Source of the DNA: Exiguobacterium mexicanum
GTDB lineage: Bacteria; Bacillota; Bacilli; Exiguobacteriales; Exiguobacteriaceae
Direction of reading: 5' to 3'
NCBI RefSeq assembly: GCF_005960665.1
Contig: NZ_CP040676.1
Span: forward strand, 1,436,501-1,500,500
DNA length: 64,000 nt
The notes beneath the pieces are model-generated. The model was not told the origin of the DNA, searched no databases, and worked only from the letters and a program-made list of their open reading frames with translations. Within the stretch, counting starts at the first letter, position 1; each line of letters begins with the position of its first letter. Positions 1-64,000 of this stretch are shown here, piece by piece. Position numbers and translations under genes: made by a program.

Positions 1-2046
<2,046 letters not shown>

Positions 2047-2070
2047 TCGTGTTCACCTCTAGAAATTAGA

Positions 2071-2093
2071 ACAGCTGACCAAAGGCCAGCTGT
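2071..2093 (-). terminator. Hairpin between ricA and mutS
   Basis: A ten-base stem (ACAGCTGGCC / GGTCAGCTGT on the minus strand, one G-U pair) with a TTT loop follows the ricA stop codon. The T-run is weak (TCTAATTT), so it may only partly terminate before mutS. Confidence 0.5.
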
Positions 2094-2100
2094 CTGTTTG

Positions 2101-2532
2101 TTAGTATCCGCAGCCGCCGCGTGATTTCTCCGCTGCCATACCGCTTCCTGTTTTACCGGCGAGAACGTCACCGTCCGTCGACTCGATAATGCGATCTGTC
2201 ACCGAGTTGGCGAGTGTGACCGTCACGTATTGAAGCAAATCGTTCACTTCGACTTGCGTCTCCTGAAACGCCTGGACAACCGGGATCGAATCGAGTTCGT
2301 CCATCGCCTTGTCGATTTTCAGCTCAACTTTGGCGAGCGCTTCCGTCTTCCCGTAGTGCTTGCAGTTGACGGCTTCTTTTTGTAAGTATTTGATACGTTT
2401 AATCAACGTTTGAACGCGTTCACTTTCGTTCACTTTCGTTTCCGCTTCTTTGAAGCGGGCCACTTCCGGCGTGCTCGCCAATAAGTCGGCTAATTCTCTC
2501 GCTTTTTGAATCACAGTTTGATCAGTCACCAT
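2101..2532 (-). CDS. ricA: RicA family regulator (YmcA, Com_YlbF fold)
   Basis: A 143-residue helical protein of the YlbF/YmcA family. In Bacillus subtilis RicA (YmcA) forms the Ric complex with RicF and RicT, which carries iron-sulfur clusters and tunes RNase Y cleavage, competence, biofilm formation and sporulation. Here a cysteine sits mid-protein (AVNCKHYG, near residue 57) and another in the C-terminal GGCGY, consistent with cluster ligation. The start ATG has AAAGGGG 7 nt upstream. Its position directly before mutS matches the Bacillus order. RicF and RicT are not in the window. Confidence 0.88.
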   Translation of the reverse strand: MVTDQTVIQKARELADLLASTPEVARFKEAETKVNESERVQTLIKRIKYLQKEAVNCKHYGKTEALAKVELKIDKAMDELDSIPVVQAFQETQVEVNDLLQYVTVTLANSVTDRIIESTDGDVLAGKTGSGMAAEKSRGGCGY

Positions 2533-2633
2533 CGTAAACCCCTTTGCTCTCTATGATTGAACGCACGTCTTGACGCACGCAAGTATTCCTCATCATTCTA
2601 CCACGAACTTATGGCAAACGGTACCGCATCGAT

Positions 2634-3062
2634 TCACTTCGAGACGGTCGCCGTCCGAACCATATCGACGTGAGGAATCCCGTCCTCTAAGTACTCCTCG
2701 CTCGTTCGTGTGAACCCGAAGCTCGCATAGAACGGCTCCACGTATGTCTGTGCTTGCAAGTACAAATCGCAATCCCCAAAGTCAGCCACGGCTTCTTGCA
2801 TCAAACGCCGCGAATGGCCTTGTCCCCGATGCGTCGATTTCGTGACGACACGGCCGATGGCGACCGGCGACTCCTCCTCGAGGACACGTAACGCCGCGAT
2901 CGGGCGACCATCAGCCTCAATCCAGTAATGGACCGCCGCCACGTCTTTCCCATCGACTTCTTGATATGGGCAATCTTGTTCCACGACGAAGATTTCGGTC
3001 CGGAGCGCCAATAACTCATAGAGTTCTCTCGTCGTCAATTCGTCAAACCGTTTTTTATGCAT
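2634..3062 (-). CDS. ElaA-type GNAT acetyltransferase
   Basis: A 142-residue GCN5-related N-acetyltransferase. The opening segment (LYELLALRTEIFVVEQDCPY) and the acetyl-CoA loop region (GRVVTKSTHRGQGHSRRLM, about residues 76-94) match the ElaA family; the substrate of that family is not established. An upstream in-frame start at 3110 would run into the neighbouring gene. The ATG at 3062, with GGGGAG about 10 nt upstream, gives the family's normal N-terminus and leaves a 16-bp gap to the desaturase-like gene, so the two probably form one transcript. Confidence 0.85.
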   Translation of the reverse strand: MHKKRFDELTTRELYELLALRTEIFVVEQDCPYQEVDGKDVAAVHYWIEADGRPIAALRVLEEESPVAIGRVVTKSTHRGQGHSRRLMQEAVADFGDCDLYLQAQTYVEPFYASFGFTRTSEEYLEDGIPHVDMVRTATVSK

Positions 3063-3078
3063 CTCCACTTGTCTCCCC

Positions 3079-4542
3079 TCATAACTTCGAACCGAGCGCT
3101 CGGGCGACATGAAGCCCGCTCGTCATCGCCCCGATTGTGCCTGCCCCCGGAAATACTGTATCCCCGCAGACATACAGGTTCGGCAAGGTTGTCCGGTAGC
3201 TCGCCGCATGGAACAAAGCTTGTTGCGGTGTTTGGGCATAACCACCGACCGCGCCGTGCGGACGTTTCGTATATTTCACCCACGCCCCTGGTCCCCCGGG
3301 CAACATGACAGACGATTCGCCGTTCCAGTCCGGGAACGCTCGACTCACAACCGAGACGAGGCGCTCGGTCCAATCTGTCTCTAGTTTCTCATACGTCGCC
3401 TTGTCTTTCCAAGCCTGCCACTCTGTCAAATCGATATGGGTCGAGACGGTGACGGTCCGTTCCGGTCGCTCGGTCCGGAGCGAATCATCTGCGGCTGACA
3501 TCGAGATGAAGGCGTGTCCTGACGGTAAGTCATCGCTATACACTTGTTGGAAGAGCGGACGTCCCGTGCACACCGCTTCCGGTAACGTAATGTACAGACT
3601 GAACGTCCCCCATTGCGTACGTTCCAGTTGACGGCCATACTGTCTTTGGAATTGCCTCGCTGCTTGTCCCGTGACCAACTGCGCGGTCGCCTCGAGCGGA
3701 ATGGCCGATACGACGACATCGACGAGGTCGAGCCGGCCCCGACGATCGGTCAAAAGCCAACCGTCCGCCATGCGCTCGACTTTGACGATTTGCCGGCCGA
3801 GGAGCGTGGTCCCGCCGTTTTGGCGAATCGAGCGTTCCAAGGCGTGGCCGAGCGTATACAAGCCCCCGTCGACGTAATAAGCCCCTTCATGGTAAATCGA
3901 TAAGGCGACGGCCGCGAGCAAGTGGCTCGCCTCGCGAGCTCCAGTCTGCAAGCTATCGAGCAAAATCCCGTCGATGACCCGTTCAAACATCGTCCCTTTC
4001 AATCGATGATGCGATAGCGTGGCCCCGAGCGGTCGATACAGCTTTCGGAACGCCAAGAGCTGTGCCGGTCGAAACGCACGTATCGCAAGCGTCGCATCAC
4101 GAATCGTCCGAAATGGCAAAGCTGGTAACGATTCAAATAAAGGCCGGATCGTCTCAAAGTCACTCCACACTTCTTCAAAGAAAGCATGAATTCGCGGGGC
4201 GAGGTCAGGAAACGTCGATTCGAGTTCTGCTAAAAACTGATCCCGGTCTTGATGATAATGGACGGTCTTTCCATCGAGATGAATATGCATCACCTCGCTT
4301 AACGGACGAACGTCAATCGTTTCCCCTAAATAAGATAAGACCCGCTCATGTAGCCCGCCCGGCTCAAACCCCATCCCGAGCGTCGCTCCGGCCGGGAACC
4401 GATAGTCGCCGCGTTCGAACTTACCGGCGCAACCGCCCCATTCTCGTGACGACTCGTACACGGTCACGTCATGCCCGATTCGGCTCACGAGCGCCCCCGT
4501 CGTCAGTCCGCCGATCCCACCGCCAATAATCCCGATTCGCAT
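3079..4542 (-). CDS. Phytoene desaturase-family FAD oxidoreductase (CrtI/CrtN/carotenoid isomerase type)
   Basis: A 487-residue flavoprotein. The N-terminal Rossmann motif is GIIGGGIGGLTTGA (residues 4-17), followed by GGCAGKFERGDYRF, and the C-terminal FAD-closing motif is LYVCGDTVFPGAGTIGA, all typical of carotenoid desaturases and isomerases. Exiguobacterium species are pigmented, so a carotenoid substrate is plausible, but the desaturase, isomerase and oxidase branches cannot be separated by eye. No other crt gene is nearby. The start ATG has AGGAGGGG at good spacing. It is followed 16 bp later by the ElaA-type acetyltransferase. Confidence 0.82.
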   Translation of the reverse strand: MRIGIIGGGIGGLTTGALVSRIGHDVTVYESSREWGGCAGKFERGDYRFPAGATLGMGFEPGGLHERVLSYLGETIDVRPLSEVMHIHLDGKTVHYHQDRDQFLAELESTFPDLAPRIHAFFEEVWSDFETIRPLFESLPALPFRTIRDATLAIRAFRPAQLLAFRKLYRPLGATLSHHRLKGTMFERVIDGILLDSLQTGAREASHLLAAVALSIYHEGAYYVDGGLYTLGHALERSIRQNGGTTLLGRQIVKVERMADGWLLTDRRGRLDLVDVVVSAIPLEATAQLVTGQAARQFQRQYGRQLERTQWGTFSLYITLPEAVCTGRPLFQQVYSDDLPSGHAFISMSAADDSLRTERPERTVTVSTHIDLTEWQAWKDKATYEKLETDWTERLVSVVSRAFPDWNGESSVMLPGGPGAWVKYTKRPHGAVGGYAQTPQQALFHAASYRTTLPNLYVCGDTVFPGAGTIGAMTSGLHVARALGSKL

Positions 4543-4685
4543 ATTAATCCCCTCCTGTCTTCATCATACATGGCTTCCCGAAGTCGGAGACATTTCGACG
4601 TGTTCCATCGACATATTTCGCACGTCAGGCAGGGTTCTGCGAGAAGATGGCGAAAAAAAATCGTATAAAGGACAGGTGAAACCAT

Positions 4686-5186
4686 ATGCGAAGTCGGGTC
4701 ATCATTTATCTGCTCATCCCTATCTTGATTTTTATCGGTATCCTGATTACACCTCCATCAGAAGAATCACAAAAAGTGGCCACCATGACGGCCGTCAACA
4801 TTCAAGAGATGATTCCGTATGAACGCGAGTACACGGCACAAAAAGTATTACTCGAGGAAATGAACGATGGCCGCGAGGCGATTATCGAGGAGTGGCGGCT
4901 CGAGCGCGGGGCCAGGACGACATATAGTTACGTTCTGCGGCTCCAAGGGTTCGAGACGGTGATTCAAGTCGATGCCGGGGCGGCCAACACGCGTTCGGAC
5001 GGTTATTATGCCATGCAGGCGCACAGTCCCGTGTTCGAAGCGGACGAACCGCTGTCGACCGGTTATCCGATTGTGCTCTTCGCCAGCGAGCAACGGCTCG
5101 TTTTAAACCAGATGGAAGTTCGTGTTCTTTATGAAGAAGACGGTAAGATTGAAAAATGGCGCATCCTTGAATCTGAAAAATCTTAA
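4686..5186 (+). CDS. Membrane-anchored protein of unknown function
   Basis: A 166-residue protein that I do not recognise. Residues 4-22 form one hydrophobic segment (VIIYLLIPILIFIGILI), leaving an extracytoplasmic domain of about 140 residues rich in acidic residues and beta-type strands. No lipobox cysteine follows the segment, so it is probably an anchored protein. The ATG is preceded by AGGACAGGTGA about 7 nt away. It is transcribed away from the desaturase-like gene, and decayed genes follow downstream, so it may stand alone. Confidence 0.65.
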   Translation: MRSRVIIYLLIPILIFIGILITPPSEESQKVATMTAVNIQEMIPYEREYTAQKVLLEEMNDGREAIIEEWRLERGARTTYSYVLRLQGFETVIQVDAGAANTRSDGYYAMQAHSPVFEADEPLSTGYPIVLFASEQRLVLNQMEVRVLYEEDGKIEKWRILESEKS

Positions 5187-5192
5187 AATAAT

Positions 5193-5606
5193 ATGAACAA
5201 CGTCGAAGACATCAAGCGTGAAGCGAGAGCCTTGCTCGACAGCGGGCCCGAGGCTTGGGCGGACGAGACGATCGAGATGAAACGATACTTTCTGACCGAT
5301 GTGCTTGATGACTTGATCGGATGCACAAGTCGTGCAGAGGGCTTGTTCATGGCGAGCACCCTCGCCACGTTGGTCTGTGAGTTCATCCTACGCACGAATC
5401 GACAATGGATGGGCTCCTCCAAATGGACATACCGCGCTCTCGACCGCTACGATACGCATGCAGCCCGAGAGCTCGTCGCTGCCCTCGAACGCTATTATCA
5501 AACGAACGAACCCGACGCGCTCATCCGTTACGTCGATGAGACGCTCTCCCCGTTCGGCGGCCGGTTGTTCGCCGGATTCAGCCGCGGGAAATCAAACGAA
5601 ACGTGA
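5193..5606 (+). pseudogene. C-terminal remnant of a nucleotidyltransferase
   Basis: The 137-residue frame resembles the helical C-terminal part of small nucleotidyltransferases (for example FILRTNRQWMGSSKWTYRAL and the ending GGRLFAGFSRGK). The N-terminal catalytic GS-X10-D-X-D part of such enzymes is missing, and the preceding 500 bp encode an unrelated protein. No convincing ribosome site precedes the ATG at 5193, which lies only 6 nt after the preceding stop. I infer a truncated, probably inactive relic. A short stand-alone protein cannot be excluded. Confidence 0.5.
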
Positions 5607-5615
5607 GGGTACTCC

Positions 5616-5842
5616 ATGTTCTTTCTTCAAATGTCCGGTTTCCCTGGGTCCCGCAAATCGACGCTGTCTCGGGAAATCGCTCGTCGACTGGATGCGATCA
5701 TCGTCGATCACGATGTCACGAAGACGGCACTGCTTGAATCGACTTCACAACACCGTTTATGCATACGCTTACAATTGATACGGATCGCCCCCTCGAGACG
5801 TATTTACCCGACGCCATCGCCTATCTCCAGGCGATGGATTGA
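5616..5842 (+). pseudogene. Decayed P-loop kinase/AAA ATPase with internal deletion and frameshift
   Basis: The first frame begins MFFLQMSGFPGSRKSTLSRE, which is a Walker A region where the family expects GxPGSGKST. Here the third glycine is replaced by Arg. After about 45 residues (IVDHDVTKTALLES) the homology stops. A segment in a different frame, about 5759-5842, reads TIDTDRPLETYLPDAIAYLQ and ends at TGA, like the C-terminus of the same kind of kinase. The middle of the gene, roughly 100 residues, appears deleted around 5735-5765. With the mutated P-loop this cannot encode an active enzyme. Confidence 0.65.
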
Positions 5843-5909
5843 CCACCTGATGCATCCTGTGACTTTTTCTTGGATGTATTTTTTTTATCGTTTTTTTGTA
5901 TTTTTATGC

Positions 5910-5938
5910 TTTACAATTAATAATCATACATATACACT
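5910..5938 (+). promoter_or_regulatory. SigA-type promoter of the binding-protein/hisC operon
   Basis: TTTACA (5910-5915), a 17-nt AT-rich spacer and TACACT (5933-5938) lie about 30 nt before the ribosome site of the gene at 5970. Read by eye only. Confidence 0.5.
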
Positions 5939-5969
5939 TAGTCTCATATCTTGAAGGAGGAATTCATAC

Positions 5970-6728
5970 ATGAAAAAGTGGGTCATTACAGGGGGATTAG
6001 TGGCAAGTGCATTACTAGCAGGATGTAGCCAAGAGACGACGGGCGAAGAGAAAAAAACACTCGTCATGGGGACGAGCGCCGATTACTTCCCGTATGAGTT
6101 TGTCGATACGGCGAACGGGGATGAGATTGTCGGATTTGATATCGAGATCGCCGAAACCGTCACGGAACGCCTCGGCTACGAACTCAAAATTGAAGACATG
6201 GACTTCGGCAGCCTGCTCGGGGCACTCAACGCCGGACGTGTCGACTTCGTTATGGCCGGTATGACGCCGACCGAAGAGCGGAAAGAAAATGCCGCCTTCT
6301 CGGATATCTACTTGTCGGCGACGAACTTAGTCATGACGAAAGATGAGTCACTCGAGTCGATTGAGGCGCTCGCCGGCAAGAAAATCGGCGTCCAAACCGC
6401 TTCGATTCAAGAGAACATCGCCAAAGACCAAGCTCCGGAGGCAGAGCTCGTCTCATTGAACAAGATTCCAGAGATCGTCCAAGAGTTGAATACGGGTCGG
6501 ATCGACGCGATGGTCATCGAGGACACGGTCGCCCAAAAATACTTGGACCAAGATGCCGGACTGTACACGTTCGCCTTGAAAGAAGATGGCGAGAAAGGTT
6601 CAGCAGCCGCCTTTAAATTGGAGGACGACCTTCGCGATCAGTTCAACGAGGAGTTGAACAAGATGATTGACTCAGGTGAAATCGACAAACTCGCCAAAAA
6701 ATGGTTCTCGATGGAGCCGACGGAATGA
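5970..6728 (+). CDS. Amino-acid ABC transporter substrate-binding lipoprotein
   Basis: A 252-residue solute-binding protein of the polar amino acid family (SBP family 3). A lipoprotein signal with lipobox LLAGC puts Cys at residue 19. The two-lobe fold shows in GTSADYFPYEF, VGFDIEIAE, and the arginine/aspartate region FVMAGMTPTEERKENAAFS that usually contacts the amino acid. No permease or ATPase gene is adjacent, so it is an orphan binding protein or uses a distant transporter. Its TGA overlaps the ATG of the next gene (ATGA), a hisC-like aminotransferase. AAGGAGG lies about 11 nt before its own ATG. Confidence 0.9.
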   Translation: MKKWVITGGLVASALLAGCSQETTGEEKKTLVMGTSADYFPYEFVDTANGDEIVGFDIEIAETVTERLGYELKIEDMDFGSLLGALNAGRVDFVMAGMTPTEERKENAAFSDIYLSATNLVMTKDESLESIEALAGKKIGVQTASIQENIAKDQAPEAELVSLNKIPEIVQELNTGRIDAMVIEDTVAQKYLDQDAGLYTFALKEDGEKGSAAAFKLEDDLRDQFNEELNKMIDSGEIDKLAKKWFSMEPTE

Positions 6729-7729
6729 GACCAGTCTCGCTGCCGATTTATCCAGTCACCTATCCAGACGGGTACCGTTTGAATCAAAACGAGAGTCAGT
6801 TCCCGGTGCCGTCCCGCCTCTATGACCAGCTCGCGACGATTTCGTTCCAAGACTTGCATGAGTATCCGGTCCAACCGATTGACGAGTTGTTCACCCGTTA
6901 TGCGGCCTACGCCGGTGTCGAGCCGAATCAATTGCTCGTCGGTTGCGGCAGTGACGAGATGATTCACGTCGTCACCCAGGCGCTGTTGGCACCGGAAGAC
7001 GTCGTCTTGTCACCGAGCCCGGATTTCGCACTCTATCCGATCTTCACGACAATCGCGCACGGCCGGCACGTGCAAGCCGATGACCTGTCGTATGACGCAC
7101 TCGTCCAGGCGATCACGCAACACACACCGAAGCTGTTGCTGTTGTCGAACCCGAACAATCCGACCGGAAAATTGTGGAGCGTCGCTGAATTGGCCGAACT
7201 CGCGGGACTCGTGCCGTACTTGATCGTCGACGAAGCCTATATCGACTTCACACCGACGTCGAGCATGGTGGCCCATCTTGATGCATTCACGAACGTGATT
7301 GTACTGCGGACGTTATCGAAGGCGTTTGGCCTGGCCAACGTCCGCCTCGGTTTCATAGTCACGACGACCGAACTCGCCGCTTATTTCCGTCAGTTCGTCC
7401 CGCCATTCAACATTAGCGGTGTCAGCGCGAAAATCGCCAACATCTTTTTACAAAATGCGACGTATCTCGATGAGGCCATCGCATGGCACGCCGACATGCG
7501 CGGACAGTGGACCGACTTGTTCGCCACCATCGGACACGTCCATCCCGCCGAGGCGAACTTCATTTACGTCACGCTCGATGAGCCGGAGGCCGTTTGGGCC
7601 CACCTCGTCGCGCATGGCGTTCACACATCGAAACAACCGAACGGGATTCGCATCACGCTCGGCAATGAATCTGCTCTCGAAGCAGCACGTCAGGCACTGG
7701 TCACCTACGCGTCACAACCGACAGCATAA
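6725..7729 (+). CDS. hisC: Second HisC-like aminotransferase (class I/II, PLP)
   Basis: A 334-residue PLP aminotransferase resembling histidinol-phosphate aminotransferase. Visible are GYRLNQNES near the N-terminus, SNPNNPTGKLW, YLIVDEAYIDF with the PLP aspartate, and the Schiff-base lysine in RTLSKAFGLANVRLGF. It is a paralogue of the his-operon hisC at 12569-13582. The start at 6725 overlaps the stop of the binding lipoprotein by 4 nt and has GGAG about 8 nt upstream. That coupling suggests a joint role in taking up and transaminating an amino acid, perhaps aromatic or histidine-related. The substrate is inferred only. Confidence 0.85.
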   Translation: MRPVSLPIYPVTYPDGYRLNQNESQFPVPSRLYDQLATISFQDLHEYPVQPIDELFTRYAAYAGVEPNQLLVGCGSDEMIHVVTQALLAPEDVVLSPSPDFALYPIFTTIAHGRHVQADDLSYDALVQAITQHTPKLLLLSNPNNPTGKLWSVAELAELAGLVPYLIVDEAYIDFTPTSSMVAHLDAFTNVIVLRTLSKAFGLANVRLGFIVTTTELAAYFRQFVPPFNISGVSAKIANIFLQNATYLDEAIAWHADMRGQWTDLFATIGHVHPAEANFIYVTLDEPEAVWAHLVAHGVHTSKQPNGIRITLGNESALEAARQALVTYASQPTA

Positions 7730-7731
7730 GC

Positions 7732-7760
7732 AAACGACCCGACATCACGTCGGGTCGTTT
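7732..7760. terminator. Bidirectional terminator
   Basis: Twelve-base perfect stem AAACGACCCGAC / GTCGGGTCGTTT with loop ATCAC lies between the converging hisC-like gene and the acetyltransferase gene; A and T runs allow use on both strands. Confidence 0.85.
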
Positions 7761-7762
7761 CG

Positions 7763-8317
7763 TCATGGTATGAACTTGAGCACTTTCGCCGGATTCCCCC
7801 CGACGACGGCACGGGCTGGCACGTCTTTCGTCACAACGGCGCCAGAGGCGATGACGGCATCGTCCCCGACTGTCACCCCTGGGTTTAGAATGGCACCGCC
7901 GCCGATCCATACCCGATGTCCGACCGCGACCGGTTTCCCGTATTCAAGACCCGAGATCCGTTCGGTCGGGTCGAGCGGATGCGTCGCTGTATACACGTGC
8001 ACACCAGGACCGAGCATGCAATCGTCACCGAATGTGATCGGACAGATGTCGAGGAATACGCAATCAAAGTTAGCGAAGAACCGTTCTCCGAGATGAATGT
8101 TATAACCGTAGTCGCATTTGAACGTAGGCTCCAAATAAAACGAACTTCCGGTCGAGCCGAACAGCTCCGCTAACACTGCTTTTCGGTCGTCGAGTTCATC
8201 GATCCCGGATCGATTAAATCGTTCCGTCAAACGCCGGGCCTGACGCCGGTCGGCGACGAGTTCCTCGTCCCCGGCCAAGTAAAGCTCGCCCCGAATCATC
8301 TTTTCTTTTTCAGTCAT
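7763..8317 (-). CDS. maa: Maltose/galactoside-type O-acetyltransferase (left-handed beta-helix)
   Basis: A 184-residue hexapeptide-repeat acetyltransferase of the LacA/Maa/NodL family, transferring acetyl from acetyl-CoA to sugars. The N-terminal segment [20 protein letters not shown] is the family's Mac domain. Hexapeptide turns run from [12 protein letters not shown] to the end, with the catalytic His in YTATHPLDP and the CoA region [15 protein letters not shown]...GNPAKVLK. An ATG six bases upstream (8323) is possible, but GGGGGAG is better spaced for 8317. Its true sugar substrate is unknown, and it is not in a sugar operon. Confidence 0.88.
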
Positions 8318-8407
8318 CTGCATCTCCCCCTATTCTGTCATCATTATAGAGGAATTTCTAGCGAAATGGGGAATAGGAACATGACGAACTAGAGGAGGAA
8401 TAGACAG

Positions 8408-9331
8408 ATGAAACGAATTCTTGATTGCAGAGCCAGTGATTTCTTGACGTTCAACCGCTCGGATTTGATTGGATCGATTCGCAAAGCCGAAGGCCGGACC
8501 GTACTCGCCGAAGTCATCCCGACCGTACAACCACTCTATCCGGAAGTGACGAACGCCGAACTCGCGCGGGCGTTCGGTGCCGACATGATTCTTTTGAACA
8601 TGCTCGACGTGTTCCACCCGTACATAAAAGGTCTCGAAAGCCACGCCTTGTTCGGAAACATGCCGGGCGAGACGATGTCTGACAATCCAATCATGGAATT
8701 GAAGCGGCTCGTCGGTCTCCCGCTCGGGGTCAACCTCGAACCGGTCGACTTCTCTGAGAAATCGGAGGATATGTATGATGTGAAACAAGGACGGCTCGCG
8801 ACACGGGAAGCGTTCGCCAGAGCGTCAGAGCTCGGCATCGACTTCATCTGCCTGACCGGAAACCCGAACACCGGGGTGACGAACGAGGCGATCGAGCAAG
8901 CCATCATCAACGCGCGCCAAGAGTTCGCGGGCGTCATCATCGCCGGGAAGATGCATCAAGCCGGCGTCGGCCGTGTACTTGATCAAGAGGCGTACGTCCG
9001 TTTTGCTGAAGCCGGGGCCGATATCATCTTGATTCCAGCGCCCGGCACCGTTCCTGGCGTCCGTGAAGATGAATTCTATGAAGTCACGCGCGAGATTCAG
9101 GCGTTGGATAAACTCGTCGTCGCCGCCATCGGCACATCACAGGAAGGGTCCGATGAAGCGACGATTCGTGACATCGCCTTGTCCTCGAAGCGCGGTGGGA
9201 CGGACATCTTCCATATCGGCGATGCTGGGCTGTCCGGAATCGCCACACCGGAGAATATCCAGGCGTTATCGATTGCGATTCGGGGACGGCGCCATACGTA
9301 CATCCGTATGGCCGCCTCGGTCAACCGCTAA
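8408..9331 (+). CDS. TIM-barrel-like protein of unknown function (DUF7916-like)
   Basis: A 307-residue protein with alternating strands and helices that reads like a beta/alpha barrel: VLAEVIPTVQPLYP, ADMILLNMLDVFHPYIKG, IDFICLTGNPNTGVTN, GVIIAGKMHQAG, GADIILIPAPGTVPG, VVAAIGTSQEGSDEATI, DIFHIGDAGLSGI. I recall the family (DUF7916) mostly beside phosphotransferase sugar genes in Firmicutes, with no proven reaction; that recall is uncertain. Here it stands alone between two terminators. GAGGAGG lies 7 nt before the ATG. The GxGxxG-like and late Gly-rich loops suggest a phosphate-binding site, which is inference. Confidence 0.65.
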   Translation: MKRILDCRASDFLTFNRSDLIGSIRKAEGRTVLAEVIPTVQPLYPEVTNAELARAFGADMILLNMLDVFHPYIKGLESHALFGNMPGETMSDNPIMELKRLVGLPLGVNLEPVDFSEKSEDMYDVKQGRLATREAFARASELGIDFICLTGNPNTGVTNEAIEQAIINARQEFAGVIIAGKMHQAGVGRVLDQEAYVRFAEAGADIILIPAPGTVPGVREDEFYEVTREIQALDKLVVAAIGTSQEGSDEATIRDIALSSKRGGTDIFHIGDAGLSGIATPENIQALSIAIRGRRHTYIRMAASVNR

Positions 9332-9333
9332 TC

Positions 9334-9370
9334 AAAAGGAACGAAGCCGATTGTGGCTTCGTTCCTTTTT
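9334..9370. terminator. Bidirectional terminator
   Basis: Stem AAAGGAACGAAGCC / GGCTTCGTTCCTTT with loop GATTGT separates the convergent barrel-protein gene and the end of the his operon. Confidence 0.88.
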
Positions 9371-9373
9371 GTG

Positions 9374-9682
9374 TTACCAGTCGGTGACGTCTCGGCGTGG
9401 TTTCGCCGGAGTCGTCGTCCCGTGCCGTTTGGCGAGGAGCGCCTCAACGTCTTGTAATGACACGCCTTTGGCGGCGAGCAAGACGAGCAGGTGGTACAAG
9501 AGATCGGCCGACTCTTCGACCAAATCTTCATCGTTCAGCGCCGCGATGACGACCTCGAACGACTCTTCCCCAAACTTCTTGGCAATCTTGTCGACACCTT
9601 GGTCGAATAAATAAGATGTATACGACCCTTCTTTCGGTGACGCCTGTCGTTCTTGAATCAACTTCTCTAATTCGTGAATCAT
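9374..9682 (-). CDS. hisE: Phosphoribosyl-ATP pyrophosphatase
   Basis: The second step of histidine synthesis: PR-ATP to PR-AMP. The 102-residue MazG-like helical protein begins MIHELEKLIQERQ and has the metal-binding helices KIAKKFGEESFEVVIAA and DLVEESADLLYHLLVLL with the expected Glu/Asp clusters. It is a free-standing protein, whereas Bacillus subtilis fuses it to HisI. Its ATG at 9682 overlaps the hisI stop (ATGA). It is the last gene of the operon and is followed by a strong terminator. Confidence 0.95.
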   Translation of the reverse strand: MIHELEKLIQERQASPKEGSYTSYLFDQGVDKIAKKFGEESFEVVIAALNDEDLVEESADLLYHLLVLLAAKGVSLQDVEALLAKRHGTTTPAKPRRDVTDW

Positions 9683-10011
9683 CCTTCCACCTCCGTGAAA
9701 AAGCAGCTTCGATTTCCCGTATGGCACGTCGGCCCATTGGCACGGACACGGACCAACAACGCGTCTTGATCGCAATCGACGTGGATGCTCTCGAGTTCGA
9801 GCGTATTTCCGCTCGACTCCCCTTTCATCCAGAGTCTCCCTTTCGAACGTGACCAGAACGTGACCGTGTTCGTCTCGAGCGTCTTCTGAATCGCCTCCTC
9901 GTTCATGTAGCCTAACATGAGGACGGCGTCGTCCTCTGTCGACACGATGATGGCTGGAATCAATCCGTTTTCGTCGTAACGAACCGCATCGGCAAGTTGT
10001 GCTCGCTGCAT
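9679..10011 (-). CDS. hisI: Phosphoribosyl-AMP cyclohydrolase
   Basis: The third step of histidine synthesis, opening the adenine ring of PR-AMP. The 110-residue protein has MLGYMNEEA, TVTFWSRSKGRLW and the zinc-binding DCDQDALLV...GPTCHTGNRSCF near the C-terminus. The ATG at 10011 lies inside the end of hisF, giving a 52-nt overlap. GAGGTG 8 nt upstream and the need for the DENGLIPAI segment support this start. It ends with a 4-nt overlap onto hisE. Confidence 0.95.
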   Translation of the reverse strand: MQRAQLADAVRYDENGLIPAIIVSTEDDAVLMLGYMNEEAIQKTLETNTVTFWSRSKGRLWMKGESSGNTLELESIHVDCDQDALLVRVRANGPTCHTGNRSCFFTEVEG

Positions 10012-10727
10012 ACGTGTTTCACCTCTTCCACTGTCGTTTTCCGGTCATGCAAAATCGAGGCGAGTAGCGCCGCATCGACCTTCTCGAGCGCGTCGACGAC
10101 GTGATTCGCGTTCCCGGCACCGCCAGAGGCGATAATCGGGATATCGACGGCGTCCCGGAGCAAATCAAGGATTCGCAAATCGTAGCCGCTCTGCTTTCCG
10201 TCCTGATTCATCGACGTGACGAGCAGTTCACCCGCCCCAAGTGCGGCCACTTGCTTTGCCCAATCGACGGCCCGCAACTCGGTCCGGTTCTTCCCGCCAT
10301 ACGTATAGACAAAGTACTCGTCGTCTTCGAACTTGACGTCGATGGCGATGACGATACATTGTGACCCGAACCGTTCGGCCGCTCGTTTGATCAAATCGGG
10401 TGATTCGACGGCGAGCGTGTTGAGCGACACTTTATCGGCCCCAGCTTTTAAGAGCGAGGAAATATCCTCAAGCGACCGAATACCGCCGCCGACCGTGAGC
10501 GGGATGAACACTTTCCGGGCGACGGCACTGACGACGTCAAGCATCGTCTGCCGGCGTTCCGTACTCGCAGTGATATCGAGAAACACGAGCTCATCCGCAC
10601 CGGAGGCGTCATAATACTTGGCAATCTCGACCGGGTCGCCGATGTCACGTAACGCGACAAACTCGATCCCTTTGACGACACGACCGTCTTTGACATCAAG
10701 ACACGGAATGATGCGACGTTTAAGCAT
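9960..10727 (-). CDS. hisF: Imidazole glycerol phosphate synthase, cyclase subunit
   Basis: HisF takes ammonia from HisH and cyclises PRFAR to imidazole glycerol phosphate and AICAR. The 255-residue TIM barrel carries the catalytic Asp in CLDVKDGRVVKG (residue 11) and the second Asp in VIAIDVKFEDD (near residue 130), plus phosphate loops TVGGGIRS and IIASGGAGN. Its last 17 codons overlap hisI, giving a tail a little longer than usual. Its start overlaps hisA by 8 nt. Confidence 0.97.
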   Translation of the reverse strand: MLKRRIIPCLDVKDGRVVKGIEFVALRDIGDPVEIAKYYDASGADELVFLDITASTERRQTMLDVVSAVARKVFIPLTVGGGIRSLEDISSLLKAGADKVSLNTLAVESPDLIKRAAERFGSQCIVIAIDVKFEDDEYFVYTYGGKNRTELRAVDWAKQVAALGAGELLVTSMNQDGKQSGYDLRILDLLRDAVDIPIIASGGAGNANHVVDALEKVDAALLASILHDRKTTVEEVKHVCSEHNLPMRFVTTKTD

Positions 10728-11433
10728 GGCGCGCCTCCCACTCGATCAAGTCATCAAGACTGACTTGTCCGGAGAGTAGTGCCTTCCCGACGACCGCCTC
10801 GTCGATGCCGGCCGCTTGAAGCGCCTCGACGTCAGCCTCGGTCGTCACGCCACCCGAGGCGATGATCGTGACTGAAACAGCATCACGGAGCGCCTTCATC
10901 CGCTCGAGGTTCGGTCCGTTCAATTTCCCGTCCGAACCGATATCCGTATAGAGAATCGTCTTGACCCCACGGTCGACGAGTTCTTTCGCGGCATCGATAT
11001 CTTTTAAGTCGGTCGCTTGTTGCCATCCGTTGACGGCGACGATGCCATCATAGGCGTCGAGGGCGACGGCGACACGATCACCGTACTTCGCGAGCGCCCG
11101 GTCCAAGAAATCCGGGTCTGTGAACGCCTTTGTCCCAAGCAAGACACGGTCGACGCCGGTCGCCATGACCGCATCGAGCGCTTCCTCGGAACGGATGCCT
11201 CCGCCGGTCTGGACGAAGAAGCCGCACGATTTGGCGAATCGGACGACATCAAGATGTCTCGGTTCGCCGGCTTTCGCCCCTTCGAGATCAATCAAGTGAA
11301 GCATCGGAACGCGCCCTTGCCATTCCTTCAATTTTTCGTATGGGTCGCCATACTGTTCTTCTGTATTGAAATCGCCTTCCGTCAAGCGGACGATTTTTCC
11401 GTCAATCAAATCAATGGCCGGTAGTAATCTCAC
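10720..11433 (-). CDS. hisA: ProFAR isomerase
   Basis: The fourth step: an Amadori rearrangement of ProFAR to PRFAR. The 237-residue TIM barrel begins MRLLPAIDLIDGKIVRLTEG with the catalytic Asp at residue 8. The second Asp lies in VAVALDAYDGIVAVNGW, and the phosphate loops are QTGGGIRSEE and IIASGGVTTEAD. It overlaps hisH upstream by 23 nt and hisF downstream by 8 nt. Confidence 0.97.
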   Translation of the reverse strand: MRLLPAIDLIDGKIVRLTEGDFNTEEQYGDPYEKLKEWQGRVPMLHLIDLEGAKAGEPRHLDVVRFAKSCGFFVQTGGGIRSEEALDAVMATGVDRVLLGTKAFTDPDFLDRALAKYGDRVAVALDAYDGIVAVNGWQQATDLKDIDAAKELVDRGVKTILYTDIGSDGKLNGPNLERMKALRDAVSVTIIASGGVTTEADVEALQAAGIDEAVVGKALLSGQVSLDDLIEWEARHA

Positions 11434-11998
11434 GTTCGACCGCCTCCTTCCATTCTGTCAATAAACGTAATCCGAACGCGCCGCTCTTCTCGGGATGAAA
11501 CTGCATCCCCGTGACGAGTCCTTTTTGCACGATGGCTGGCACGGTTTCACCCATATAATCGGCAGACGCGACGACGTGGACTGGATCAGTCACGACGTGA
11601 TACGAGTGGACGAAATAGACGTCCTCGTCGCGCAAAATCGAGTTCCATCCGACGTGTGGCAGACGTTTCGCCCGCATCCGCTCGACGCGCCCTTCAATCA
11701 AACCGAGTCCCTCCGTCGGCACGCCTTCCGTGCTCGACTCGAATAAGAGTTGCATGCCGAGACAGATGCCAAGGAACGGTTTTTCCTGTGCCGACCGTTT
11801 CAACAGCGGAATCAGACCCGTCTCGTTCAGCGATTGCATCGCCTGCGGGAACGCCCCGACACCAGGTAGCAAGATGGCGTCCGCCGCCTCGATTTCGACG
11901 GGATTGTTCGTGATGGTGACGTAACAGCCGATAGCTTGGAGTGCCCGTTCGACGTTGAACACGTTACCCATTCCATAATCGATGACCGCGATTTTCAT
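11411..11998 (-). CDS. hisH: Imidazole glycerol phosphate synthase, glutaminase subunit
   Basis: A class I glutamine amidotransferase feeding ammonia to HisF. The 195-residue protein has the nucleophile Cys in FLGICLGMQLLF (near residue 78) and the catalytic His-Pro-Glu in GMQFHPEKSG near the C-terminus. The ATG overlaps the stop of hisB by 4 nt, and the end overlaps hisA by 23 nt, which suggests coupled translation in the synthase stoichiometry. Confidence 0.97.
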   Translation of the reverse strand: MKIAVIDYGMGNVFNVERALQAIGCYVTITNNPVEIEAADAILLPGVGAFPQAMQSLNETGLIPLLKRSAQEKPFLGICLGMQLLFESSTEGVPTEGLGLIEGRVERMRAKRLPHVGWNSILRDEDVYFVHSYHVVTDPVHVVASADYMGETVPAIVQKGLVTGMQFHPEKSGAFGLRLLTEWKEAVEREITTGH

Positions 11999-12582
11999 CC
12001 TTCGATCAGTCCTTTCGTCGACGGGAGCCGATTCGACCCGTCTTGCCCAATCGCCTCGGCGAGGGCGCGACCGAACGCCTTGAACAACCCTTCAATCATG
12101 TGGTGCGAGTTCGACCCGTAGAGGACCTCTAGGTGCAGTGTCAACCGGGCGTTCATCGCCACGGCCCGGAAAAACTCTTCGGCGAGCTCGGTATCAAAGT
12201 CTCCGAGTTTCGGATTTTTGATATCGGCGCGGTAGACGAGGAACGGACGGCCCGATACGTCAACGACGGCACGCGCGAGCGTCTCGTCCATCGGCAAATA
12301 ACTCGTGCCATAGCGGCGAATGCCGACTTTGTCGCCGAGCGCTTGATTGATTATCTGCCCAAGGGTGATCCCGACGTCTTCGACCGTATGGTGGGCGTCG
12401 ACCCACGTATCCCCTTCGACATGGACCGTCAAATCGATTTGGCTGTGGAACGCGAACAGTGTCAGCATATGGTCAAAGAAGCCGACACCTGTCTTGATGT
12501 CACTTTGTCCTGTCCCATTCAAATCAAGCTTGAGCTCGATGTTCGTCTCTTTTGTCTCTCGTTTCGTCTCAGCTGTTCTCAA
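11995..12582 (-). CDS. hisB: Imidazoleglycerol-phosphate dehydratase
   Basis: The sixth step, forming imidazole acetol phosphate. This is the monofunctional 195-residue dehydratase, with no phosphatase domain; that role falls to HisJ here. Metal-binding motifs DAHHTVEDVGITLGQ (about residue 62) and GSNSHHMIEGLFKAFG (about residue 160) are both intact. It overlaps hisC by 14 nt and hisH by 4 nt. Confidence 0.97.
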   Translation of the reverse strand: MRTAETKRETKETNIELKLDLNGTGQSDIKTGVGFFDHMLTLFAFHSQIDLTVHVEGDTWVDAHHTVEDVGITLGQIINQALGDKVGIRRYGTSYLPMDETLARAVVDVSGRPFLVYRADIKNPKLGDFDTELAEEFFRAVAMNARLTLHLEVLYGSNSHHMIEGLFKAFGRALAEAIGQDGSNRLPSTKGLIEG

Positions 12583-13582
12583 GTGAAGTCACCTCTTCTA
12601 TCGTTTGTTGAAGCAAGCGGTACGCCTCGTCCGTGCCGGCACTGACACGAATCCCGTCTGCGAACGCGCGAACATGGACATCCTTTTCTAAGAAACGGGC
12701 GGCCCAAGCTTCGCTGTCCGGTGTTTTGACGTATAGGAAATTGGCACGGCTCGGTAAGACGTTTCCAATCGGTGCGAGCAACGTTTCAAGCTTTTGTCGC
12801 TGCGTTTGATGGAAGTTGATCGACTCCTCGATATATTCGGAGTCGTTCAACACGACCGTCGCCACGGCCGCACTCAGCCCGCTCACGTTGAATGGCGAAC
12901 GGAACCGGTCAATCTTCTCGATTAAGCGCTCGTCGGCAATCATGAAACCGATGCGCAGATTCGCGAGTCCGAACGCTTTCGATAACGTACGGAGAATGAT
13001 GACGTTCGCGTGGTCCGCGAGTCGGTCTTTGAATGAATCTTCCATCGTGAAATCGATATATGCCTCGTCCACGACGAGATATGGAACACGGCTGGCGACC
13101 GTTTCGAGTTCATCGAGTGACCACATCTTTCCCGTCGGATTGTTCGGGTTCGACACGAGCACAAGTTTCGGCCGTTCCGCCTCGATCGTCTCGAGCAATG
13201 ATTGAATCGACAATCCGTCCGCATCCGGCTGCACAAAATTCCCGCGAGCGATATGCGTATAAATGCCGTACATCGAAAAATCGGGAATCGGGGCGGCGAC
13301 GACGTCATCGGCGTCAAGGATTGCCTGACATAAAATGGCTAGCAGTTCGTCACTGCCGCTCCCGACCATGAGTTGTTGCGGATCCACACCAGCATATGTC
13401 GCATAACTTTGTTTCAGCGCTGCCAACTCATCGACCGGATAATGGCTCAAATCGAGCGGAAGCTCTCGGATTGCCGTCTTTAACCGCTCTGGGAACTCAT
13501 ATTGGCTCTCGTTTTGATTCAACGCATGTCCTTTGACCGCCTGCGGGACGTAGCGGGGAATCGTCTCATAGTTCTGTCTCAT
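12569..13582 (-). CDS. hisC: Histidinol-phosphate aminotransferase
   Basis: The PLP enzyme converting imidazole acetol phosphate and glutamate to histidinol phosphate. It has 337 residues with VKGHALNQNESQYEF, VSNPNNPTGKMW, YLVVDEAYIDF and the PLP lysine in RTLSKAFGLANLRIGF. Its place inside the his operon marks it as the biosynthetic copy, against the paralogue at 6725-7729. It overlaps hisD by 4 nt and hisB by 14 nt. Confidence 0.96.
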   Translation of the reverse strand: MRQNYETIPRYVPQAVKGHALNQNESQYEFPERLKTAIRELPLDLSHYPVDELAALKQSYATYAGVDPQQLMVGSGSDELLAILCQAILDADDVVAAPIPDFSMYGIYTHIARGNFVQPDADGLSIQSLLETIEAERPKLVLVSNPNNPTGKMWSLDELETVASRVPYLVVDEAYIDFTMEDSFKDRLADHANVIILRTLSKAFGLANLRIGFMIADERLIEKIDRFRSPFNVSGLSAAVATVVLNDSEYIEESINFHQTQRQKLETLLAPIGNVLPSRANFLYVKTPDSEAWAARFLEKDVHVRAFADGIRVSAGTDEAYRLLQQTIEEVTSLENS

Positions 13583-14796
13583 ACGTCCTCCAATCGAACC
13601 GCCATCGCTCGGGCGTGGCCGTCAAGTTGTTCTTGTTGTGCGATGCGAATCGCAGCGCGTGTGACACGTTCATCGAGCTCCGTCATCTGAAGGAACGTCT
13701 GTCTCCGGTAAAAATCATCGACCGAGAGGCCGCTCGAGAAGCGGGCCGTCCCGCTCGTCGGCAAGACGTGGTTTGGTCCAGCGATGTAATCGCCAAACGC
13801 TTCCGCGGCTTCATGACCGAGGAAGAACGAACCACCGTGACGGATGGCTTGCATATAGGTTTCCGGGTCGGAGACGGCAAGTTGCACGTGCTCGGCTGCC
13901 ATCTCGTTGGCGACTTCGATTGCACGTTCGCTCGACATGATGCGTACCCCGCCTCGTTTCAATGCCTCGACCGCAATGTCACGGCGTGGTAGCTCGGCCA
14001 GCTGGCGTGCCAATTCCTGTTCGATCCGTTCGGCCAACTCGACTGACGTGACGAGAGCGAGTGCCGTCGCTTCGACGTCATGTTCGGCTTGGGCGAGCAA
14101 GTCGGCGGCGACCCATTTCGGATTGGCCGTCTCATCGGCGATGATGAGTACTTCAGACGGCCCAGCGACCGAGTCGATGCCGACGATGTGAGAGACGAGC
14201 GACTTCGCGGTCGCGACATAGGCGTTACCAGGTCCGACAATCTTGTCGACCGGTTTGATCGTCTCGGTGCCAAACGCAAGCGCGGCCACGGCTTGTGCCC
14301 CGCCGACCAGATGACACTCATCTGCCCCTGCGATTTTTGCCGCAATCAATAGCGACAAGTCGATGCCATCTGGTTTTGGCGGCGTCACCATGACGATCCG
14401 TTTCACACCGGCCACTTTCGCCGGGATGATGTTCATCAAGACGCTCGAGGGATAGACGGCCGTCCCACCCGGTACGTACACGCCGACCGAGTCGAGCGGC
14501 ATGAAGCGACGTCCGAGTCTGAACATGCCATCTTCATACGCGTCGTCTTGACGACGCTGACGCTCGTGGAACGTGCGAATGCGTTCGGCGGCGAGCATCA
14601 ACGCCTCGGTCAACTCCCCGTAAGCTTCAGGTGGCGTGAAGGCTGTCAAGTCGACCGTTTCGATTACATCGACACCGTCAAATTTCTTTGTAAACTCTAG
14701 GAGCGCTTCATCTCCGTTCAACTCCACGGCCTCGAGAATTGGCTTAACTGCTTCCGCCCAGCTTTCACGCCGGCTCCGATTCGTTTCCGTGCTCAT
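13579..14796 (-). CDS. hisD: Histidinol dehydrogenase
   Basis: A zinc enzyme oxidising histidinol to histidine in two NAD-dependent steps. At 405 residues it is slightly short at the N-terminus compared with typical members. Motifs seen include VGPGNAYVATAKSLV, DSVAGPSEVLIIADETANP, LLAQAEHDVEA and the active-site GPNHVLPTSGTARFSSGLS. The ATG at 14796 overlaps the hisG stop by 4 nt and has AAGGAGG 7 nt upstream. Confidence 0.97.
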   Translation of the reverse strand: MSTETNRSRRESWAEAVKPILEAVELNGDEALLEFTKKFDGVDVIETVDLTAFTPPEAYGELTEALMLAAERIRTFHERQRRQDDAYEDGMFRLGRRFMPLDSVGVYVPGGTAVYPSSVLMNIIPAKVAGVKRIVMVTPPKPDGIDLSLLIAAKIAGADECHLVGGAQAVAALAFGTETIKPVDKIVGPGNAYVATAKSLVSHIVGIDSVAGPSEVLIIADETANPKWVAADLLAQAEHDVEATALALVTSVELAERIEQELARQLAELPRRDIAVEALKRGGVRIMSSERAIEVANEMAAEHVQLAVSDPETYMQAIRHGGSFFLGHEAAEAFGDYIAGPNHVLPTSGTARFSSGLSVDDFYRRQTFLQMTELDERVTRAAIRIAQQEQLDGHARAMAVRLEDV

Positions 14797-15401
14797 TTCG
14801 CTTCCTCCTTGCTTAAACGACGAATCCAGGCCTTCAATTCATCAGGATCGTTGGCGAGCGCCGTCTCACTCGTGATGAACTTGGCGTTCACCGTGAAAAT
14901 CGTTTCGTATTCCTCGAGGTCGTTCGCACGAAGCGTCGCCCCCGTCTCGACGATATCGACGATGCAATCGGCGAGTCCCGTGAGCGGTGCGAGTTCGACC
15001 GAACCGTTCAACGCAATCACTTCAACGTTCTGTCGCTTCGAAGCGAAGTGAGAGATGGCGATATTCGGATACTTGCTCGCGACTTTCAATTTTTTCGTCC
15101 CATTTTTCCATTCTTTCGGTCCACAGACCGCCATCCGGCAACGGCCGAACGGCAAATCGACGACTTCGAGAACGCCAGGCGTCTTCTCTCGCAAGATGTC
15201 GCCTCCGACGACGCCGACATCAGCCGCGCCGTGCATGACATATTTATAGACGTCATCCCCTTTGACGAAGATGAACTCATGCCCGTCGACTTCGACAGTC
15301 AGTTCCCGGCCGCGTTTTTCGGGCCAGACGGTTAATCCGACTTGTTCGAAATAGTCTCGGGCCGCTTTTTCAATGCGTCCTTTCGCGATGGCCACTTTCA
15401 T
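14793..15401 (-). CDS. hisG: ATP phosphoribosyltransferase, short form catalytic subunit
   Basis: The first and feedback-controlled step: ATP plus PRPP to PR-ATP. At 202 residues it lacks the C-terminal regulatory domain of long HisG and so needs HisZ, encoded immediately upstream. Visible are MKVAIAKGRIEKAA, the DVGVVGGDILREK loop and the PRPP-binding stretch DCIVDIVETGATLRANDLEE. Starts and stops overlap both neighbours by 4 nt. Confidence 0.97.
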   Translation of the reverse strand: MKVAIAKGRIEKAARDYFEQVGLTVWPEKRGRELTVEVDGHEFIFVKGDDVYKYVMHGAADVGVVGGDILREKTPGVLEVVDLPFGRCRMAVCGPKEWKNGTKKLKVASKYPNIAISHFASKRQNVEVIALNGSVELAPLTGLADCIVDIVETGATLRANDLEEYETIFTVNAKFITSETALANDPDELKAWIRRLSKEEAK

Positions 15402-16321
15402 AAAATCACCTCACCTAACTGTTCTAAATCAAGCGACAATCCGAACGCCCGTCGCGATTGGCCGAAATGTCCGTATAGCGAATCATAGCGACCGCCCGAG
15501 AGGACGCGCCGTCCGTCGATGCTTCCTGTCACCGTCAGTCCTGAATAATAATCAAAATCGCCGGTCTGTCCAAAGTCGTACGATACGTTCAAACCGATGG
15601 CGCGTAAATGTTCGACCGCCCGCTCGACTTCATTGATCGCAGCCGTCAATCCTGGCTCGGCGACTTCTCGTAGTTCAGCGAGTGCCGAATCACCGATTAA
15701 GAACGGTAGCTTCGCGATTAACGGGTATTGATACATATCCGCGAGGTCACGGAGTGATTCCAAGTTACGGAGCGCCAAATATTGACGGAGCGTCCGCTCA
15801 GGGATGCCGGCCTCATCCGCCACGGCGGCGACCAAGGCAGCCGAACCGACTTGAATCCGAAGCCCGTCTTGCGGCAACACCCGCTCAGTCATACTGAGGA
15901 ATGACGCGATCAACTCCATATCGGGAGCGTCCCCGTCAATCCATTCAAGCCCGAGCTGTTGACGCTCATGCGGCTGACCCGAATGTTTCGGGGTACGCCG
16001 ATAGACGGCACCGGCATAGGCGACCCGCATCGGTTCATGACCATCGGCGAGCTTCCGAGCGATTTGCAACGTATAGTCCGGACGCATGACGAGCAACTCG
16101 CCGTCATTCCCGAACAGACGATAATAGGCCGACTCATCGAACAAGGCCAAGTCTTGATAGTGCGAATAATATTCCACGAGCGGCGGCTCAATGACACTGT
16201 AGCCATTTGACTCGGCTCGCTCTAAAAATGACAACATCCACTGCTTCGGACGCAGAACGTCTTCCCCTTGCAATTCGTGCCATCCTTCCGGGATGGATCC
16301 TTTTGTATTGAACCAGATCAT
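15398..16321 (-). CDS. hisZ: ATP phosphoribosyltransferase regulatory subunit (HisRS-like)
   Basis: HisZ is a catalytically dead relative of histidyl-tRNA synthetase that assembles with short HisG and gives it histidine feedback control. The protein of 307 residues has class II synthetase elements: motif 2-like MRPDYTLQIARKLAD and VAYAGAVYRRTPKHSGQPHE, and DYYSGLTVTGSI...GGRYDSLYGHFG. It lacks an anticodon-binding domain. A GTG nine bases upstream is in frame, but AAGGGTGAT is correctly spaced only for the ATG at 16321. It is the first gene of the operon, and no T-box precedes it. Confidence 0.95.
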   Translation of the reverse strand: MIWFNTKGSIPEGWHELQGEDVLRPKQWMLSFLERAESNGYSVIEPPLVEYYSHYQDLALFDESAYYRLFGNDGELLVMRPDYTLQIARKLADGHEPMRVAYAGAVYRRTPKHSGQPHERQQLGLEWIDGDAPDMELIASFLSMTERVLPQDGLRIQVGSAALVAAVADEAGIPERTLRQYLALRNLESLRDLADMYQYPLIAKLPFLIGDSALAELREVAEPGLTAAINEVERAVEHLRAIGLNVSYDFGQTGDFDYYSGLTVTGSIDGRRVLSGGRYDSLYGHFGQSRRAFGLSLDLEQLGEVIL

Positions 16322-16430
16322 CAATATCACCCTTTATCTTATTATCACTTTACCAAACTAAAGTAGTGTGTTAAATTTATCAAACCAAGCCGTTGCTGTC
16401 AACCGGCGAACTCGAAAGGAATGTCGACTG

Positions 16431-17243
16431 ATGATTGACTTTACCCGTGATGGTCACCTTCACACTCCATTTTGTCCGCATGGTTCATCCGATTCGCTCG
16501 AAGCGTATGTAAAGCGCGCCTTGAACCAAGGAATCAAGACGCTCACGTTCACAGAGCATGCGCCGCTCCCGACCCGGTTTCAGGACCCGACGCCAGAACA
16601 AGATTCAGCGATGGCGCTCGATTTGCTCCCGCGTTATATAGAAGCTTTGCAGACGTTGAAGCGGTCGTATCCCGAACTTGATCTCCGCATCGGTTTGGAG
16701 ATCGACTATTTGCCCGGATATGAGTCCGAGACGCTGGCGTTGCTCGAGCCATATGCCGACGTACTAGACGAAGCAATCTTGTCCCAACACTTTCTCCTCG
16801 TCGACGACGAGCTCCTGCCTATCGACTTCTCGGCCGACACGTTTGATGTGCTCGTCGAACGTGTCGGCTCGTTCGAGGCCGTGATGAAACAATACTACAC
16901 GGCGCTCGCTACCAGCCTCGCATTCCCTTGGGAGCGCTTGAAAGTGGACCGCATCGGACATATCGACTTACCGATTAAATATCAACACAATTACACGTGG
17001 GACCGCTCGAACGTGCAGGACGAACAGACGCGCTTGCTACAAACGATCGCTACACGCGGTTTCGGTCTCGATTTGAATACGGCCGGTCTCCGCAAGCCCG
17101 ATTGCGGCCAACCTTACGCCATTGACGTCGCGTCCGAGGCGGCCGCACTCGGCATCCCGTTCGTGCTCGGTTCAGACGCCCATATCGCCTTTGATGTCGG
17201 CGCCGGGTTCGAAATTATACAAAAAAAAGCCACGTTCCTATGA
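16431..17243 (+). CDS. hisJ: Histidinol-phosphatase, PHP family
   Basis: It removes phosphate from histidinol phosphate, the step missing from the monofunctional HisB. The 270-residue PHP-type metal hydrolase has DGHLHTPFCPHGS at the N-terminus, LTFTEHAPLP, LRIGLEIDYLPG, DRIGHIDLPIKY and the closing GSDAHIAFDVG, supplying the metal ligands. It is transcribed divergently from hisZ across about 110 bp, so the two could share control. The ATG at 16431 (AAAGGA about 10 nt upstream) fits the family better than an upstream start at 16368. The stop codon sits inside the terminator hairpin. Confidence 0.95.
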   Translation: MIDFTRDGHLHTPFCPHGSSDSLEAYVKRALNQGIKTLTFTEHAPLPTRFQDPTPEQDSAMALDLLPRYIEALQTLKRSYPELDLRIGLEIDYLPGYESETLALLEPYADVLDEAILSQHFLLVDDELLPIDFSADTFDVLVERVGSFEAVMKQYYTALATSLAFPWERLKVDRIGHIDLPIKYQHNYTWDRSNVQDEQTRLLQTIATRGFGLDLNTAGLRKPDCGQPYAIDVASEAAALGIPFVLGSDAHIAFDVGAGFEIIQKKATFL

Positions 17244-17255
17244 ACGTGGCTTTTT
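17222..17255 (+). terminator. Terminator overlapping the hisJ stop codon
   Basis: Stem AAAGCCACGTTC / GAACGTGGCTTT followed by TT; the last four codons and the TGA of hisJ form the 5' arm and loop. Confidence 0.88.
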
Positions 17256-17371
17256 CACAGCGATCTAGCTATCTAGATCCCCATTTCTGGTTGTCGATAA
17301 CGATATGGCGTTCCATTTCTTCATCTATTGACAATAATACCATACTGAACTCGCATTGCAACCCGAAAATG

Positions 17372-17399
17372 AAAAAAGGATGACGTGGGTGTCATCCTT
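17372..17399 (-). terminator. Terminator of the gene at 17406
   Basis: Nine-base stem AAGGATGAC / GTCATCCTT with a T-run on the minus strand, directly after the stop codon of the unknown gene upstream. The 17256-17371 stretch between this and the hisJ terminator shows nothing else I can support. Confidence 0.85.
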
Positions 17400-17405
17400 A
17401 CAAAG

Positions 17406-17762
17406 TTAGACCGCCATCTCGGCGTATAGGTCTTTCAACTCTTCCGTCGCCGCCTCGTCCATTTGTAACGCAACGAGTTCAACAAACCGGAGCGCCGGAT
17501 CCGCATCCCCTGACAAGGCGACGATCTCAGCTGCGGCACCATCGAGCGCTAACAAGATGCCCGAGACACCGAGCGTCGGATAGTAGCGAAGCAACGCCCG
17601 AACGTGCTTCAACTCCGAAACCTCATTTCCGTTGATCTTTAATGACTTAACGGCGAGCTCTTTATGCGTCCCGATGGCAAATTTATCTTCCCACACTTCT
17701 TCGAGTGTGATCAACGCTTCCACATCATAGGCACCATCTGTGAAACGAACTTGTTTTTCCAT
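17406..17762 (-). CDS. Unknown protein, 118 residues
   Basis: I do not recognise this soluble acidic protein. It begins MEKQVRFTDGAYDVEALITL, has a strand-rich first half and a C-terminal helical part (RFVELVALQMDEAATEELKDLY). No signal peptide, membrane segment or metal motif is visible. GAGAGGGG lies about 9 nt before the ATG, and a clean terminator follows, so it is probably a real single-gene unit. Codon use resembles its neighbours. Confidence 0.65.
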   Translation of the reverse strand: MEKQVRFTDGAYDVEALITLEEVWEDKFAIGTHKELAVKSLKINGNEVSELKHVRALLRYYPTLGVSGILLALDGAAAEIVALSGDADPALRFVELVALQMDEAATEELKDLYAEMAV

Positions 17763-17873
17763 GTAACATTTCCCCTCTCGTTAATCTACTTTCATTATAA
17801 GAAAGAAACCCACGAAAAGATTGTGAAATATTGAACATTATGTGTAAACTTTGTCTCACCTGTGCTTAGCCAT

Positions 17874-17900
17874 AAAAAAAGGTCCCTCCGAGGAGAGACG
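17874..17900 (-). terminator. Likely terminator of comEB
   Basis: On the minus strand GTCTCTC / GAGGGAC (one G-U) closes a CTCG tetraloop and is followed by CC and seven T. It lies about 60 nt after the comEB stop. Confidence 0.7.
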
Positions 17901-17962
17901 AATAATGGAAGAGTAAAACACCATTGGCAGTACATTAATAATATAACATCGAATGTAAACGT

Positions 17963-18538
17963 TTACAATGTGTTTTTGAAACTTTTTTCGAGTGGCATAT
18001 GTACCACGTCAATCCCGCTTTCACGCATCAAATCGAGGCCGTCACCGTGCTCATAGCCGACCGCATAGACGACACGGGCTACGCGTGATGCGATCAAAGC
18101 GAGCGAACAGGCATGACATGGTGAGTGGGTCACATAGGCTGTCGCCCCGAAGGCGTTCGTCGAATCCGCGGCGAGCTTACCGATCGCGTTGATTTCGGCG
18201 TGGATTTCATGTTGCTTCGACCAATTATGGTGGTCGTATGGGTCCGAACATCTAATAAATGTCACACCCTCATGGATGAATGAAACCGGTGCCTCGAGCA
18301 AATCGACCGCATCTTCTGACACGTACTCGGCCCGTTTATAAAAACCGTCTTCCCGTTTTAAAAAGATCTCATTGCAGTTCGTATGCCCGGGTGGCGTCCC
18401 ATTGAGCCCAATCGAGATCGGCTTCTCATCTTTGACGATGACGCAAGCGACACTTTTCGAGGCGCATTTCGAATGGCGTACCGCCATCATATCAGCGAAC
18501 CGCAACCACGTCTCATCCCATAGCCGTTGTTTTTCCAT
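17963..18538 (-). CDS. comEB: dCMP deaminase family protein (ComEB)
   Basis: A zinc cytidine/deoxycytidylate deaminase: dCMP to dUMP for thymidylate synthesis. The name comes from the Bacillus comE locus, though it is not itself a DNA-uptake component. The 191-residue protein has the catalytic zinc motif HAEINAIGK (His-Ala-Glu) and the distal SPCHACSLALI Cys pair, plus RHSKCASKSVACVIVKD. The ORF extends further upstream, but AAGGAGG lies 9 nt before the ATG at 18538 and the extension would read through the upstream terminator. Confidence 0.92.
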   Translation of the reverse strand: MEKQRLWDETWLRFADMMAVRHSKCASKSVACVIVKDEKPISIGLNGTPPGHTNCNEIFLKREDGFYKRAEYVSEDAVDLLEAPVSFIHEGVTFIRCSDPYDHHNWSKQHEIHAEINAIGKLAADSTNAFGATAYVTHSPCHACSLALIASRVARVVYAVGYEHGDGLDLMRESGIDVVHMPLEKSFKNTL

Positions 18539-18560
18539 TTTCTTATCCTCCTTAAAGAAA

Positions 18561-18588
18561 AGGAAAGTCTGAGAGCTCAGACTTTCCT
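18561..18588 (-). terminator. Terminator of the xpaC-yaaN operon
   Basis: A perfect 28-nt palindrome, AGGAAAGTCTGAG with its complement, directly after the yaaN stop codon, with T-rich sequence following on the minus strand. Confidence 0.85.
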
Positions 18589-18591
18589 CGT

Positions 18592-19821
18592 TCAATATCC
18601 AGTCTCTTTTGGCAACTCTTTGTTTTTTGAAGCAATCTCGATAACTTTTTCTTTCAACTCGTGCTCCATGCGATCGAGTTCACGTTCGGCCTCACGGCGC
18701 TTCTGACGTCCTTCTTGTTGAATGCGGAGCGTCTCGTCGAGCGTCGAGAGCAAGTTCTCGTGCGCCACTTTGAGCGATTCGACCGAAACGATGCCTTTCT
18801 CGTTCTCTGTGGCGATCTCGATCGATGAGTCTTTCAACATCTTCGAGTTCTGCTCGAGCAACGTGTTCGTCGTCTTCGTGACGTCTTGCTGCATGCGGAG
18901 CGCCGTCTTTTGTCGTGTCAAGCTGAGCGCGAGCACGACTTGGTTTTTCCAGAGTGGAATCGTATTGACGACCGCCGACTCGATTTTCTCGGCTAGAATC
19001 TGGTTGTTCTGTTGGATGACCCGGATTTGCGGTGCCATCTGCAGACTGATTGTCCGGCTCAGTTTCAAATCGTGCAATTTTTTCTCGAATCGGTCCGCGA
19101 GTTGAATCATGTCGTTCAACTGTTGAAGTTTGACCTGGTCTTTCGACATCTCCACTTCTTGACGGAGCGGGGCGATCTCATAGCTGCGCACGTGGTCAAG
19201 TTTCGTCTCACCGGCAGCGATATAAACGTTAAGCTCTTCAAAATAACGCTTGTTCTTATCGTACATCTGATCGAGCATCGTGATGTCCTTCATCAAACCG
19301 AACTTGGCCCGGTCTAGATTATGGATGACTTCTTCTAAATAGACGCTCATCTTTTCAAACTGGAGTTTGTAGTTCTCGGCTTTCTTCTTGGCCCGTCCGA
19401 TGAGCGGCAAGTTGTCCATAAAACTCTTCTTCTCTGGCTGCAACATGTCCGGGTCCATCTTGCGTACGTTCTGCATCAAGTCAGACAATAGCTTTCCGGC
19501 GTCACCGCCATCCTTCATCCGGACCTCGGTCAAGATTTGGTCCGAGAATTGCGACAGTTCGCGTTGCACGTTTGATCCGAACAACATGACGGAATCTGTC
19601 TTTTTAATATCGATCGACTCGGCGATGCGCGTGATCCGTTCCCGGTGTTCCTGCGGGACATCTGGATTCACTTGAATCGCCGGCACCTCATGTTTCTCTG
19701 TCATAGATGACCAGTCCACGGACGGGTCCGAAATCGCATCGGTTTCCGTCTTCGTTTTCGTCTGTGAAGTGAGCTCTTCTTCTGGCCATGACTGCCAGTT
19801 CGTTTCATTCGATGAAGTCAT
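18592..19821 (-). CDS. yaaN: TelA family protein (toxic anion resistance, YaaN)
   Basis: A 409-residue TelA-family protein. Members are linked to tellurite and envelope-stress phenotypes, but their molecular role is unclear. The sequence is a long alpha-helical coiled coil from about residue 85 to the end, with the family core LPLIGRAKKKAENYKLQFEK and the later VLALSLTRQKTALRMQQ. No signal peptide or membrane segment is present. It overlaps xpaC by 17 nt, the same pairing as xpaC-yaaN in Bacillus subtilis. Confidence 0.9.
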   Translation of the reverse strand: MTSSNETNWQSWPEEELTSQTKTKTETDAISDPSVDWSSMTEKHEVPAIQVNPDVPQEHRERITRIAESIDIKKTDSVMLFGSNVQRELSQFSDQILTEVRMKDGGDAGKLLSDLMQNVRKMDPDMLQPEKKSFMDNLPLIGRAKKKAENYKLQFEKMSVYLEEVIHNLDRAKFGLMKDITMLDQMYDKNKRYFEELNVYIAAGETKLDHVRSYEIAPLRQEVEMSKDQVKLQQLNDMIQLADRFEKKLHDLKLSRTISLQMAPQIRVIQQNNQILAEKIESAVVNTIPLWKNQVVLALSLTRQKTALRMQQDVTKTTNTLLEQNSKMLKDSSIEIATENEKGIVSVESLKVAHENLLSTLDETLRIQQEGRQKRREAERELDRMEHELKEKVIEIASKNKELPKETGY

Positions 19822-20530
19822 GTTTTTTTCTCCCTTCTGGTTGATCGGCCAATACCTTTTCCATCATGATCAACTCTCGTTCAAAGTCGACCGCATCGTC
19901 TTCTAAGAGACGGCTGCGTTGCTGTTTGAACTTGTCGACGATGAGTCGCATATTGGTGATCAGCTGTTCACGTGTCTCTTCTTGAATGACGACGCGTTTT
20001 CCTTCTAGTTCTTTGAATTTCAATACGACCGACACGAGTGAATCCAAATAGAACGTGAACAAGTCACGCACATGTTTCACGTCTTGTGGATTTTCGAACA
20101 ACTCAGCGAACAGTTCGTGAGCTTCTTTCGAAACGGCCTTCATCTCACGCCGCACCTCGATGTCCTTGATTTCCGGCAAGACGCGGTCAATCTGTTGTAG
20201 CTTTTCATAGCCTTGCTCAATCGTCCGCTGTAAAAATTGAAGCTCTAAGTCGTCGGTCGCCTCGAATTGACGCACCGGTGCCGCTTCTTCAAGCGGTTTC
20301 AAGATGCGCGAACCAACGAACGGCTCGTCTTCATCGAGCAGCAGTTTCTTCTTGGCCCGTTTGGCAACAGGAGCCGGCGCCCGCTTCCGGCGTTTATTGG
20401 TCGACCACACTTCGTTTAATACGAGCGCCCCGACGATGATAAACAGCCAAGAAAAATCAAAAACGTTTATGGCAAAATATAGGATCGCCCCGGTCAGGGC
20501 CCATTTCATCCATGTTTTCATCCGTTTCAC
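19805..20530 (-). CDS. xpaC: XpaC family membrane protein (5-bromo-4-chloroindolyl phosphate hydrolysis protein)
   Basis: A 241-residue protein with two close N-terminal hydrophobic stretches (residues 8-36, TGAILYFAINVFDFSWLFIIVG), a basic linker (NKRRKRAPAPVAKRAKKK), then a helical cytoplasmic domain. XpaC got its name from an indicator-dye phenotype; its true activity is unknown. It precedes and overlaps the TelA-family gene, so the two products probably act together at the membrane. Confidence 0.85.
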   Translation of the reverse strand: MKRMKTWMKWALTGAILYFAINVFDFSWLFIIVGALVLNEVWSTNKRRKRAPAPVAKRAKKKLLLDEDEPFVGSRILKPLEEAAPVRQFEATDDLELQFLQRTIEQGYEKLQQIDRVLPEIKDIEVRREMKAVSKEAHELFAELFENPQDVKHVRDLFTFYLDSLVSVVLKFKELEGKRVVIQEETREQLITNMRLIVDKFKQQRSRLLEDDAVDFERELIMMEKVLADQPEGRKKHDFIE

Positions 20531-20662
20531 CTCGTCTCAAGATACTTCTATTGTACCTTACGTGACCCTTCAAAAAAAGTTTCGTCATCTTTATAAGCTT
20601 AGCACAATGACGCCGCACGCTCTCTCGGTCGCAAGAACGAAAAGTCAGGGTCGCTCGAATGT

Positions 20663-20694
20663 AAAAAAACCTCCTGATTCAATGAATCAGGAGG
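20663..20694 (-). terminator. Terminator of the symporter gene
   Basis: Eleven-base perfect stem CCTCCTGATTC / GAATCAGGAGG with a three-base loop and seven T on the minus strand. Confidence 0.9.
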
Positions 20695-20705
20695 AGTTCG
20701 TCACG

Positions 20706-22058
20706 TTACACCGTGACCCACGTTGTCACCATGACGACGGCGACCGTCACCGGAATGATGTAGCGAATAAGGAAGCGCCACACTGGATACAGCTTCACAC
20801 CGACATCCGACGTTTGAATCTCTTCTTTAAGAATGCGTTGATCAACGACATACCCGACGAAAATCGATGTCAAGAGCGCACCGACCGGCATCAAGACATA
20901 GCTGACGATATAGTCCATCGAATCGAAGAACGTACGACCGTTCAAGAACTGCATCTCGCTCATCACTCCGAACGAGAGGGCCGAAGGGATACCGACCGCA
21001 AAAACGATCGCTGCTGACAAGAGTGTGACGTTCCGTTTCGACATCGTCTGTTTCTTTTCGTTCAGTCGGTCGGTCACACCGGCGACGACGACTTCAAGCA
21101 TCGCAATCGATGACGTGATCGAGGCGAACGTGAACAGCAAGAAGAACAATACCATGAAGAAACCACCGAGCGGGACTTGATTGAAGACGGCCGGCAAGAC
21201 GACGAAGAGAAGCGCCGGGCCTTCAGCCGGGTCGAGACCTGATGCGAACACGGCCGGGAAAATCGCGAGACCCGCCAACAGCGAGACGGCGATGTTCAAT
21301 AGAACAATCATGTTCGCCGAGCGATTGAGCGTGCCTTTCGTTTTAATGTAGGACGCATACGTCAACATGGCCGCAACCCCGAGTGATAGCGAGAAGAACG
21401 CTTGACCGAGGGCGAACAAGACCGATTCCCCCGTCAAGGCAGAGAAGTCAGGCTGCAAGAAGAAGCGAACCCCTTCCATCGCCCCGTCGAGCGTCAATGA
21501 GCGGATGACGAGGACGATGAAACTGAAGAACAGGAGCGGCATCAAGATCTTGCTCATCCGCTCGATTCCAGCTTCGACGCCTTTTAGCACGATTAAGAGC
21601 GTGATCAATAAGAATAAGAATTGACCGAACACGGCGATGCCTGGTGACGAGACGACATCTCCGAAGACGGCACCAAATTCGTCAGGCGATCGGCCGTTCA
21701 ATGTCCCGCTCAAGCCGAGACCGACATAGATTAAGACCCAACCACCGATGACACTGTAGAATGAGAGCAATAAGAAACATGCGATGACACCAAGGTAACC
21801 GACGATCGTCCAACGGCCGTGTCCTAATTTTTTGAATGCGAGCAGTGCCGTTTTTTGTGTCGAGCGTCCGACGATGAACTCACCGATCAATAACGGGAGA
21901 CCGAGTAAGAGCGTAAACGCTAAAAACATGAGCAAAAAGGCGCCGCCTCCACTTGTGCCGGTGACATACGGAAATTTCCAGATCGCACCGAGACCAATCG
22001 CTGACCCTGCGGCCGCTAAGATGAATCCAATTTTTGAGGCGAACGAGTTTTGCGCCAT
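20706..22058 (-). CDS. Sodium-dependent transporter, neurotransmitter:sodium symporter family
   Basis: A 450-residue inner-membrane symporter of the LeuT/MhsT type, importing amino acids with Na+. TM1 has the unwound signature FILAAAGSAIGLGAIWKFPY and TM2 GGGAFLLMFLAFTLLLGLPLL, with about eleven hydrophobic helices. Bacterial members often have 11 helices, as here. An ATG 6 bases upstream (22064) is equally possible; both lie near AGGAAGTAGGG. It is a single gene with its own terminator. The amino acid carried cannot be told from sequence by eye. Confidence 0.92.
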   Translation of the reverse strand: MAQNSFASKIGFILAAAGSAIGLGAIWKFPYVTGTSGGGAFLLMFLAFTLLLGLPLLIGEFIVGRSTQKTALLAFKKLGHGRWTIVGYLGVIACFLLLSFYSVIGGWVLIYVGLGLSGTLNGRSPDEFGAVFGDVVSSPGIAVFGQFLFLLITLLIVLKGVEAGIERMSKILMPLLFFSFIVLVIRSLTLDGAMEGVRFFLQPDFSALTGESVLFALGQAFFSLSLGVAAMLTYASYIKTKGTLNRSANMIVLLNIAVSLLAGLAIFPAVFASGLDPAEGPALLFVVLPAVFNQVPLGGFFMVLFFLLFTFASITSSIAMLEVVVAGVTDRLNEKKQTMSKRNVTLLSAAIVFAVGIPSALSFGVMSEMQFLNGRTFFDSMDYIVSYVLMPVGALLTSIFVGYVVDQRILKEEIQTSDVGVKLYPVWRFLIRYIIPVTVAVVMVTTWVTV

Positions 22059-22137
22059 TACCATCCCTACTTCCTGTTTTCATATCTATTTTCATAATAA
22101 TAGTGAAATACTAACACTGTTCAGAAATGAGAACAAC

Positions 22138-22171
22138 AAAAAACAGAGAAAAGTCTGAATTCTTTTCTCTG
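22138..22171 (-). terminator. Terminator of the lipid kinase/importer operon
   Basis: Ten-base stem CAGAGAAAAG / CTTTTCTCTG with loop AATTCAGA on the minus strand, followed by TTTTTT. Confidence 0.88.
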
Positions 22172-22179
22172 TCTGGTTT

Positions 22180-23058
22180 TTAGTGGGATGGCACTAGGAA
22201 TGTCAGTTCCCTTGGCAAGACGTCGATGTGTAATCGGTCCGCCTCAAAATGTTCCCCATCGACGTCGATAATCTGTGATTCGCTCAAATGGACGGTCAGT
22301 TGAGACATCTGTAGATGGACCCACTCCGGCGACGAATGTTCGAGTCCGAGTTGTTGCGTAAGCAGTTGCCGAATCATTGGAAAGCCGATGGCCGAGCTGT
22401 GCACGACTTCGACGAGTCCGTCGGTGAACGATTGGGTCGGTAACTTTGTCGGTACCGTACCAAGATATGCCCCGTTTCCGACGTACAAAAAACTGATCGG
22501 CCCATCATGGACGACTTCTCCGTCCTGCTCGATGCGGACGTCGAACGGGTCGAGTTCACGAAACTGCCGGATTGTCGCTAAAAAATACCCGATGGATCCG
22601 AGTGATTCTTTTTGGAGCGGATCGATTTGTCGCGATGCGTCGGCGATCAGGCCGACCCCAATAAAATTGAGGCCATATCGATCATTGACCCGCATGACGT
22701 CGACGGGCTGGACATGACTCATCTTAAATAACCGGGCCGCCTCAATCGGTTCGACTGGTAAATCGAGCGCACGGGCAAAGTCGTTGCACGTACCACCGGG
22801 GACGAGGCCGACCGTCGGCCGCTCGTCCTTCGGAAGTGACATGAGGCCGTTCACGACCTCATGCAGGGTCCCGTCCCCACCGATGACGATTAAATGCTCG
22901 AACGACCCACTCGCCTCGGCAAAGCGGGCAGCATCTCCTTGTCCGAGCGTCTTTCGAATCAGAATCTCGTCATACAAGGATTCGACCGTCCCGACAACCT
23001 CACCGAGCATCGTTTCACTTGCACCGGATGTTGGATTCGAGATAATCATTGCTCTCAT
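22180..23058 (-). CDS. Diacylglycerol kinase family lipid kinase (DagK/YegS type)
   Basis: A 292-residue soluble lipid kinase phosphorylating diacylglycerol or a related lipid. It shows the NPTSG nucleotide loop (IISNPTSGASE, residue 6 on), the catalytic-domain hallmark VIGGDGTLHEVVNGLM (near residue 58), and VPGGTCNDFARAL. Its ATG overlaps the stop of the upstream permease/binding protein gene by 4 nt, so it is co-translated with an ABC importer, an unusual partner. It is followed by a strong terminator. Confidence 0.9.
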   Translation of the reverse strand: MRAMIISNPTSGASETMLGEVVGTVESLYDEILIRKTLGQGDAARFAEASGSFEHLIVIGGDGTLHEVVNGLMSLPKDERPTVGLVPGGTCNDFARALDLPVEPIEAARLFKMSHVQPVDVMRVNDRYGLNFIGVGLIADASRQIDPLQKESLGSIGYFLATIRQFRELDPFDVRIEQDGEVVHDGPISFLYVGNGAYLGTVPTKLPTQSFTDGLVEVVHSSAIGFPMIRQLLTQQLGLEHSSPEWVHLQMSQLTVHLSESQIIDVDGEHFEADRLHIDVLPRELTFLVPSH

Positions 23059-24560
23059 AGGAGACCTTCCTGCTCCAAGAAGTCTTGTGCGACGTCATAA
23101 GCACGCTCATTCCCATACGCGACGCGGCGGTTGAGTTCAGACATTTCTTCATCTGTAATTTTACCAGCCAATTGATTGAGCGCGTCCTCGATTTCAGGGT
23201 GCTCGTCTAATGTCTCTTGCTTGAGCAACGGTGCCCCTTGATATGGCGGGAAGAACTGTTGATCATCTTCAAGGACGAGCAAATCATTCTCGGCGATATC
23301 CGGGTCCGTCGCGTATGCATCGACAAGGTTGACGTCACCACGAGCGATGGCGCGGTAACGGAGTTTCTGTTCCATCGAGACGACCGACGGAAAGTCGAGA
23401 CCGTAGGCTTGCTGAAGTCCAGGGTATCCGTCTTCCCGGTCCGTAAACTCGAGCGTGAAGCCGGCTTTAATGTCCGTTTGCACGTTTCGTAAATCAGAAA
23501 TCGATGTGATGCCTTCCTCTTCGGCGTAGTCGCGTGGGATGGCGATGGCATATGTGTTGTTGAACTGCATCGGCTCAAGCAAGGCATAGCCGTCGTCTGC
23601 CAGCGCATCACGAGCCTGTTCATACACTTCGCGAGCGTCATTTGAGTTCGGTGTCTCTTTCACGAGACTGGCGAGTACCGTCCCTGTGAATTCTGGGTAA
23701 ATATCGACATCACCAGATTGGAGCGCACCCCAGACGAATGTCGTCTCGCCAAAGTTTGGTCGGACAGAAACAGTCAAATCAGTCTCTTCCTCGATCAATA
23801 ATTTATACATGTTCATTAAAATTTCAGGCTCTGGTCCAAGTTTTCCGGCGACGACGAGATCGGTCTGTTGCGTGCGACCGAGCGCGAGCGGTGCCGCGAC
23901 GATTAACGCCAAGACGGTAGAGACAGCAATCAATTTTGTCTTATTCCGCGTAGCTGTCGCGCCTTCCATTTGTCGGAGCAGGAAATCGAACAAAAGAGCA
24001 AGGATGGCGGCCGGGATGGCGCCGAGTAAAATCAAGTAGTTGTCATTCCGGTTGATTCCTAGAAGAATCAACGTCCCGAGCCCACCTGCTCCAACGAGGG
24101 CAGCGAGCGTCGCCGTCCCGACGATGAGAACCATCGCCGTCCGAATCCCGGCCATAATGACTGGCAAGGCGAGCGGGAGCTCGACTTTCATCAAGCTCTG
24201 GTTCGGCTTCATGCCGCAAGCTCGTGCCGCTTCGATGAGCGATTTGTCGACCTCGTTCAGTCCGGTGAACGTGTTTCGTAAAATTGGGAGTAAGGCGTAC
24301 AACACGAGGGCAATCGTCGCCGGCAAGGCGCCAATCCCAACAAGTGGAATCATCAGTCCGAGGAGCGCCAAAGAAGGAATCGTTTGAATGATGGCAGTGA
24401 CACCGATGGCGGTCTCGGCCACTTTTTTACGGCGCGTCAACCAAATACCGAGCGGGACGGCAATCAAGACCGCGATCAATAAGGAGACGACGGAGAGCTG
24501 CAAGTGCTCGATGAGCGCCTCGACGAGTTCCCCTCGTCGGTTTTGGAATGTCTCAAGCAT
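23055..24560 (-). CDS. ABC importer permease fused to substrate-binding domain (EgtU/BilE/OpuC-like)
   Basis: A 501-residue fusion. Residues 1 to about 210 form a permease with five or six helices and the EAA-like loop DKSLIEAARACGMKPNQSL. After one more helix (LIAVSTVLALIVAAPLALG) comes an extracytoplasmic OpuAC/ProX-type binding domain (VAGKLGPEPEILMNMYKLL, VDIYPEFTGTVLASLV, RYRAIARGDVNLVDAYATDPDI). Such fusions serve quaternary-ammonium compounds (betaine, carnitine, choline) or, in EgtU systems, ergothioneine. The start 24560 with GAGGTGAGG overlaps the ATPase gene by 8 nt. Confidence 0.88.
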   Translation of the reverse strand: MLETFQNRRGELVEALIEHLQLSVVSLLIAVLIAVPLGIWLTRRKKVAETAIGVTAIIQTIPSLALLGLMIPLVGIGALPATIALVLYALLPILRNTFTGLNEVDKSLIEAARACGMKPNQSLMKVELPLALPVIMAGIRTAMVLIVGTATLAALVGAGGLGTLILLGINRNDNYLILLGAIPAAILALLFDFLLRQMEGATATRNKTKLIAVSTVLALIVAAPLALGRTQQTDLVVAGKLGPEPEILMNMYKLLIEEETDLTVSVRPNFGETTFVWGALQSGDVDIYPEFTGTVLASLVKETPNSNDAREVYEQARDALADDGYALLEPMQFNNTYAIAIPRDYAEEEGITSISDLRNVQTDIKAGFTLEFTDREDGYPGLQQAYGLDFPSVVSMEQKLRYRAIARGDVNLVDAYATDPDIAENDLLVLEDDQQFFPPYQGAPLLKQETLDEHPEIEDALNQLAGKITDEEMSELNRRVAYGNERAYDVAQDFLEQEGLL

Positions 24561-25287
24561 CAACCTCACCTCTTCCGCGTTGTGTAAAGTCGAGGACGAA
24601 CGGGTCCGTGCTCGCTCTGATTTCGTCTGGTGTCCCGACGACGACCAATTCGCCGTCACGCATCAACGCGATACGGTCTCCGAGTTTCATCGCTTCCTGC
24701 ATGTCGTGGGTCACAAACAAAATCGTTTTCCCAAGTTCATCGTTCAAGCGTTTAATATCGTCTTGGAGTTGGCCCCGGCTGATTGGGTCGAGTGCCGAGA
24801 ACGGCTCATCCATCAAGATGACGTCAGGATCGGCGGCGAGCGCACGGAGCACCCCAACGCGTTGCTGTTGTCCACCGGATAGCTCGGTCGGCTTTTTAGC
24901 CCGCAAGACGGGATCTAATCCGGCGATTTCCATGAGTTCGGTCACGCGGTCTTTCGTCTTTTGCTTTGGCCACTTCAATAGTTCAGGAACGACAGAAATA
25001 TTTTCTTCGACCGTTAAATGAGGGAATAAGGCAATTTGTTGAAGTACATAACCGATATTGCGGCGTAACTCATAAATATCGAATTGGTAAATCTCTTTCC
25101 CATCAATCAAAATTTTCCCGTCGGTATGATCGATCAGTCGATTCACCATTTTCATGGTTGTCGTCTTGCCACACCCTGATGGGCCGATCAAGACAAAAAT
25201 CTCGCCTCTTCGTACTGTTAAATCCAAATCTTTGACGGCTAACGTCCCGTCTTCGTAACGCTTAGATACATTTTGGAATTCTATCAA
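24553..25287 (-). CDS. ABC importer ATPase, CBS-less (EgtU/OpuC-like)
   Basis: A 244-residue ATPase partnering the fused permease. It shows Walker A GPSGCGKTTTMKMV (near residue 35), Q-loop YVLQQIALFPHLT, signature LSGGQQQRVGVLRAL, Walker B VILMDEPFSALD and switch VTHDMQEA. Osmoregulatory OpuCA/OpuAA ATPases usually carry a C-terminal CBS pair that senses ionic strength. This protein ends right after the core, which points toward an EgtU-like rather than an osmotically gated importer. It is the first gene of the operon. Confidence 0.9.
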   Translation of the reverse strand: MIEFQNVSKRYEDGTLAVKDLDLTVRRGEIFVLIGPSGCGKTTTMKMVNRLIDHTDGKILIDGKEIYQFDIYELRRNIGYVLQQIALFPHLTVEENISVVPELLKWPKQKTKDRVTELMEIAGLDPVLRAKKPTELSGGQQQRVGVLRALAADPDVILMDEPFSALDPISRGQLQDDIKRLNDELGKTILFVTHDMQEAMKLGDRIALMRDGELVVVGTPDEIRASTDPFVLDFTQRGRGEVDA

Positions 25288-25413
25288 CTCTACCCCTCCT
25301 CGGCTCGTAACTTTTCATAAAGGTCAAATATTAGTTTGCCCGTTTCCAACGATTGTTAAACAATGAAACGTGCTGGGACGCGGTCGAAAGACTGCCAACC
25401 CACGAGGCGAGAC

Positions 25414-25443
25414 AAAAAAGGTTCCCCCGCAGGAGAACCTTTA
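25414..25443 (-). terminator. Terminator of the 3D-domain gene
   Basis: Stem AAAGGTTC / GAACCTTT (extendable through TCC/GGG) with TTTTTT on the minus strand, overlapping the region just after the stop codon. Confidence 0.82.
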
Positions 25444-25445
25444 GA

Positions 25446-26189
25446 TTATGGCAATGTGATTGTGATATGACGACGACCCCAATTGATGGCCTCGCTCTTC
25501 GTGTCGACGAGTAAATCGACGATGTTCCCTTTAATGCGTCCTCCTGTATCAAGGGCGATCGCTTGGCCGATGCCGTCGATTTGAACGACCGTACCGAGCG
25601 GGATGACAGATGGGTCGACTGCGATGATACGCATGCCGTTATAATAAATCGAGTCTGTCACGTCATGGCCTGTCGCCGTCAAGACGCGCCCCCCGTAAGA
25701 ACCGTTGTCAGCTGCATCGTTCGTGTAGGCCGTTGACTCGGCTTGAATGACACGTCCTTGTGTCGAGACAGGTGTCACGGTCGCACTCGATGCCGCTTGT
25801 TGCTTCTTCTCGGTTTTTGCTGCGGCTTGGCGTTTCGCTTCTTCTTGTCGTGCCTTTTCGGCAGCGACGCGCTTTTCTTCTTCCAAACGTTCTGCTTTCG
25901 CTTTCGCTTCACGCTCGGCCTCTTCACGTTTGGCTTTCTCTTCTGCCAAGCGCTTTTCTTCGGCTAAACGTTTTTCTTCAGCGAGCCGTTTCTCTTCGGC
26001 AAGACGTTTCTTACGTTCGATTTCTTGTTGGCGCTCCAACTCAATGGCCTGACGTTCTAATTCAAGTGGGTTTTGGACAATTTTCTGTTCAGTCCCGATT
26101 CCAATTTGGGCGGCATCGGCATTCGCAGCAAACACGAATGTTCCAACAGCGGCAAATAAAATCGCGATTATATATTTTAAGGAATGCAT
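25446..26189 (-). CDS. Exported 3D-domain wall protein with coiled-coil linker
   Basis: A 247-residue secreted protein. Residues 1-27 are a signal peptide ending at ADA-A. Residues about 45-135 are a highly charged helical linker containing four tandem RLAEEK units. The C-terminus is a 3D domain (three conserved Asp) as in YocH/YuiC/MltA-like wall enzymes: STAYTNDAADNGSYGG, IIAVDPSVIPLGTVVQIDG and AIALDTGGRIKGNIVDLLVD. It probably trims peptidoglycan as a lytic transglycosylase-type enzyme. Unlike YocH it has no LysM; the charged linker may set its reach from the membrane or wall. Confidence 0.88.
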   Translation of the reverse strand: MHSLKYIIAILFAAVGTFVFAANADAAQIGIGTEQKIVQNPLELERQAIELERQQEIERKKRLAEEKRLAEEKRLAEEKRLAEEKAKREEAEREAKAKAERLEEEKRVAAEKARQEEAKRQAAAKTEKKQQAASSATVTPVSTQGRVIQAESTAYTNDAADNGSYGGRVLTATGHDVTDSIYYNGMRIIAVDPSVIPLGTVVQIDGIGQAIALDTGGRIKGNIVDLLVDTKSEAINWGRRHITITLP

Positions 26190-26363
26190 TAATAGGTCAG
26201 CACCTTTCTCGTCATCTAACGAACAGGAGTAAATTTACCATGTCGTTTCAATCACGAGAAGGGATTTTGACGAAGTGAAATATTTCTGACACATCAAGAA
26301 AGAACTGGTTACAATCTGTAACATTTACAATAAACCTAGTGTTACCAACCGTTTTCGTAAAAA

Positions 26364-26405
26364 ATTACAGATTCGTTACAACATAACGTGTAACAAATCT
26401 GTAAT
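26364..26405 (-). terminator. Long-stem terminator of the DUF2157 operon
   Basis: Arms of 17 nt (ATTACAGATTCGTTACA at 26364-26380 and TGTAACAAATCTGTAAT at 26389-26405) pair at 16 of 17 positions around ACATAACG, followed on the minus strand by six T. It follows the gene ending at 26413. Confidence 0.85.
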
Positions 26406-26412
26406 CTGATTG

Positions 26413-26877
26413 TCATTCTGTTTCAGCTTCAATCGAGCGTAAATCATGGGGGCGAACCATGCCCCAAGGTGCCACGTCGACATCCACTTCGAACGTTTTC
26501 GCACCTTCGATCGCCGACGTTTCTTCTTCGGCGATCCGATACGAACTCATGTCATCGATATACACTTGCCGGTCATAGTAATTGGCACGAGTGCCACCGA
26601 AGAACGGCCGTGAACTGACCCGATCAATGGTCGCATAACCGTCGTCCCCCGTTTTGAACGACACGTATACCGTCCCTGATTCGACATCTTGTCTGCCGTC
26701 GAACGAATCGTATTCCAAATAGACAAAGTCTCCAAAGAACGGATCGTACGGCTCATAGGAGGTCGCTTTGAACGTATACGTCTCTCCGAACCAGGAGACC
26801 GCATAGACGAGCAGAATAAAACCGACAGCGATCACTACTTGCAAAACCGGCACTAGCCAAGGCGTCAATCGTTTCAT
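26413..26877 (-). CDS. GDYXXLXY domain membrane-anchored protein
   Basis: A 154-residue protein with one N-terminal membrane helix (LVPVLQVVIAVGFILLVYAV) and an external domain carrying the family's name motif as GDFVYLEYD (near residue 49). Function is unknown. Members are typically encoded beside a DUF2157 membrane protein, as here, where the ATG overlaps the DUF2157 stop by 4 nt. The pair probably forms one membrane complex; that is inference from linkage. Confidence 0.85.
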   Translation of the reverse strand: MKRLTPWLVPVLQVVIAVGFILLVYAVSWFGETYTFKATSYEPYDPFFGDFVYLEYDSFDGRQDVESGTVYVSFKTGDDGYATIDRVSSRPFFGGTRANYYDRQVYIDDMSSYRIAEEETSAIEGAKTFEVDVDVAPWGMVRPHDLRSIEAETE

Positions 26878-28055
26878 GTCTGAGCATCCCCTCTCGTACG
26901 GCTACGGCTGCGCCACCACAAAGCGAGCGACAGTGCGAAGACGATCAATGCTCCGATGAGGAAGAACAGCGAAATGTCGAGTCGATCCCAAACGTAAATG
27001 AAGTAAATCGTCATTTGGACGAGCAAGAAATAAATGAAAGCAAGCACGATCGGTTTGCGATTGTGGTCTTGATAGACGAGATAGGCGAGTGCGACCACTT
27101 CAAGTAGCACCGCTAGCAAGATGCCGGAGTCTTCGAATAACGAGAACGGGATGACAGCGAGTAAACTGACCCACATCAAGTCCTGGCGTCGGTGAAGTAA
27201 ATAGACGGCGACGAGGACGACCGAAAGGATTGTCGCCTCGATGACCGACGGCGTTCGTTGCGACAACCAGCCTTCCGTCGCATTAATCAAATAGCCGATT
27301 GATAGGACGGCTGCGACGAACAGGTACAGATAGTTCCATTGGGCCCGCTCCCGATAAACGAGAAACAAGACGTGTAGCGCAGCGAGTGTCCATAGCGGCC
27401 AAAAGCGGCCTTCATAGTCGGCGTACTGACCAATCGTGATCAATAGGCCGTAGAAGCCGAACCAGGCGAAAATGCGATCGAGCTCGTTGTCCCCATAATG
27501 GAACCAGACCCACGTCACGATCAATCCGAACGCAATCAACGTGATGCCGATGCCTTGAAAACTATTCGTGATTGCCAAAAAAGCAGCGAGTGCGGCCAAG
27601 AACGTGAAAATCGGATGTTTGAAAATCAATTTGTGCATGACGGCGACGGCAAGGAATAACCAGAATAAGAACGGAATTTGCGAGGAAAGATTATACGTCG
27701 AGAAAATGACGATCATCGTGGCGACGAAAAAGGCGACGCCTAACAGTCGGAATAGCGTGACATAGCGTGACGCTTTCACTTGCAGGCGTTCGGCGGTCAC
27801 ATACATCCCGACCATAAACACGAGGAAAATGGCGACTTTCACAAGATCAGGAATCGCTTGCCAATTGGCCGCGACAAAACTGAATAGACTAAGTGCGAGC
27901 AAAATCGATCCGATAATCACAAGAATAGGCGGTTTGTGCTCACGTTTGTCACCGACCGCCAACTTCTTATGTTCATACTCGACCAAGCGCTGACCGGTCA
28001 CTTCATCCAGTAAACCGGCCTCTTCCCATTCACGAACTTTTTTGTCAATGGACAC
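26874..28055 (-). CDS. DUF2157 polytopic membrane protein
   Basis: A 393-residue protein with a cytoplasmic N-terminal part (KKVREWEEAGLLDEVTGQRLVEYE), the hallmark opening of DUF2157, followed by about twelve hydrophobic segments and a short basic tail (RSRSRTRG). Function unknown. The first ATG at 28064 directly abuts AAAGGG, leaving no spacing, so the GTG at 28055, 9 nt downstream of that site, is the better start. It is co-translated with the GDYXXLXY gene. Confidence 0.88.
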   Translation of the reverse strand: MSIDKKVREWEEAGLLDEVTGQRLVEYEHKKLAVGDKREHKPPILVIIGSILLALSLFSFVAANWQAIPDLVKVAIFLVFMVGMYVTAERLQVKASRYVTLFRLLGVAFFVATMIVIFSTYNLSSQIPFLFWLFLAVAVMHKLIFKHPIFTFLAALAAFLAITNSFQGIGITLIAFGLIVTWVWFHYGDNELDRIFAWFGFYGLLITIGQYADYEGRFWPLWTLAALHVLFLVYRERAQWNYLYLFVAAVLSIGYLINATEGWLSQRTPSVIEATILSVVLVAVYLLHRRQDLMWVSLLAVIPFSLFEDSGILLAVLLEVVALAYLVYQDHNRKPIVLAFIYFLLVQMTIYFIYVWDRLDISLFFLIGALIVFALSLALWWRSRSRTRGDAQT

Positions 28056-28082
28056 CTGAATCATCCCTTTCGATTAAAAAGG

Positions 28083-28277
28083 TCAGCTGGCGCGTTCGAT
28101 CAATTCCAAATCTTTTTTCAGTAAAACTTGCTTCTCGAATTCGAGACCAAGCTGTTGAAATTCTTCCATGATGGAAACGTCCCCGATGACCGTATTGGTC
28201 AATACGGCAGTCACTTCTGCGACCCAACCTTCACGAGTTGACTTGACGATATCACCCACAACGAATTCTACAGACAC
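28083..28277 (-). CDS. Small DUF2187 protein (YkvS family)
   Basis: A 64-residue beta-rich protein beginning VSVEFVVGDIVKSTREGWVAEV, the KOW-like pattern of DUF2187/YkvS. Function is unknown. GGAAG is well spaced for a GTG at 28277; an ATG two codons upstream is too close to it. It is located 27 bp before the DUF2157 gene on the same strand and may head that operon. Confidence 0.8.
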   Translation of the reverse strand: MSVEFVVGDIVKSTREGWVAEVTAVLTNTVIGDVSIMEEFQQLGLEFEKQVLLKKDLELIERAS

Positions 28278-28324
28278 AACCATTCACTTCCAATCTTAAA
28301 TTTGTTTCTATCATTATAACGAAA

Positions 28325-28951
28325 TTATATCGGTTTGAATACGTTTTCTTTAAGCCGTTTAATAAATTGTGTCAAAATTTTCCCAGTCAATCCCCAAATA
28401 ATGTAGTCTTCATGTTCATAAAAAGGTTCTCTCATTTTAATTACCCGTTTTTCGTACGCTTTAGCATTCGCCATCCGGTCAAACGGAATATTTTGATCAG
28501 GATTCATCGTCCATTCCATTTCGCCGTGGAACGGGTCGAGCAACAGCAACGTCTCGACCGGGATTGAGAACAGATGGTCGACTTCATCGGTGTGACGGAC
28601 GTCAGGGATTGTCGGAATCACCCCCACGAACGGATAGATCAGTTGCCGATGTGGCGTCGCGAGAGGTTGCAGGCGACCGATCACTTCAATCTCTTCCATC
28701 GCGAGCAATAGCTCCTCACTCGTCTCACGAATAGCCGCCTCGACCGGGGTCTCGCCAGGATCGAGACGGCCGCCCGGGAATGAGATTTCTCCAGGCTGGC
28801 GCCGCATCGTATGGGCGCGCACTTCAAAGATGACATGCCACGCTCCATCGACCTCGACCAAAGGAATCAACACGGCAGCCGTCTGTTCATAATTCTCTTC
28901 CATCGAAAAACTGTCACGCAATTGTTGTTCCGTGATCCACGATTGTTTCAT
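28325..28951 (-). CDS. Nudix hydrolase, CoA pyrophosphatase-like
   Basis: A 208-residue Nudix enzyme. The Nudix box GGRLDPGETPVEAAIRETSE (about residues 68-87) is preceded by MRRQPGEISFPGG, the UPF0035/NUDT7-like pattern found in coenzyme A diphosphatases (PIFHER-type family). It probably hydrolyses CoA or oxidised CoA to 3'-phosphoadenosine and phosphopantetheine. An upstream in-frame GTG is part of the ribosome site GAGGTGGAG; the ATG at 28951 is the start. Confidence 0.88.
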   Translation of the reverse strand: MKQSWITEQQLRDSFSMEENYEQTAAVLIPLVEVDGAWHVIFEVRAHTMRRQPGEISFPGGRLDPGETPVEAAIRETSEELLLAMEEIEVIGRLQPLATPHRQLIYPFVGVIPTIPDVRHTDEVDHLFSIPVETLLLLDPFHGEMEWTMNPDQNIPFDRMANAKAYEKRVIKMREPFYEHEDYIIWGLTGKILTQFIKRLKENVFKPI

Positions 28952-29026
28952 GTTCTCCACCTCATTCTCTATGTTTCTACAGTTCCACCGTTGTCTCCTC
29001 GTTTAAACGCATCAAATGTCGGAAAT

Positions 29027-29041
29027 ATCATTATTAATGAT
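29027..29041. promoter_or_regulatory. Perfect 15-bp palindrome before the flavin monooxygenase gene
   Basis: ATCATTATTAATGAT is symmetrical about its central T and touches the ribosome site AGGAG. It could be a repressor operator; no regulator gene is adjacent. Confidence 0.35.
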
Positions 29042-29055
29042 AGGAGATGGTAGAT

Positions 29056-30594
29056 GTGGTGGACAAACAAGTTGATGTATTGATCGTCGGAGCGGGCCCG
29101 ACCGGACTCACGCTCGGATTGACGTTAGCCAGATATGGGATCTCATTTGAAATTATTGATCGTAAGACGACCCCGTCGAACAATTCCCGGGCCATCGGGA
29201 TTCAACCGCGAACGATCGAAGTGTTCTCTCGTCTCGATGTCGCCAAGGAAGTACTCGGCCGGGCACGGACCATCGAGAAAGGCAATCTATACTTCTCGGG
29301 TCAATGGACGGCCAAACTTGAATTTTCTCGCCTCGTCACGCCGTACCCGTTCGTGACGCTGCTACGCCAAAACGAGACCGAGGCGATTTTAGAGGATGCG
29401 TTAAACGGACACGGTCATTCCGTCCAGCGCGGTGAATCGCTCGTCTCGTTGACACATTACCCGTCTCGAGTGCTCGCCCACCTTGAGTCAGATGCATCAA
29501 ACCGGACGATCGAAGCCAAATACGTCGTCGCTGCCGATGGGGCGAACAGTTCGATTCGTCGGATGCTCGCCCTTCCGTTTAGCGGAAAATCATTCAAAGA
29601 GTCATGGGTGCTCGCCGATATGAAAGCCAAATGGAACATCTCGCGCGAAGAAGTGCATATTTTCTTTTCCGACCGGGGCGTCTTAGAAGTTTTCCCGCTC
29701 ACGGATGACACGATTCGCATCACAGGGAACCTCGCGAGCGACGAGTCGTTCAATGAGTCGGAACTGCGCAATTTGATTGAACAGCGAAGCCATATGGATG
29801 TCGAGATCGACGAAGTTGAGTGGTTCTCGCTCTTCCGGGTCCACAACCGTATGGTCGACTCGTTCATCCACAATCGAGTCATTTTAATGGGAGACGCCGC
29901 CCATATCAACTCACCCGTAGGCGGACAAGGGATGAATACCGGCATCGCCGACTCGTTCAACCTCGGGTGGAAGTTGTGGCTTCATTTGAAGGCTGGTGCC
30001 CCGTTCCGCGTCGTCGCCTCGTATCGCGACGAACGTGAACACGTGGCTCGTAACGTACTTCAGACGACGAACGTGGCGACTGAGGTGTTACAGACGACGT
30101 TGCCTGTCTTCTTGCCGTTCCAAGCGCTCGGCGCCGACGTCTTTACGCGCGTCAACTTGGTCAACCAAAAAATAACGGAACGAATCGCCCAACTGCACTT
30201 GTCTTATCCCGGGCATTCCCGAATTCCGTTTTTGCGTGTCGCCAAGGGCAAGATCTTCCCGGAGATCGAGATCATCCGGACCGATGACGGGTTGCGCACC
30301 AAAATCTCGGAGATTGCGGACGGCCGGTTCCAAGTGCTCATCCTCGACGATGATAAACGTGATGCGACCGAACTCTATGATTATTTGAACGATCATCAAT
30401 CGTTCTTCCAAATCATCACGCTCTCGAAGACGAGTCGTCCCTTCTTCGACCAAGGCAACGAGCTCGCGAAATCATTGTTCATGAAGCGCGGCGTGCTCGT
30501 CATCCGACCGGACGGCTATTTGCTTCATAAACAGCGGCACCTGCGCCCTGATTCGTTGCAAGAGACGATGTCCACTTGGCTCCCGACACCATGA
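29056..30594 (+). CDS. FAD-dependent aromatic monooxygenase-like protein
   Basis: A 512-residue class A flavoprotein hydroxylase. It shows the dinucleotide motif VDVLIVGAGPTGLTLGL at the N-terminus, the DG motif YVVAADGANSSIRRML, the second FAD motif VILMGDAAHINSPVGGQGMN, and a C-terminal thioredoxin-like extension (about residues 370-512) seen in phenol- and polyketide-hydroxylase subfamilies. The substrate is unknown. AGGAG is 9 nt before the GTG at 29056; the ATG at 29047 lies on top of that site and is unlikely. It is a single gene with a terminator, with a palindrome before it. Confidence 0.85.
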   Translation: MVDKQVDVLIVGAGPTGLTLGLTLARYGISFEIIDRKTTPSNNSRAIGIQPRTIEVFSRLDVAKEVLGRARTIEKGNLYFSGQWTAKLEFSRLVTPYPFVTLLRQNETEAILEDALNGHGHSVQRGESLVSLTHYPSRVLAHLESDASNRTIEAKYVVAADGANSSIRRMLALPFSGKSFKESWVLADMKAKWNISREEVHIFFSDRGVLEVFPLTDDTIRITGNLASDESFNESELRNLIEQRSHMDVEIDEVEWFSLFRVHNRMVDSFIHNRVILMGDAAHINSPVGGQGMNTGIADSFNLGWKLWLHLKAGAPFRVVASYRDEREHVARNVLQTTNVATEVLQTTLPVFLPFQALGADVFTRVNLVNQKITERIAQLHLSYPGHSRIPFLRVAKGKIFPEIEIIRTDDGLRTKISEIADGRFQVLILDDDKRDATELYDYLNDHQSFFQIITLSKTSRPFFDQGNELAKSLFMKRGVLVIRPDGYLLHKQRHLRPDSLQETMSTWLPTP

Positions 30595-30596
30595 CA

Positions 30597-30624
30597 AAAG
30601 CTCCACTCGATATGAGTGGAGCTT
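30597..30624. terminator. Bidirectional terminator
   Basis: Twelve-base stem AAAGCTCCACTC / GAGTGGAGCTTT with loop GATAT between convergent genes. Confidence 0.88.
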
Positions 30625-30627
30625 TGT

Positions 30628-30876
30628 TTACGCTTGGTTATAATAAAGCGTCCCTGGCTTCGAGAGCGTCAAATCGTAGAACGCCTCAAACGCTTCAATG
30701 TCCTCTAACTTGCGGAAATCGACTTTGTCCGTCTCTTCATTCGGAATCGCGACGACGATTCCGTCTTCGGTTTGTTTGATCATCCCGGTCTGCCCGTTAT
30801 GGATGCGGATGTAGAGCACGTGCTTGTCTTCTAGCAGCGTCACGGCTTCGCGACGCGATTGAATCGTTGTTTTCAT
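30628..30876 (-). CDS. Unknown small protein, 82 residues
   Basis: An unrecognised cytoplasmic protein with a strand-rich start (MKTTIQSRREAVTLLEDKHV) and an acidic second half (DKVDFRKLEDIEAFEAFYDL). The ATG at 30876 has GAGGG at usable spacing; an ATG two codons upstream overlaps it. It is divergent from the small membrane protein gene that follows, and convergent with the monooxygenase. Confidence 0.6.
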   Translation of the reverse strand: MKTTIQSRREAVTLLEDKHVLYIRIHNGQTGMIKQTEDGIVVAIPNEETDKVDFRKLEDIEAFEAFYDLTLSKPGTLYYNQA

Positions 30877-30918
30877 CGTCATCCCTCACTTTCTTTTGAG
30901 TATACCGGTCTATCGTTG

Positions 30919-30947
30919 TTGCTTTCAAGCGGTTGCACCCTTAAAAT
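30919..30947 (+). promoter_or_regulatory. Promoter for the small membrane protein gene
   Basis: TTGCTT (30919-30924), 17-nt spacer, TAAAAT (30942-30947), about 25 nt before the TTG start at 30972. Confidence 0.5.
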
Positions 30948-30971
30948 TATGTAAAGAAGGGGTTGAACGCT

Positions 30972-31265
30972 TTGGATTTGGAAACGCTATTGATTATCGT
31001 CTTAGGCATCACATTCGTCGTGCTCGTCTCGATCCGCGCCGTCCGTAATTTACAGTGGGTCCGTTTCGGCGAGGCGTTTGGCAAGCAAGGCGAGGCGCTG
31101 CTCGACGACTATACGTATTTGACGGAACAAGGCATCACGTGTCGCGTCGAACACGGCTTGCCGACCGGGCGCCTGTTCCGCCCGCTCGCAAAAAACTTGG
31201 ACGACCGGGTCGCTTTGTTCGTCCATCGTAAAGATGCAGAACAAGCCCGACAATTATTGAAATGA
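30972..31265 (+). CDS. Small single-helix membrane protein, unknown function
   Basis: About 97 residues: one N-terminal membrane helix (LLIIVLGITFVVLVSIRAV) followed by a soluble cytoplasmic domain ending FVHRKDAEQARQLLK. The C-terminal pattern resembles small DUF2007-like signal-transducing domains, but I cannot assign it. GAAGGGG directly abuts a TTG at 30963; the TTG at 30972 has proper 9-nt spacing. The stop codon lies within a palindromic terminator shared with the opposing gene. Confidence 0.6.
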   Translation: MDLETLLIIVLGITFVVLVSIRAVRNLQWVRFGEAFGKQGEALLDDYTYLTEQGITCRVEHGLPTGRLFRPLAKNLDDRVALFVHRKDAEQARQLLK

Positions 31266-31299
31266 AAATGGCGCTGAAGCTTCAGCGCCATTTTCATTT
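31260..31299. terminator. Perfect palindromic bidirectional terminator
   Basis: A 40-nt palindrome with arm AAATGAAAATGGCGCTGAAG contains the stop codons of both converging genes. Confidence 0.9.
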
Positions 31300-31869
31300 A
31301 TGTACTTGACGCTCCGAGCAATAGTAGGCGATGTGTTTAATTGTCGCCTCCGACAACAGCTCGAGCTTCGTTTTCGCGATGACGTCATCGATCACATCGA
31401 ACGTATCGGCACAGTTGGCTTTGATGCGTTCGACCTTGAGACGGGATGTCTCAGGGAAAATCAAGAACGACGTGACAGGGACTGCCTGTCCGCATTGCTT
31501 CTTCAGGACGCTCCTGACGTGCTTCGTCATCCGCTCAAGCTCTTCCATCGGATGCGGATAGATGTTTTTCCAACCGAGCGACGTCTCGAGACGACAGTCA
31601 CGGTTCGTCATATGGACGGCCGACGTCGTCCGATTGATGCGGACTAAAAAGACGCCTTTCGGGCCGACCAATACATAATCGAGCACATCCTCACCAAGCT
31701 CGACTTGTTCAATCATCATCCAATCAAACCGGCATGTGTGACGGATAATCTCGACGATCTCGTCCGTGTACGACTTCGGCGGTGCGATGACTTCTTCTTT
31801 CGTGCGGAACAAGCCTTTCGTCTGTCGTTTCTCAGGTTCTTTTTTGACGGCCGTCAATACTTGTAACAT
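31294..31869 (-). CDS. NERD-like (nuclease-related domain) protein
   Basis: A 191-residue protein whose middle reads DYVLVGPKGVFLVRINRTT, then a TNRDCRLETSLGWKNIYPHP stretch and VPVTSFLIFPETSRL. This matches the layout of the NERD nuclease-related fold (Asp, Gly-X-Phe-Val, then a lysine-type strand). The usual E-x-K catalytic strand is here VRINRTT, so nuclease activity is doubtful. GGAGGTG is spaced for the ATG at 31869. It lies 18 bp downstream of gpsB on the same strand, so it is probably co-transcribed with ypsA-gpsB. Confidence 0.55.
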   Translation of the reverse strand: MLQVLTAVKKEPEKRQTKGLFRTKEEVIAPPKSYTDEIVEIIRHTCRFDWMMIEQVELGEDVLDYVLVGPKGVFLVRINRTTSAVHMTNRDCRLETSLGWKNIYPHPMEELERMTKHVRSVLKKQCGQAVPVTSFLIFPETSRLKVERIKANCADTFDVIDDVIAKTKLELLSEATIKHIAYYCSERQVHK

Positions 31870-31887
31870 CTTTTCCACCTCCTCACT

Positions 31888-32187
31888 TTATTCGCTCGGG
31901 CCGACCTGTTTTCCGAAGACGGCCTTTTCTAAATTCGAGATGCGACGCAACATGTCATAGTTCGACGCGACAGGCTGGGCCGGTTTGACCGGTTCTGCTT
32001 GTTCGTTCGAACCGCGGCGGAGCGACTCGTTCTCTTGGCGCAACCGTTCGATTTCTTTCGTCATCTTCTCATAATCGCGGATGACGACGTCCAGAAACTG
32101 GTCGACTTCTTCTTGTGAGTACCCACGAAGGGCGGTCTTGAATTCTTGTTTATAAATGGCTTCGGCTGTTAATTCAGTTTGCATCAT
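31888..32187 (-). CDS. gpsB: Cell division regulator GpsB
   Basis: A 99-residue DivIVA-like coiled-coil protein that shuttles PBP1 (PonA) between side wall and septum. The membrane-binding start TAEAIYKQEFKTALRGYSQE is followed by a coiled coil (FLDVVIRDYEKMTKEIERLR), a flexible linker and a short C-terminal helix (NYDMLRRISNLEKAVFG), as in Bacillus GpsB. The start at 32187 (MMQTEL) has GGGAGTGA upstream. It sits 2 bp after ypsA, its usual partner. Its client ponA lies about 5 kb upstream. Confidence 0.93.
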   Translation of the reverse strand: MMQTELTAEAIYKQEFKTALRGYSQEEVDQFLDVVIRDYEKMTKEIERLRQENESLRRGSNEQAEPVKPAQPVASNYDMLRRISNLEKAVFGKQVGPSE

Positions 32188-32189
32188 TT

Positions 32190-32735
32190 TCACTCCCAAT
32201 GTTGTTCCCATTGTTTTTCTTCTTCAATCACGCGTAATTCTTCCTGTGTGATCAAGAATAACTCCATCTGGTGTTTTCGTTTAGCCCCTTCGACGAGAAA
32301 GCGTGGGCTTCCTCCCGTCTCTTCGTCATACAGTGTGATTAATCCTGCTGCTTTGTCTAAAAAGAAGGCAGTTTTTGCCCGCAACTGGCTCGGGTCCTCG
32401 TAAGGACGCTGGGTCAGCGCTTCAAAAAAGTCGGCCTCGAGCTGCAAACGAATGAACAATTCTTGCTCGTACGGCTTATACTTCTCTTCCATCTGTAAAA
32501 AAGGTGGAAATACGGCGATTTTGATTGGATAAGTTTCTCTTAACTCTAACAATACTTCTCCAGCCCATAATTCACAACCGTTCGTGCCACTAAAAATGAA
32601 CCATTCGGCTCCGAGCTCGATGGCTTCGACAATTTTTCGCTCATACGCTTCCTTGATGATGCCGATACCGGGATGGTCGGATTTGAAGATGCCGAGTTCA
32701 TGCGGCCGGTATCCTGTGATGGCGACAACTTTCAT
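32190..32735 (-). CDS. ypsA: YpsA, SLOG-superfamily protein (DUF1273)
   Basis: A 181-residue Rossmann-like protein of the SLOG nucleotide-binding superfamily. The start KVVAITGYRPHELGIF and the later FIFSGTNGCELWAGEV are the conserved Gly-containing ligand loops. YpsA influences cell division in Bacillus and Staphylococcus, in keeping with its gpsB linkage. It overlaps mrfB by 4 nt, and AAAGGAAG lies 7 nt before its ATG. Confidence 0.92.
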   Translation of the reverse strand: MKVVAITGYRPHELGIFKSDHPGIGIIKEAYERKIVEAIELGAEWFIFSGTNGCELWAGEVLLELRETYPIKIAVFPPFLQMEEKYKPYEQELFIRLQLEADFFEALTQRPYEDPSQLRAKTAFFLDKAAGLITLYDEETGGSPRFLVEGAKRKHQMELFLITQEELRVIEEEKQWEQHWE

Positions 32736-33889
32736 GACTGCTTCCTTTCTAGCCGGTTCATCCGGTGCCGAAGCGCCCGCATCTCGGTCAAAGCGGTCTG
32801 TCGAAGCACCGTCTCTTTCCGTTCCGCCAAAGCGATGGCCTGTTCGGTATAGATGATGGCCCGATTGATGTCTTTTTCGCGATGTTCGGCGTATTTCGCC
32901 AATTCGACGAGCGCCTCGACCGTACCGACTTGTTCGAACAGCGGCAACGCCTGCTCCATCTGACCGGTCCGTTTTAACAGGAGCGCTTGACGCATCAAGG
33001 CCCGCTTCGTCGGCTGTTCGAGCCTCTCGTACTCTTGAAGCGCCGCCTCGGCGTTGCCGAGGTCGTTCAACCAGTGCGCCCGTTCTTCACCAAACGGCGT
33101 CTCGTCGGCTTCGACGAGATGACAGAGCCGTTTGTAGAGCGAGACGAGGCTTAGACAGTCGGCATGATGGTGTTCGATGACCGGCTGTAAAATATCTGGT
33201 TCCCGGTCCTTCACATATTGGAAATAGTGCATCGGTGCCAAGAAGCCGGGCAAGTCGTCCGTCCGGGCGTGGCCGAAATGGGCCTCGACCGCCTTGAGCG
33301 ATACCGATTCGAGCGTCGGTTTCAGCAATCGCCGTGAGGCATGCAACAAATCGACATGGCCGACGGCCGGTAACGCTTTGACTTTCGAGCGGACGAACGT
33401 GTGCCGTGTCTTGATTTGGGGCCAGTCGAACGATTTTCCGTTATACGTCACGAAACGGACCTCGTCGCCGATGTCGTTCAAGAAGTGATAATAAAATGCC
33501 GTCTCGAACGCGGGATGAGGCAACACGTATTGGATCATCTCGAGATGGTCTCCTTGGAAACGCGCGAATCCGATCAAAAAGATCGAGGTCCCCGATCCAC
33601 GGAGCCCAGTCGTCTCGGTATCTATGAACAACACCTGCTCGGACGGGACATCGACTTGGAAAAAGGGATGGGTCGATGTCGCGAGTGAGGCTTTCGCCTC
33701 TCCGAACGTAAAGTCGTGGTACGTCTCGTCGAGCGGATAAATCTGCTTCAAGCGGACACACCACTCTTGTTCGAACGTCAGGATTTCTCCACCCCGGGCC
33801 CGCCATTTTGCTTGTTCGACGTCGTCCGGCGTCACGGCCGTTTGTTTCGGTTCATTCGTTTTGATGAGTCGTGATAGTTTTGCTTTCAT
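32732..33889 (-). CDS. mrfB: MrfB (YprB), RNase H-like exonuclease with TPR tail
   Basis: A 385-residue metal-dependent exonuclease. With MrfA it removes mitomycin C adducts in Bacillus subtilis independently of UvrABC. The DEDDh motifs begin with FIDTETTGLRGSGTSIFLIG (near residue 90), then FVTYNGKSFDWPQIKTRH, and a late HHHADCLSLVSLY supplying the last His/Asp. The C-terminal quarter is TPR-like (GNAEAALQEYERLEQPTKRA). It overlaps mrfA and ypsA by 4 nt each. Confidence 0.92.
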   Translation of the reverse strand: MKAKLSRLIKTNEPKQTAVTPDDVEQAKWRARGGEILTFEQEWCVRLKQIYPLDETYHDFTFGEAKASLATSTHPFFQVDVPSEQVLFIDTETTGLRGSGTSIFLIGFARFQGDHLEMIQYVLPHPAFETAFYYHFLNDIGDEVRFVTYNGKSFDWPQIKTRHTFVRSKVKALPAVGHVDLLHASRRLLKPTLESVSLKAVEAHFGHARTDDLPGFLAPMHYFQYVKDREPDILQPVIEHHHADCLSLVSLYKRLCHLVEADETPFGEERAHWLNDLGNAEAALQEYERLEQPTKRALMRQALLLKRTGQMEQALPLFEQVGTVEALVELAKYAEHREKDINRAIIYTEQAIALAERKETVLRQTALTEMRALRHRMNRLERKQS

Positions 33890-36135
33890 ATCGATCCTTT
33901 CAATGCATGCAACTGCTGGACGACCTGCTGTTTGAAATCACCGTACCCAATCATGCCGACGCACCGCGGACAGCCGCTCTCACACGGACAGTCCTCGACC
34001 GTACGGATGGCTGCATCCAAGACCTCATCGGCGTCGCGATAAAGCGCCTCGCTCAGCCCGATTCCGCCTGGGTAGCGGTCGTATAAATAGACGGTCGGTT
34101 TGTTCGTATGGGTCGCTTTCATTTGAATCGTCGTGAACAAGTCGAGCGTGTCACACATTAAATAGAGCGGGGCGAGCCGCCGCAAGAGATCACTGACCGC
34201 TTCGAGCTGATCTTCCATGTCGGCCTCCGAGTAGGCGAACCGTTCGTCGAGCGTGAACCACGTCGCCGTCGTGTGCAGTTCTCGTTCCGGCAAATGAATC
34301 GGTCCGGAACCGATATTCTCGTGCGTCCCGAACTTGATTTTCTTAAATAGTGTCGCCATCGCGATGACCGATACTTCACCGAACGTCTTCACGCCGGTCG
34401 TCTTGTTCTCTTCCAACACTTTCAGTTCGACCGCCAAATTGGCGTCCGTATAGTAGTCGACGTCGACACGTCGGACGTAAGCTTTCTTCTCTTCAAAGTC
34501 GAGTCGTTCGACTTGATATTGCTCGGCCCCATGTAAATAGATGGCCTCGTCATGCAGTAACGTCATCGCGCTGAACGTATCCATCTCTCCGATGACCTGG
34601 TTTTTCGCGGTCTGGTCGACGATGACGACATTCTCTTGGTCACTCGTCCGCAGCGAGATGTCATGAGCCGGGAATGCGTCCGTCATCCAATAATATTTAT
34701 TGGCCCGTTCATGCAAGATGTGGGCGTCCGTCAAGAAATCGAGAATTTCTTCCGTCTCGACCGTGCCGAATCGTTCCCCTTTTGAGAAAGGCAGTTCGAA
34801 GGCGGCACATTTCATATGGTCAACGAGAATGATTAAATTGTTCGGGTCGAGACGAGCCGCTTCCGGAGACCGGTCTAAAATCAAATCGGGCTGTTCGACG
34901 ACGAGTTGATCGAGCGAAGAAGACGAGGCGACAAAAATGACGAGCGCCTCGGAATGACGGCGTCCGGCCCGGCCCGCTTGTTGCCACATCGAGGCGACCG
35001 TGCCCGGATAGCCGTTCAAGACACACGCCTGCAACTGGCCGATATCGACGCCGAGTTCAAGCGCATTCGTCGAGACGACAGCTTTAATCTCACCGTTACG
35101 GAGCCGACGCTCGATTTCACGACGCTCCGACGGTAAGTAGCCGCCCCGATAGCCAACGATCGATTTTGGTCCGAGCTCGCGCCGCGTCAGTTCTTGTAAA
35201 TACGTCAACAACACCTCGACCCGTACCCGTGAGCGGGCGAAGACGATCGTCTGAATGTCCGCTTCGACGAGCTTTGAGGCGATCCGCTTCGTCTCGAGCG
35301 TGGCGCTCCGACGAATCCCGAGCGCCTCATTGACGACGGGCGGATTGTAGAAAATCAAATGTTTCTTCCCTTGGGGCGCCCCGTTGTTGTCGACAAGGAC
35401 GACGTCCTCTTCGGTCAACAGTTCAGCCAGCTCGACCGGGTTGGCAATCGTCGCTGACGTCATGATCCATTTCGGATGGCTCCCATAATAGGCACAGATC
35501 CGTTTCAAACGACGAAACACGTTGGCGACGTGGCTGCCGAATACCCCTCGGTACGTGTGCAACTCGTCGACGACGATATATTCCAAGTTCTCGAACAAGC
35601 GAATCCATTTCGTATGATGCGGCAAGATTCCAGAGTGAAGCATATCGGGATTCGTGATGACGATATTGCCGGCGTCCCGTACTTTCGTACGAGCCGCTGG
35701 CGCCGTGTCCCCATCGTAAGTGAAACAGCGGAGGTCACCTTCGAGCGCCTCGACCATCTCCATCAAATCACTGTTTTGGTCTTGGGCGAGCGCTTTCGTC
35801 GGGTACAAGTAGAGCGCCCGGGCATTCGGTTGTTCAATCATTTTCGATAAAACCGGCAGATTGTAACAGAGCGTCTTCCCGGAAGCGGTCGGGGTGACGA
35901 TGACCGTCGAGTTGCCTCGAGACGTCTGCTCGATTGCTTCGGCCTGATGGGTGTACAGTTGTTCGATTCCACGGCCATGGAGCACCCGGACGAGATCTGG
36001 CGGAACGCTCGATGGAATCGGCGCATACCGGGCCGGCTTCGCCTCGACCGTGTGCCAATGCGTCACGTTGCCCGAGAAACCCGGGTCGGTCTTGAGCGTC
36101 TGAATCATTTCTTCCACGGAACATTTTTTCCGCAT
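33886..36135 (-). CDS. mrfA: MrfA (YprA), DEAD/DEAH-type helicase with DUF1998 zinc domain
   Basis: A 749-residue superfamily 2 helicase, partner of MrfB in repair of mitomycin C damage. It has Q-motif-like QLYTHQAEAIEQ, Walker A TPTASGKTLCYNLP, DEVH-type box IVVDELHTYRG, SAT motif IMTSATIANP and motif VI QQAGRAGRR. The C-terminal DUF1998 part has the four-cysteine site DCPCESGCPRCVG. An in-frame GTG at 36144 forms part of the ribosome site; AAGGTGAA is spaced for the ATG at 36135. It follows an unknown gene by 14 bp. Confidence 0.93.
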   Translation of the reverse strand: MRKKCSVEEMIQTLKTDPGFSGNVTHWHTVEAKPARYAPIPSSVPPDLVRVLHGRGIEQLYTHQAEAIEQTSRGNSTVIVTPTASGKTLCYNLPVLSKMIEQPNARALYLYPTKALAQDQNSDLMEMVEALEGDLRCFTYDGDTAPAARTKVRDAGNIVITNPDMLHSGILPHHTKWIRLFENLEYIVVDELHTYRGVFGSHVANVFRRLKRICAYYGSHPKWIMTSATIANPVELAELLTEEDVVLVDNNGAPQGKKHLIFYNPPVVNEALGIRRSATLETKRIASKLVEADIQTIVFARSRVRVEVLLTYLQELTRRELGPKSIVGYRGGYLPSERREIERRLRNGEIKAVVSTNALELGVDIGQLQACVLNGYPGTVASMWQQAGRAGRRHSEALVIFVASSSSLDQLVVEQPDLILDRSPEAARLDPNNLIILVDHMKCAAFELPFSKGERFGTVETEEILDFLTDAHILHERANKYYWMTDAFPAHDISLRTSDQENVVIVDQTAKNQVIGEMDTFSAMTLLHDEAIYLHGAEQYQVERLDFEEKKAYVRRVDVDYYTDANLAVELKVLEENKTTGVKTFGEVSVIAMATLFKKIKFGTHENIGSGPIHLPERELHTTATWFTLDERFAYSEADMEDQLEAVSDLLRRLAPLYLMCDTLDLFTTIQMKATHTNKPTVYLYDRYPGGIGLSEALYRDADEVLDAAIRTVEDCPCESGCPRCVGMIGYGDFKQQVVQQLHALKGSI

Positions 36136-36149
36136 AGAGTTCACCTTCT

Positions 36150-36710
36150 TTACGATTTCGAAGGTGCAAGACGTTCCACGACAGCCTTGACTTGGCTAAT
36201 CCGTTCGTCATGTACGAGCCGGTGGACGGCCGGCAAACGGAGCACGTCCATCGCTTTGAACGAATCGGCGACATGCTCATTCTCTTCTTCGAGACGCGTG
36301 ATCGCATCGTCAAACAACCGTTGCGTCGACCGTCCGAACAAGACGATGGTATGTAGCTTCGTGCACTTCGAGTGGACCGCTTGTAAATGCTTCGTGTAAC
36401 GCTGCACCGCTTTATGATAATCTTCATGCGTCGCGAGCGCTTGGCGCTTGCCCCGCAGAAGTTCAGGGTAATATGACTCGTCGCCGAGAAACATCGTCTC
36501 AACGCCGATTCGTTTCAAATAGGGATGGCCACTGGCCTCGGCCACGGCTTGATCATCAATCAAGCGTCCGAACGGAATCGATTCCTCGAGGAGCAATCGG
36601 CCCATCTTCAAGCCATTGACGCCATGTAACGGGATGCCAAAATCATCCTCTTGCAGTCGGTCGATCACAAACAATACTTTCATCTTACGTTTCAATGAGA
36701 GTTGTACCAT
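36150..36710 (-). CDS. Unknown protein between mrfA and ponA, 186 residues
   Basis: I do not recognise it. A soluble alpha/beta protein: KVLFVIDRLQEDDFGIPLHG and LHTIVLFGRSTQRLFDDAI look like two strand-loop-helix units of a Rossmann or glycosylase-like fold, and the C-terminus is helical. No signal peptide or metal motif is seen. It is 14 bp upstream of mrfA on the same strand and so is likely co-transcribed with the MrfAB repair genes. A DNA-related role is a guess from context only. Confidence 0.65.
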   Translation of the reverse strand: MVQLSLKRKMKVLFVIDRLQEDDFGIPLHGVNGLKMGRLLLEESIPFGRLIDDQAVAEASGHPYLKRIGVETMFLGDESYYPELLRGKRQALATHEDYHKAVQRYTKHLQAVHSKCTKLHTIVLFGRSTQRLFDDAITRLEEENEHVADSFKAMDVLRLPAVHRLVHDERISQVKAVVERLAPSKS

Positions 36711-36759
36711 GTGTCACCATCCTATTCGCTTTCTTTTCATTATAGCAAACGAAACAGAA

Positions 36760-36787
36760 AAACAGGGCGCTGATGTCGCCCTGTTTC
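36760..36787 (-). terminator. Terminator of recU-ponA
   Basis: Ten-base stem AAACAGGGCG / CGCCCTGTTT with loop ACATCAG and TT after it, directly downstream of ponA on the minus strand. Confidence 0.85.
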
Positions 36788-36799
36788 CTGTGAGTCAGA

Positions 36800-39427
36800 T
36801 TAGTCACGACCACCGTTGCCATTCCCGTTGCCGTTGTTACGGTCGTCCGAGTCTGACGTCGATTGACGGCTGATGTCCCCCTCCGAATCCGACTCCCCGT
36901 CTGTCTCATCGGTTGTCGGTTCTTCTTCAGTCGGTTCTACCGTGTTCTCGTCTTCGGTGTTGTTGTCGTTTCCGTTATTCTCATTGTTTTCGTTATTGCC
37001 ATTGTTCTCGTTGCTCTCACCATCGGTTTGCTCGCCTTCTTCTTCAGGAGGCGTCTCTTCCGTGGCTGGCTCTTCTTCCTCTTCGGCAGCAGGCTCCTCG
37101 CTCCGTTCGACCGTGTAGGAAGTTTGGAGCGGGCTCGACTGTTGATCGCCGACGAGCGCGTTCGTCGCGTTGGCGACAATCGTGAACGTCGTCTCCCCTT
37201 CACCGAGGCCAGAAATGGCGATGCTTGTGTCTTCGGTCGTCCCGACGACACGCTCGCTACCGTCCGGACGTGTCTCCGTCACGGTGAACGAAAGTCCTTG
37301 GTAACCAGCTGCTTCGACTGCTTGCTTGTCGTATGACCACGAGAGCGTACCTGTCTCGCCTGGCACATCGTAGTCAATCGATGCGCCGGTCGGCGCGGCG
37401 AGTTTGTCCGGCTGCAAGTCTTTTGGTTTCGTTCCTTTGACGTACAACTCGTTTCCGAGCGAGAGCACCGATTCCGGTTGCTGGAAGCGATCCGGTTGAC
37501 CCGTCGCTTTCGTTACTTCTTGCATCATATACTCGAAGTAATATTGGGCGTAGTTCGGTTTAAACAACGATACGGGTATGTCATTTGATGCACGGGCCGT
37601 CCATACCGAAATTGAGTAATCGGTCGTATAGCCGGTAAACCATTTATCATTCTCATCGCCCTTTTCATCGTTCGTCGTCCCGGTCTTCCCGGCGACGTCG
37701 TACGGGAACGCGCCTGGTTCATACGTCCCGTTCGAACCGCTGACGACGTCACGAAGCATATCCGTCAACATGTAAGCCGTATAGTCTTCCATCGCCTGCT
37801 TCGCTTTGATTGGTGAGTTAATCGTCGAGCCGTCGTTGAACTCGATTTTTTGGATCAAGTGCGGCTTCGTGTACATCCCGTTCGTCCCGAGCGCCGCATA
37901 AGCGGCCGCCATTTGCGTCGTGCTCGCTTCCGCTACACCTAGACTGTTTGCCGGCAGAATCTCGTCACCCGCCCGCGCCGGTTCGATGCCGACGTTCTCG
38001 ACGAACGACTCAATCGCCTCCGAACCGAACTCTTCCTGTACTTCATAGAAGGCACGGACGGCTGGTGTGTTACCAGAAACCGTCAAATAGTAACGCATCG
38101 TGTTGGCACCGCGGAACCCTGGATAGTAGTTCCCTGGTTTAAAAGTTTCGCTTTCGTCAAACTCTTTATCAATCAAGACTTTCCCAGTCGACCACTGTGC
38201 GTTCTCGATTCCTGGACCGTAATCGAAGAACGGTTTCGCCGTCGACCCGATTTGGCGTTTCTCGCGCGAATAGTCGCGATATTTCTTATCGCCTTGTTTC
38301 GCTTGTTGACTGTCGATGACGGCGACGATTTCACCCGTCTTCGTATTCAATACGGTCGCGCCCATGCGAAGATCTTCTGGGAACTCACTTGTTGGAAGGT
38401 TGACGTTATCGTTCTTAATGTCGTTATTGAACTTCGTATGCAAATCTTTATTGATTGACGTATACACTTTCAAGCCCGTCCCGTAAATGTCGGCCTGCTC
38501 GAGACCGTAGTCTTCCTCGAGCTCGGCTTGGACGCGAGCGTAAATGGAGCGCGTGTACGTCTCTTCTTCTGTTTCTTCACCTGGCGAGATGACGTCCGCG
38601 ATCTCAACGTCGAGCGCCTGGTTGTATTCTTCTTCCGTGATATGACCGTCACGCTTCATCGCTGAGAGCACTTGCTCTTGACGATAACGCGTCAGTTCCT
38701 GGTCCCCGTTGATCGGGTCATAGGCACTCGGACGTTGCGGGAGACCCGCCAAAATGGCCGCCTCTTGGTAATTCACTTCTGAGACCGGCTTATTGAAGTA
38801 GCGTTTCGATGCCGTTTGGACACCATATCCGCCTGTACCGTAATAGTTCTTATTCAAGTACATCTCGAGAATCTGCTCTTTCGTGTACTCGCGCTCAAGT
38901 TTGATGGCGAGCCACTGTTCTTGCAGCTTCCGCTTCAATTTCTTGTCGGTCGACAAGAACGATTGTTTGACGAGCTGTTGCGTGATCGTCGAACCACCTT
39001 CGGCCCCGAAGCCGTCCGTCAAGTTCGCGACCACGGCGCCGCCGATACGGCGCAAGTCAATCCCGTTATGTTCATAGAAGCGACGGTCCTCGATCGAGAT
39101 GACCGCTTGTTGCATCACTTCTGAAATTTCATCGATGGAGACGTACTCCCGAATTTGTCCGCTTCCTTCGAGCGGTTCGCCTTCAGGTGATAATAGTTGG
39201 ATTGGATACGTATCGACCAACTTCTCTTCATCGAGCGGCGGTGCCGTCGCGATCGCATACGCAGTGTATGCGGCACCGGCGATGACGCCGATAATGAATA
39301 AAATCCCTAAAATCGTTAAAATGCGTCGAAACTTCGACTTCTTCGTTTTTTGTTTCGGCTTCTTGGCCGCTGGTTTACGTTTATTACTCGTCGTATCTTG
39401 TCGACGTGCCATCCGACTTCGTTCCAT
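36800..39427 (-). CDS. ponA: Class A penicillin-binding protein (PBP1)
   Basis: A bifunctional glycosyltransferase/transpeptidase that builds peptidoglycan at the membrane. Of 875 residues, a basic cytoplasmic tail (to about 33) and one TM helix (ILTILGILFIIGVIAGAAY) precede the GT51 domain (SIEDRRFYEHNGIDLRRIGG, GGSTITQQLVKQSFLS). The transpeptidase follows with SxxK in QIGSTAKPF, SxN in TVSGNTPAV and KTG in VAGKTGTTND. A fibronectin-type module (about 690-775) precedes an acidic, Asn/Gly-rich tail of about 100 residues. It lies 21 bp after recU. Confidence 0.96.
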   Translation of the reverse strand: MERSRMARRQDTTSNKRKPAAKKPKQKTKKSKFRRILTILGILFIIGVIAGAAYTAYAIATAPPLDEEKLVDTYPIQLLSPEGEPLEGSGQIREYVSIDEISEVMQQAVISIEDRRFYEHNGIDLRRIGGAVVANLTDGFGAEGGSTITQQLVKQSFLSTDKKLKRKLQEQWLAIKLEREYTKEQILEMYLNKNYYGTGGYGVQTASKRYFNKPVSEVNYQEAAILAGLPQRPSAYDPINGDQELTRYRQEQVLSAMKRDGHITEEEYNQALDVEIADVISPGEETEEETYTRSIYARVQAELEEDYGLEQADIYGTGLKVYTSINKDLHTKFNNDIKNDNVNLPTSEFPEDLRMGATVLNTKTGEIVAVIDSQQAKQGDKKYRDYSREKRQIGSTAKPFFDYGPGIENAQWSTGKVLIDKEFDESETFKPGNYYPGFRGANTMRYYLTVSGNTPAVRAFYEVQEEFGSEAIESFVENVGIEPARAGDEILPANSLGVAEASTTQMAAAYAALGTNGMYTKPHLIQKIEFNDGSTINSPIKAKQAMEDYTAYMLTDMLRDVVSGSNGTYEPGAFPYDVAGKTGTTNDEKGDENDKWFTGYTTDYSISVWTARASNDIPVSLFKPNYAQYYFEYMMQEVTKATGQPDRFQQPESVLSLGNELYVKGTKPKDLQPDKLAAPTGASIDYDVPGETGTLSWSYDKQAVEAAGYQGLSFTVTETRPDGSERVVGTTEDTSIAISGLGEGETTFTIVANATNALVGDQQSSPLQTSYTVERSEEPAAEEEEEPATEETPPEEEGEQTDGESNENNGNNENNENNGNDNNTEDENTVEPTEEEPTTDETDGESDSEGDISRQSTSDSDDRNNGNGNGNGGRD

Positions 39428-39448
39428 TCACGCTTCACTCCTTCTATT

Positions 39449-40036
39449 TCAATCGAGCCACGCCTCAATCGCCGTCAAATAATCGACGGCAGGCATCGCC
39501 CGGGTTGGAACTTCGATTGCTTCTTGCTCGATATAGGAGAGCGGAATCGACTTCCGTCCCGATTCGCGCTGTTCCCACCAAACTAATAATTGCTCCGTTG
39601 ATAACACATATTGCGTATTATAGCGGCTAAACCGAATGATGACAAAACAAACCCCTCCATGCCGCTCGCACTCACGCATGTGGTTGATTTGGTGGTCGTG
39701 GAAGTTTCCGAGTGGAAATGACGTCTTATTGTTCGTCTCTTTCGCCTCGAAATCGATGTACTTCCCGCGATACACCCCGTTATAATCGGTCGTCGACGCT
39801 TGCTTGAAATACGCCTCGGTCACTTTCGCCGCGCTCCGTTTCGGGTAATCGACTTTCACGATTTGCAGCGGTGTCGGCTTCTTATGGATGACCGCTCGTC
39901 CATGGAGTCGGTAAAACTCATTCGTGTCGTTCAGCAGCGTCTCAAGGTTCATGCCTCGATTCGCATACGTCTGCGGATTAGAGCGGACCGGCGTTGCCGC
40001 AGGTTTCGGCTTTTTCCCGTTCGGATAATGGAACAA
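39449..40036 (-). CDS. recU: Holliday junction resolvase RecU
   Basis: RecU cuts Holliday junctions during recombination and segregation. It has 195 residues with the start FHYPNGKK, like Bacillus RecU, an NRGMNLETLLNDTNEFY helix, and the nuclease core STTDYNGVYRGKYIDFEAKE carrying the Asp, Glu and Lys of the active site. The TTG at 40036 has AGGGGTG 6 nt upstream. A GTG three codons earlier lies inside that site, so TTG is the better start. Operon with ponA as in Bacillus. Confidence 0.94.
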   Translation of the reverse strand: MFHYPNGKKPKPAATPVRSNPQTYANRGMNLETLLNDTNEFYRLHGRAVIHKKPTPLQIVKVDYPKRSAAKVTEAYFKQASTTDYNGVYRGKYIDFEAKETNNKTSFPLGNFHDHQINHMRECERHGGVCFVIIRFSRYNTQYVLSTEQLLVWWEQRESGRKSIPLSYIEQEAIEVPTRAMPAVDYLTAIEAWLD

Positions 40037-40397
40037 TGTCGTCACCCCTAGTCTCTAGTTTAACAGGTTGGTCCAGCCGTTCCTTCCGTCTGAAGTCTGA
40101 TTGTCGAGTTCTGTCGCTCGACTCCTGTGTAGATTTTCCGCAATCCATATCGTACCAAACTCCCGTATGTTAAACTAGTAGGTAGTTCATTGTGTAGTCA
40201 AATTGACACGACCTTGTTACGGAAGAGCTATTTATTTTTCTGAAATAAGTCTTCTACTTATTAGCCATAATCAAGACAGATTAAACGCAGATTGACGTAA
40301 GTTTGAAAAAGTGCGCAATAAGCAATGTAAACCAAGGTTGGAAAACAATTAGCAGGCTCGCTGAGATAAACAGTTGAGCCATGGTTGGAGGAGTAAG
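40037..40397. other. Intergenic region between recU and the DUF3800 gene
   Basis: This 361-bp stretch is more AT-rich than the flanks and has no supported ORF. It contains an 11-bp perfect inverted repeat (CTAGTTTAACA at 40054-40064, complement at 40167-40177), an inner hairpin GTCGAG / CTCGAC (about 40102-40121), back-to-back -35-like boxes within GTCAAATTGAC (40196-40206), and a GGCTC / GAGCC pair (about 40354-40379) before the DUF3800 ribosome site. Confidence 0.55.
40171..40206. promoter_or_regulatory. Candidate divergent promoter core
   Basis: The palindrome GTCAAATTGAC (40196-40206) provides TTGACA on the plus strand (40202-40207) and TTGACT on the minus strand. The minus side has TAGTTT at 18 nt (40171-40176) as a possible -10 for recU-ponA. 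The plus side has no good -10. Confidence 0.35.
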
Positions 40398-41249
40398 ATG
40401 GAAACACAAAAGAAGTATGTCATGTTCGTCGATGAGACGGGCACGCCAAAAGGAAATACCCAGTTCAACCTCACCGGCGTATTGATGGAATACAAATATG
40501 CGATCGATGCCGACGAGGCCGGGATGCCGTGCGAGTTGAAGCGCCGGTTACATGCCTTCAAACGCGACGTGTTCAAGACGGAGAATATCCCGCTCCATTT
40601 AAAAGAGATTTTAAAGGCCGAGCATCCGTATGGAAAAGAGGATGGCATCACGATCGATATGCTTCGTGACTTTTGGAACAAGTTGCCGGACTTCCTACGC
40701 GATATCAACTGTACGATCATCAGCGTCGAGGTCGATAAACAAAAACTTCACGACTTCTATTCAACGCCGAAAGACCCGTACGTCGTCGCCTTCGCCCACT
40801 TGATGAAATCGTTTTATGCATTCTTAGAAGAGACGGAAGCGGTCAGCGCCCGTGTCGTCTTGGAATCGCGAGACGACTATCAAAACTTGCTCATCCAAAA
40901 AGCGTTCTTCGATATCTTCAATTCAGGGACGGTCCATCTCGACGTCGAGAAGAGCCGACAAAAGATTAAAGGTTTCATCTTCTCGGAAAAACAGAACACA
41001 ATCTATCAGTCTGGGCTTGAAATCGCTGACCTCGTCTGTCTACCGCTCTCGCGCGTACGTCGCGGCGTCATCGAAGTGAAACCACGGTTCGTCCATTATG
41101 GGGATGAGAACCGGATCTTCAAAGCCATCAAGGACAAGATTTACATTCGTAAAGAAAGTCCTGACCAAGATTTCCGTAACTGGGGATTCAAAAAAGTACC
41201 GATCACGAAAAAACGCCGCGAATGGAGCGACCATCCGTGGAACCATTAA
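40398..41249 (+). CDS. DUF3800 domain protein
   Basis: A 283-residue protein of the DUF3800 family, predicted RNase H-like fold with unknown substrate. It starts KKYVMFVDETGTPKG, the family's first-strand Asp-Glu motif, then INCTIISVEVDK, RVVLESRDDYQNLL with Glu/Asp, and near the C-terminus GLEIADLVCLPLSRV, the last acidic motif. Members occur sporadically, often in mobile or defence-rich places. GGAGGAG lies 5 nt before the ATG at 40398. It interrupts the recU/ponA-nth neighbourhood expected from Bacillus, and has its own terminator, suggesting insertion. Confidence 0.85.
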   Translation: METQKKYVMFVDETGTPKGNTQFNLTGVLMEYKYAIDADEAGMPCELKRRLHAFKRDVFKTENIPLHLKEILKAEHPYGKEDGITIDMLRDFWNKLPDFLRDINCTIISVEVDKQKLHDFYSTPKDPYVVAFAHLMKSFYAFLEETEAVSARVVLESRDDYQNLLIQKAFFDIFNSGTVHLDVEKSRQKIKGFIFSEKQNTIYQSGLEIADLVCLPLSRVRRGVIEVKPRFVHYGDENRIFKAIKDKIYIRKESPDQDFRNWGFKKVPITKKRREWSDHPWNH

Positions 41250-41289
41250 AAAAACCGCCTTGCCGAAATCTTCGGCAAGGCAGTTTTTT
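41250..41289. terminator. Bidirectional terminator
   Basis: Eleven-base stem GCCTTGCCGAA / TTCGGCAAGGC with loop ATC, flanked by A and T runs, between the convergent DUF3800 and MFS genes. Confidence 0.9.
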
Positions 41290-41291
41290 GA

Positions 41292-42512
41292 TTAACGCAA
41301 ACCTGGAAGTGTCTCCCGCAAACGACCGAGCGCATTGAGTCCGGCCAGGAACGGTAGGACGGCCACAAGCCCGATCGCCCAATCGATGGACAATATGTCG
41401 GTCAACACCCCGGCAAAGATGGCCCCGAACGCATAGCCGCTGTCGCGCCAAAACCGATAGACGCCCATTGCTGAGGCGCGCCAATATGGCTCGGCGATGT
41501 CACTGATCGAGGCTTGGAGCGTCGGATAGACCATTGCCGTCCCGATGCCGAGCATGACCGCGGCGAGCACCCATTGCCAATAGTCGGACATGACGAGAAT
41601 CGCCAAAAGCGAACCGGCCTGGACCCACATCCCGGCGACGATCAATCCTTTGCGTCCGATGCGATCGCTCCATACCCCGGTGAACAGTTGTAAGAAGCCC
41701 CACGCCGCCGGATAGACCGCCACGATTAATCCGACTTCAGCTAGACTGAGCCCTTGTGCGGCAAAATAAATCGGGAACAAGCCCCATGCCATGCCGTCTT
41801 TCAGATTGGTCGACAGACCGGCCACCGTCAGACTCGAGAGCGAGCGATCTTTCCAAGTCGTCGTCATAAATACGTCTCTCGCAGAACGTGTTTTCTCAGA
41901 CCCGCTCGTCGGTTGGAGCTGTACCTGATTCGTCGTATCGCGGACGAACAATGATAACCCGAGACCGATGAATGCGACGAGGACACCGATATAAAACGGT
42001 TCCGGCCGACTGCCGTACGTGACGGCAATCATCCCAGAGACGGCGGCCATCACGGCGACACCGACATAACCGGCGAATTCATTCAGTCCGACCGCGAGCC
42101 CCCGCTCCGTCGGTTTAGCCAAATCAATCTTCATATTGACCGTCATCGACCACGTCAGTCCTTGGTTGATCCCAAGCAAGACGTTCGCCACGATGATCAT
42201 CCACCAGGCCGGGGCCAACATGACGAGCACGGGGACGAATACCCCGATCCCCCAGCCGAAGACGAGCACTTTCTTGCGCCCGAATCGATCGGCGATGGCT
42301 CCTGCGAAGTAATTGACGACAGCCTTCGAGAACCCAAAGCTGATGATGAACGATAGTGCCGCACTCGTCGAGACGAGCCCGAAGTCCTCTTCTCCGATGA
42401 TGGGCAAGATCGTCCGTTCGAGGCCGACCATCGACCCGACGAAAAAGTTCGTCACGACGAGCAAGATAAAGTTCATTTGATTTTCTTTTATTCCAATCCG
42501 GGTTTCCCCCAT
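41292..42512 (-). CDS. Major facilitator superfamily transporter
   Basis: A 406-residue, 12-helix transporter. The MFS signature between TM2 and TM3 reads GAIADRFGRKKVLVFGWG, repeated in the second half as GVWSDRIGRKGLIVAG. The long central loop is around residues 195-225. Substrate is unknown; the layout is that of a drug or metabolite efflux pump. The ATG at 42512 is 6 nt after AAGGAGG, better than the ATG at 42518 that touches it. It is a single gene between terminators. Confidence 0.88.
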   Translation of the reverse strand: MGETRIGIKENQMNFILLVVTNFFVGSMVGLERTILPIIGEEDFGLVSTSAALSFIISFGFSKAVVNYFAGAIADRFGRKKVLVFGWGIGVFVPVLVMLAPAWWMIIVANVLLGINQGLTWSMTVNMKIDLAKPTERGLAVGLNEFAGYVGVAVMAAVSGMIAVTYGSRPEPFYIGVLVAFIGLGLSLFVRDTTNQVQLQPTSGSEKTRSARDVFMTTTWKDRSLSSLTVAGLSTNLKDGMAWGLFPIYFAAQGLSLAEVGLIVAVYPAAWGFLQLFTGVWSDRIGRKGLIVAGMWVQAGSLLAILVMSDYWQWVLAAVMLGIGTAMVYPTLQASISDIAEPYWRASAMGVYRFWRDSGYAFGAIFAGVLTDILSIDWAIGLVAVLPFLAGLNALGRLRETLPGLR

Positions 42513-42574
42513 ATACATCCTCCTTGCCGATTGCTAACTGGATTGAGTATACCAAAAAATACCCCCCCACGTAT

Positions 42575-42614
42575 AAAAAGCGTCTTCCTGATCATTGTAA
42601 TCAGGAAGACGCTT
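42575..42614 (-). terminator. Terminator of the aspB-asnS-dnaD-nth operon
   Basis: Fifteen-base perfect stem AAGCGTCTTCCTGAT / ATCAGGAAGACGCTT with seven-base loop and TTT on the minus strand, directly after nth. Confidence 0.92.
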
Positions 42615-42616
42615 GT

Positions 42617-43279
42617 TCATTGTCCGGTCGCTTGCTTGGACTTCATTCGTTTCTTGCCTTCGCGGCACATGTGCAACAACGGGCACGTCTCGCAGGCAGG
42701 ACGTTGCGCTTTACAATGGTAACGTCCGAAAAAGATGAACTGATGATGGAGCTGAGACCATTCTTCGCGTGGGAACTTCTTCATGAGCGTGTCCTCGACT
42801 TGACGGACGTTGTCTTTCCAACGACAAATCCCGAGCCGTTTCGAGACGCGCTCGACGTGTGTGTCGACGGCGAACGCCGGTTCATGAAACGCGACGGACA
42901 AGACGACGTTCGCCGTCTTCCGTCCAACGCCAGGCAATGCCTCGAGCGATTCGCGGTCCGACGGAACGATTCCGTTATGACGTTCCACGATTTGCATCGA
43001 CAGCGCCTTCACGTTTTTCGCCTTGTTCCGATAGAGACCGATGCGCTTGATTAACGCCTCGATGTCGGCGACGTCTGCCGCGGCCATCGATTCGACGGTC
43101 GGATAGGCCTCGAACAGACCAGGCGTCACTTTGTTGACGAGTGCATCCGTCGCCTGCGCCGATAACGCCACGGCCACGACCAGCTCGAACGGGTTGCGGT
43201 GCGTCAACTCACAGTGGGCGTCCGGGAACATACGGCGCATCTCGTCCGACACTTCGTTCAATTGGGCTCTCGTCAACAT
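42617..43279 (-). CDS. nth: Endonuclease III
   Basis: A DNA glycosylase/AP lyase removing oxidised pyrimidines. It has 220 residues: helix-hairpin-helix with the catalytic lysine in LEALPGVGRKTANVVLS, catalytic Asp in FAVDTHVERVSKRLG, and the [4Fe-4S] loop as Cys-X6-Cys-X2-Cys-X5-Cys in HCKAQRPACETCPLLHMC. The ATG at 43279 shares one base with the dnaD stop (TGATG) and has GGAGG 8 nt upstream. It is the last gene of the operon. Confidence 0.96.
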   Translation of the reverse strand: MLTRAQLNEVSDEMRRMFPDAHCELTHRNPFELVVAVALSAQATDALVNKVTPGLFEAYPTVESMAAADVADIEALIKRIGLYRNKAKNVKALSMQIVERHNGIVPSDRESLEALPGVGRKTANVVLSVAFHEPAFAVDTHVERVSKRLGICRWKDNVRQVEDTLMKKFPREEWSQLHHQFIFFGRYHCKAQRPACETCPLLHMCREGKKRMKSKQATGQ

Positions 43280-43866
43280 CACTTTTTCCTCCGTTGATAA
43301 TCGACGAGGTCCTCGAGCGACTCGACGTTATGGTCTTGCCACACCCGGAGGATCTTGTCCATATATTTGAAGTTCCGTACGTTGCGTAGTTTTGCTTCCC
43401 GAAGCGCGGCCATGATCAGCTCTTCGCTGAAGCCGTCCTCGGTCAACCAGCCGACAATCTGCTCGATCTCAAATGGAGTGATTGTCCCGAACTCGCGCTC
43501 AAACGTATGAATGATGTTCTCATTCAACGAATGGGCCGATTTTTCAGGTGCCGCCCCTTCCTCGAGCGCCAAGAACAATGGAAGCAGACTGTATCGTTCG
43601 ACCTCGGCCGACGCGTCGATGGCGATCAACTCTTTTTGGAGCAGGCCGAGCAACACGGCGCGGGCCTCGCTCTCGGCCACGTTCATCCGGTCCCCGAGCT
43701 CACTCGGAAGCGGCATCTCGATGCCTTCCCCAATCATTTCAAGCAGATGGATGACGAGATTGAACTCGACCGGCGTCAAGTTGAGGCGACGTGCCTCGGT
43801 GAACAGTTTCCTCGGAACGACGACTGGATTTTGTTCGAACAGCTTGATTATATTATGTGCATCCAT
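43279..43866 (-). CDS. dnaD: DNA replication initiation protein DnaD
   Basis: A primosome component in Firmicutes that loads the replicative helicase with DnaB and DnaI. It has 195 residues: an N-terminal winged-helix oligomerisation domain (VVVPRKLFTEARRLNLTPVE) and a C-terminal DnaB/DnaD domain with the YxxxIxxxW-type end NFKYMDKILRVWQDHNV. AAAGGATG is 6 nt before the ATG at 43866. Order asnS-dnaD-nth is as in Bacillus. Confidence 0.94.
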   Translation of the reverse strand: MDAHNIIKLFEQNPVVVPRKLFTEARRLNLTPVEFNLVIHLLEMIGEGIEMPLPSELGDRMNVAESEARAVLLGLLQKELIAIDASAEVERYSLLPLFLALEEGAAPEKSAHSLNENIIHTFEREFGTITPFEIEQIVGWLTEDGFSEELIMAALREAKLRNVRNFKYMDKILRVWQDHNVESLEDLVDYQRRKK

Positions 43867-43925
43867 GTCGCACATCCTTTCTAGACAAATCAATCGGGGA
43901 AGACAAAGTCATCCCCGATCGGCGA

Positions 43926-45233
43926 TTATGGGTGAATGCGGTTCAAGAGACGTGGGAACGGGATCGCTTCGCGGATATGCTCGATCCCGCTAATCCAAGC
44001 AACCGTCCGCTCAAGGCCGAGGCCGAAGCCAGAATGCGGGACCGACCCGTATTTACGGAGTTCGAGATACCAGTCGTACGCGTCCGTCTCATCAAGACCT
44101 TCTTTGATGATTTCTTCTTTCAAGCGGTCGTAGTCGTCTTCACGCTGCGAGCCGCCGATGATTTCGCCGTAACCTTCCGGCGCGATCAAATCGGCACAAA
44201 GGACGTGTTCCGGGTTCTCCGGGTCGACTTTCATATAGAACGGTTTGATGTCTTTCGGCCAATGGGTGATGAACACCGGGAGGTCATGCGCGTTGGCGAT
44301 GGCCGTCTCGTGCGGTGCACCGAAATCGTCACCATACTCGATGTCGTCGAAGCCTTCCTCTTTCAAGAACTTGATCGCATCCGTATAACGGACGCGCGGG
44401 AACGGTGCTTGAACTTTTTCAAGTTTTGACAAGTCACGTCCGAGCAGTTCCAATTCGTTGCGGCAGTTCTCAAGTGCCGACTTGGCGATGTATGAGACGT
44501 AACGCTCTTGGAGCTCGAGGCTCATATCGTGGTCGAAGAACGCCATCTCTGGCTCGATCATCCAGAATTCGATCAAGTGACGGCGCGTCTTCGATTTTTC
44601 GGCCCGGAACGTCGGTCCGAACGAGAATACTTTCCCGAGTGCCATCGCTGCGGCTTCCATATAGAGTTGGCCGGTTTGCGACAAGTAGGCCGGCTGTCCG
44701 AAATAATCTGTCTCGAACAATTCCGTTGTGCCTTCCGGTGCGCTCGACGTGATGATCGGTGGGTCGATCTTCACGAACCCTTCTTGGTTGTAGAACTCGT
44801 ACGTCGCCCGGATCAACTCGTTACGGACTTTCATGATCGCGTGCTGACGACGCGAGCGGAGCCAAAGGTGACGGTTGTCCATCAAGAACTCTGTCCCGTG
44901 CTCTTTCGGTGTGATTGGATAGTCGACCGACTCCGCGATCACTTCCATGTCCGTCACCTCGAGTTCGAACCCAAGCGGCGTGCGACCACCGTCCGATTTG
45001 ACGGTACCGGTCACCCAGACCGATGTTTCTTGTGTCACGCCTTTGGCGAGGGCAAACAAATCTTCTGCCACATCGGCTTTGACGACGACCGCTTGGGCAA
45101 AGCCGCTCCCGTCACGAAGTTGAAGGAACGCGATCTTTCCGCTCGAACGTTTGTTGGCGATCCAAGCTCCGACCCGGACCGTCTGGCCTTCATAGTCTTT
45201 AAATTGGCTGATTGAAATAGTTGTCATGTTCAT
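43926..45233 (-). CDS. asnS: Asparaginyl-tRNA synthetase
   Basis: A class IIb synthetase charging tRNA-Asn. The 435-residue protein has an OB-fold anticodon-binding domain ([20 protein letters not shown]), motif 2 [20 protein letters not shown] and motif 3 [20 protein letters not shown]. Three ATGs lie close together (45239, 45233, 45227); AAAGG is best placed for 45233. No T-box precedes it. It is 14 bp after aspB, linking aspartate supply and asparagine charging. Confidence 0.96.
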
Positions 45234-45247
45234 ATCCATCCTTTCGC

Positions 45248-46435
45248 TTATCGAGCGTTACGTGTAATGAAGTCTTCCACTCGATCGAGCGCTTCTAGTA
45301 CTCGTTTTAATTCTGTTGCATATGACAAGCGGACGTAGTCGTCCTGACCAAAACCTGAACCCGGGACGAGCGCGACGTACGCTTCACCGAGGACGGCCTC
45401 GCACCACGCATCGACCGAGTCGTAACCGCTCATCGTCGCCGCTTCTTTGGCGTTGGCATATAAGTAAAATGCGCCTTGTGGCTTCAAGCATGTGATTCCT
45501 GGAATCGCAATGAGTCGTTCATAGACGATCTCGAGTCGTTCAGCAAACGAGACACGCATCATCTCGACATCATCCTGTGGCCCATTGTAGGCTTCGACCG
45601 CCGCAGCTTGCGCGATCGACGTCGGGTTCGATGTCGAGTGCGACGCGAGGTTCGTCATCGCCTCGATGATCGTCTTGTCACCGACCGCATAGCCGATGCG
45701 CCATCCCGTCATCGCATGCGACTTCGAGACACCGTTGATGATAATCGTCCGTTCCCGCATGTCAGGAAGCGTCGCGATGGAGACGAACTCCGCATCGCCG
45801 TAGACGAGTTTCTCATAAATCTCGTCACTGACGACGAGCAAATCGTGCCGTTTGACGACGTCCGCAAGCGCCGAAAGTTCAGATTCTGTATAAATCATGC
45901 CGGTCGGGTTCGATGGGCTGTTCAAGATGACCGCCTTCGTCCGATCCGTGATGGCCGCCTCGAGCAGCTCCGGCGTCAATTTGAACATCGTCGTCTCGTT
46001 CGTGTCGACGTAGACCGGAACTCCGTCAGCCAGCTTCACTTGCTCCGGATAACTGACCCAATATGGTACCGGAATGATGACCTCGTCCCCTTCATCTAAA
46101 ATCGCTAGGAACAGCGCATAGAGGGCGTGTTTCGCACCGGAAGCGACCATGACCTCTGGACGTGTGAACGTTAAGTTGCTGTCGCGTTTCGTCTTTTCGA
46201 TGATCGCGTCTTTGAGTGCGACCGTCCCGCCAGATGGGGTATACTTCGTGTCGCCATCGCGTGCCGCCTGACAGGCTGCCTCGATGATGCGTTCAGGCGT
46301 ATTGAAGTCCGGCTCACCGGCCCCTAGCCCGATCACGTCTTGACCCGACGCTTTTAACGCTTTCGCTTTCGCCGTGATGGCGAGTGTCGTTGAAGGTGTC
46401 AACTGCTTTACACGTTGTGCCAATAGATGTTCCAT
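45248..46435 (-). CDS. aspB: Aspartate aminotransferase
   Basis: A PLP class I aminotransferase interconverting oxaloacetate/glutamate and aspartate/2-oxoglutarate. The 395-residue protein has [44 protein letters not shown], the PLP lysine in [17 protein letters not shown] and the substrate-binding Arg in DDYVRLSYA. The start ATG is 21 bp after ypmB, and asnS follows. Confidence 0.94.
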
Positions 46436-46456
46436 TGAGATCCCCCTCTAGTTTCG

Positions 46457-46936
46457 TCAAAGCGAGTCCGTCAATTGGACCCGTCGAATGAATTCGCCCG
46501 CTTGGAGCGTATAGTACGAGTACGTGTAAGACGTGCCCGCTTTTGTCACGACTTCGATCAATGCCCGTTCATCGAAGCCATATTTACAGCTGACGAGCGT
46601 ACCGCCGGTCTCTGCGACCGAGTCGGCACAGATTTGTTCTGAATCGACCGTTGCGATGTCCCGTGTCTCGATTGGCAACTTGTCGTCGACCGGCACGAAC
46701 TGGACCCGATCTGTCTCCTCGAAGACGACATACGGTTCTGTCCCGTTAAACAGTTCGGCCCGTTCAATCGAGACGGACGGTTGCTCGTCGACGAGTCGCT
46801 CGCGCGCTTCCTCGATCATTTTCTCTTTCGTCCGCTCGGTGTGGCCGACCGTGAACCAATAAATGCCACTAAATACGATGATGACACCGATGAGTGCCGT
46901 CATGAACGCAATCACTACTTTTGTCTTCCGTGTCAT
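46457..46936 (-). CDS. ypmB: YpmB-like membrane-anchored protein
   Basis: A 159-residue protein with one N-terminal TM helix (VVIAFMTALIGVIIVFSGIYWF) and an extracytoplasmic PepSY-like/DUF5590 domain. Function unknown. The assignment rests on its size, topology and position between ypmA and aspB, identical to Bacillus. Two cysteines in the external part (QICADSV, SCKYGF) could form a disulfide. It overlaps ypmA by 4 nt. Confidence 0.85.
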   Translation of the reverse strand: MTRKTKVVIAFMTALIGVIIVFSGIYWFTVGHTERTKEKMIEEARERLVDEQPSVSIERAELFNGTEPYVVFEETDRVQFVPVDDKLPIETRDIATVDSEQICADSVAETGGTLVSCKYGFDERALIEVVTKAGTSYTYSYYTLQAGEFIRRVQLTDSL

Positions 46937-47118
46937 TCCGTCCGATAGATGGTGAACACCATCTCTTCTTTCTTCGGATCATTCACTTTTTTCTCTAAAG
47001 CAAGACCGAACATTAAATCTTGGCTCTTCAACGTACGATTCAACAAGTCGACGATTTTGTAGACGTCTGCCGTCGGCTCGATTCGAACCGTCGCCAACGT
47101 CTCAATATTCGAATTCAT
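46933..47118 (-). CDS. ypmA: YpmA family small protein (DUF4264)
   Basis: A 61-residue conserved Bacillales protein beginning MNSNIETLATVRIEPTADVY and ending in a beta strand (EMVFTIYRTE). Function unknown. GGAGGAG is 6 nt before the ATG at 47118; the longer ORF start would place that site inside the gene. It heads the operon ypmA-ypmB-aspB-asnS-dnaD-nth. Confidence 0.85.
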   Translation of the reverse strand: MNSNIETLATVRIEPTADVYKIVDLLNRTLKSQDLMFGLALEKKVNDPKKEEMVFTIYRTE

Positions 47119-47152
47119 GATTACTCCTCCTTCAAAAAACACTATACCCATT

Positions 47153-47181
47153 ATTATAAAGCGATAATTTCACGATGCCTA
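47153..47181 (-). promoter_or_regulatory. Promoter of the ypmA-nth operon
   Basis: On the minus strand TAGGCA (47176-47181), 17-nt spacer, TATAAT (47153-47158), about 35 nt before the ypmA start and directly after dinG. Confidence 0.5.
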
Positions 47182-47184
47182 GCG

Positions 47185-49995
47185 TTATCTCTGATTTCCT
47201 AGCCCGGTCTTCTCTTTCTCGTCTAAAAACAGCTCAAGTTCAGCGAGTGCGGTCTCGAGCGGTCCGTCAATTCGATCGACGGACGGTAGACTATTGATGA
47301 ACTGCTTGCCGTAACGCGTCGTCTCGACGCGACGGTCGAAGACGAAGATAGCGCCGTAGTCCTCTTTCGAACGGATCAGGCGACCGACCCCTTGCTTGAA
47401 GCGGATGACCGCTTGCGGAAGCGATAGTTCAAAGAAAGACGATTTACCGGTCGCCTCGATCTTCTCGGACCGAGCCTGCATGACCGGCTGGTCGGGCGGC
47501 GCGAACGGAAGCCGGACGATGATGAGGCAGGTGAGTGCCTCGCCCGGAATATCGACCCCTTCCCAAAAACTTGCCGTTCCGAACAAAATCGACTGGTCGA
47601 TCCGTTTGAACTGTTTCGTCAAGCGGCTTCGCGATCCGCCGCTGACCCCTTGGGCGAGGAGCGTGTACGCCTCATCCAATTGGTCTTTGACAGCCTCGTG
47701 CGTCAAACGCAACAGTTCGTTCGACGTGAACAAGATGAGCATCCGTCCTTTCGTCACGTTGGCGATTTGGGCGATCGAGTCCGCGATCTGCTCGACGAAC
47801 CGCGGCAACGGAACTTCGTTGATGAGCGGGATGTCGGACGGAACGAACAGTTTCGCTTGCTTCTTGAAATCAAACGGTGACGCCAGGACGACGCGGCGAA
47901 CGTTTTCCCCATCGAGTCCGAGACGCCGCTCGATGAAGCCGAATCGTCCTGAGACGGTCATCGTCGCCGACGTCAGGATGGTCGGCCGTTTGGCGAACAG
48001 CCGCTCATGCAGGAGCGGTCCGATCTCGACCGGCTGGGTGTACACCGAGGTCAACTTGCGATTAGCCAGATTGAGCTCAACCCAACTGACGGCATCGTCG
48101 TCCCGCGTGAGCATCGTCTCGTAGAGGACGCTCTCTATATCGCGCACGTCGCCGATGAACGCTTTCAAATCACCGAGCACGGCCCGTTGTTTGAACGTCA
48201 TATGCTCTTTATGCTCATCGAGGAGACGGTGCAGTTGTCGCAATGTCGTCCGTAACGTGCGCAGACGGTCTTCGAGCCGTTTCGCCACTTCACGGATTGG
48301 TCGGAACGGTTCCCCTTCCCGCTCGAAGCGGACGGTTTGACGTTGCTCCCGTTTTTTCCCGAGTGACTGGAGCGCCGTGAGCAAATCGTTCAGCTCATCG
48401 TCGACGCGGGCGAGTGCTTGATCGGTCGCTTTGCTGAACGCCTCGGCTTCTTCCGAGACGGACGTCAAATCGGCGAGCCCGAGCACGCGCGAATGAAACT
48501 TGCCGTCGGCACCGTAGCCGAACCATTTGAACAAGCGGTCAAATTGAATCGCGTCAAACGTGACTCCGAAGTGATGCGATGCGACTTCCTCGACTTGATG
48601 CGCCTCGTCCAAGACGAGTGGCGTATCGGTCGGGAGAATCCCAGCCTGGTGTTGCAAATCAGAGAACAACAAAGCATGGTTCGTCACGATGATATCGGCC
48701 TCTTTCGAGCGCAAGACGGCCCGGGTGAAGAAGTCACGGCTATACCAAGGGTCGAAGCGACCGAAGTCAGAGGCGGCATCGGCCTGAATCAGCCGTTTGA
48801 ACGAGGCCGGCCCTTGTGACGCCGCACCGGGCAATGACAACTCTTCCAAGTCCCCCGTCTCGGTCTCGGTCAACCAGACGAGGACCATTGCCTTGCACAT
48901 CGCCGGGAGCAGCCCGTCATTCGTTTCTTCGAGAATCATCTCGAACTTTCGGAGGTCGATGTAGTTGCGTCTCCCTTTCAAAAGTGTGAACTCGATTTCA
49001 GGGAAAATCGCTTTTAAGATTGGTAAATCTCGATTCAACAACTGTTCTTGCAACTGAATCGTATGTGTGCTGACGACGACCGGGCGCTTCGTCTCGAGGG
49101 CGTGGTGTGCGCTCGGAATCAAATACGCCAATGTCTTTCCGGTCCCCGTACCCGCCTCGATCAACAGCGTCGCCTCGTCGTCGAGCGCCTTATAGACGTG
49201 TCGCATCATCTCGAACTGGCTTTGACGCGGTTCAAATTGACCGAATAGTGCCGGAAGCGTCTCTTCGATCGTCCGGTGAAGAAACGGCTCGAACGGGTCG
49301 CGTTCGACAGCGGGTTCGAACGTATCGACGAGACGTCGGAGTGCGATTTTCCGATGAATATCGAACGTCGTCTCATCGTCGGCTCGGATCCCGACCTCAA
49401 GAATCAACTCGTCGAGGAGCGGTTCGACGTTGCTCGTCCACGACTCGGACAGGCGTCGTAACTGTTGTAACGTCACGAGCGGCAAGGCGCGCAACCGTTC
49501 AATCAAACGAATGAACAGTTCCGCCGTCGCCTCGGCATCGCTGAGCGCCCGGTGCGCGTCAGTATGCACGAGATCAAACGTCTCGGCGAGCGACTCGAGC
49601 GCATGGCTCTCAAGCGTCGGGTATAAGATCCGGGCCAGCTCGACCGTATCGATCGCTCGCCCTTGGAACGGCAAGTACCCGGCTTGCTCGAGGCTTTCAT
49701 TTAAAAAATTCAAATCGAAAGACACGTTGTGGGCGACGAATATTCGCCCATCGAGCATCTTCCATATATCTGGGATCACTTCCTCAAACGTCGGGGCTTC
49801 CGCCACGTCTTGGTTCGTGATCGTCGTCAACTGCGTGATAAAAGGCGGGATTGGGCGACTCGGGCGAATCAAGGTACTGTAGCGCTCAATCACTTCACTC
49901 CCTTGAACGACCACCGCCGCAAATTCAATCAGTTCGTCGCCGGACTTGACGGAATGACCAGTCGTCTCCAAATCCACTATCACATAGGTGTCCAT
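47185..49995 (-). CDS. dinG: DinG-family helicase with N-terminal exonuclease domain
   Basis: A 936-residue protein of the Gram-positive DinG type. Residues 1 to about 170 are a DEDDh exonuclease (VIVDLETTGHSVKSGDELIE, FVAHNVSFDLNFL, HTDAHRALSDAEAT). Then an XPD-like helicase: Walker A IEAGTGTGKTLAYLIPS, DEAH box LVLDEAHQVEEVA, SATMTVSGRF, and motif VI VIRFKQGVGRLIRS. There is no four-cysteine iron-sulfur cluster, as is usual in this type. The ATG at 49995 has GGGA at proper distance; 50004 is possible. A terminator separates it from panD. Confidence 0.93.
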   Translation of the reverse strand: MDTYVIVDLETTGHSVKSGDELIEFAAVVVQGSEVIERYSTLIRPSRPIPPFITQLTTITNQDVAEAPTFEEVIPDIWKMLDGRIFVAHNVSFDLNFLNESLEQAGYLPFQGRAIDTVELARILYPTLESHALESLAETFDLVHTDAHRALSDAEATAELFIRLIERLRALPLVTLQQLRRLSESWTSNVEPLLDELILEVGIRADDETTFDIHRKIALRRLVDTFEPAVERDPFEPFLHRTIEETLPALFGQFEPRQSQFEMMRHVYKALDDEATLLIEAGTGTGKTLAYLIPSAHHALETKRPVVVSTHTIQLQEQLLNRDLPILKAIFPEIEFTLLKGRRNYIDLRKFEMILEETNDGLLPAMCKAMVLVWLTETETGDLEELSLPGAASQGPASFKRLIQADAASDFGRFDPWYSRDFFTRAVLRSKEADIIVTNHALLFSDLQHQAGILPTDTPLVLDEAHQVEEVASHHFGVTFDAIQFDRLFKWFGYGADGKFHSRVLGLADLTSVSEEAEAFSKATDQALARVDDELNDLLTALQSLGKKREQRQTVRFEREGEPFRPIREVAKRLEDRLRTLRTTLRQLHRLLDEHKEHMTFKQRAVLGDLKAFIGDVRDIESVLYETMLTRDDDAVSWVELNLANRKLTSVYTQPVEIGPLLHERLFAKRPTILTSATMTVSGRFGFIERRLGLDGENVRRVVLASPFDFKKQAKLFVPSDIPLINEVPLPRFVEQIADSIAQIANVTKGRMLILFTSNELLRLTHEAVKDQLDEAYTLLAQGVSGGSRSRLTKQFKRIDQSILFGTASFWEGVDIPGEALTCLIIVRLPFAPPDQPVMQARSEKIEATGKSSFFELSLPQAVIRFKQGVGRLIRSKEDYGAIFVFDRRVETTRYGKQFINSLPSVDRIDGPLETALAELELFLDEKEKTGLGNQR

Positions 49996-50063
49996 AACAT
50001 CCATCCCATCTTCGGCACGCTCGTGCTTTCTGTCTGTCTCATCTTACCATAGAACGATACACG

Positions 50064-50096
50064 AAAAAACGGGGATGCCTCTATCGGACATCCCCG
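50064..50096 (-). terminator. Terminator of panBCD
   Basis: Eight-base stem CGGGGATG / CATCCCCG with an 11-nt loop and TTTTTT on the minus strand, just after panD. Confidence 0.88.
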
Positions 50097-50102
50097 CTCG
50101 TG

Positions 50103-50486
50103 TCATAGAATCGTATGGGCGATCTCTTCATAAAGAAGTTGATCGATCTCGTTCCGTTCGTTCAAGACGGCGACTTTCGGACGATGCTGTTTCGCTTCCT
50201 CGGCCGTCATTTGGCCGTACGCCATGATGATGACGACATCTCCGACTTGGAAGTGACGGGCCGCTGCACCGTTCAGACAGACGACACCCGAACCTCGTTC
50301 TCCTTTGATGACATACGTCTCGATACGGGCTCCGTTATGGTTGTTCGTGATGTGCACATGTTCGTTTTCCATGATGCCGACCGCGTCCATCAAATCTTCA
50401 TCGATTGTGATCGAGCCGACGTAATGCAAGTTCGCCTCGGTGACGGTCGCTTTGTGTAGTTTCGCGTGCATAAATGTTCGAATCAT
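50103..50486 (-). CDS. panD: Aspartate 1-decarboxylase
   Basis: It makes beta-alanine for pantothenate. The 127-residue precursor self-cleaves at the Gly-Ser in [15 protein letters not shown] to give the pyruvoyl enzyme. Catalytic Tyr and Arg fall in [16 protein letters not shown]. The start [16 protein letters not shown] is canonical; AGAGG is 9 nt before the ATG at 50486. It is the last gene of panBCD. Confidence 0.96.
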
Positions 50487-50491
50487 TGGAT

Positions 50492-51322
50492 TCATCCTCT
50501 CTTCCAAATCACATTATCAATCAAGCGGGCCCGTTCGAACTGCACCGCTACGGCAATCAATAGTTCGGTCGACGCGGAGGTCACCTCGGTCAACGTCGGG
50601 TAGTCTTTGATCTCGACATAGTCGATCGTACTGTTTGGGATGTTCTTCAGACGTTCCTCGAGATGTGCTTTCACATCTTGAATCGTTTTGCCTTGTACAA
50701 GCGCATCCTTTGCTTCAGCCAATGCCCGATTGATGTCACTCGCATCCGCCTTCTCCGTCTCCGACAAATAGACGTTCCGGGACGACTTGGCGAGACCTGA
50801 TTCTTCACGGATGATTGGACAGCGTCGAATCTCGACCGGGACGAAATAGTCACGGACGTATCCTTCGATCAAGGCGACTTGTTGCGCGTCCTTCAAACCA
50901 AAATAAGCACGCGTCGGACGGACCAAGTTGAACAGCTTGGACACGACGGTCAAAACGCCATCGAAATGACCGGGCCGGCTCGCTCCGCAGAGGACATCTG
51001 CGCCGGTACGTACCGTGACGCGAGCCATGTCGAGGGGATACATCGTCTCCGTGTTCGGGTAGAACAAGACGTCGACACCCGCCTCGCGGGCGAGCGCCTC
51101 GTCTCGCTCGAAATCACGCGGATAGCGGTCGAGGTCCTCGTTCGGACCGAACTGGGTCGGGTTGACGAAGATGCTCATGACGACGAGGTCGTTCTCTGAC
51201 TTGGCCGCCTCGACGAGACTGAGGTGCCCTTCATGCAAATAACCCATCGTCGGGACGAAACCGATCGTCCCGGCGTCGTTCAACAGTTTCTGTAAGTCAT
51301 GTGGTGTCGTGACGATGTTCAT
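50492..51322 (-). CDS. panC: Pantothenate synthetase
   Basis: It joins pantoate and beta-alanine using ATP. The 276-residue protein has the adenylate HxGH-type motif [15 protein letters not shown], the pantoate-binding [14 protein letters not shown] and the flexible-loop motif [12 protein letters not shown]. It overlaps panB by 4 nt and ends 5 bp before panD. Confidence 0.97.
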
Positions 51323-52155
51323 GCCTTGCCCCCGTAGAGCGTGTCGAGCAACGACTCATCCATCGTGAACGTGTGCCGTTCGAGCGGGAACGAGCCGTCT
51401 TTCGTCGCCTCGACATAATTGCGGATTGCCGTCGTCGCGACTTCGTTCACATCGGCATACGCCTCGACGAACTTCGGCAGGCGGTCGACGCCATATTTCA
51501 AGATATCGTGATAGACAAGTACTTGGCCATCCACATCGGCACCGGCACCGATGCCGATGACCGGGATTGTAAGTGCCTCGGCAATCTTTTTGGCCAATTG
51601 GTGCGGCACACACTCGAGAACGAGCATCTTCGCGCCAACCCGCTCCGCCTCGAGGCTATCGGCAATCAACTGTTCGGCATCTTCGAGCGATTTGCCTTGT
51701 ACTTTATAACCTTCGAGCACACCGACCGATTGTGGGGTGAGGCCAAGATGGGCCACACACGGCATACCGACTTTCGTCAGACGTTCGATCGTTTCGAGCA
51801 CCTCGCCGGCCCCTTCAAGTTTGATGGCATCGGCCTGACCGTCTTGGAATAACGTCGCGGCCGCTTGAAGCGTGCGGTCGAAGTCGCCATGGTATGTCGC
51901 GAACGGCATGTCGACGACGACGAACGTGTTCCGCGCCCCGCGGCGCACGGCCTTGGCATGGTGGACCATGTCCGAAGTCGTCACCGGGATTGTCGAATCG
52001 TAGCCGAGCACGACCATTCCGAGCGAGTCCCCGACTAAAATGATGTCGACCCCTGCTGCCTCGGCCAGTTTTGCCGACGGATAATCGTAGGCCGTCAACA
52101 TGACCAATTTCTCTTCTTGCTTCATCTTCTTCAATAACGAAGTCATCGTGTGCAT
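51319..52155 (-). CDS. panB: Ketopantoate hydroxymethyltransferase
   Basis: The first committed step of pantothenate synthesis, adding a methylene-THF-derived hydroxymethyl group to ketoisovalerate. The 278-residue barrel has [17 protein letters not shown] with the Mg ligand Asp, [25 protein letters not shown] with the catalytic Glu, and [28 protein letters not shown] is about 6 nt before the ATG at 52155. A 190-nt leader with attenuator-like structure precedes it. Confidence 0.97.
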
Positions 52156-52187
52156 ATGGTTCTCCTCCTAAATGTGGAGACAGGTTA

Positions 52188-52224
52188 CAAAAAACGCCTT
52201 CCTACACGAATGGTAAGAAGGCGC
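52188..52224 (-). terminator. Intrinsic terminator inside the panB leader (attenuator)
   Basis: On the minus strand CGCCTTCTTAC / GTAGGAAGGCG (one G-U) around CATTCGT, followed by TTTTTT, ends about 33 nt before the panB start codon, so panBCD expression requires read-through. Confidence 0.85.
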
Positions 52225-52343
52225 ACGAAAACAATCTCAAGTAGTTGAGTGTCCTTCTGTCCCTGTCAAAATGATCAAGGCAGACAAAAAAATGTAGTGA
52301 CGGTCTGCAGTACTGGTACACTTCGCGAGCGATAGCGTCCGGC
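52225..52343 (-). ncRNA. panBCD leader RNA, candidate metabolite- or pan-motif switch
   Basis: The leader, read on the minus strand, contains a hairpin at 52284-52256 (TCTGCCTTG with CAGGGACAGA) with a single bulged A in its 3' arm. Directly after it, AGAAGGACAC (52258-52249) can pair with GTGCGCCTTCT (52226-52216), which is the 5' arm of the terminator. The two pairings share bases, so hairpin formation would favour termination. A pan RNA motif with bulged adenosines is known upstream of panB in Firmicutes; the match here is inferred from position and shape. Confidence 0.55.
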
Positions 52344-52349
52344 ACATTC

Positions 52350-52378
52350 ATTATAGACCACGAACCCGTTTCCATCAA
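52350..52378 (-). promoter_or_regulatory. Promoter of panBCD
   Basis: TTGATG (52373-52378), exactly 17 nt, TATAAT (52350-52355) on the minus strand. The -35 box overlaps the birA stop codon. This is the best sigma-A-type promoter match in the window. Confidence 0.75.
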
Positions 52379-53337
52379 TCATTCCAAACTGCGATCTCGG
52401 CAGAGTAAATCGGTTCGACCGTTCCTTCATGTTCCAACAGGAGTGCCCCATCCTCTGAAATGCCGCGCATCGTCCCGCTTCTTGACTTCCCAGACGCCGT
52501 CAACGTGATCGATTCGTTCAGATAAGCGGCATGCTCGAGCCAATGCTTGCGCACAGGGCCGAACCCAGACTCAAGGAACAAGTCATATTCGCTTTCAAGC
52601 TCGGCGAGTAAGTTGGCAAGCAGCTCGCTTCTGCGATGCGTCTGATTCGTCTCGAGTTTGATCGATGTGGCCCGATGCGCGAGCTCTTCCGGGATGACCT
52701 CGCTGTTGACGTTCATCCCGAAGCCGAGGATGACGGCTTGAATCCGGTCACCCTCCGTCTGCATCTCGGTCAGGATGCCGCCGATTTTTTTCCCGTTGAG
52801 CAACAAGTCGTTCGGCCATTTGATGGTGGCCGGGATGCCTTGCGCGTGCAGGGCGCGCGCGAACGCGCTCGCCGCCATGAGCGTCAGCTTCGAGGCGTCT
52901 CGAATCGGCAACGCCGGCCGCAAAATCACGCTCGCCGCGATATTGACGTGGCTCGGATTATACCAGTTCCGGCCGAGTTGGCCTCGGCCCGCTGTCTGTT
53001 CTTCGCTGATGACGAGCGTTCCTTCGAGGACGCCCTTTTGCGCCAATTCATGGGCGATGCGTTGGGTCGTGTCGATTTGCTCAAACGCATGGACGACTTG
53101 TCCGAACCGCCCTTTTCGGAACGATACGAACGCCGGTTCATCGAGCCGGTCGGTCTGACCGAACAATTGATACCCTTTTCGAGGAATCGTTTCAATCGCA
53201 TACCCGTCTTGTTTTAACGTCTCGATATGCTTCCAAATGGCGGTACGTGAAATATTTAATTGGCGGGCCAACTCTTGACCGCTCCAGACGGCCCCGTCCT
53301 GCAACAGATTTAAGACTTTTCCGCGTGTCGAAGCCAT
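52375..53337 (-). CDS. birA: Biotin-protein ligase / biotin repressor
   Basis: A bifunctional protein that attaches biotin to carboxylases and represses biotin genes. It has 320 residues: N-terminal helix-turn-helix WSGQELARQLNISRTAIWKH, ligase domain with the biotinyl-adenylate loop EEQTAGRGQLGRNWYNP, ATIKWPNDLLLNGKKIGGIL, and a C-terminal SH3-like domain. It overlaps cca by 28 nt, and AAAGGAGG lies before the ATG. Order cca-birA-panB matches Bacillus. Confidence 0.96.
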   Translation of the reverse strand: MASTRGKVLNLLQDGAVWSGQELARQLNISRTAIWKHIETLKQDGYAIETIPRKGYQLFGQTDRLDEPAFVSFRKGRFGQVVHAFEQIDTTQRIAHELAQKGVLEGTLVISEEQTAGRGQLGRNWYNPSHVNIAASVILRPALPIRDASKLTLMAASAFARALHAQGIPATIKWPNDLLLNGKKIGGILTEMQTEGDRIQAVILGFGMNVNSEVIPEELAHRATSIKLETNQTHRRSELLANLLAELESEYDLFLESGFGPVRKHWLEHAAYLNESITLTASGKSRSGTMRGISEDGALLLEHEGTVEPIYSAEIAVWND

Positions 53338-54449
53338 TGTTCGGCCTCCTTTCGTAACGATTCCGGCTCATTGGCGAGCTCGCCAATGAGCACGAGCCGC
53401 TCAACGTGGGCGAGCAGCTGTTTGATGAGCGGTCCCCGGGCACCGAGATGTAGCGCATCGCGACCATCGAATCGGAGTTCCCGGCGCGACTGGATCGGCA
53501 ACTGCCGCTTCAACTGTTCGGCCGTCTCGCTTCGTCCGGACATCCGCAAGTATGTCGCTAGCGTCTCCGGCGTCGTCTCATAGATGGTGAACGTGTCGAG
53601 CCCGCTGTCGAACAGACGCGCGAGCACGCCCGCCTCCCGCTTCAGTGCGTTCGAGCGTTTCCACGGTGTCAGCCAATCGGTGGCGTCAGCATAATAGACG
53701 AACAACGCCCAGCCCCCGACCGGGTCGACCGGGGTCCGCTTGTCGGCGATGACATGGCGGATGAGCGTCTCCGTGACGTTCGGCAAGTATTGATGGATGC
53801 CGAGGTCAAGTATCGCCGCGAGCGCCTTTCGGTATGCCGGGCCCATCATCAACTTCTCGAACTCGATGGCGACCCGTTCCATCGCGATGTCTTGCAGTTT
53901 GTGGCCGAGTTCGCGTGAGGCCCGTTGCACGTCTTCGTCGAGCCGGAAATCGAGTTGGGCCATGAAGCGGAACGCCCGCATGATGCGGAGCGCGTCCTCG
54001 TTGAAGCGTTCATAGGGGCTGCCGACGGTCCGAATGACACGTGCCTCGAGGTCCATCCGTCCGCCGAACAAGTCGACGACGTTGCCGTCGTGAAACGCCA
54101 TCGCGTTCATGGTGAAGTCACGCCGTTTCATATCTTCTTCAAGCGAGACGCCGAGCGAAACATGGTCGGGTCGTCTCGAGTCCGAGTACGTCCCTTCCGA
54201 GCGGAACGTCGTCACTTCGAACGGATGATGGTCGAGGATGACCGTCACCGTGCCGTGGTCAATCCCGGTCGGTACCGATTTCGGGAACAAGCGCATGACT
54301 TCGTCCGGGAAGAGCGACGTGGCGATATCGATATCATCCGGAAGCGTACCGAGCATATAGTCACGGACGGCACCCCCGACGATGTACGCTTCGCCGCCGT
54401 GGGCGTTGATCGTCTCGATGATTCGTTTGGCGTATTCCCATTCCGTCAT
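53310..54449 (-). CDS. cca: CCA-adding tRNA nucleotidyltransferase
   Basis: It adds or repairs the 3' CCA of tRNAs. The 379-residue class II enzyme has the catalytic AYIVGGAVRDYMLGTLPDDI and DIATS Asp pair, the RRDFTMNAMAFHDG motif, and RFNEDALRIMRAFRFMAQLD. The helical neck, body and tail follow. It overlaps bshA by 4 nt at the start and birA by 28 nt at the end. Confidence 0.96.
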   Translation of the reverse strand: MTEWEYAKRIIETINAHGGEAYIVGGAVRDYMLGTLPDDIDIATSLFPDEVMRLFPKSVPTGIDHGTVTVILDHHPFEVTTFRSEGTYSDSRRPDHVSLGVSLEEDMKRRDFTMNAMAFHDGNVVDLFGGRMDLEARVIRTVGSPYERFNEDALRIMRAFRFMAQLDFRLDEDVQRASRELGHKLQDIAMERVAIEFEKLMMGPAYRKALAAILDLGIHQYLPNVTETLIRHVIADKRTPVDPVGGWALFVYYADATDWLTPWKRSNALKREAGVLARLFDSGLDTFTIYETTPETLATYLRMSGRSETAEQLKRQLPIQSRRELRFDGRDALHLGARGPLIKQLLAHVERLVLIGELANEPESLRKEAEQWLRHAEKS

Positions 54450-55567
54450 CGTCCCACCACCTGTTCATAAAGCGATTCATACGCCGTGACGATATCGGCC
54501 GAGGCGAACTGTTTGGCCCGCTCGAGCCCGTTCGCACGGAAGCGTGCATGGAGCTCGTGGTCGAGCAAGATCGCTTCGAGCGCTTTCGTCGCCGCGAGCG
54601 CGTCGCCACGTTTGACGACGAACCCTTCCACGCCGTCGGTGATGACTTCCGGCAATCCGCCCGCATCGCTGACGACCGACGGTACACCCGTCGCCATCGC
54701 CTCGAGGGCGACGAGGCCGAACGCCTCTTTATCCGACAATAGGATATGGACGTCGCACATCGATAGAAGTGCCGCCACTTGCTCTTGCTTCCCGGCGAAG
54801 ATGACTTGCTCTTCAAGCCCCATCTCGCTCACGAGACGGCGCATCGCTCCCATGAGCGGACCGTCACCGACGAGGAGCAGTTTTTTGTGCGGCACGTTCA
54901 TCTGCTGGAACGATTCGAGCACGAGGTCGATTCGCTTCACTTGACGGAAGTTTGAGATATGGATGACGACCCGGTCCTGTTCCGATAAACCGTATCGTTC
55001 GCGAAGCGATGTATCGGCCTGTGGTTGATAGACGGCCTCATCGATAAAGTTATGGATAACGTCAATCGACAAATCGGACCCGATCCGCTCGAGCGTCTCT
55101 TGTTTCAAGCTGTCCGAGACGGCCGTGATCGCGTTCGATTGACGCAACCCATAAAGGATGGCCGGCTTGAGTTCCTCGTCTTCCCCAAGCACGGTGATAT
55201 CGGTCCCGTGGAGCGTCGACACGATCGGCGTCTTCGTCCCGGCCATCTCGCGGCCGAGGGCGGCACAGACAGCGTGCGGCACCGCGTAGTGGGCATGAAT
55301 GACATCAAGGCCGAACGCCTGGATGACGCTCGCGATTTTCGAGGCGAGCGTGATGTCGTACGGCGGATAGCGGAACACCGAGTACTGGTTGATCTCGACT
55401 TGGTGAAACGTGATATTCGGATGATAGGCGTTCAGTCGGAACGGGATGCTCGACGTGATGAAATGAACGTCATGCCCCCGGTCGGCGAGCTTCATGCCGA
55501 GCTCGGTGGCGAGTATGCCCGAACCTCCGACCGACGGATAACAAAGGACCCCGATGCGTAGTTTCAT
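54446..55567 (-). CDS. bshA: Bacillithiol glycosyltransferase BshA
   Basis: It links N-acetylglucosamine to L-malate, the first step of bacillithiol synthesis. The 373-residue GT4 enzyme has YPSVGGSGILATELGMKLADRG-type N-terminal start (positions 10-31), DVIHAHYAVPHA, STLHGTDITVLG, and the C-terminal nucleotide-sugar site SDKEAFGLVALEAMATGVP with the two Glu. Its ATG overlaps bshB1 by 4 nt, giving a two-gene bacillithiol unit. Confidence 0.95.
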   Translation of the reverse strand: MKLRIGVLCYPSVGGSGILATELGMKLADRGHDVHFITSSIPFRLNAYHPNITFHQVEINQYSVFRYPPYDITLASKIASVIQAFGLDVIHAHYAVPHAVCAALGREMAGTKTPIVSTLHGTDITVLGEDEELKPAILYGLRQSNAITAVSDSLKQETLERIGSDLSIDVIHNFIDEAVYQPQADTSLRERYGLSEQDRVVIHISNFRQVKRIDLVLESFQQMNVPHKKLLLVGDGPLMGAMRRLVSEMGLEEQVIFAGKQEQVAALLSMCDVHILLSDKEAFGLVALEAMATGVPSVVSDAGGLPEVITDGVEGFVVKRGDALAATKALEAILLDHELHARFRANGLERAKQFASADIVTAYESLYEQVVGR

Positions 55568-56247
55568 GCGAGCTCACCCGCCTTCGTGACAACGTACGGA
55601 CGGGTCGTCATGAGCCCTTCGGCGTACTCCGTGCCAATCAAACTGCCGAAATGACGTTCCCGTGCCAACACCCGATCGAGATAGGCGTCCGTGAGCGGCG
55701 TCGCCACACCGTCGACCGGTGTGAACTGACTGGCATAAGCCCGTAAAGCGTTTAGTTTATGTTCGATCGTCGCCGTGATGTCGATGCAGACGTCAGGCGT
55801 CGTATGGGCGTTGATCATATATTGATAGACGCTCGCCGGTCGATACGCGGCGACGTCCGGCATAAATTTACGGATTCCCGCGTTAAAGAGCGCCTCCTCG
55901 ACGAGTCGGGCGCAAGCCCCGTGGTCAGGATGGCGGTCGACGCCGTATGGATAGAAGACATGTGTCGGACGTTCGGTCCGAATCAAACGGACGAGCGCCT
56001 CGACTTGTTCATTGTCCCCTGTCAAACCCCGGTCTGGAAAACCGAGGTTCACACGCCGGATGCCGAGCACACGGTCGGCCATCTCGGCTTCTTTCCCCCG
56101 GGTGACGACGTCCCCGTTCGATGACAGTTCGGCTCTCGTCAAATCGACGTATAGGACCTCGACCCCGTCCTCGGTCCATTGGGCGGTCATACCGGCGATG
56201 CCAATCTCAATGTCGTCCGGATGGGCCCCAATTGCTACTATTTTCAT
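55564..56247 (-). CDS. bshB1: Bacillithiol deacetylase BshB1
   Basis: A zinc LmbE-like deacetylase producing GlcN-malate, the second bacillithiol step. The 227-residue protein has the zinc motif IGAHPDDIEIGIAG (His-Pro-Asp-Asp) at residues 7-20 and the distal YPYGVDRHPDHGACARL. It is the first gene of the bshB1-bshA-cca-birA run. In Bacillus mgsA and dapB precede it; here a divergent yitT-type gene does. Confidence 0.94.
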   Translation of the reverse strand: MKIVAIGAHPDDIEIGIAGMTAQWTEDGVEVLYVDLTRAELSSNGDVVTRGKEAEMADRVLGIRRVNLGFPDRGLTGDNEQVEALVRLIRTERPTHVFYPYGVDRHPDHGACARLVEEALFNAGIRKFMPDVAAYRPASVYQYMINAHTTPDVCIDITATIEHKLNALRAYASQFTPVDGVATPLTDAYLDRVLARERHFGSLIGTEYAEGLMTTRPYVVTKAGELA

Positions 56248-56358
56248 AAAATCACCTCTTCTGTGAAAAGTATATCGGACTCCGTCTCGATTGTCATATG
56301 TTCAGGGTAGGCAATCGAGAGGTTTTTCGAGTACGCTACTAGATGGGAGGTGAACCAG

Positions 56359-57234
56359 ATGACGGTACAATTACCGATTCGGTTTCGCAATATATTCTTC
56401 ATTTTGATTGGTTCCTTTATTTTCGCGTTCGGCGTCTACCACTTCAACGTCCAGAACAACTTGGCGGAAGGCGGCTTCACAGGCATCACCTTGATTCTGC
56501 GGGGCTTGTTCGATTGGTCGCCATCGATCACGAACTTGGCGCTCAACATCCCGCTCTTCTTCGTCAGCTATAAGCTGCTCGGGCGGACGACGTTCATCTA
56601 CACGCTCATCGGGACGTTCAGCTTCTCGCTCTGGTACGCCCTCATTGCCAAGTACTCAAACCTCGTCATCGATTTGACGGACGACATGGTGCTCGCGAGT
56701 TTGTTCGCCGGCCTGTTCATCGGTGTCGGTCTTGGGATCATCTTCAATAACGGCGGTACGACCGGAGGCGTCGACATCATTGCCCGGCTCGTGCAACGTT
56801 ACGTCGGCTGGTCAATCGGCAAGACGTTCCTCGTGTTCGACTTTTTCGTCATCGTCCTCAGTTTGACGTATCTCGATATTCGCGAGGCGATGTATACGCT
56901 CCTCGCCGTCTATATCGGGGCCCGCGTCATCGACTCGATGCAGGAAGGGACGTATGCCGGGAAAGCCGCTATGATTATCAGCGACCATCGCACGGCCATC
57001 GCCGACGGCATCCACGCCACGATGAACCGCGGGACGACCCGTCTTCTCGCCAAAGGCGGCTATTCGAACAAGGAACTTGAAGTCCTCTACGTCGTCGTCG
57101 GGCGGAACGAAGTGAACCGGTTGAAAACGATCGTCAAACAGATCGACCCGCACGCCTTCGTCACGTTCCACCACGTCTATGAGGTCGGTGGTGAAGGCTT
57201 CACGTTCGATGAGAACCGGATTCCTTTGAAATAA
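56359..57234 (+). CDS. YitT family membrane protein (DUF2179 C-terminal domain)
   Basis: A 291-residue protein: five or so N-terminal membrane helices (NIFFILIGSFIFAFGVYHFN, NNGGTTGGVDIIARLVQRY) followed by a cytoplasmic DUF2179 domain (GGYSNKELEVLYVVVGRNEV, VTFHHVYEVGGEGF). The function of the family is unsettled. GGGAGGTG is 7 nt before the ATG at 56359; the GTG at 56350 lies inside that site. It is transcribed divergently from bshB1. Confidence 0.9.
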   Translation: MTVQLPIRFRNIFFILIGSFIFAFGVYHFNVQNNLAEGGFTGITLILRGLFDWSPSITNLALNIPLFFVSYKLLGRTTFIYTLIGTFSFSLWYALIAKYSNLVIDLTDDMVLASLFAGLFIGVGLGIIFNNGGTTGGVDIIARLVQRYVGWSIGKTFLVFDFFVIVLSLTYLDIREAMYTLLAVYIGARVIDSMQEGTYAGKAAMIISDHRTAIADGIHATMNRGTTRLLAKGGYSNKELEVLYVVVGRNEVNRLKTIVKQIDPHAFVTFHHVYEVGGEGFTFDENRIPLK

Positions 57235-57244
57235 GTCACGACGC

Positions 57245-57278
57245 ACAACGCCCCGTTCGAATGAACGGGGCGTTGTTT
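57245..57278. terminator. Bidirectional terminator
   Basis: Stem ACAACGCCCCGTTC / GAACGGGGCGTTGT with loop GAAT between the convergent yitT-type and greA-like genes. Confidence 0.92.
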
Positions 57279-57280
57279 CA

Positions 57281-57748
57281 TTATCGTTCGATGCGGACAA
57301 TCTCAAACGTGAGCGTGCCGCCCGGTGAAGCGATGGAGACGGTTTGACCGACGGTAGCTCCCATCAAACCACTGCCGAGCGGTGATGTCGCGGAGATCGA
57401 CCCGTTTGCCAGATCAGCCTCGAGCTCGCCGACGATTTGGTACGTCTCGGTGTCACCATCCGGCAGTTCTCGCAACGTCACCGTGTCGCCGAATCCAACC
57501 TCTCCGGCAGTCGCTTCCTCTTCCACGACGACGGCATCGGCGAGCGTCCGCTCTAGTTCGCTGATTTTCGTCTCGATCCGCTCTTGTTCACGCACTGCGT
57601 CAAAATACGTCACATCTTCTCGAAAGTCACAAAATTTCCGGGCCGCCTTGACACGTTCGAGCGCTTCACGCCGACCCTCGATGCGAAGCGTCTCGAGTTG
57701 TTCGATCAGACGCAGACGACCCGCCTTCGTCAACTGTGGTTTTGACAT
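57281..57748 (-). CDS. GreA/GreB family transcription factor, divergent tip
   Basis: A 155-residue Gre-type protein: an N-terminal coiled coil that would enter the RNA polymerase channel and a C-terminal FKBP-like domain (GFGDTVTLRELPDGDTETY, SPLGSGLMGATVGQTVSI). The coiled-coil tip reads ARKFCDFREDVTYFDAVREQ where GreA has GDLSENAEY: the first Asp and Glu are kept, while Asn and the second Glu have become Asp and Thr. It may be a second Gre-like factor with altered cleavage activity. AAAGGGG precedes the ATG at 57748. Confidence 0.88.
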   Translation of the reverse strand: MSKPQLTKAGRLRLIEQLETLRIEGRREALERVKAARKFCDFREDVTYFDAVREQERIETKISELERTLADAVVVEEEATAGEVGFGDTVTLRELPDGDTETYQIVGELEADLANGSISATSPLGSGLMGATVGQTVSIASPGGTLTFEIVRIER

Positions 57749-57772
57749 CTCGGTCCCCTTTCCAAACATGAT

Positions 57773-57799
57773 AAAAAAAGTCCCGTCGCGAGACGGGAC
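57773..57799 (-). terminator. Terminator-type hairpin upstream of the YugP gene end/greA-like start
   Basis: Perfect eight-base stem GTCCCGTC / GACGGGAC with tetraloop and seven T on the minus strand, lying just after the yugP-type gene upstream boundary order (gene at 57808 ends there). Confidence 0.85.
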
Positions 57800-57807
57800 C
57801 GTTGATT

Positions 57808-58491
57808 CTACTCATCACGTGGCATGAAGACGATGAGTGCCAAGCGGATCAATTCGGCGACGGCGACGAGCGTTGCCGCCACGTACGTCCATGCTGCCGC
57901 GTTGAGCACTTTGCGCGCACCCGACTCTTCGGTTGCCGTGACGATTCCGTGGCTCGTCAGTTCAGCCATGGCCCGTTTCGAGGCATCGAATTCGACTGGG
58001 AGTGTGACGAGTTGGAACACGACCGCCCCGAGCATCATGATGACACCGAGTTGGGCGAGGCCCATCGCGCCGAGCAAGAAACCACCTAAGAGAAGCGGAA
58101 ACGACAAGTTCGACGTGATGTTCACGACCGGCACGAGCCGGTGGCGGACACGCATCATCTTATAGTCGGTCGCATCTTGAATGACGTGGCCGATCTCGTG
58201 GGCCGCAATCGCAGCCGATGAGATCGTCGAGCCTTGATACACTTCACGTGAGAGACGGACGACTTTATTGACCGGATCGTAATGGTCACTCATCAGTCCG
58301 TCGACCATCTCGATGCGGACGTTGTTGACGCCGTTTTGTTTCATGATGAAGTCAGCGACTTGGGCGCCGGTGACGCCGCTTTGAATCGGTTGTTGAAGAA
58401 ATTTTTTGTACGTACTTTTCACTCGCATCTGGGCCCATAATGGGATGAGCATAATCAGTGCAAGATAGAAAATATAGCCACCTAATGACAT
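57808..58491 (-). CDS. YugP-type zinc metallopeptidase, membrane
   Basis: A 228-residue membrane protein. The N-terminal helix (YIFYLALIMLIPLWAQM) is followed by a cytoplasmic or external domain with the zinc site AAIAAHEIGHVIQDA (HExxH, about residue 112) and FDASKRAMAEL, then two or more helices. The family is an uncharacterised Zn-protease (DUF2248/YugP). An upstream GTG lies within the ribosome site GAGGTGA; the ATG at 58491 is used. Confidence 0.88.
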   Translation of the reverse strand: MSLGGYIFYLALIMLIPLWAQMRVKSTYKKFLQQPIQSGVTGAQVADFIMKQNGVNNVRIEMVDGLMSDHYDPVNKVVRLSREVYQGSTISSAAIAAHEIGHVIQDATDYKMMRVRHRLVPVVNITSNLSFPLLLGGFLLGAMGLAQLGVIMMLGAVVFQLVTLPVEFDASKRAMAELTSHGIVTATEESGARKVLNAAAWTYVAATLVAVAELIRLALIVFMPRDE

Positions 58492-58529
58492 GTTCTCTAT
58501 CACCTCTGCGTGTATTTGATACCCTGATT

Positions 58530-59144
58530 TTACATTCTTATGAACTTATTATCAAGTGAAGTGCGCAGGATGAGGTGGTATCCCATAAAAAAACATATTC
58601 CCGTCAACCAGAACGAACCGTAACCAATCCAGGCGATATGCTCGGCGAGCGACGGATAGCGCGGCCATTGGCCGAGCACATAATCGACGACGTCATTGTG
58701 GACGACCCAGACGAGCGTCAAAACGAACGAACGAACCGTCCATGTCATGAACGGTGCATACAACAGCGCCTGGAACGCCATCGCTCCGTGCGACACCATC
58801 AGCATGACCGCCATTAGCACGGTGAACGTCTCCGCGTCCGGTCCGAGTTCCCGCAAGAACAAGAGGTTCATGATGACGGCCCACACCCCATACTTGATGA
58901 GCGTCACGAAGGCGAGCGTCTCCATGAGCGGCGACTTCTTTCCGGCGAGCCATAGGCCGAGCACAATCGTGAAGAAGAGCGAGGCCGTCGGGCTGTCCGG
59001 TACGAACGGCCAATAGATGAGCGGCGTATCGCGAAGCTGGGGCTCATACCAGACGTACCCGTAGATTGTGCCGAGCAGATTGATGAGAAAGAGTAGTCCT
59101 AACACGAGCCGGTGTGTCAGGATCGGGCGCAACATATGTATCAT
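58530..59144 (-). CDS. ypjA: DUF1405 membrane protein (YpjA)
   Basis: A 204-residue membrane protein with about five helices (VLGLLFLINLLGTIYGYVWY, SLFFTIVLGLWLAG, GSFWLTGICFFMGYHLIL). Function unknown. In Bacillus ypjA lies next to the qcrABC genes, and here it is immediately downstream of qcrC across a terminator. Confidence 0.85.
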   Translation of the reverse strand: MIHMLRPILTHRLVLGLLFLINLLGTIYGYVWYEPQLRDTPLIYWPFVPDSPTASLFFTIVLGLWLAGKKSPLMETLAFVTLIKYGVWAVIMNLLFLRELGPDAETFTVLMAVMLMVSHGAMAFQALLYAPFMTWTVRSFVLTLVWVVHNDVVDYVLGQWPRYPSLAEHIAWIGYGSFWLTGICFFMGYHLILRTSLDNKFIRM

Positions 59145-59198
59145 TCGAGAATTCCATCCTTTTTTTCTTCATTGTAGCGCAACGAAACGAAAGTAAAA

Positions 59199-59231
59199 AG
59201 AAGTGTGCCCGTTTGACGGGTCACACTTCTT
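59199..59231 (-). terminator. Terminator of qcrABC
   Basis: Stem AGAAGTGTG / CACACTTCT extended by CCCG / CGGG past one mismatch, with TTTTT on the minus strand, directly after qcrC. Confidence 0.88.
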
Positions 59232-59242
59232 GAACCAATCGT

Positions 59243-60037
59243 TTATTGGTTGTTTTCTCCGCCTTCACCGTATGAAGCGATGAATTCAGACATGGCTTGG
59301 AGGTCCTCATCCGAACCGTCCCATTGGCCGGCCGGCATCGTACCGACACCGTTGACCGCGATATCCGCGATCTCTTCAGCCGTGTATGCTGTGCCGACGA
59401 GTGCAGGAGCTGCTGCCCCGCCTTCGAGGTTCTGACCGTGACAGTTCACACATGACTGCGCCGAGTAAATCTCGTAACCTGGTGCGGCCGTATCGATTTC
59501 AGGGCCCTCGCCCGGTACTTCCAAGATTCCTTGTTCATGCACTTGATCCCAATGTGTCGTTTGAACTGATTCCCACGTCAAGTAGAAAATCGACAAGACG
59601 CCGAGAAGCATGAAGCTGATGGCGACCGGACGTTTCGCCGGACGGCGTTCGAGTCCTTGGTCGAGCCATGGTGCGATCAAGAGCGCCGTGAAAGCGACCC
59701 CTGGCAAGATGACCGTCCCAAGAAGGATCCAGTCCCCTGCTGCGAATTGGTATTTGAGCAATTGATACAAGAACAAGAAATACCAGTCCGGTAACGGAAT
59801 GTAAGACGTGTTCGTTGGATCGGCGATGTTTTGGAGCGGTGGTGCCTCGACGATTGTCAAGGCGATGAACCCGATCAAGAAGACCGAACCGACCATCCAC
59901 TCTTTCAACAAGAAGTTCGGCCAGAACGCTTCCGTGCGTCCTGGATACTCTGAATAGTCTTTAGCAATATTTTGTTTCCGATTCGAGATTCCTACTCGAG
60001 AGTCGGTTACAAATTTCATCCCTTTACCGCGATGCAT
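59243..60037 (-). CDS. qcrC: Menaquinol:cytochrome c reductase, cytochrome b/c subunit
   Basis: The third subunit of the Bacillus-type b6c complex. The 264-residue protein combines a subunit IV-like part with three membrane helices (WMVGSVFLIGFIALTIVEA, PLPDWYFLFLYQLLKY with the PDWY quinol-site motif, WILLGTVILPGVAF) and a C-terminal cytochrome c domain with heme motif SCVNCHG and the axial Met in GTMPAG. GGGGGAG precedes the ATG. Confidence 0.96.
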   Translation of the reverse strand: MHRGKGMKFVTDSRVGISNRKQNIAKDYSEYPGRTEAFWPNFLLKEWMVGSVFLIGFIALTIVEAPPLQNIADPTNTSYIPLPDWYFLFLYQLLKYQFAAGDWILLGTVILPGVAFTALLIAPWLDQGLERRPAKRPVAISFMLLGVLSIFYLTWESVQTTHWDQVHEQGILEVPGEGPEIDTAAPGYEIYSAQSCVNCHGQNLEGGAAAPALVGTAYTAEEIADIAVNGVGTMPAGQWDGSDEDLQAMSEFIASYGEGGENNQ

Positions 60038-60070
60038 ATCGTTTCTCCCCCTTTATATCTTCGAATCGGC

Positions 60071-60742
60071 TTATAGCGGTCCTGAAATCCCTTGTTTACG
60101 AATCATCAAGAAGTGGGCTCCGAGGAGTCCGAACAAGGCCGCCGGTAAGAAGAAGACGTGAATGGCGAAGAAGTTCGTGAGCGTCCGTGCGCCGACGATC
60201 TCACCACCGGCGAGAAGCGTCTTGGCAATGCCACCAATGACCGGGACACTCTCGGCAATTTGAAGCGTAACTTTCGTCGCGAACAACGCTTTCATATCCC
60301 ACGGCAACAAGTACCCTGTAAGACCGAGCGCCAAGACGACGAAGAACAAGAGAACACCGACGACCCAGTTGAGTTCGCGCGGTTTCTTATACGATCCGGT
60401 AAAGAATACGCGGAGCGTATGTAAGAACAACATGACGATGGCGACCGATGCGCCCCAGTGGTGCATCCCACGAACGATTTGTCCATGTGCGATCTCGTTT
60501 TGTAAATAATACACCGACGCGTGCGCGTTGATGATGTCTGGTACGTAGTACATCGTCAAGAACATCCCTGACAGAATTTGAATCACGATCGTGAAGAACG
60601 TCAGACCGCCGAAGCAATAAACAAATGCTGAAAAGTGATGGGCAGGGTTGACGTGTTCTGGAACTTCATGGTCAGCGATGTCGCGCCATAACGGCGTGAT
60701 GTCGACGCGTTCATCGACCCAATCATAAATTTTTTGTAACAT
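60071..60742 (-). CDS. qcrB: Menaquinol:cytochrome c reductase, cytochrome b subunit
   Basis: A 223-residue cytochrome b6-type subunit with four membrane helices. The bis-histidine heme ligands appear in the second and fourth helices (GMHHWGASVAIVMLFLHTLR and FFAIHVFFLPAALFGLLGAH), and ALGLTGYLLPWDMKA is the loop between. The N-terminal Cys typical for the covalently bound heme c(i) region is in YCFGGLTFF. It sits between qcrA and qcrC. Confidence 0.96.
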   Translation of the reverse strand: MLQKIYDWVDERVDITPLWRDIADHEVPEHVNPAHHFSAFVYCFGGLTFFTIVIQILSGMFLTMYYVPDIINAHASVYYLQNEIAHGQIVRGMHHWGASVAIVMLFLHTLRVFFTGSYKKPRELNWVVGVLLFFVVLALGLTGYLLPWDMKALFATKVTLQIAESVPVIGGIAKTLLAGGEIVGARTLTNFFAIHVFFLPAALFGLLGAHFLMIRKQGISGPL

Positions 60743-60757
60743 CGACTATTCCCCCTC

Positions 60758-61261
60758 TCACAACTGTGCGACTGGACTGCCCAAGTATAGGAAGCCGTCT
60801 TTTTCTTCTTTTTCGTAGCGTGCAAGTGGTGCAGTCGGAGGCGTACCAGGAATGTTCGTTCCATCTTTCTCATAGCGACCGAAGTGACACGGGCAGAAGA
60901 ACTCTGTCGGTCGAGTCGGGTCTCCACCATATCCTACTTGACAGCCGAGGTGCGTACAGATCGGAGACAAGGCGATGATCTCGCCGCTCTCATCTTTAAA
61001 TACCCACGCCGAAAGCGTTTCTTCAAATTCATACCAAGCATCTTGCGTTTGTTTCTTAAAGTCGACACGTTGCGGCTCAGTCGTGATGTCATCAAGACTG
61101 ATGACTTTTACTTTATCGCCCGCTCCCGATTTTTTTAAGACCGGATCGATCGCAAAGTTGACCATCGGACTGATCAATGTTGCCGCCATAAAGCCACCTA
61201 CACCAGTCAACGTATACGTTAAGAACTGACGGCGTGTGACTTTTGACCCATTTTGAGCCAT
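60758..61261 (-). CDS. qcrA: Menaquinol:cytochrome c reductase, Rieske iron-sulfur subunit
   Basis: The 167-residue Rieske protein has a Tat-type signal anchor (KVTRRQFLTYTLTGVGGFM, twin Arg at 9-10) and the [2Fe-2S] ligands as Cys-Thr-His-Leu-Gly-Cys in SPICTHLGCQVG and Cys-Pro-Cys-His in FFCPCHFGRYEKDG. It is the first gene of qcrABC, with a good promoter 75 nt upstream and GGGGGG just before the ATG. Confidence 0.97.
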   Translation of the reverse strand: MAQNGSKVTRRQFLTYTLTGVGGFMAATLISPMVNFAIDPVLKKSGAGDKVKVISLDDITTEPQRVDFKKQTQDAWYEFEETLSAWVFKDESGEIIALSPICTHLGCQVGYGGDPTRPTEFFCPCHFGRYEKDGTNIPGTPPTAPLARYEKEEKDGFLYLGSPVAQL

Positions 61262-61337
61262 TTCGTTCCCCCCTCATTCGTGTGCATAACCCCATAATTC
61301 TTTATGCATTCTTCACAAAAATTTCTCACTCACCAAA

Positions 61338-61366
61338 ATAGTATATCAATAAAACCTCCACGTCAA
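61338..61366 (-). promoter_or_regulatory. Promoter of qcrABC
   Basis: On the minus strand TTGACG (61361-61366), 17-nt spacer, TACTAT (61338-61343). The -35 lies just before the ypiF stop. Confidence 0.65.
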
Positions 61367-61371
61367 CCGCT

Positions 61372-61812
61372 TCATGTCGCCATCCAACGGCTCGAAAGAT
61401 CGGTAATGACTTGCGTCGCAAAATTTTGAACCATCGTGTGCGACTGCTCGCCGGACATGCCTTTTAAAGCAAGCGGCGGAACAAACATAATCGGCAGTTC
61501 AGACCCTTTGAAACGCAAATCCGAGGAGATGAACAACACGTGGGAAAACCCAGAGGACACCGCCTTCGTGAGTACCGCTTCTGCCGTCGCCCGGCCAGCG
61601 TCCACGTCGACGTAACTAAGTGTCGGGCTGAGCATCGTCCGTCCCGACAGTTGCCGTTCGGTCTCAAGTGCCACCGCCTGAATGACTTCGTTCCCTTCGG
61701 CTTTTCGCACCATGTCCTCATCAAACGCCAGTTCGACGAGTGGGACGACGAGCGTGTCGACGTATTGGCGTTCTGTCAGCGATTTCATCGCGTCTATGCC
61801 ATCGAACCTCAT
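61372..61812 (-). CDS. ypiF: YpiF family protein (DUF2487)
   Basis: A 146-residue soluble alpha/beta protein (MRFDGIDAMKSLTERQYVDT, HVLFISSDLRFKGSELPIMF). Function unknown. It sits between ypiB and qcrA as in Bacillus, which supports the name. A terminator after ypiB suggests ypiF has its own transcript start, and the qcr promoter is placed after it. Confidence 0.85.
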   Translation of the reverse strand: MRFDGIDAMKSLTERQYVDTLVVPLVELAFDEDMVRKAEGNEVIQAVALETERQLSGRTMLSPTLSYVDVDAGRATAEAVLTKAVSSGFSHVLFISSDLRFKGSELPIMFVPPLALKGMSGEQSHTMVQNFATQVITDLSSRWMAT

Positions 61813-61937
61813 CTTCCTCCTCCTCTCCTCCAGACATACATCATCATGTCCATTGTAGCGTACCTACAAACGTTCCCTATGCGAAACTTATGAACGAAAT
61901 GTGAAATTATTGTGTATTCCTACGTCATTAATATACC

Positions 61938-61976
61938 AAAAAACAAGCGCCGACCATAACGGAAGCGCTTGTTTTT
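61938..61976 (-). terminator. Terminator after ypiB
   Basis: Ten-base stem AAACAAGCGC / GCGCTTGTTT with a 14-nt loop and T-rich tail on the minus strand. Confidence 0.82.
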
Positions 61977-61977
61977 A

Positions 61978-62511
61978 TTAAAATAATTTTGAGGCTCGCA
62001 CTTGATGCAGCTGACTCGTCAAATTGCGGAACAATTTCTCGTCACGCCGGTCGAGCGCCTTGTCGATTTCGACGAGCAGACGTTCTTCCTCGAACTGGGC
62101 GACCGAGGCCCGGATGACCGTTTGCGCGGACGTCGTCACTTCATCCTTAAGTTCGGCCACGGGTTCGAACGGGTTCAATTCAACGATGTCGATCCACATT
62201 TCGTCGATCATCATCCCTTGGAAGTTGAGCTCCACGTAGATGGCGCCGTCATGGAGCCGGATGTCGTGATACGCCTTCTCGGGATTGACCGTGATGAGGT
62301 CACCCCGGCGGTAACGGAACGGTTCCCCGTCAAAACCGTACGCCGTCATGATCAGGCTACGCGGTGAGACCGAGGCGTTCGTGACGAAATGAACGTTCCC
62401 GAGTTTTTCTGGATGTCTGAGCCAGTAGTCGATAATCCACTTGGCTTCTCGTTTGCGAAGCGTATGATGAGCGAGGAATCGCTTTAAGAACATCTTTTTC
62501 CGCTCGACCAT
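61978..62511 (-). CDS. ypiB: YpiB family protein (UPF0302)
   Basis: A 177-residue UPF0302 protein: KREAKWIIDYWLRHPEKLGN and GNVHFVTNASVSPRSLIMTA in the N-terminal part and a helical IDEAL-type tail (EEERLLVEIDKALDRRDEKL) at the C-terminus, as in Bacillus YpiB. Function is not firmly known. AAAGGAG lies about 10 nt before the ATG. It lies 24 bp after ypiA. Confidence 0.9.
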   Translation of the reverse strand: MVERKKMFLKRFLAHHTLRKREAKWIIDYWLRHPEKLGNVHFVTNASVSPRSLIMTAYGFDGEPFRYRRGDLITVNPEKAYHDIRLHDGAIYVELNFQGMMIDEMWIDIVELNPFEPVAELKDEVTTSAQTVIRASVAQFEEERLLVEIDKALDRRDEKLFRNLTSQLHQVRASKLF

Positions 62512-62535
62512 ATGACCCCATCTCCTTTGTATCGA

Positions 62536-63807
62536 TTAATCGTGGTCCGTCAACCGTTCGAGCCGCTCCTCCAGAACTTGGCGGTCGTCGACATCGACGG
62601 TGAGCGCAAGCGTTTGCTCGAGCACTCGTTGCGCTTCGGCACGCTGTCCTTCTTCTATCAATAGTGTAGCCCATTCGATGGCAAATGACACGTCCTCTTT
62701 ATAAACTTGCTCGATCGACCCGTATAACGTGACGGCTTGATCGTAGTCCTCGAGTTCATAGGCCGCCTTCGCTTTGTACCAGGTCATGAGCGGAGACGTC
62801 GAATGCTCTTCGAGCGTGTCGATCGTCTCGAGGACGGCCTCCATGTCACCCGATTCGAATAAGACTGATAAGAGGAGCTCGGTCGCCTGGAGCGATTCCG
62901 GGTTCAGCGCGAGCGCTTCCCGGAGTTCCTTGACCGCCTCGTCCGTCCGCCCTTGCTTCAAGAACAGCTTCGCCTTCACCGTCCGCAACTCGTCGTTGTA
63001 GTCGTCACGGTCGATTCCCTGATCGATCACATCCAATGCCTCTTCGAAGCGGCCGAGCGCGTCGAGCGCTTCCGTATAAGGCAAGTAGAGCGACGTGAAG
63101 TCCGGGTCCATCGCCCGGAGTGACTCGAACTGCTTCACGGCGATTTCATCGCGACCGATGCGATGGGCGGTCATCGCGTGACCGAACACGGTATTCAAGT
63201 TGCGGTCGTTTGCTTTCTCATACTCATTGAGCGCCTCTTCGAACGAGCCGATCATCGTCAGCGCCTCGGCGTAGTCCGCCTGATAGTCGAGTTCTTCCGG
63301 CAAGCGCAAGTGCGGCAGACGGGCATAGAGCGGGACCGCCTGTTCGAATGAACCGATCGACGCATACAACTCGGCTAGGCCATAGATGAGGAGCGGTTCG
63401 TCTGGATTCGCCTCAAGCGCCTCCATCAATTTCTTCACCGCGACCTCATCCAACCCTTGAGATTGATAGAGATCAGCGAGCAAGACGAGGCTGCGCATAT
63501 GCGCTTCCTTGTCTGTCGTATCAATCTTTTCGAGGACGGCGATCGCCTCTTCTTCCCGGTCGCTGTCCAAGTAAGCCTCGGCGAGTGACAAGGCGACGTG
63601 CGGATTGCCCGCGTAGTCGACGTAGAGTGCCGCGAGTACGTTCACGGCCCGATCGGCGAGCCCGAGTTCGAGGTAGATGTCGGCGATGGCCAGACGGTCT
63701 TCGTCCGATCCTTCCTTCTCGAGCGACTCGAGATGCATGAGGGCATGCTCGGTCTCACCTTTCTCGAGCATCTCAATAATATGATTCAATTCTATTTCGT
63801 CTAACAT
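62536..63807 (-). CDS. ypiA: TPR-repeat protein (YpiA)
   Basis: A 423-residue protein made almost entirely of tetratricopeptide repeats, for example ALSLAEAYLDSDREEEAIAV, PLLIYGLAELYASIGSFEQA, AEALTMIGSFEEALNEYEKA and AKLFLKQGRTDEAVKELREA. It probably scaffolds protein contacts; the partner is unknown. Position between aroA and ypiB matches Bacillus ypiA. No signal peptide. Confidence 0.9.
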   Translation of the reverse strand: MLDEIELNHIIEMLEKGETEHALMHLESLEKEGSDEDRLAIADIYLELGLADRAVNVLAALYVDYAGNPHVALSLAEAYLDSDREEEAIAVLEKIDTTDKEAHMRSLVLLADLYQSQGLDEVAVKKLMEALEANPDEPLLIYGLAELYASIGSFEQAVPLYARLPHLRLPEELDYQADYAEALTMIGSFEEALNEYEKANDRNLNTVFGHAMTAHRIGRDEIAVKQFESLRAMDPDFTSLYLPYTEALDALGRFEEALDVIDQGIDRDDYNDELRTVKAKLFLKQGRTDEAVKELREALALNPESLQATELLLSVLFESGDMEAVLETIDTLEEHSTSPLMTWYKAKAAYELEDYDQAVTLYGSIEQVYKEDVSFAIEWATLLIEEGQRAEAQRVLEQTLALTVDVDDRQVLEERLERLTDHD

Positions 63808-63843
63808 GTTTATAATTCCTCCTACCGGCTACTCGTATTGACG

Positions 63844-64000
63844 TTATTCTATCTTACGGCCGAGGCGTTGTAAATCGTCACGGAATCGTGGGTAACTTAT
63901 ATCAGCTGCCTCAACATGTTCAATCGTCACACGGTCCGTCGTCAATAAGTCTGCGATTTGGAGCATCATCGCCAAGCGATGATCCCCGTGCGAGGAGACA
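63844..64000 (-). CDS. aroA: EPSP synthase, C-terminal end (partial)
   Basis: The last 51 codons of 3-phosphoshikimate 1-carboxyvinyltransferase, the sixth step of the shikimate pathway. The visible part has SSHGDHRLAMMLQIADLL and VEAADISYPRFRDDLQRLG, the conserved C-terminal HGDHR and SYPxF motifs. The 5' part lies beyond the right edge. aroA followed by ypiA is the Bacillus order. Confidence 0.92.
   Translation of the reverse strand, partial: VSSHGDHRLAMMLQIADLLTTDRVTIEHVEAADISYPRFRDDLQRLGRKIE

Follow-up and report, generated by a model that had tools for sequence, protein, structure and literature searches.

A pan RNA in the panBCD leader of Exiguobacterium mexicanum and the proposed use of its purine-rich tail

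In a 64 kb stretch of the Exiguobacterium mexicanum genome, to which we refer as the window, the minus-strand genes panB-panC-panD have a leader of about 190 nt. A first-pass annotation had raised the question whether this leader fits the known pan motif or constitutes a different element. In the passages devoted to it, the report that introduced the pan motif in 2010 describes this RNA without a known effector (Weinberg et al., 2010, PMC2864571).

A search with the covariance models of Rfam provides the answer. The leader matches RF01749 (pan) with a score of 53.1 bits at a gathering cut-off of 36.2 (E 2.1e-06), and the match encompasses the entire model (positions 1-92 of 92, equivalent to 52341-52253) with its two tandem hairpins. 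It is the only Rfam match in the window at gathering thresholds. The panBCD leader is a pan RNA, matched over its whole length, and its classification as a new element was rejected in view of this full-length match. The genes identified downstream as panB, panC and panD fit the expectation for the family, and the predicted fold of the leader is better than that of all 200 dinucleotide shuffles (z -3.39). The leader resembles the published motif in its two tandem hairpins with two bulged adenosines each, its purine tail and its location upstream of panB, and we find no essential difference between the two; the expression platform is absent from the passage on the motif in the 2010 report (PMC2864571). 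The features of the locus are compiled in Table 1.

Table 1. Features of the panBCD leader and the downstream genes (window coordinates)
Feature	Position	Strand	Basis
Sigma-A type promoter TTGATG-17-TATAAT	52350..52378	(-)	Promoter scan and same arrangement in 18/18 genus leaders
pan hairpin P1 (CGGACGCTATC...GAAGTGTACC), one bulged A per strand	52315..52341	(-)	RF01749 alignment; pair changes over 29 families
Possible anti-P2 helix, GCAGAC (52308-52303) with GTCTGC (52285-52280, overlapping the P2 5' arm)	52280..52308	(-)	Invariant in 18/18 genus leaders
pan hairpin P2 (CTGCCTTGATC...GACAGGGACAG), one bulged A per strand	52257..52283	(-)	RF01749 alignment
Purine-rich SD-like tail 3' of P2 (AAGGACAC); first bases are the last RF01749 positions	52249..52256	(-)	RF01749 alignment and sequence
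Putative antiterminator around a small hairpin (52249-52236), AGAAGG (52258-52253) pairing with CCTTCT (52221-52216)	52216..52258	(-)	Six pairs invariant in 18/18 genus members
Intrinsic terminator (stem 52224-52194) and T run	52188..52224	(-)	Terminator scan, folding, genus alignment
Element C (CTGTCTCC), invariant in genus between terminator and SD	52176..52183	(-)	Genus alignment
Shine-Dalgarno (SD) sequence of panB, AGGAGGAGA	52161..52169	(-)	Sequence
panB, 3-methyl-2-oxobutanoate hydroxymethyltransferase	51319..52155	(-)	TIGR00222 above cut-off
panC, pantoate--beta-alanine ligase	50492..51322	(-)	TIGR00018 above cut-off
panD, aspartate 1-decarboxylase	50103..50507	(-)	TIGR00223 above cut-off; TTG start in listed ORF

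Of the two hairpins, the first-pass annotation had described P2, which it placed at 52256-52284. This hairpin is real, but it carries two bulged adenosines, one per strand, instead of the single one noted, and as P1 had been missed, only one of the four bulged adenosines of the leader had been described. An adenosine bulges at all four places in 128 of 128 leaders from the host class, a count for which the scripts required an A at three places and left only the 5' bulge of P1 free to vary in the alignment.

The proposed promoter overlaps the stop codon of birA (ORF 53337-52375) with its -35 element, as had been claimed. It is the sole promoter-like site on the minus strand between 50000 and 54000, but the scan alone provides no evidence since it found two sites on both strands of this region compared to 1.6 expected from shuffles. 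The arrangement is conserved, with TTGATG or TTGAAT, a 17-base spacer and TATAAT or TATACT located at the equivalent position in 18 of 18 Exiguobacterium leaders. Judged from the -10 box, the transcript would start near 52344, within a few bases of P1, which would place the pan motif at its very 5' end. At the other end of the transcription unit, the true start of panD may be located slightly downstream of the listed TTG codon.

Exactly one pan RNA is found in each of the 19 Exiguobacterium genomes searched. In an alignment of 18 of these leaders (L017, on a short contig, is left out of all counts), 99.7% of the cells of P1, P2 and the terminator are paired. The check for covariation that had been proposed for the panB leaders of the genus yielded one pair changed on both sides in P1 and another in the terminator, but none in P2, which is invariant, or in the putative antiterminator. 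Invariance also extends to the pairing between GCAGAC and GTCTGC, a helix that would be able to open P2 and might define a genus-specific third state. In the host class, a pan RNA is detected with an E value of 0.001 or better in 222 of 398 genomes, 205 of them over the cut-off. Among the 128 usable leaders from 29 families, which combine the best-scoring matches with a hand-picked spread of families and thus do not constitute a random sample, 99.6% of the cells of P1 are paired, compared to 87.3% upon swapping of the 3' arms, and two-sided changes occur at several positions of this helix. The equivalent values for P2 are 94.4% and 90.9%, with changes that are mostly one-sided; in both cases the script selected the arms that paired best, to the advantage of the own arm, so that the swapped figures provide a lenient contrast. 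The predicted P1 helix is thus supported by covariation across 29 families. In one genus, all ten genomes examined contain one pan RNA at panB and another at panC-panD; two matches each are also present in the genomes G197 and G326, which are not part of this count. A search against plasmids with the leader as query gave no match.

Several loci stood out during this survey. In L030, about 200 bases resembling an insertion in the leader are located between the terminator with a C-like element and the SD of panB. Pan-like leaders beside pan genes are also present in two records titled Flavobacteriales and Chryseobacterium (L154 and L178), which are possibly misbinned or mislabelled. Finally, a metagenome-assembled Deltaproteobacteria genome (L138) that contains no RF01749 match carries a P2-like stretch and a terminator-like hairpin upstream of panB-panC, possibly as a diverged relative.

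The terminator claimed at the end of the leader was found by the scan, and the pairs of its stem have probabilities of 0.92-1.0 in the full leader fold. Across the class, terminators were detected in at least 120 of 128 leaders, a lower bound since the finder overlooks some, as illustrated by a hairpin resembling a terminator in L086, and a number for which we give no chance rate. Three leaders (L075, L078 and L114) are without terminator and keep solely an arrangement of tail, element C and SD. The alternative pairing with the 5' arm of the terminator, which had likewise been claimed, exists as AGAAGG:CCTTCT, without variation among all 18 genus members; besides the tail, it involves two bases that are shared with P2. 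The complete invariance of this helix, of the anti-P2 helix and of the pairing between element C and the SD is indicative of constraint but offers no covariation, and we consider the antiterminator plausible.

To compare the two predicted states, we calculated ensemble energies of transcripts ending just past the 5' arm of the terminator under two alternative constraints, namely an enforced antiterminator or a blocked tail combined with enforced outer pairs of P2. The genus means are -33.8 kcal/mol for the former and -31.6 kcal/mol for the latter (n=18), with differences between the two states ranging from -0.2 to 5.3 kcal/mol, and the corresponding energies of the window's leader are -30.2 and -28.5 kcal/mol. 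In the unconstrained ensemble, the antiterminator is a minority state in the window's leader, with a mean pair probability of 0.05 compared to a genus mean of 0.19. The proximity of the energies implies that the leader would be sufficiently balanced to switch, although an equilibrium fold is silent on kinetics and on whether switching actually occurs. Across the class, pairing between tail and terminator arm beats dinucleotide shuffles in 23 of 28 families, with a mean z of only -0.88, and its lineage-specific covariation is not supported, with 532 of 2000 between-family swaps being as good in a test that used an earlier terminator finder.

A second potential partner of the tail is element C, which is complementary to the SD (TCTCC/GGAGA) and also to the 3' arm of P2. 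The tails of different families all resemble an SD (AGGGA, AGGAA, AAGGA and similar). For family representatives, the mean pairing of the tail with its own element C is -12.71, compared to -10.54 (sd 0.47) for swapped elements, and none of 5000 permutations was as good. With the SD-like core removed, one of 5000 permutations was as good, and 66 of 5000 in the largest family alone. The comparison with shuffles is less pronounced, with tail:C pairing in excess in only 21 of 29 families (mean z -1.26), no excess in families f8, f12, f17 and f22 among others, and the window's genus among the weaker ones. Readable pairs include GGGATGAAACAA with TTGTTTTATC in L020 and GGAGGAAACC with GGTTTCCTC in L036. 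Uninterrupted complements of at least 9 bases are found at 56 of 127 loci, although 20% of swapped pairs contain them as well. The predicted tail:C pairing thus covaries in a lineage-specific manner in many lineages, and less clearly in the window's genus, where element C has a putative role.

We also investigated how blocking of the tail would alter the predicted accessibility of the SD. In 7 of 29 families, accessibility decreases by over 0.1, compared to 3 of 29 for a control block, and in one of 29 it increases by over 0.1; at the family level, the Wilcoxon test gives p values of 0.003 against the free RNA and 0.024 against the control. The effect is large in two of the terminator-less leaders, where accessibility falls from 0.31 to 0.09 in L075 and from 0.57 to 0.09 in L078, but there the control block also lowers it, to 0.15 and 0.11, respectively. 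In the window's leader, blocking of the tail does not hide the SD (accessibility 0.49 to 0.52). With an effect in 7 of 29 families and 3 of 29 in the control, hiding of the SD as a general rule is unsupported. A translational layer may thus operate in some lineages, where the pairing is conserved, and in the window's leader it is conceivable.

The relationship between tail and SD is most direct in the simplest loci. In one panB locus (L112), the tail itself stands as the SD of panB, and in all eight loci preceding genes for S components of ECF transporters (ECF-S), a GGAGG-like tail follows directly after P2, in SD position 5-9 nt ahead of the codon at which the ECF-S gene presumably starts. 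In all three loci with OPT transporters (L351, L353 and L357), a small ORF of 10-25 codons rather than the OPT gene follows the tail, which would act as SD of this ORF. Since the tail takes the place of the SD in the simplest loci, it perhaps originated as an SD that became hidden by the bound motif, which suggests that its uses as antiterminator and as decoy would be later elaborations.

The ECF-S and OPT genes were encountered beyond the host class, which we approached with a pattern scan of named records; among the matches listed, six of eight genomes subsequently showed a pan match. In two further classes, a pan RNA was found in 124 of 200 genomes (113 over the cut-off) and in 37 of 291. 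The 114 loci assembled outside the host class (77 + 37) include multi-copy genomes and weak extra matches that were picked deliberately, so that proportions are biased. For each locus, we recorded the first identified gene, defined as the first gene that matches one of seven reference proteins in BLAST or else as a gene named by family search or by eye; five loci on short contigs (L256, L259, L273, L274 and L275) were counted in this way with the position of the motif left unanchored. Genes of panB/panC/panD account for 43 loci, DUF2520 proteins for 35, PanS-like proteins for 18, ECF-S proteins for 8, PanF-type symporters for 5 and OPT transporters for 3, with birA-coaX and a phosphatase found once each.

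These assignments are based on evidence of different strength. Seven of eight ECF-S proteins were tested and all pass PF12822, and the pan matches preceding them score 38.6-48.7, all over the cut-off. Within the stretch read, the ECF-S gene is followed by coaX, encoding pantothenate kinase, in five of eight cases (L255, L352, L355, L356 and L359), and the coaX of L255 passes NF009847. Of the five PanF-type proteins, the two tested both pass TIGR02119 and the other three resemble them by eye; the scores of the preceding pan matches are 52.7 (L283), 39.7 (L319) and 36.9 (L294), with 35.0 (L323, where a small ORF sits between pan RNA and PanF) and 33.3 (L291) being below the cut-off. In case of the PanS-like proteins, NF047939 (PanS) is the best model for the two tested members, which both score below its cut-off (294 and 301 compared to 400), and the other assignments rest on BLAST matches to one of these two. 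Among the three OPT proteins, the only one tested passes PF03169. The DUF2520/Rossmann protein (L251, L252, L254, L269, L327 and others), possibly a ketopantoate reductase, is often followed by panB or panC. In L313, the pan RNA precedes an apparent broken start of panC and then birA-coaX, and may be the remnant of a lost panC-panD operon. The pan RNA of L271, a strong match with 55.0 bits, is followed by a phosphatase of the lipoprotein e(P4) type (passing TIGR01533), which perhaps salvages phosphorylated precursors outside the cell.

The distribution of targets bears on what the RNA might sense. In 11 genomes checked for synthesis genes, whose assembly completeness is not given, two with pan RNAs at ECF-S genes (G623 and G724) contain no match to PanB, PanC or PanD, while G520 contains PanC and PanD and no match to PanB, and G744 a PanB-family match and neither PanC nor PanD. 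The presence of pan RNAs at uptake and kinase genes, even where synthesis genes were not found, points to pantothenate or a later product as effector instead of ketopantoate, pantoate or beta-alanine, and suggests a sensor of the pathway's end product instead of one for an intermediate. Pantoate, which had been listed among the candidate effectors, is made less likely by these loci. As coaX is among the targets, we lean towards CoA over pantothenate.

These observations are best explained by a pan RNA that probably turns panBCD off in response to abundant end product, which would be pantothenate or, with higher likelihood, CoA status. In the mechanism we infer, the effector, which may be a small molecule or a protein reporting the end product, would bind to the double-bulge hairpins P1 and P2 and trap the purine tail beside P2, which would permit formation of the terminator and end transcription before panB. 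Without effector, the tail and the last bases of P2 would pair with the 5' arm of the terminator, thus preventing termination and allowing transcription of panBCD. In several other lineages, the second partner of the tail is located just upstream of the actual SD, and the tail may affect translation as well; in the simplest versions the tail would itself act as SD. A more far-reaching and rather speculative extension would view the pan RNA as sensor of CoA status, whose tandem receptor binds CoA or a CoA-loaded protein and jointly controls synthesis, import and phosphorylation of pantothenate by hiding an SD-like tail. This tail would originally have served the gene as ribosome-binding site, before being co-opted as antiterminator and as a decoy for an anti-SD element.

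The architecture initially ascribed to the leader holds insofar as hairpins, a possible antiterminator, a terminator and vitamin B5 genes are all present, and it could belong to either a riboswitch or a protein-controlled attenuator. Short hairpins with bulged adenosines resemble protein binding sites more than a small-molecule pocket, which counts for an attenuator where a dimeric protein, charged by either CoA or pantothenate, would bind the RNA at its tandem hairpins in a similar way as PyrR or TRAP in their operons, and to which we assign close to an even chance. Both hairpins share the same double-bulge grammar, which is clearest at ECF-type loci (in a comparison of 11 loci, with P2 of L357 in the wrong register). 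The known PyrR and TRAP attenuators of Gram-positive bacteria similarly employ effector-bound leader hairpins to choose between antiterminator and terminator, and they turn expression off when the product is abundant, a direction that is inferred for the pan RNA. They differ in having a cognate RNA-binding protein, whereas no recognised protein of this kind was found among the first identified genes of the 114 loci outside the class, and nothing at these genes points to a regulator that controls its own operon in the manner of pyr. We know of no cognate RNA-binding protein for pan RNAs. The discoverers of the motif favoured protein binding, and in the passages concerned they argued from its structural simplicity and dimeric layout when they proposed a dimeric protein-binding motif (Weinberg et al., 2010, PMC2864571).

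Direct binding of pantothenate, CoA or a CoA precursor to P1 and P2 in a true riboswitch appears possible but unlikely. It would account for targets that span synthesis, uptake and pantothenate kinase and for the lack of a regulator gene among the first identified genes. The TPP and FMN riboswitches similarly combine a single RNA at biosynthesis and uptake genes with terminators or SD masking, to which the pan RNA would add genes of the first kinase. The pan motif differs from these riboswitches in consisting of two short hairpins, for which ligand binding is hypothetical, and it is the small and simple nature of these hairpins, with no obvious pocket, and the preference of the discoverers that argue against direct binding. 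The role of a CoA sensor would be vacant, as the sections on CoA in two sources state that it had no validated riboswitch as of 2022 (PMC10043782, PMC9971707).

We regard it as improbable that the effector is a biosynthetic intermediate such as ketopantoate, pantoate or beta-alanine. Such an effector would fit the prevalence of panB/panC/panD or DUF2520 genes behind most of the 114 loci and the 18 loci preceding PanS-like genes, as NCBIfam names PanS a ketopantoate/pantoate/pantothenate transporter, but not the pan RNAs at ECF-S(-coaX) and PanF-type genes or those in the two genomes with no match to the synthesis enzymes. Equally hard to credit is a constitutive leader, with hairpins providing RNA stability and a terminator setting a fixed level, since, despite the missing covariation of the antiterminator, the recurrence of pan RNAs at both halves of the split operon, their presence at unrelated transporter genes and the covariation of tail and element C all speak against it.

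The pan family itself is already known, and the wider list of targets and the logic of the tail are what is carried forward here. Where they name it, two transcriptome studies list the motif without studying it (PMC4342826, PMC4634765), and a reconstruction of vitamin metabolism in gut bacteria names TPP, FMN, THF and B12 riboswitches in the relevant part and reports panD-panC-panS operons (PMC6593275). The terms 'riboswitch' and 'RNA motif' are absent from the main text of a 2024 paper on CoA in B. subtilis (PMC11487621), and no pan term is contained in a study on regulons of cis-regulatory RNAs (PMC3766115). Our search, which covered mostly open texts and thus does not establish absence from print, found nothing on a pan effector or on pan RNAs at transporter genes.

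With PanS-like, PanF-type, ECF-S, coaX and OPT genes added to the targets, the search for the effector can concentrate on pantothenate and products beyond it. These genes lend themselves to tests, with the ECF-S type loci, where the tail stands in the place of the SD, offering very small test RNAs. As the consulted sections of the sources cited above describe no validated riboswitch for CoA, an RNA that is found at genes for synthesis and import of its precursor would be a good place to look for one. The OPT transporters found behind pan RNAs (L351, L353 and L357) in turn become candidate importers of pantothenate-related compounds.
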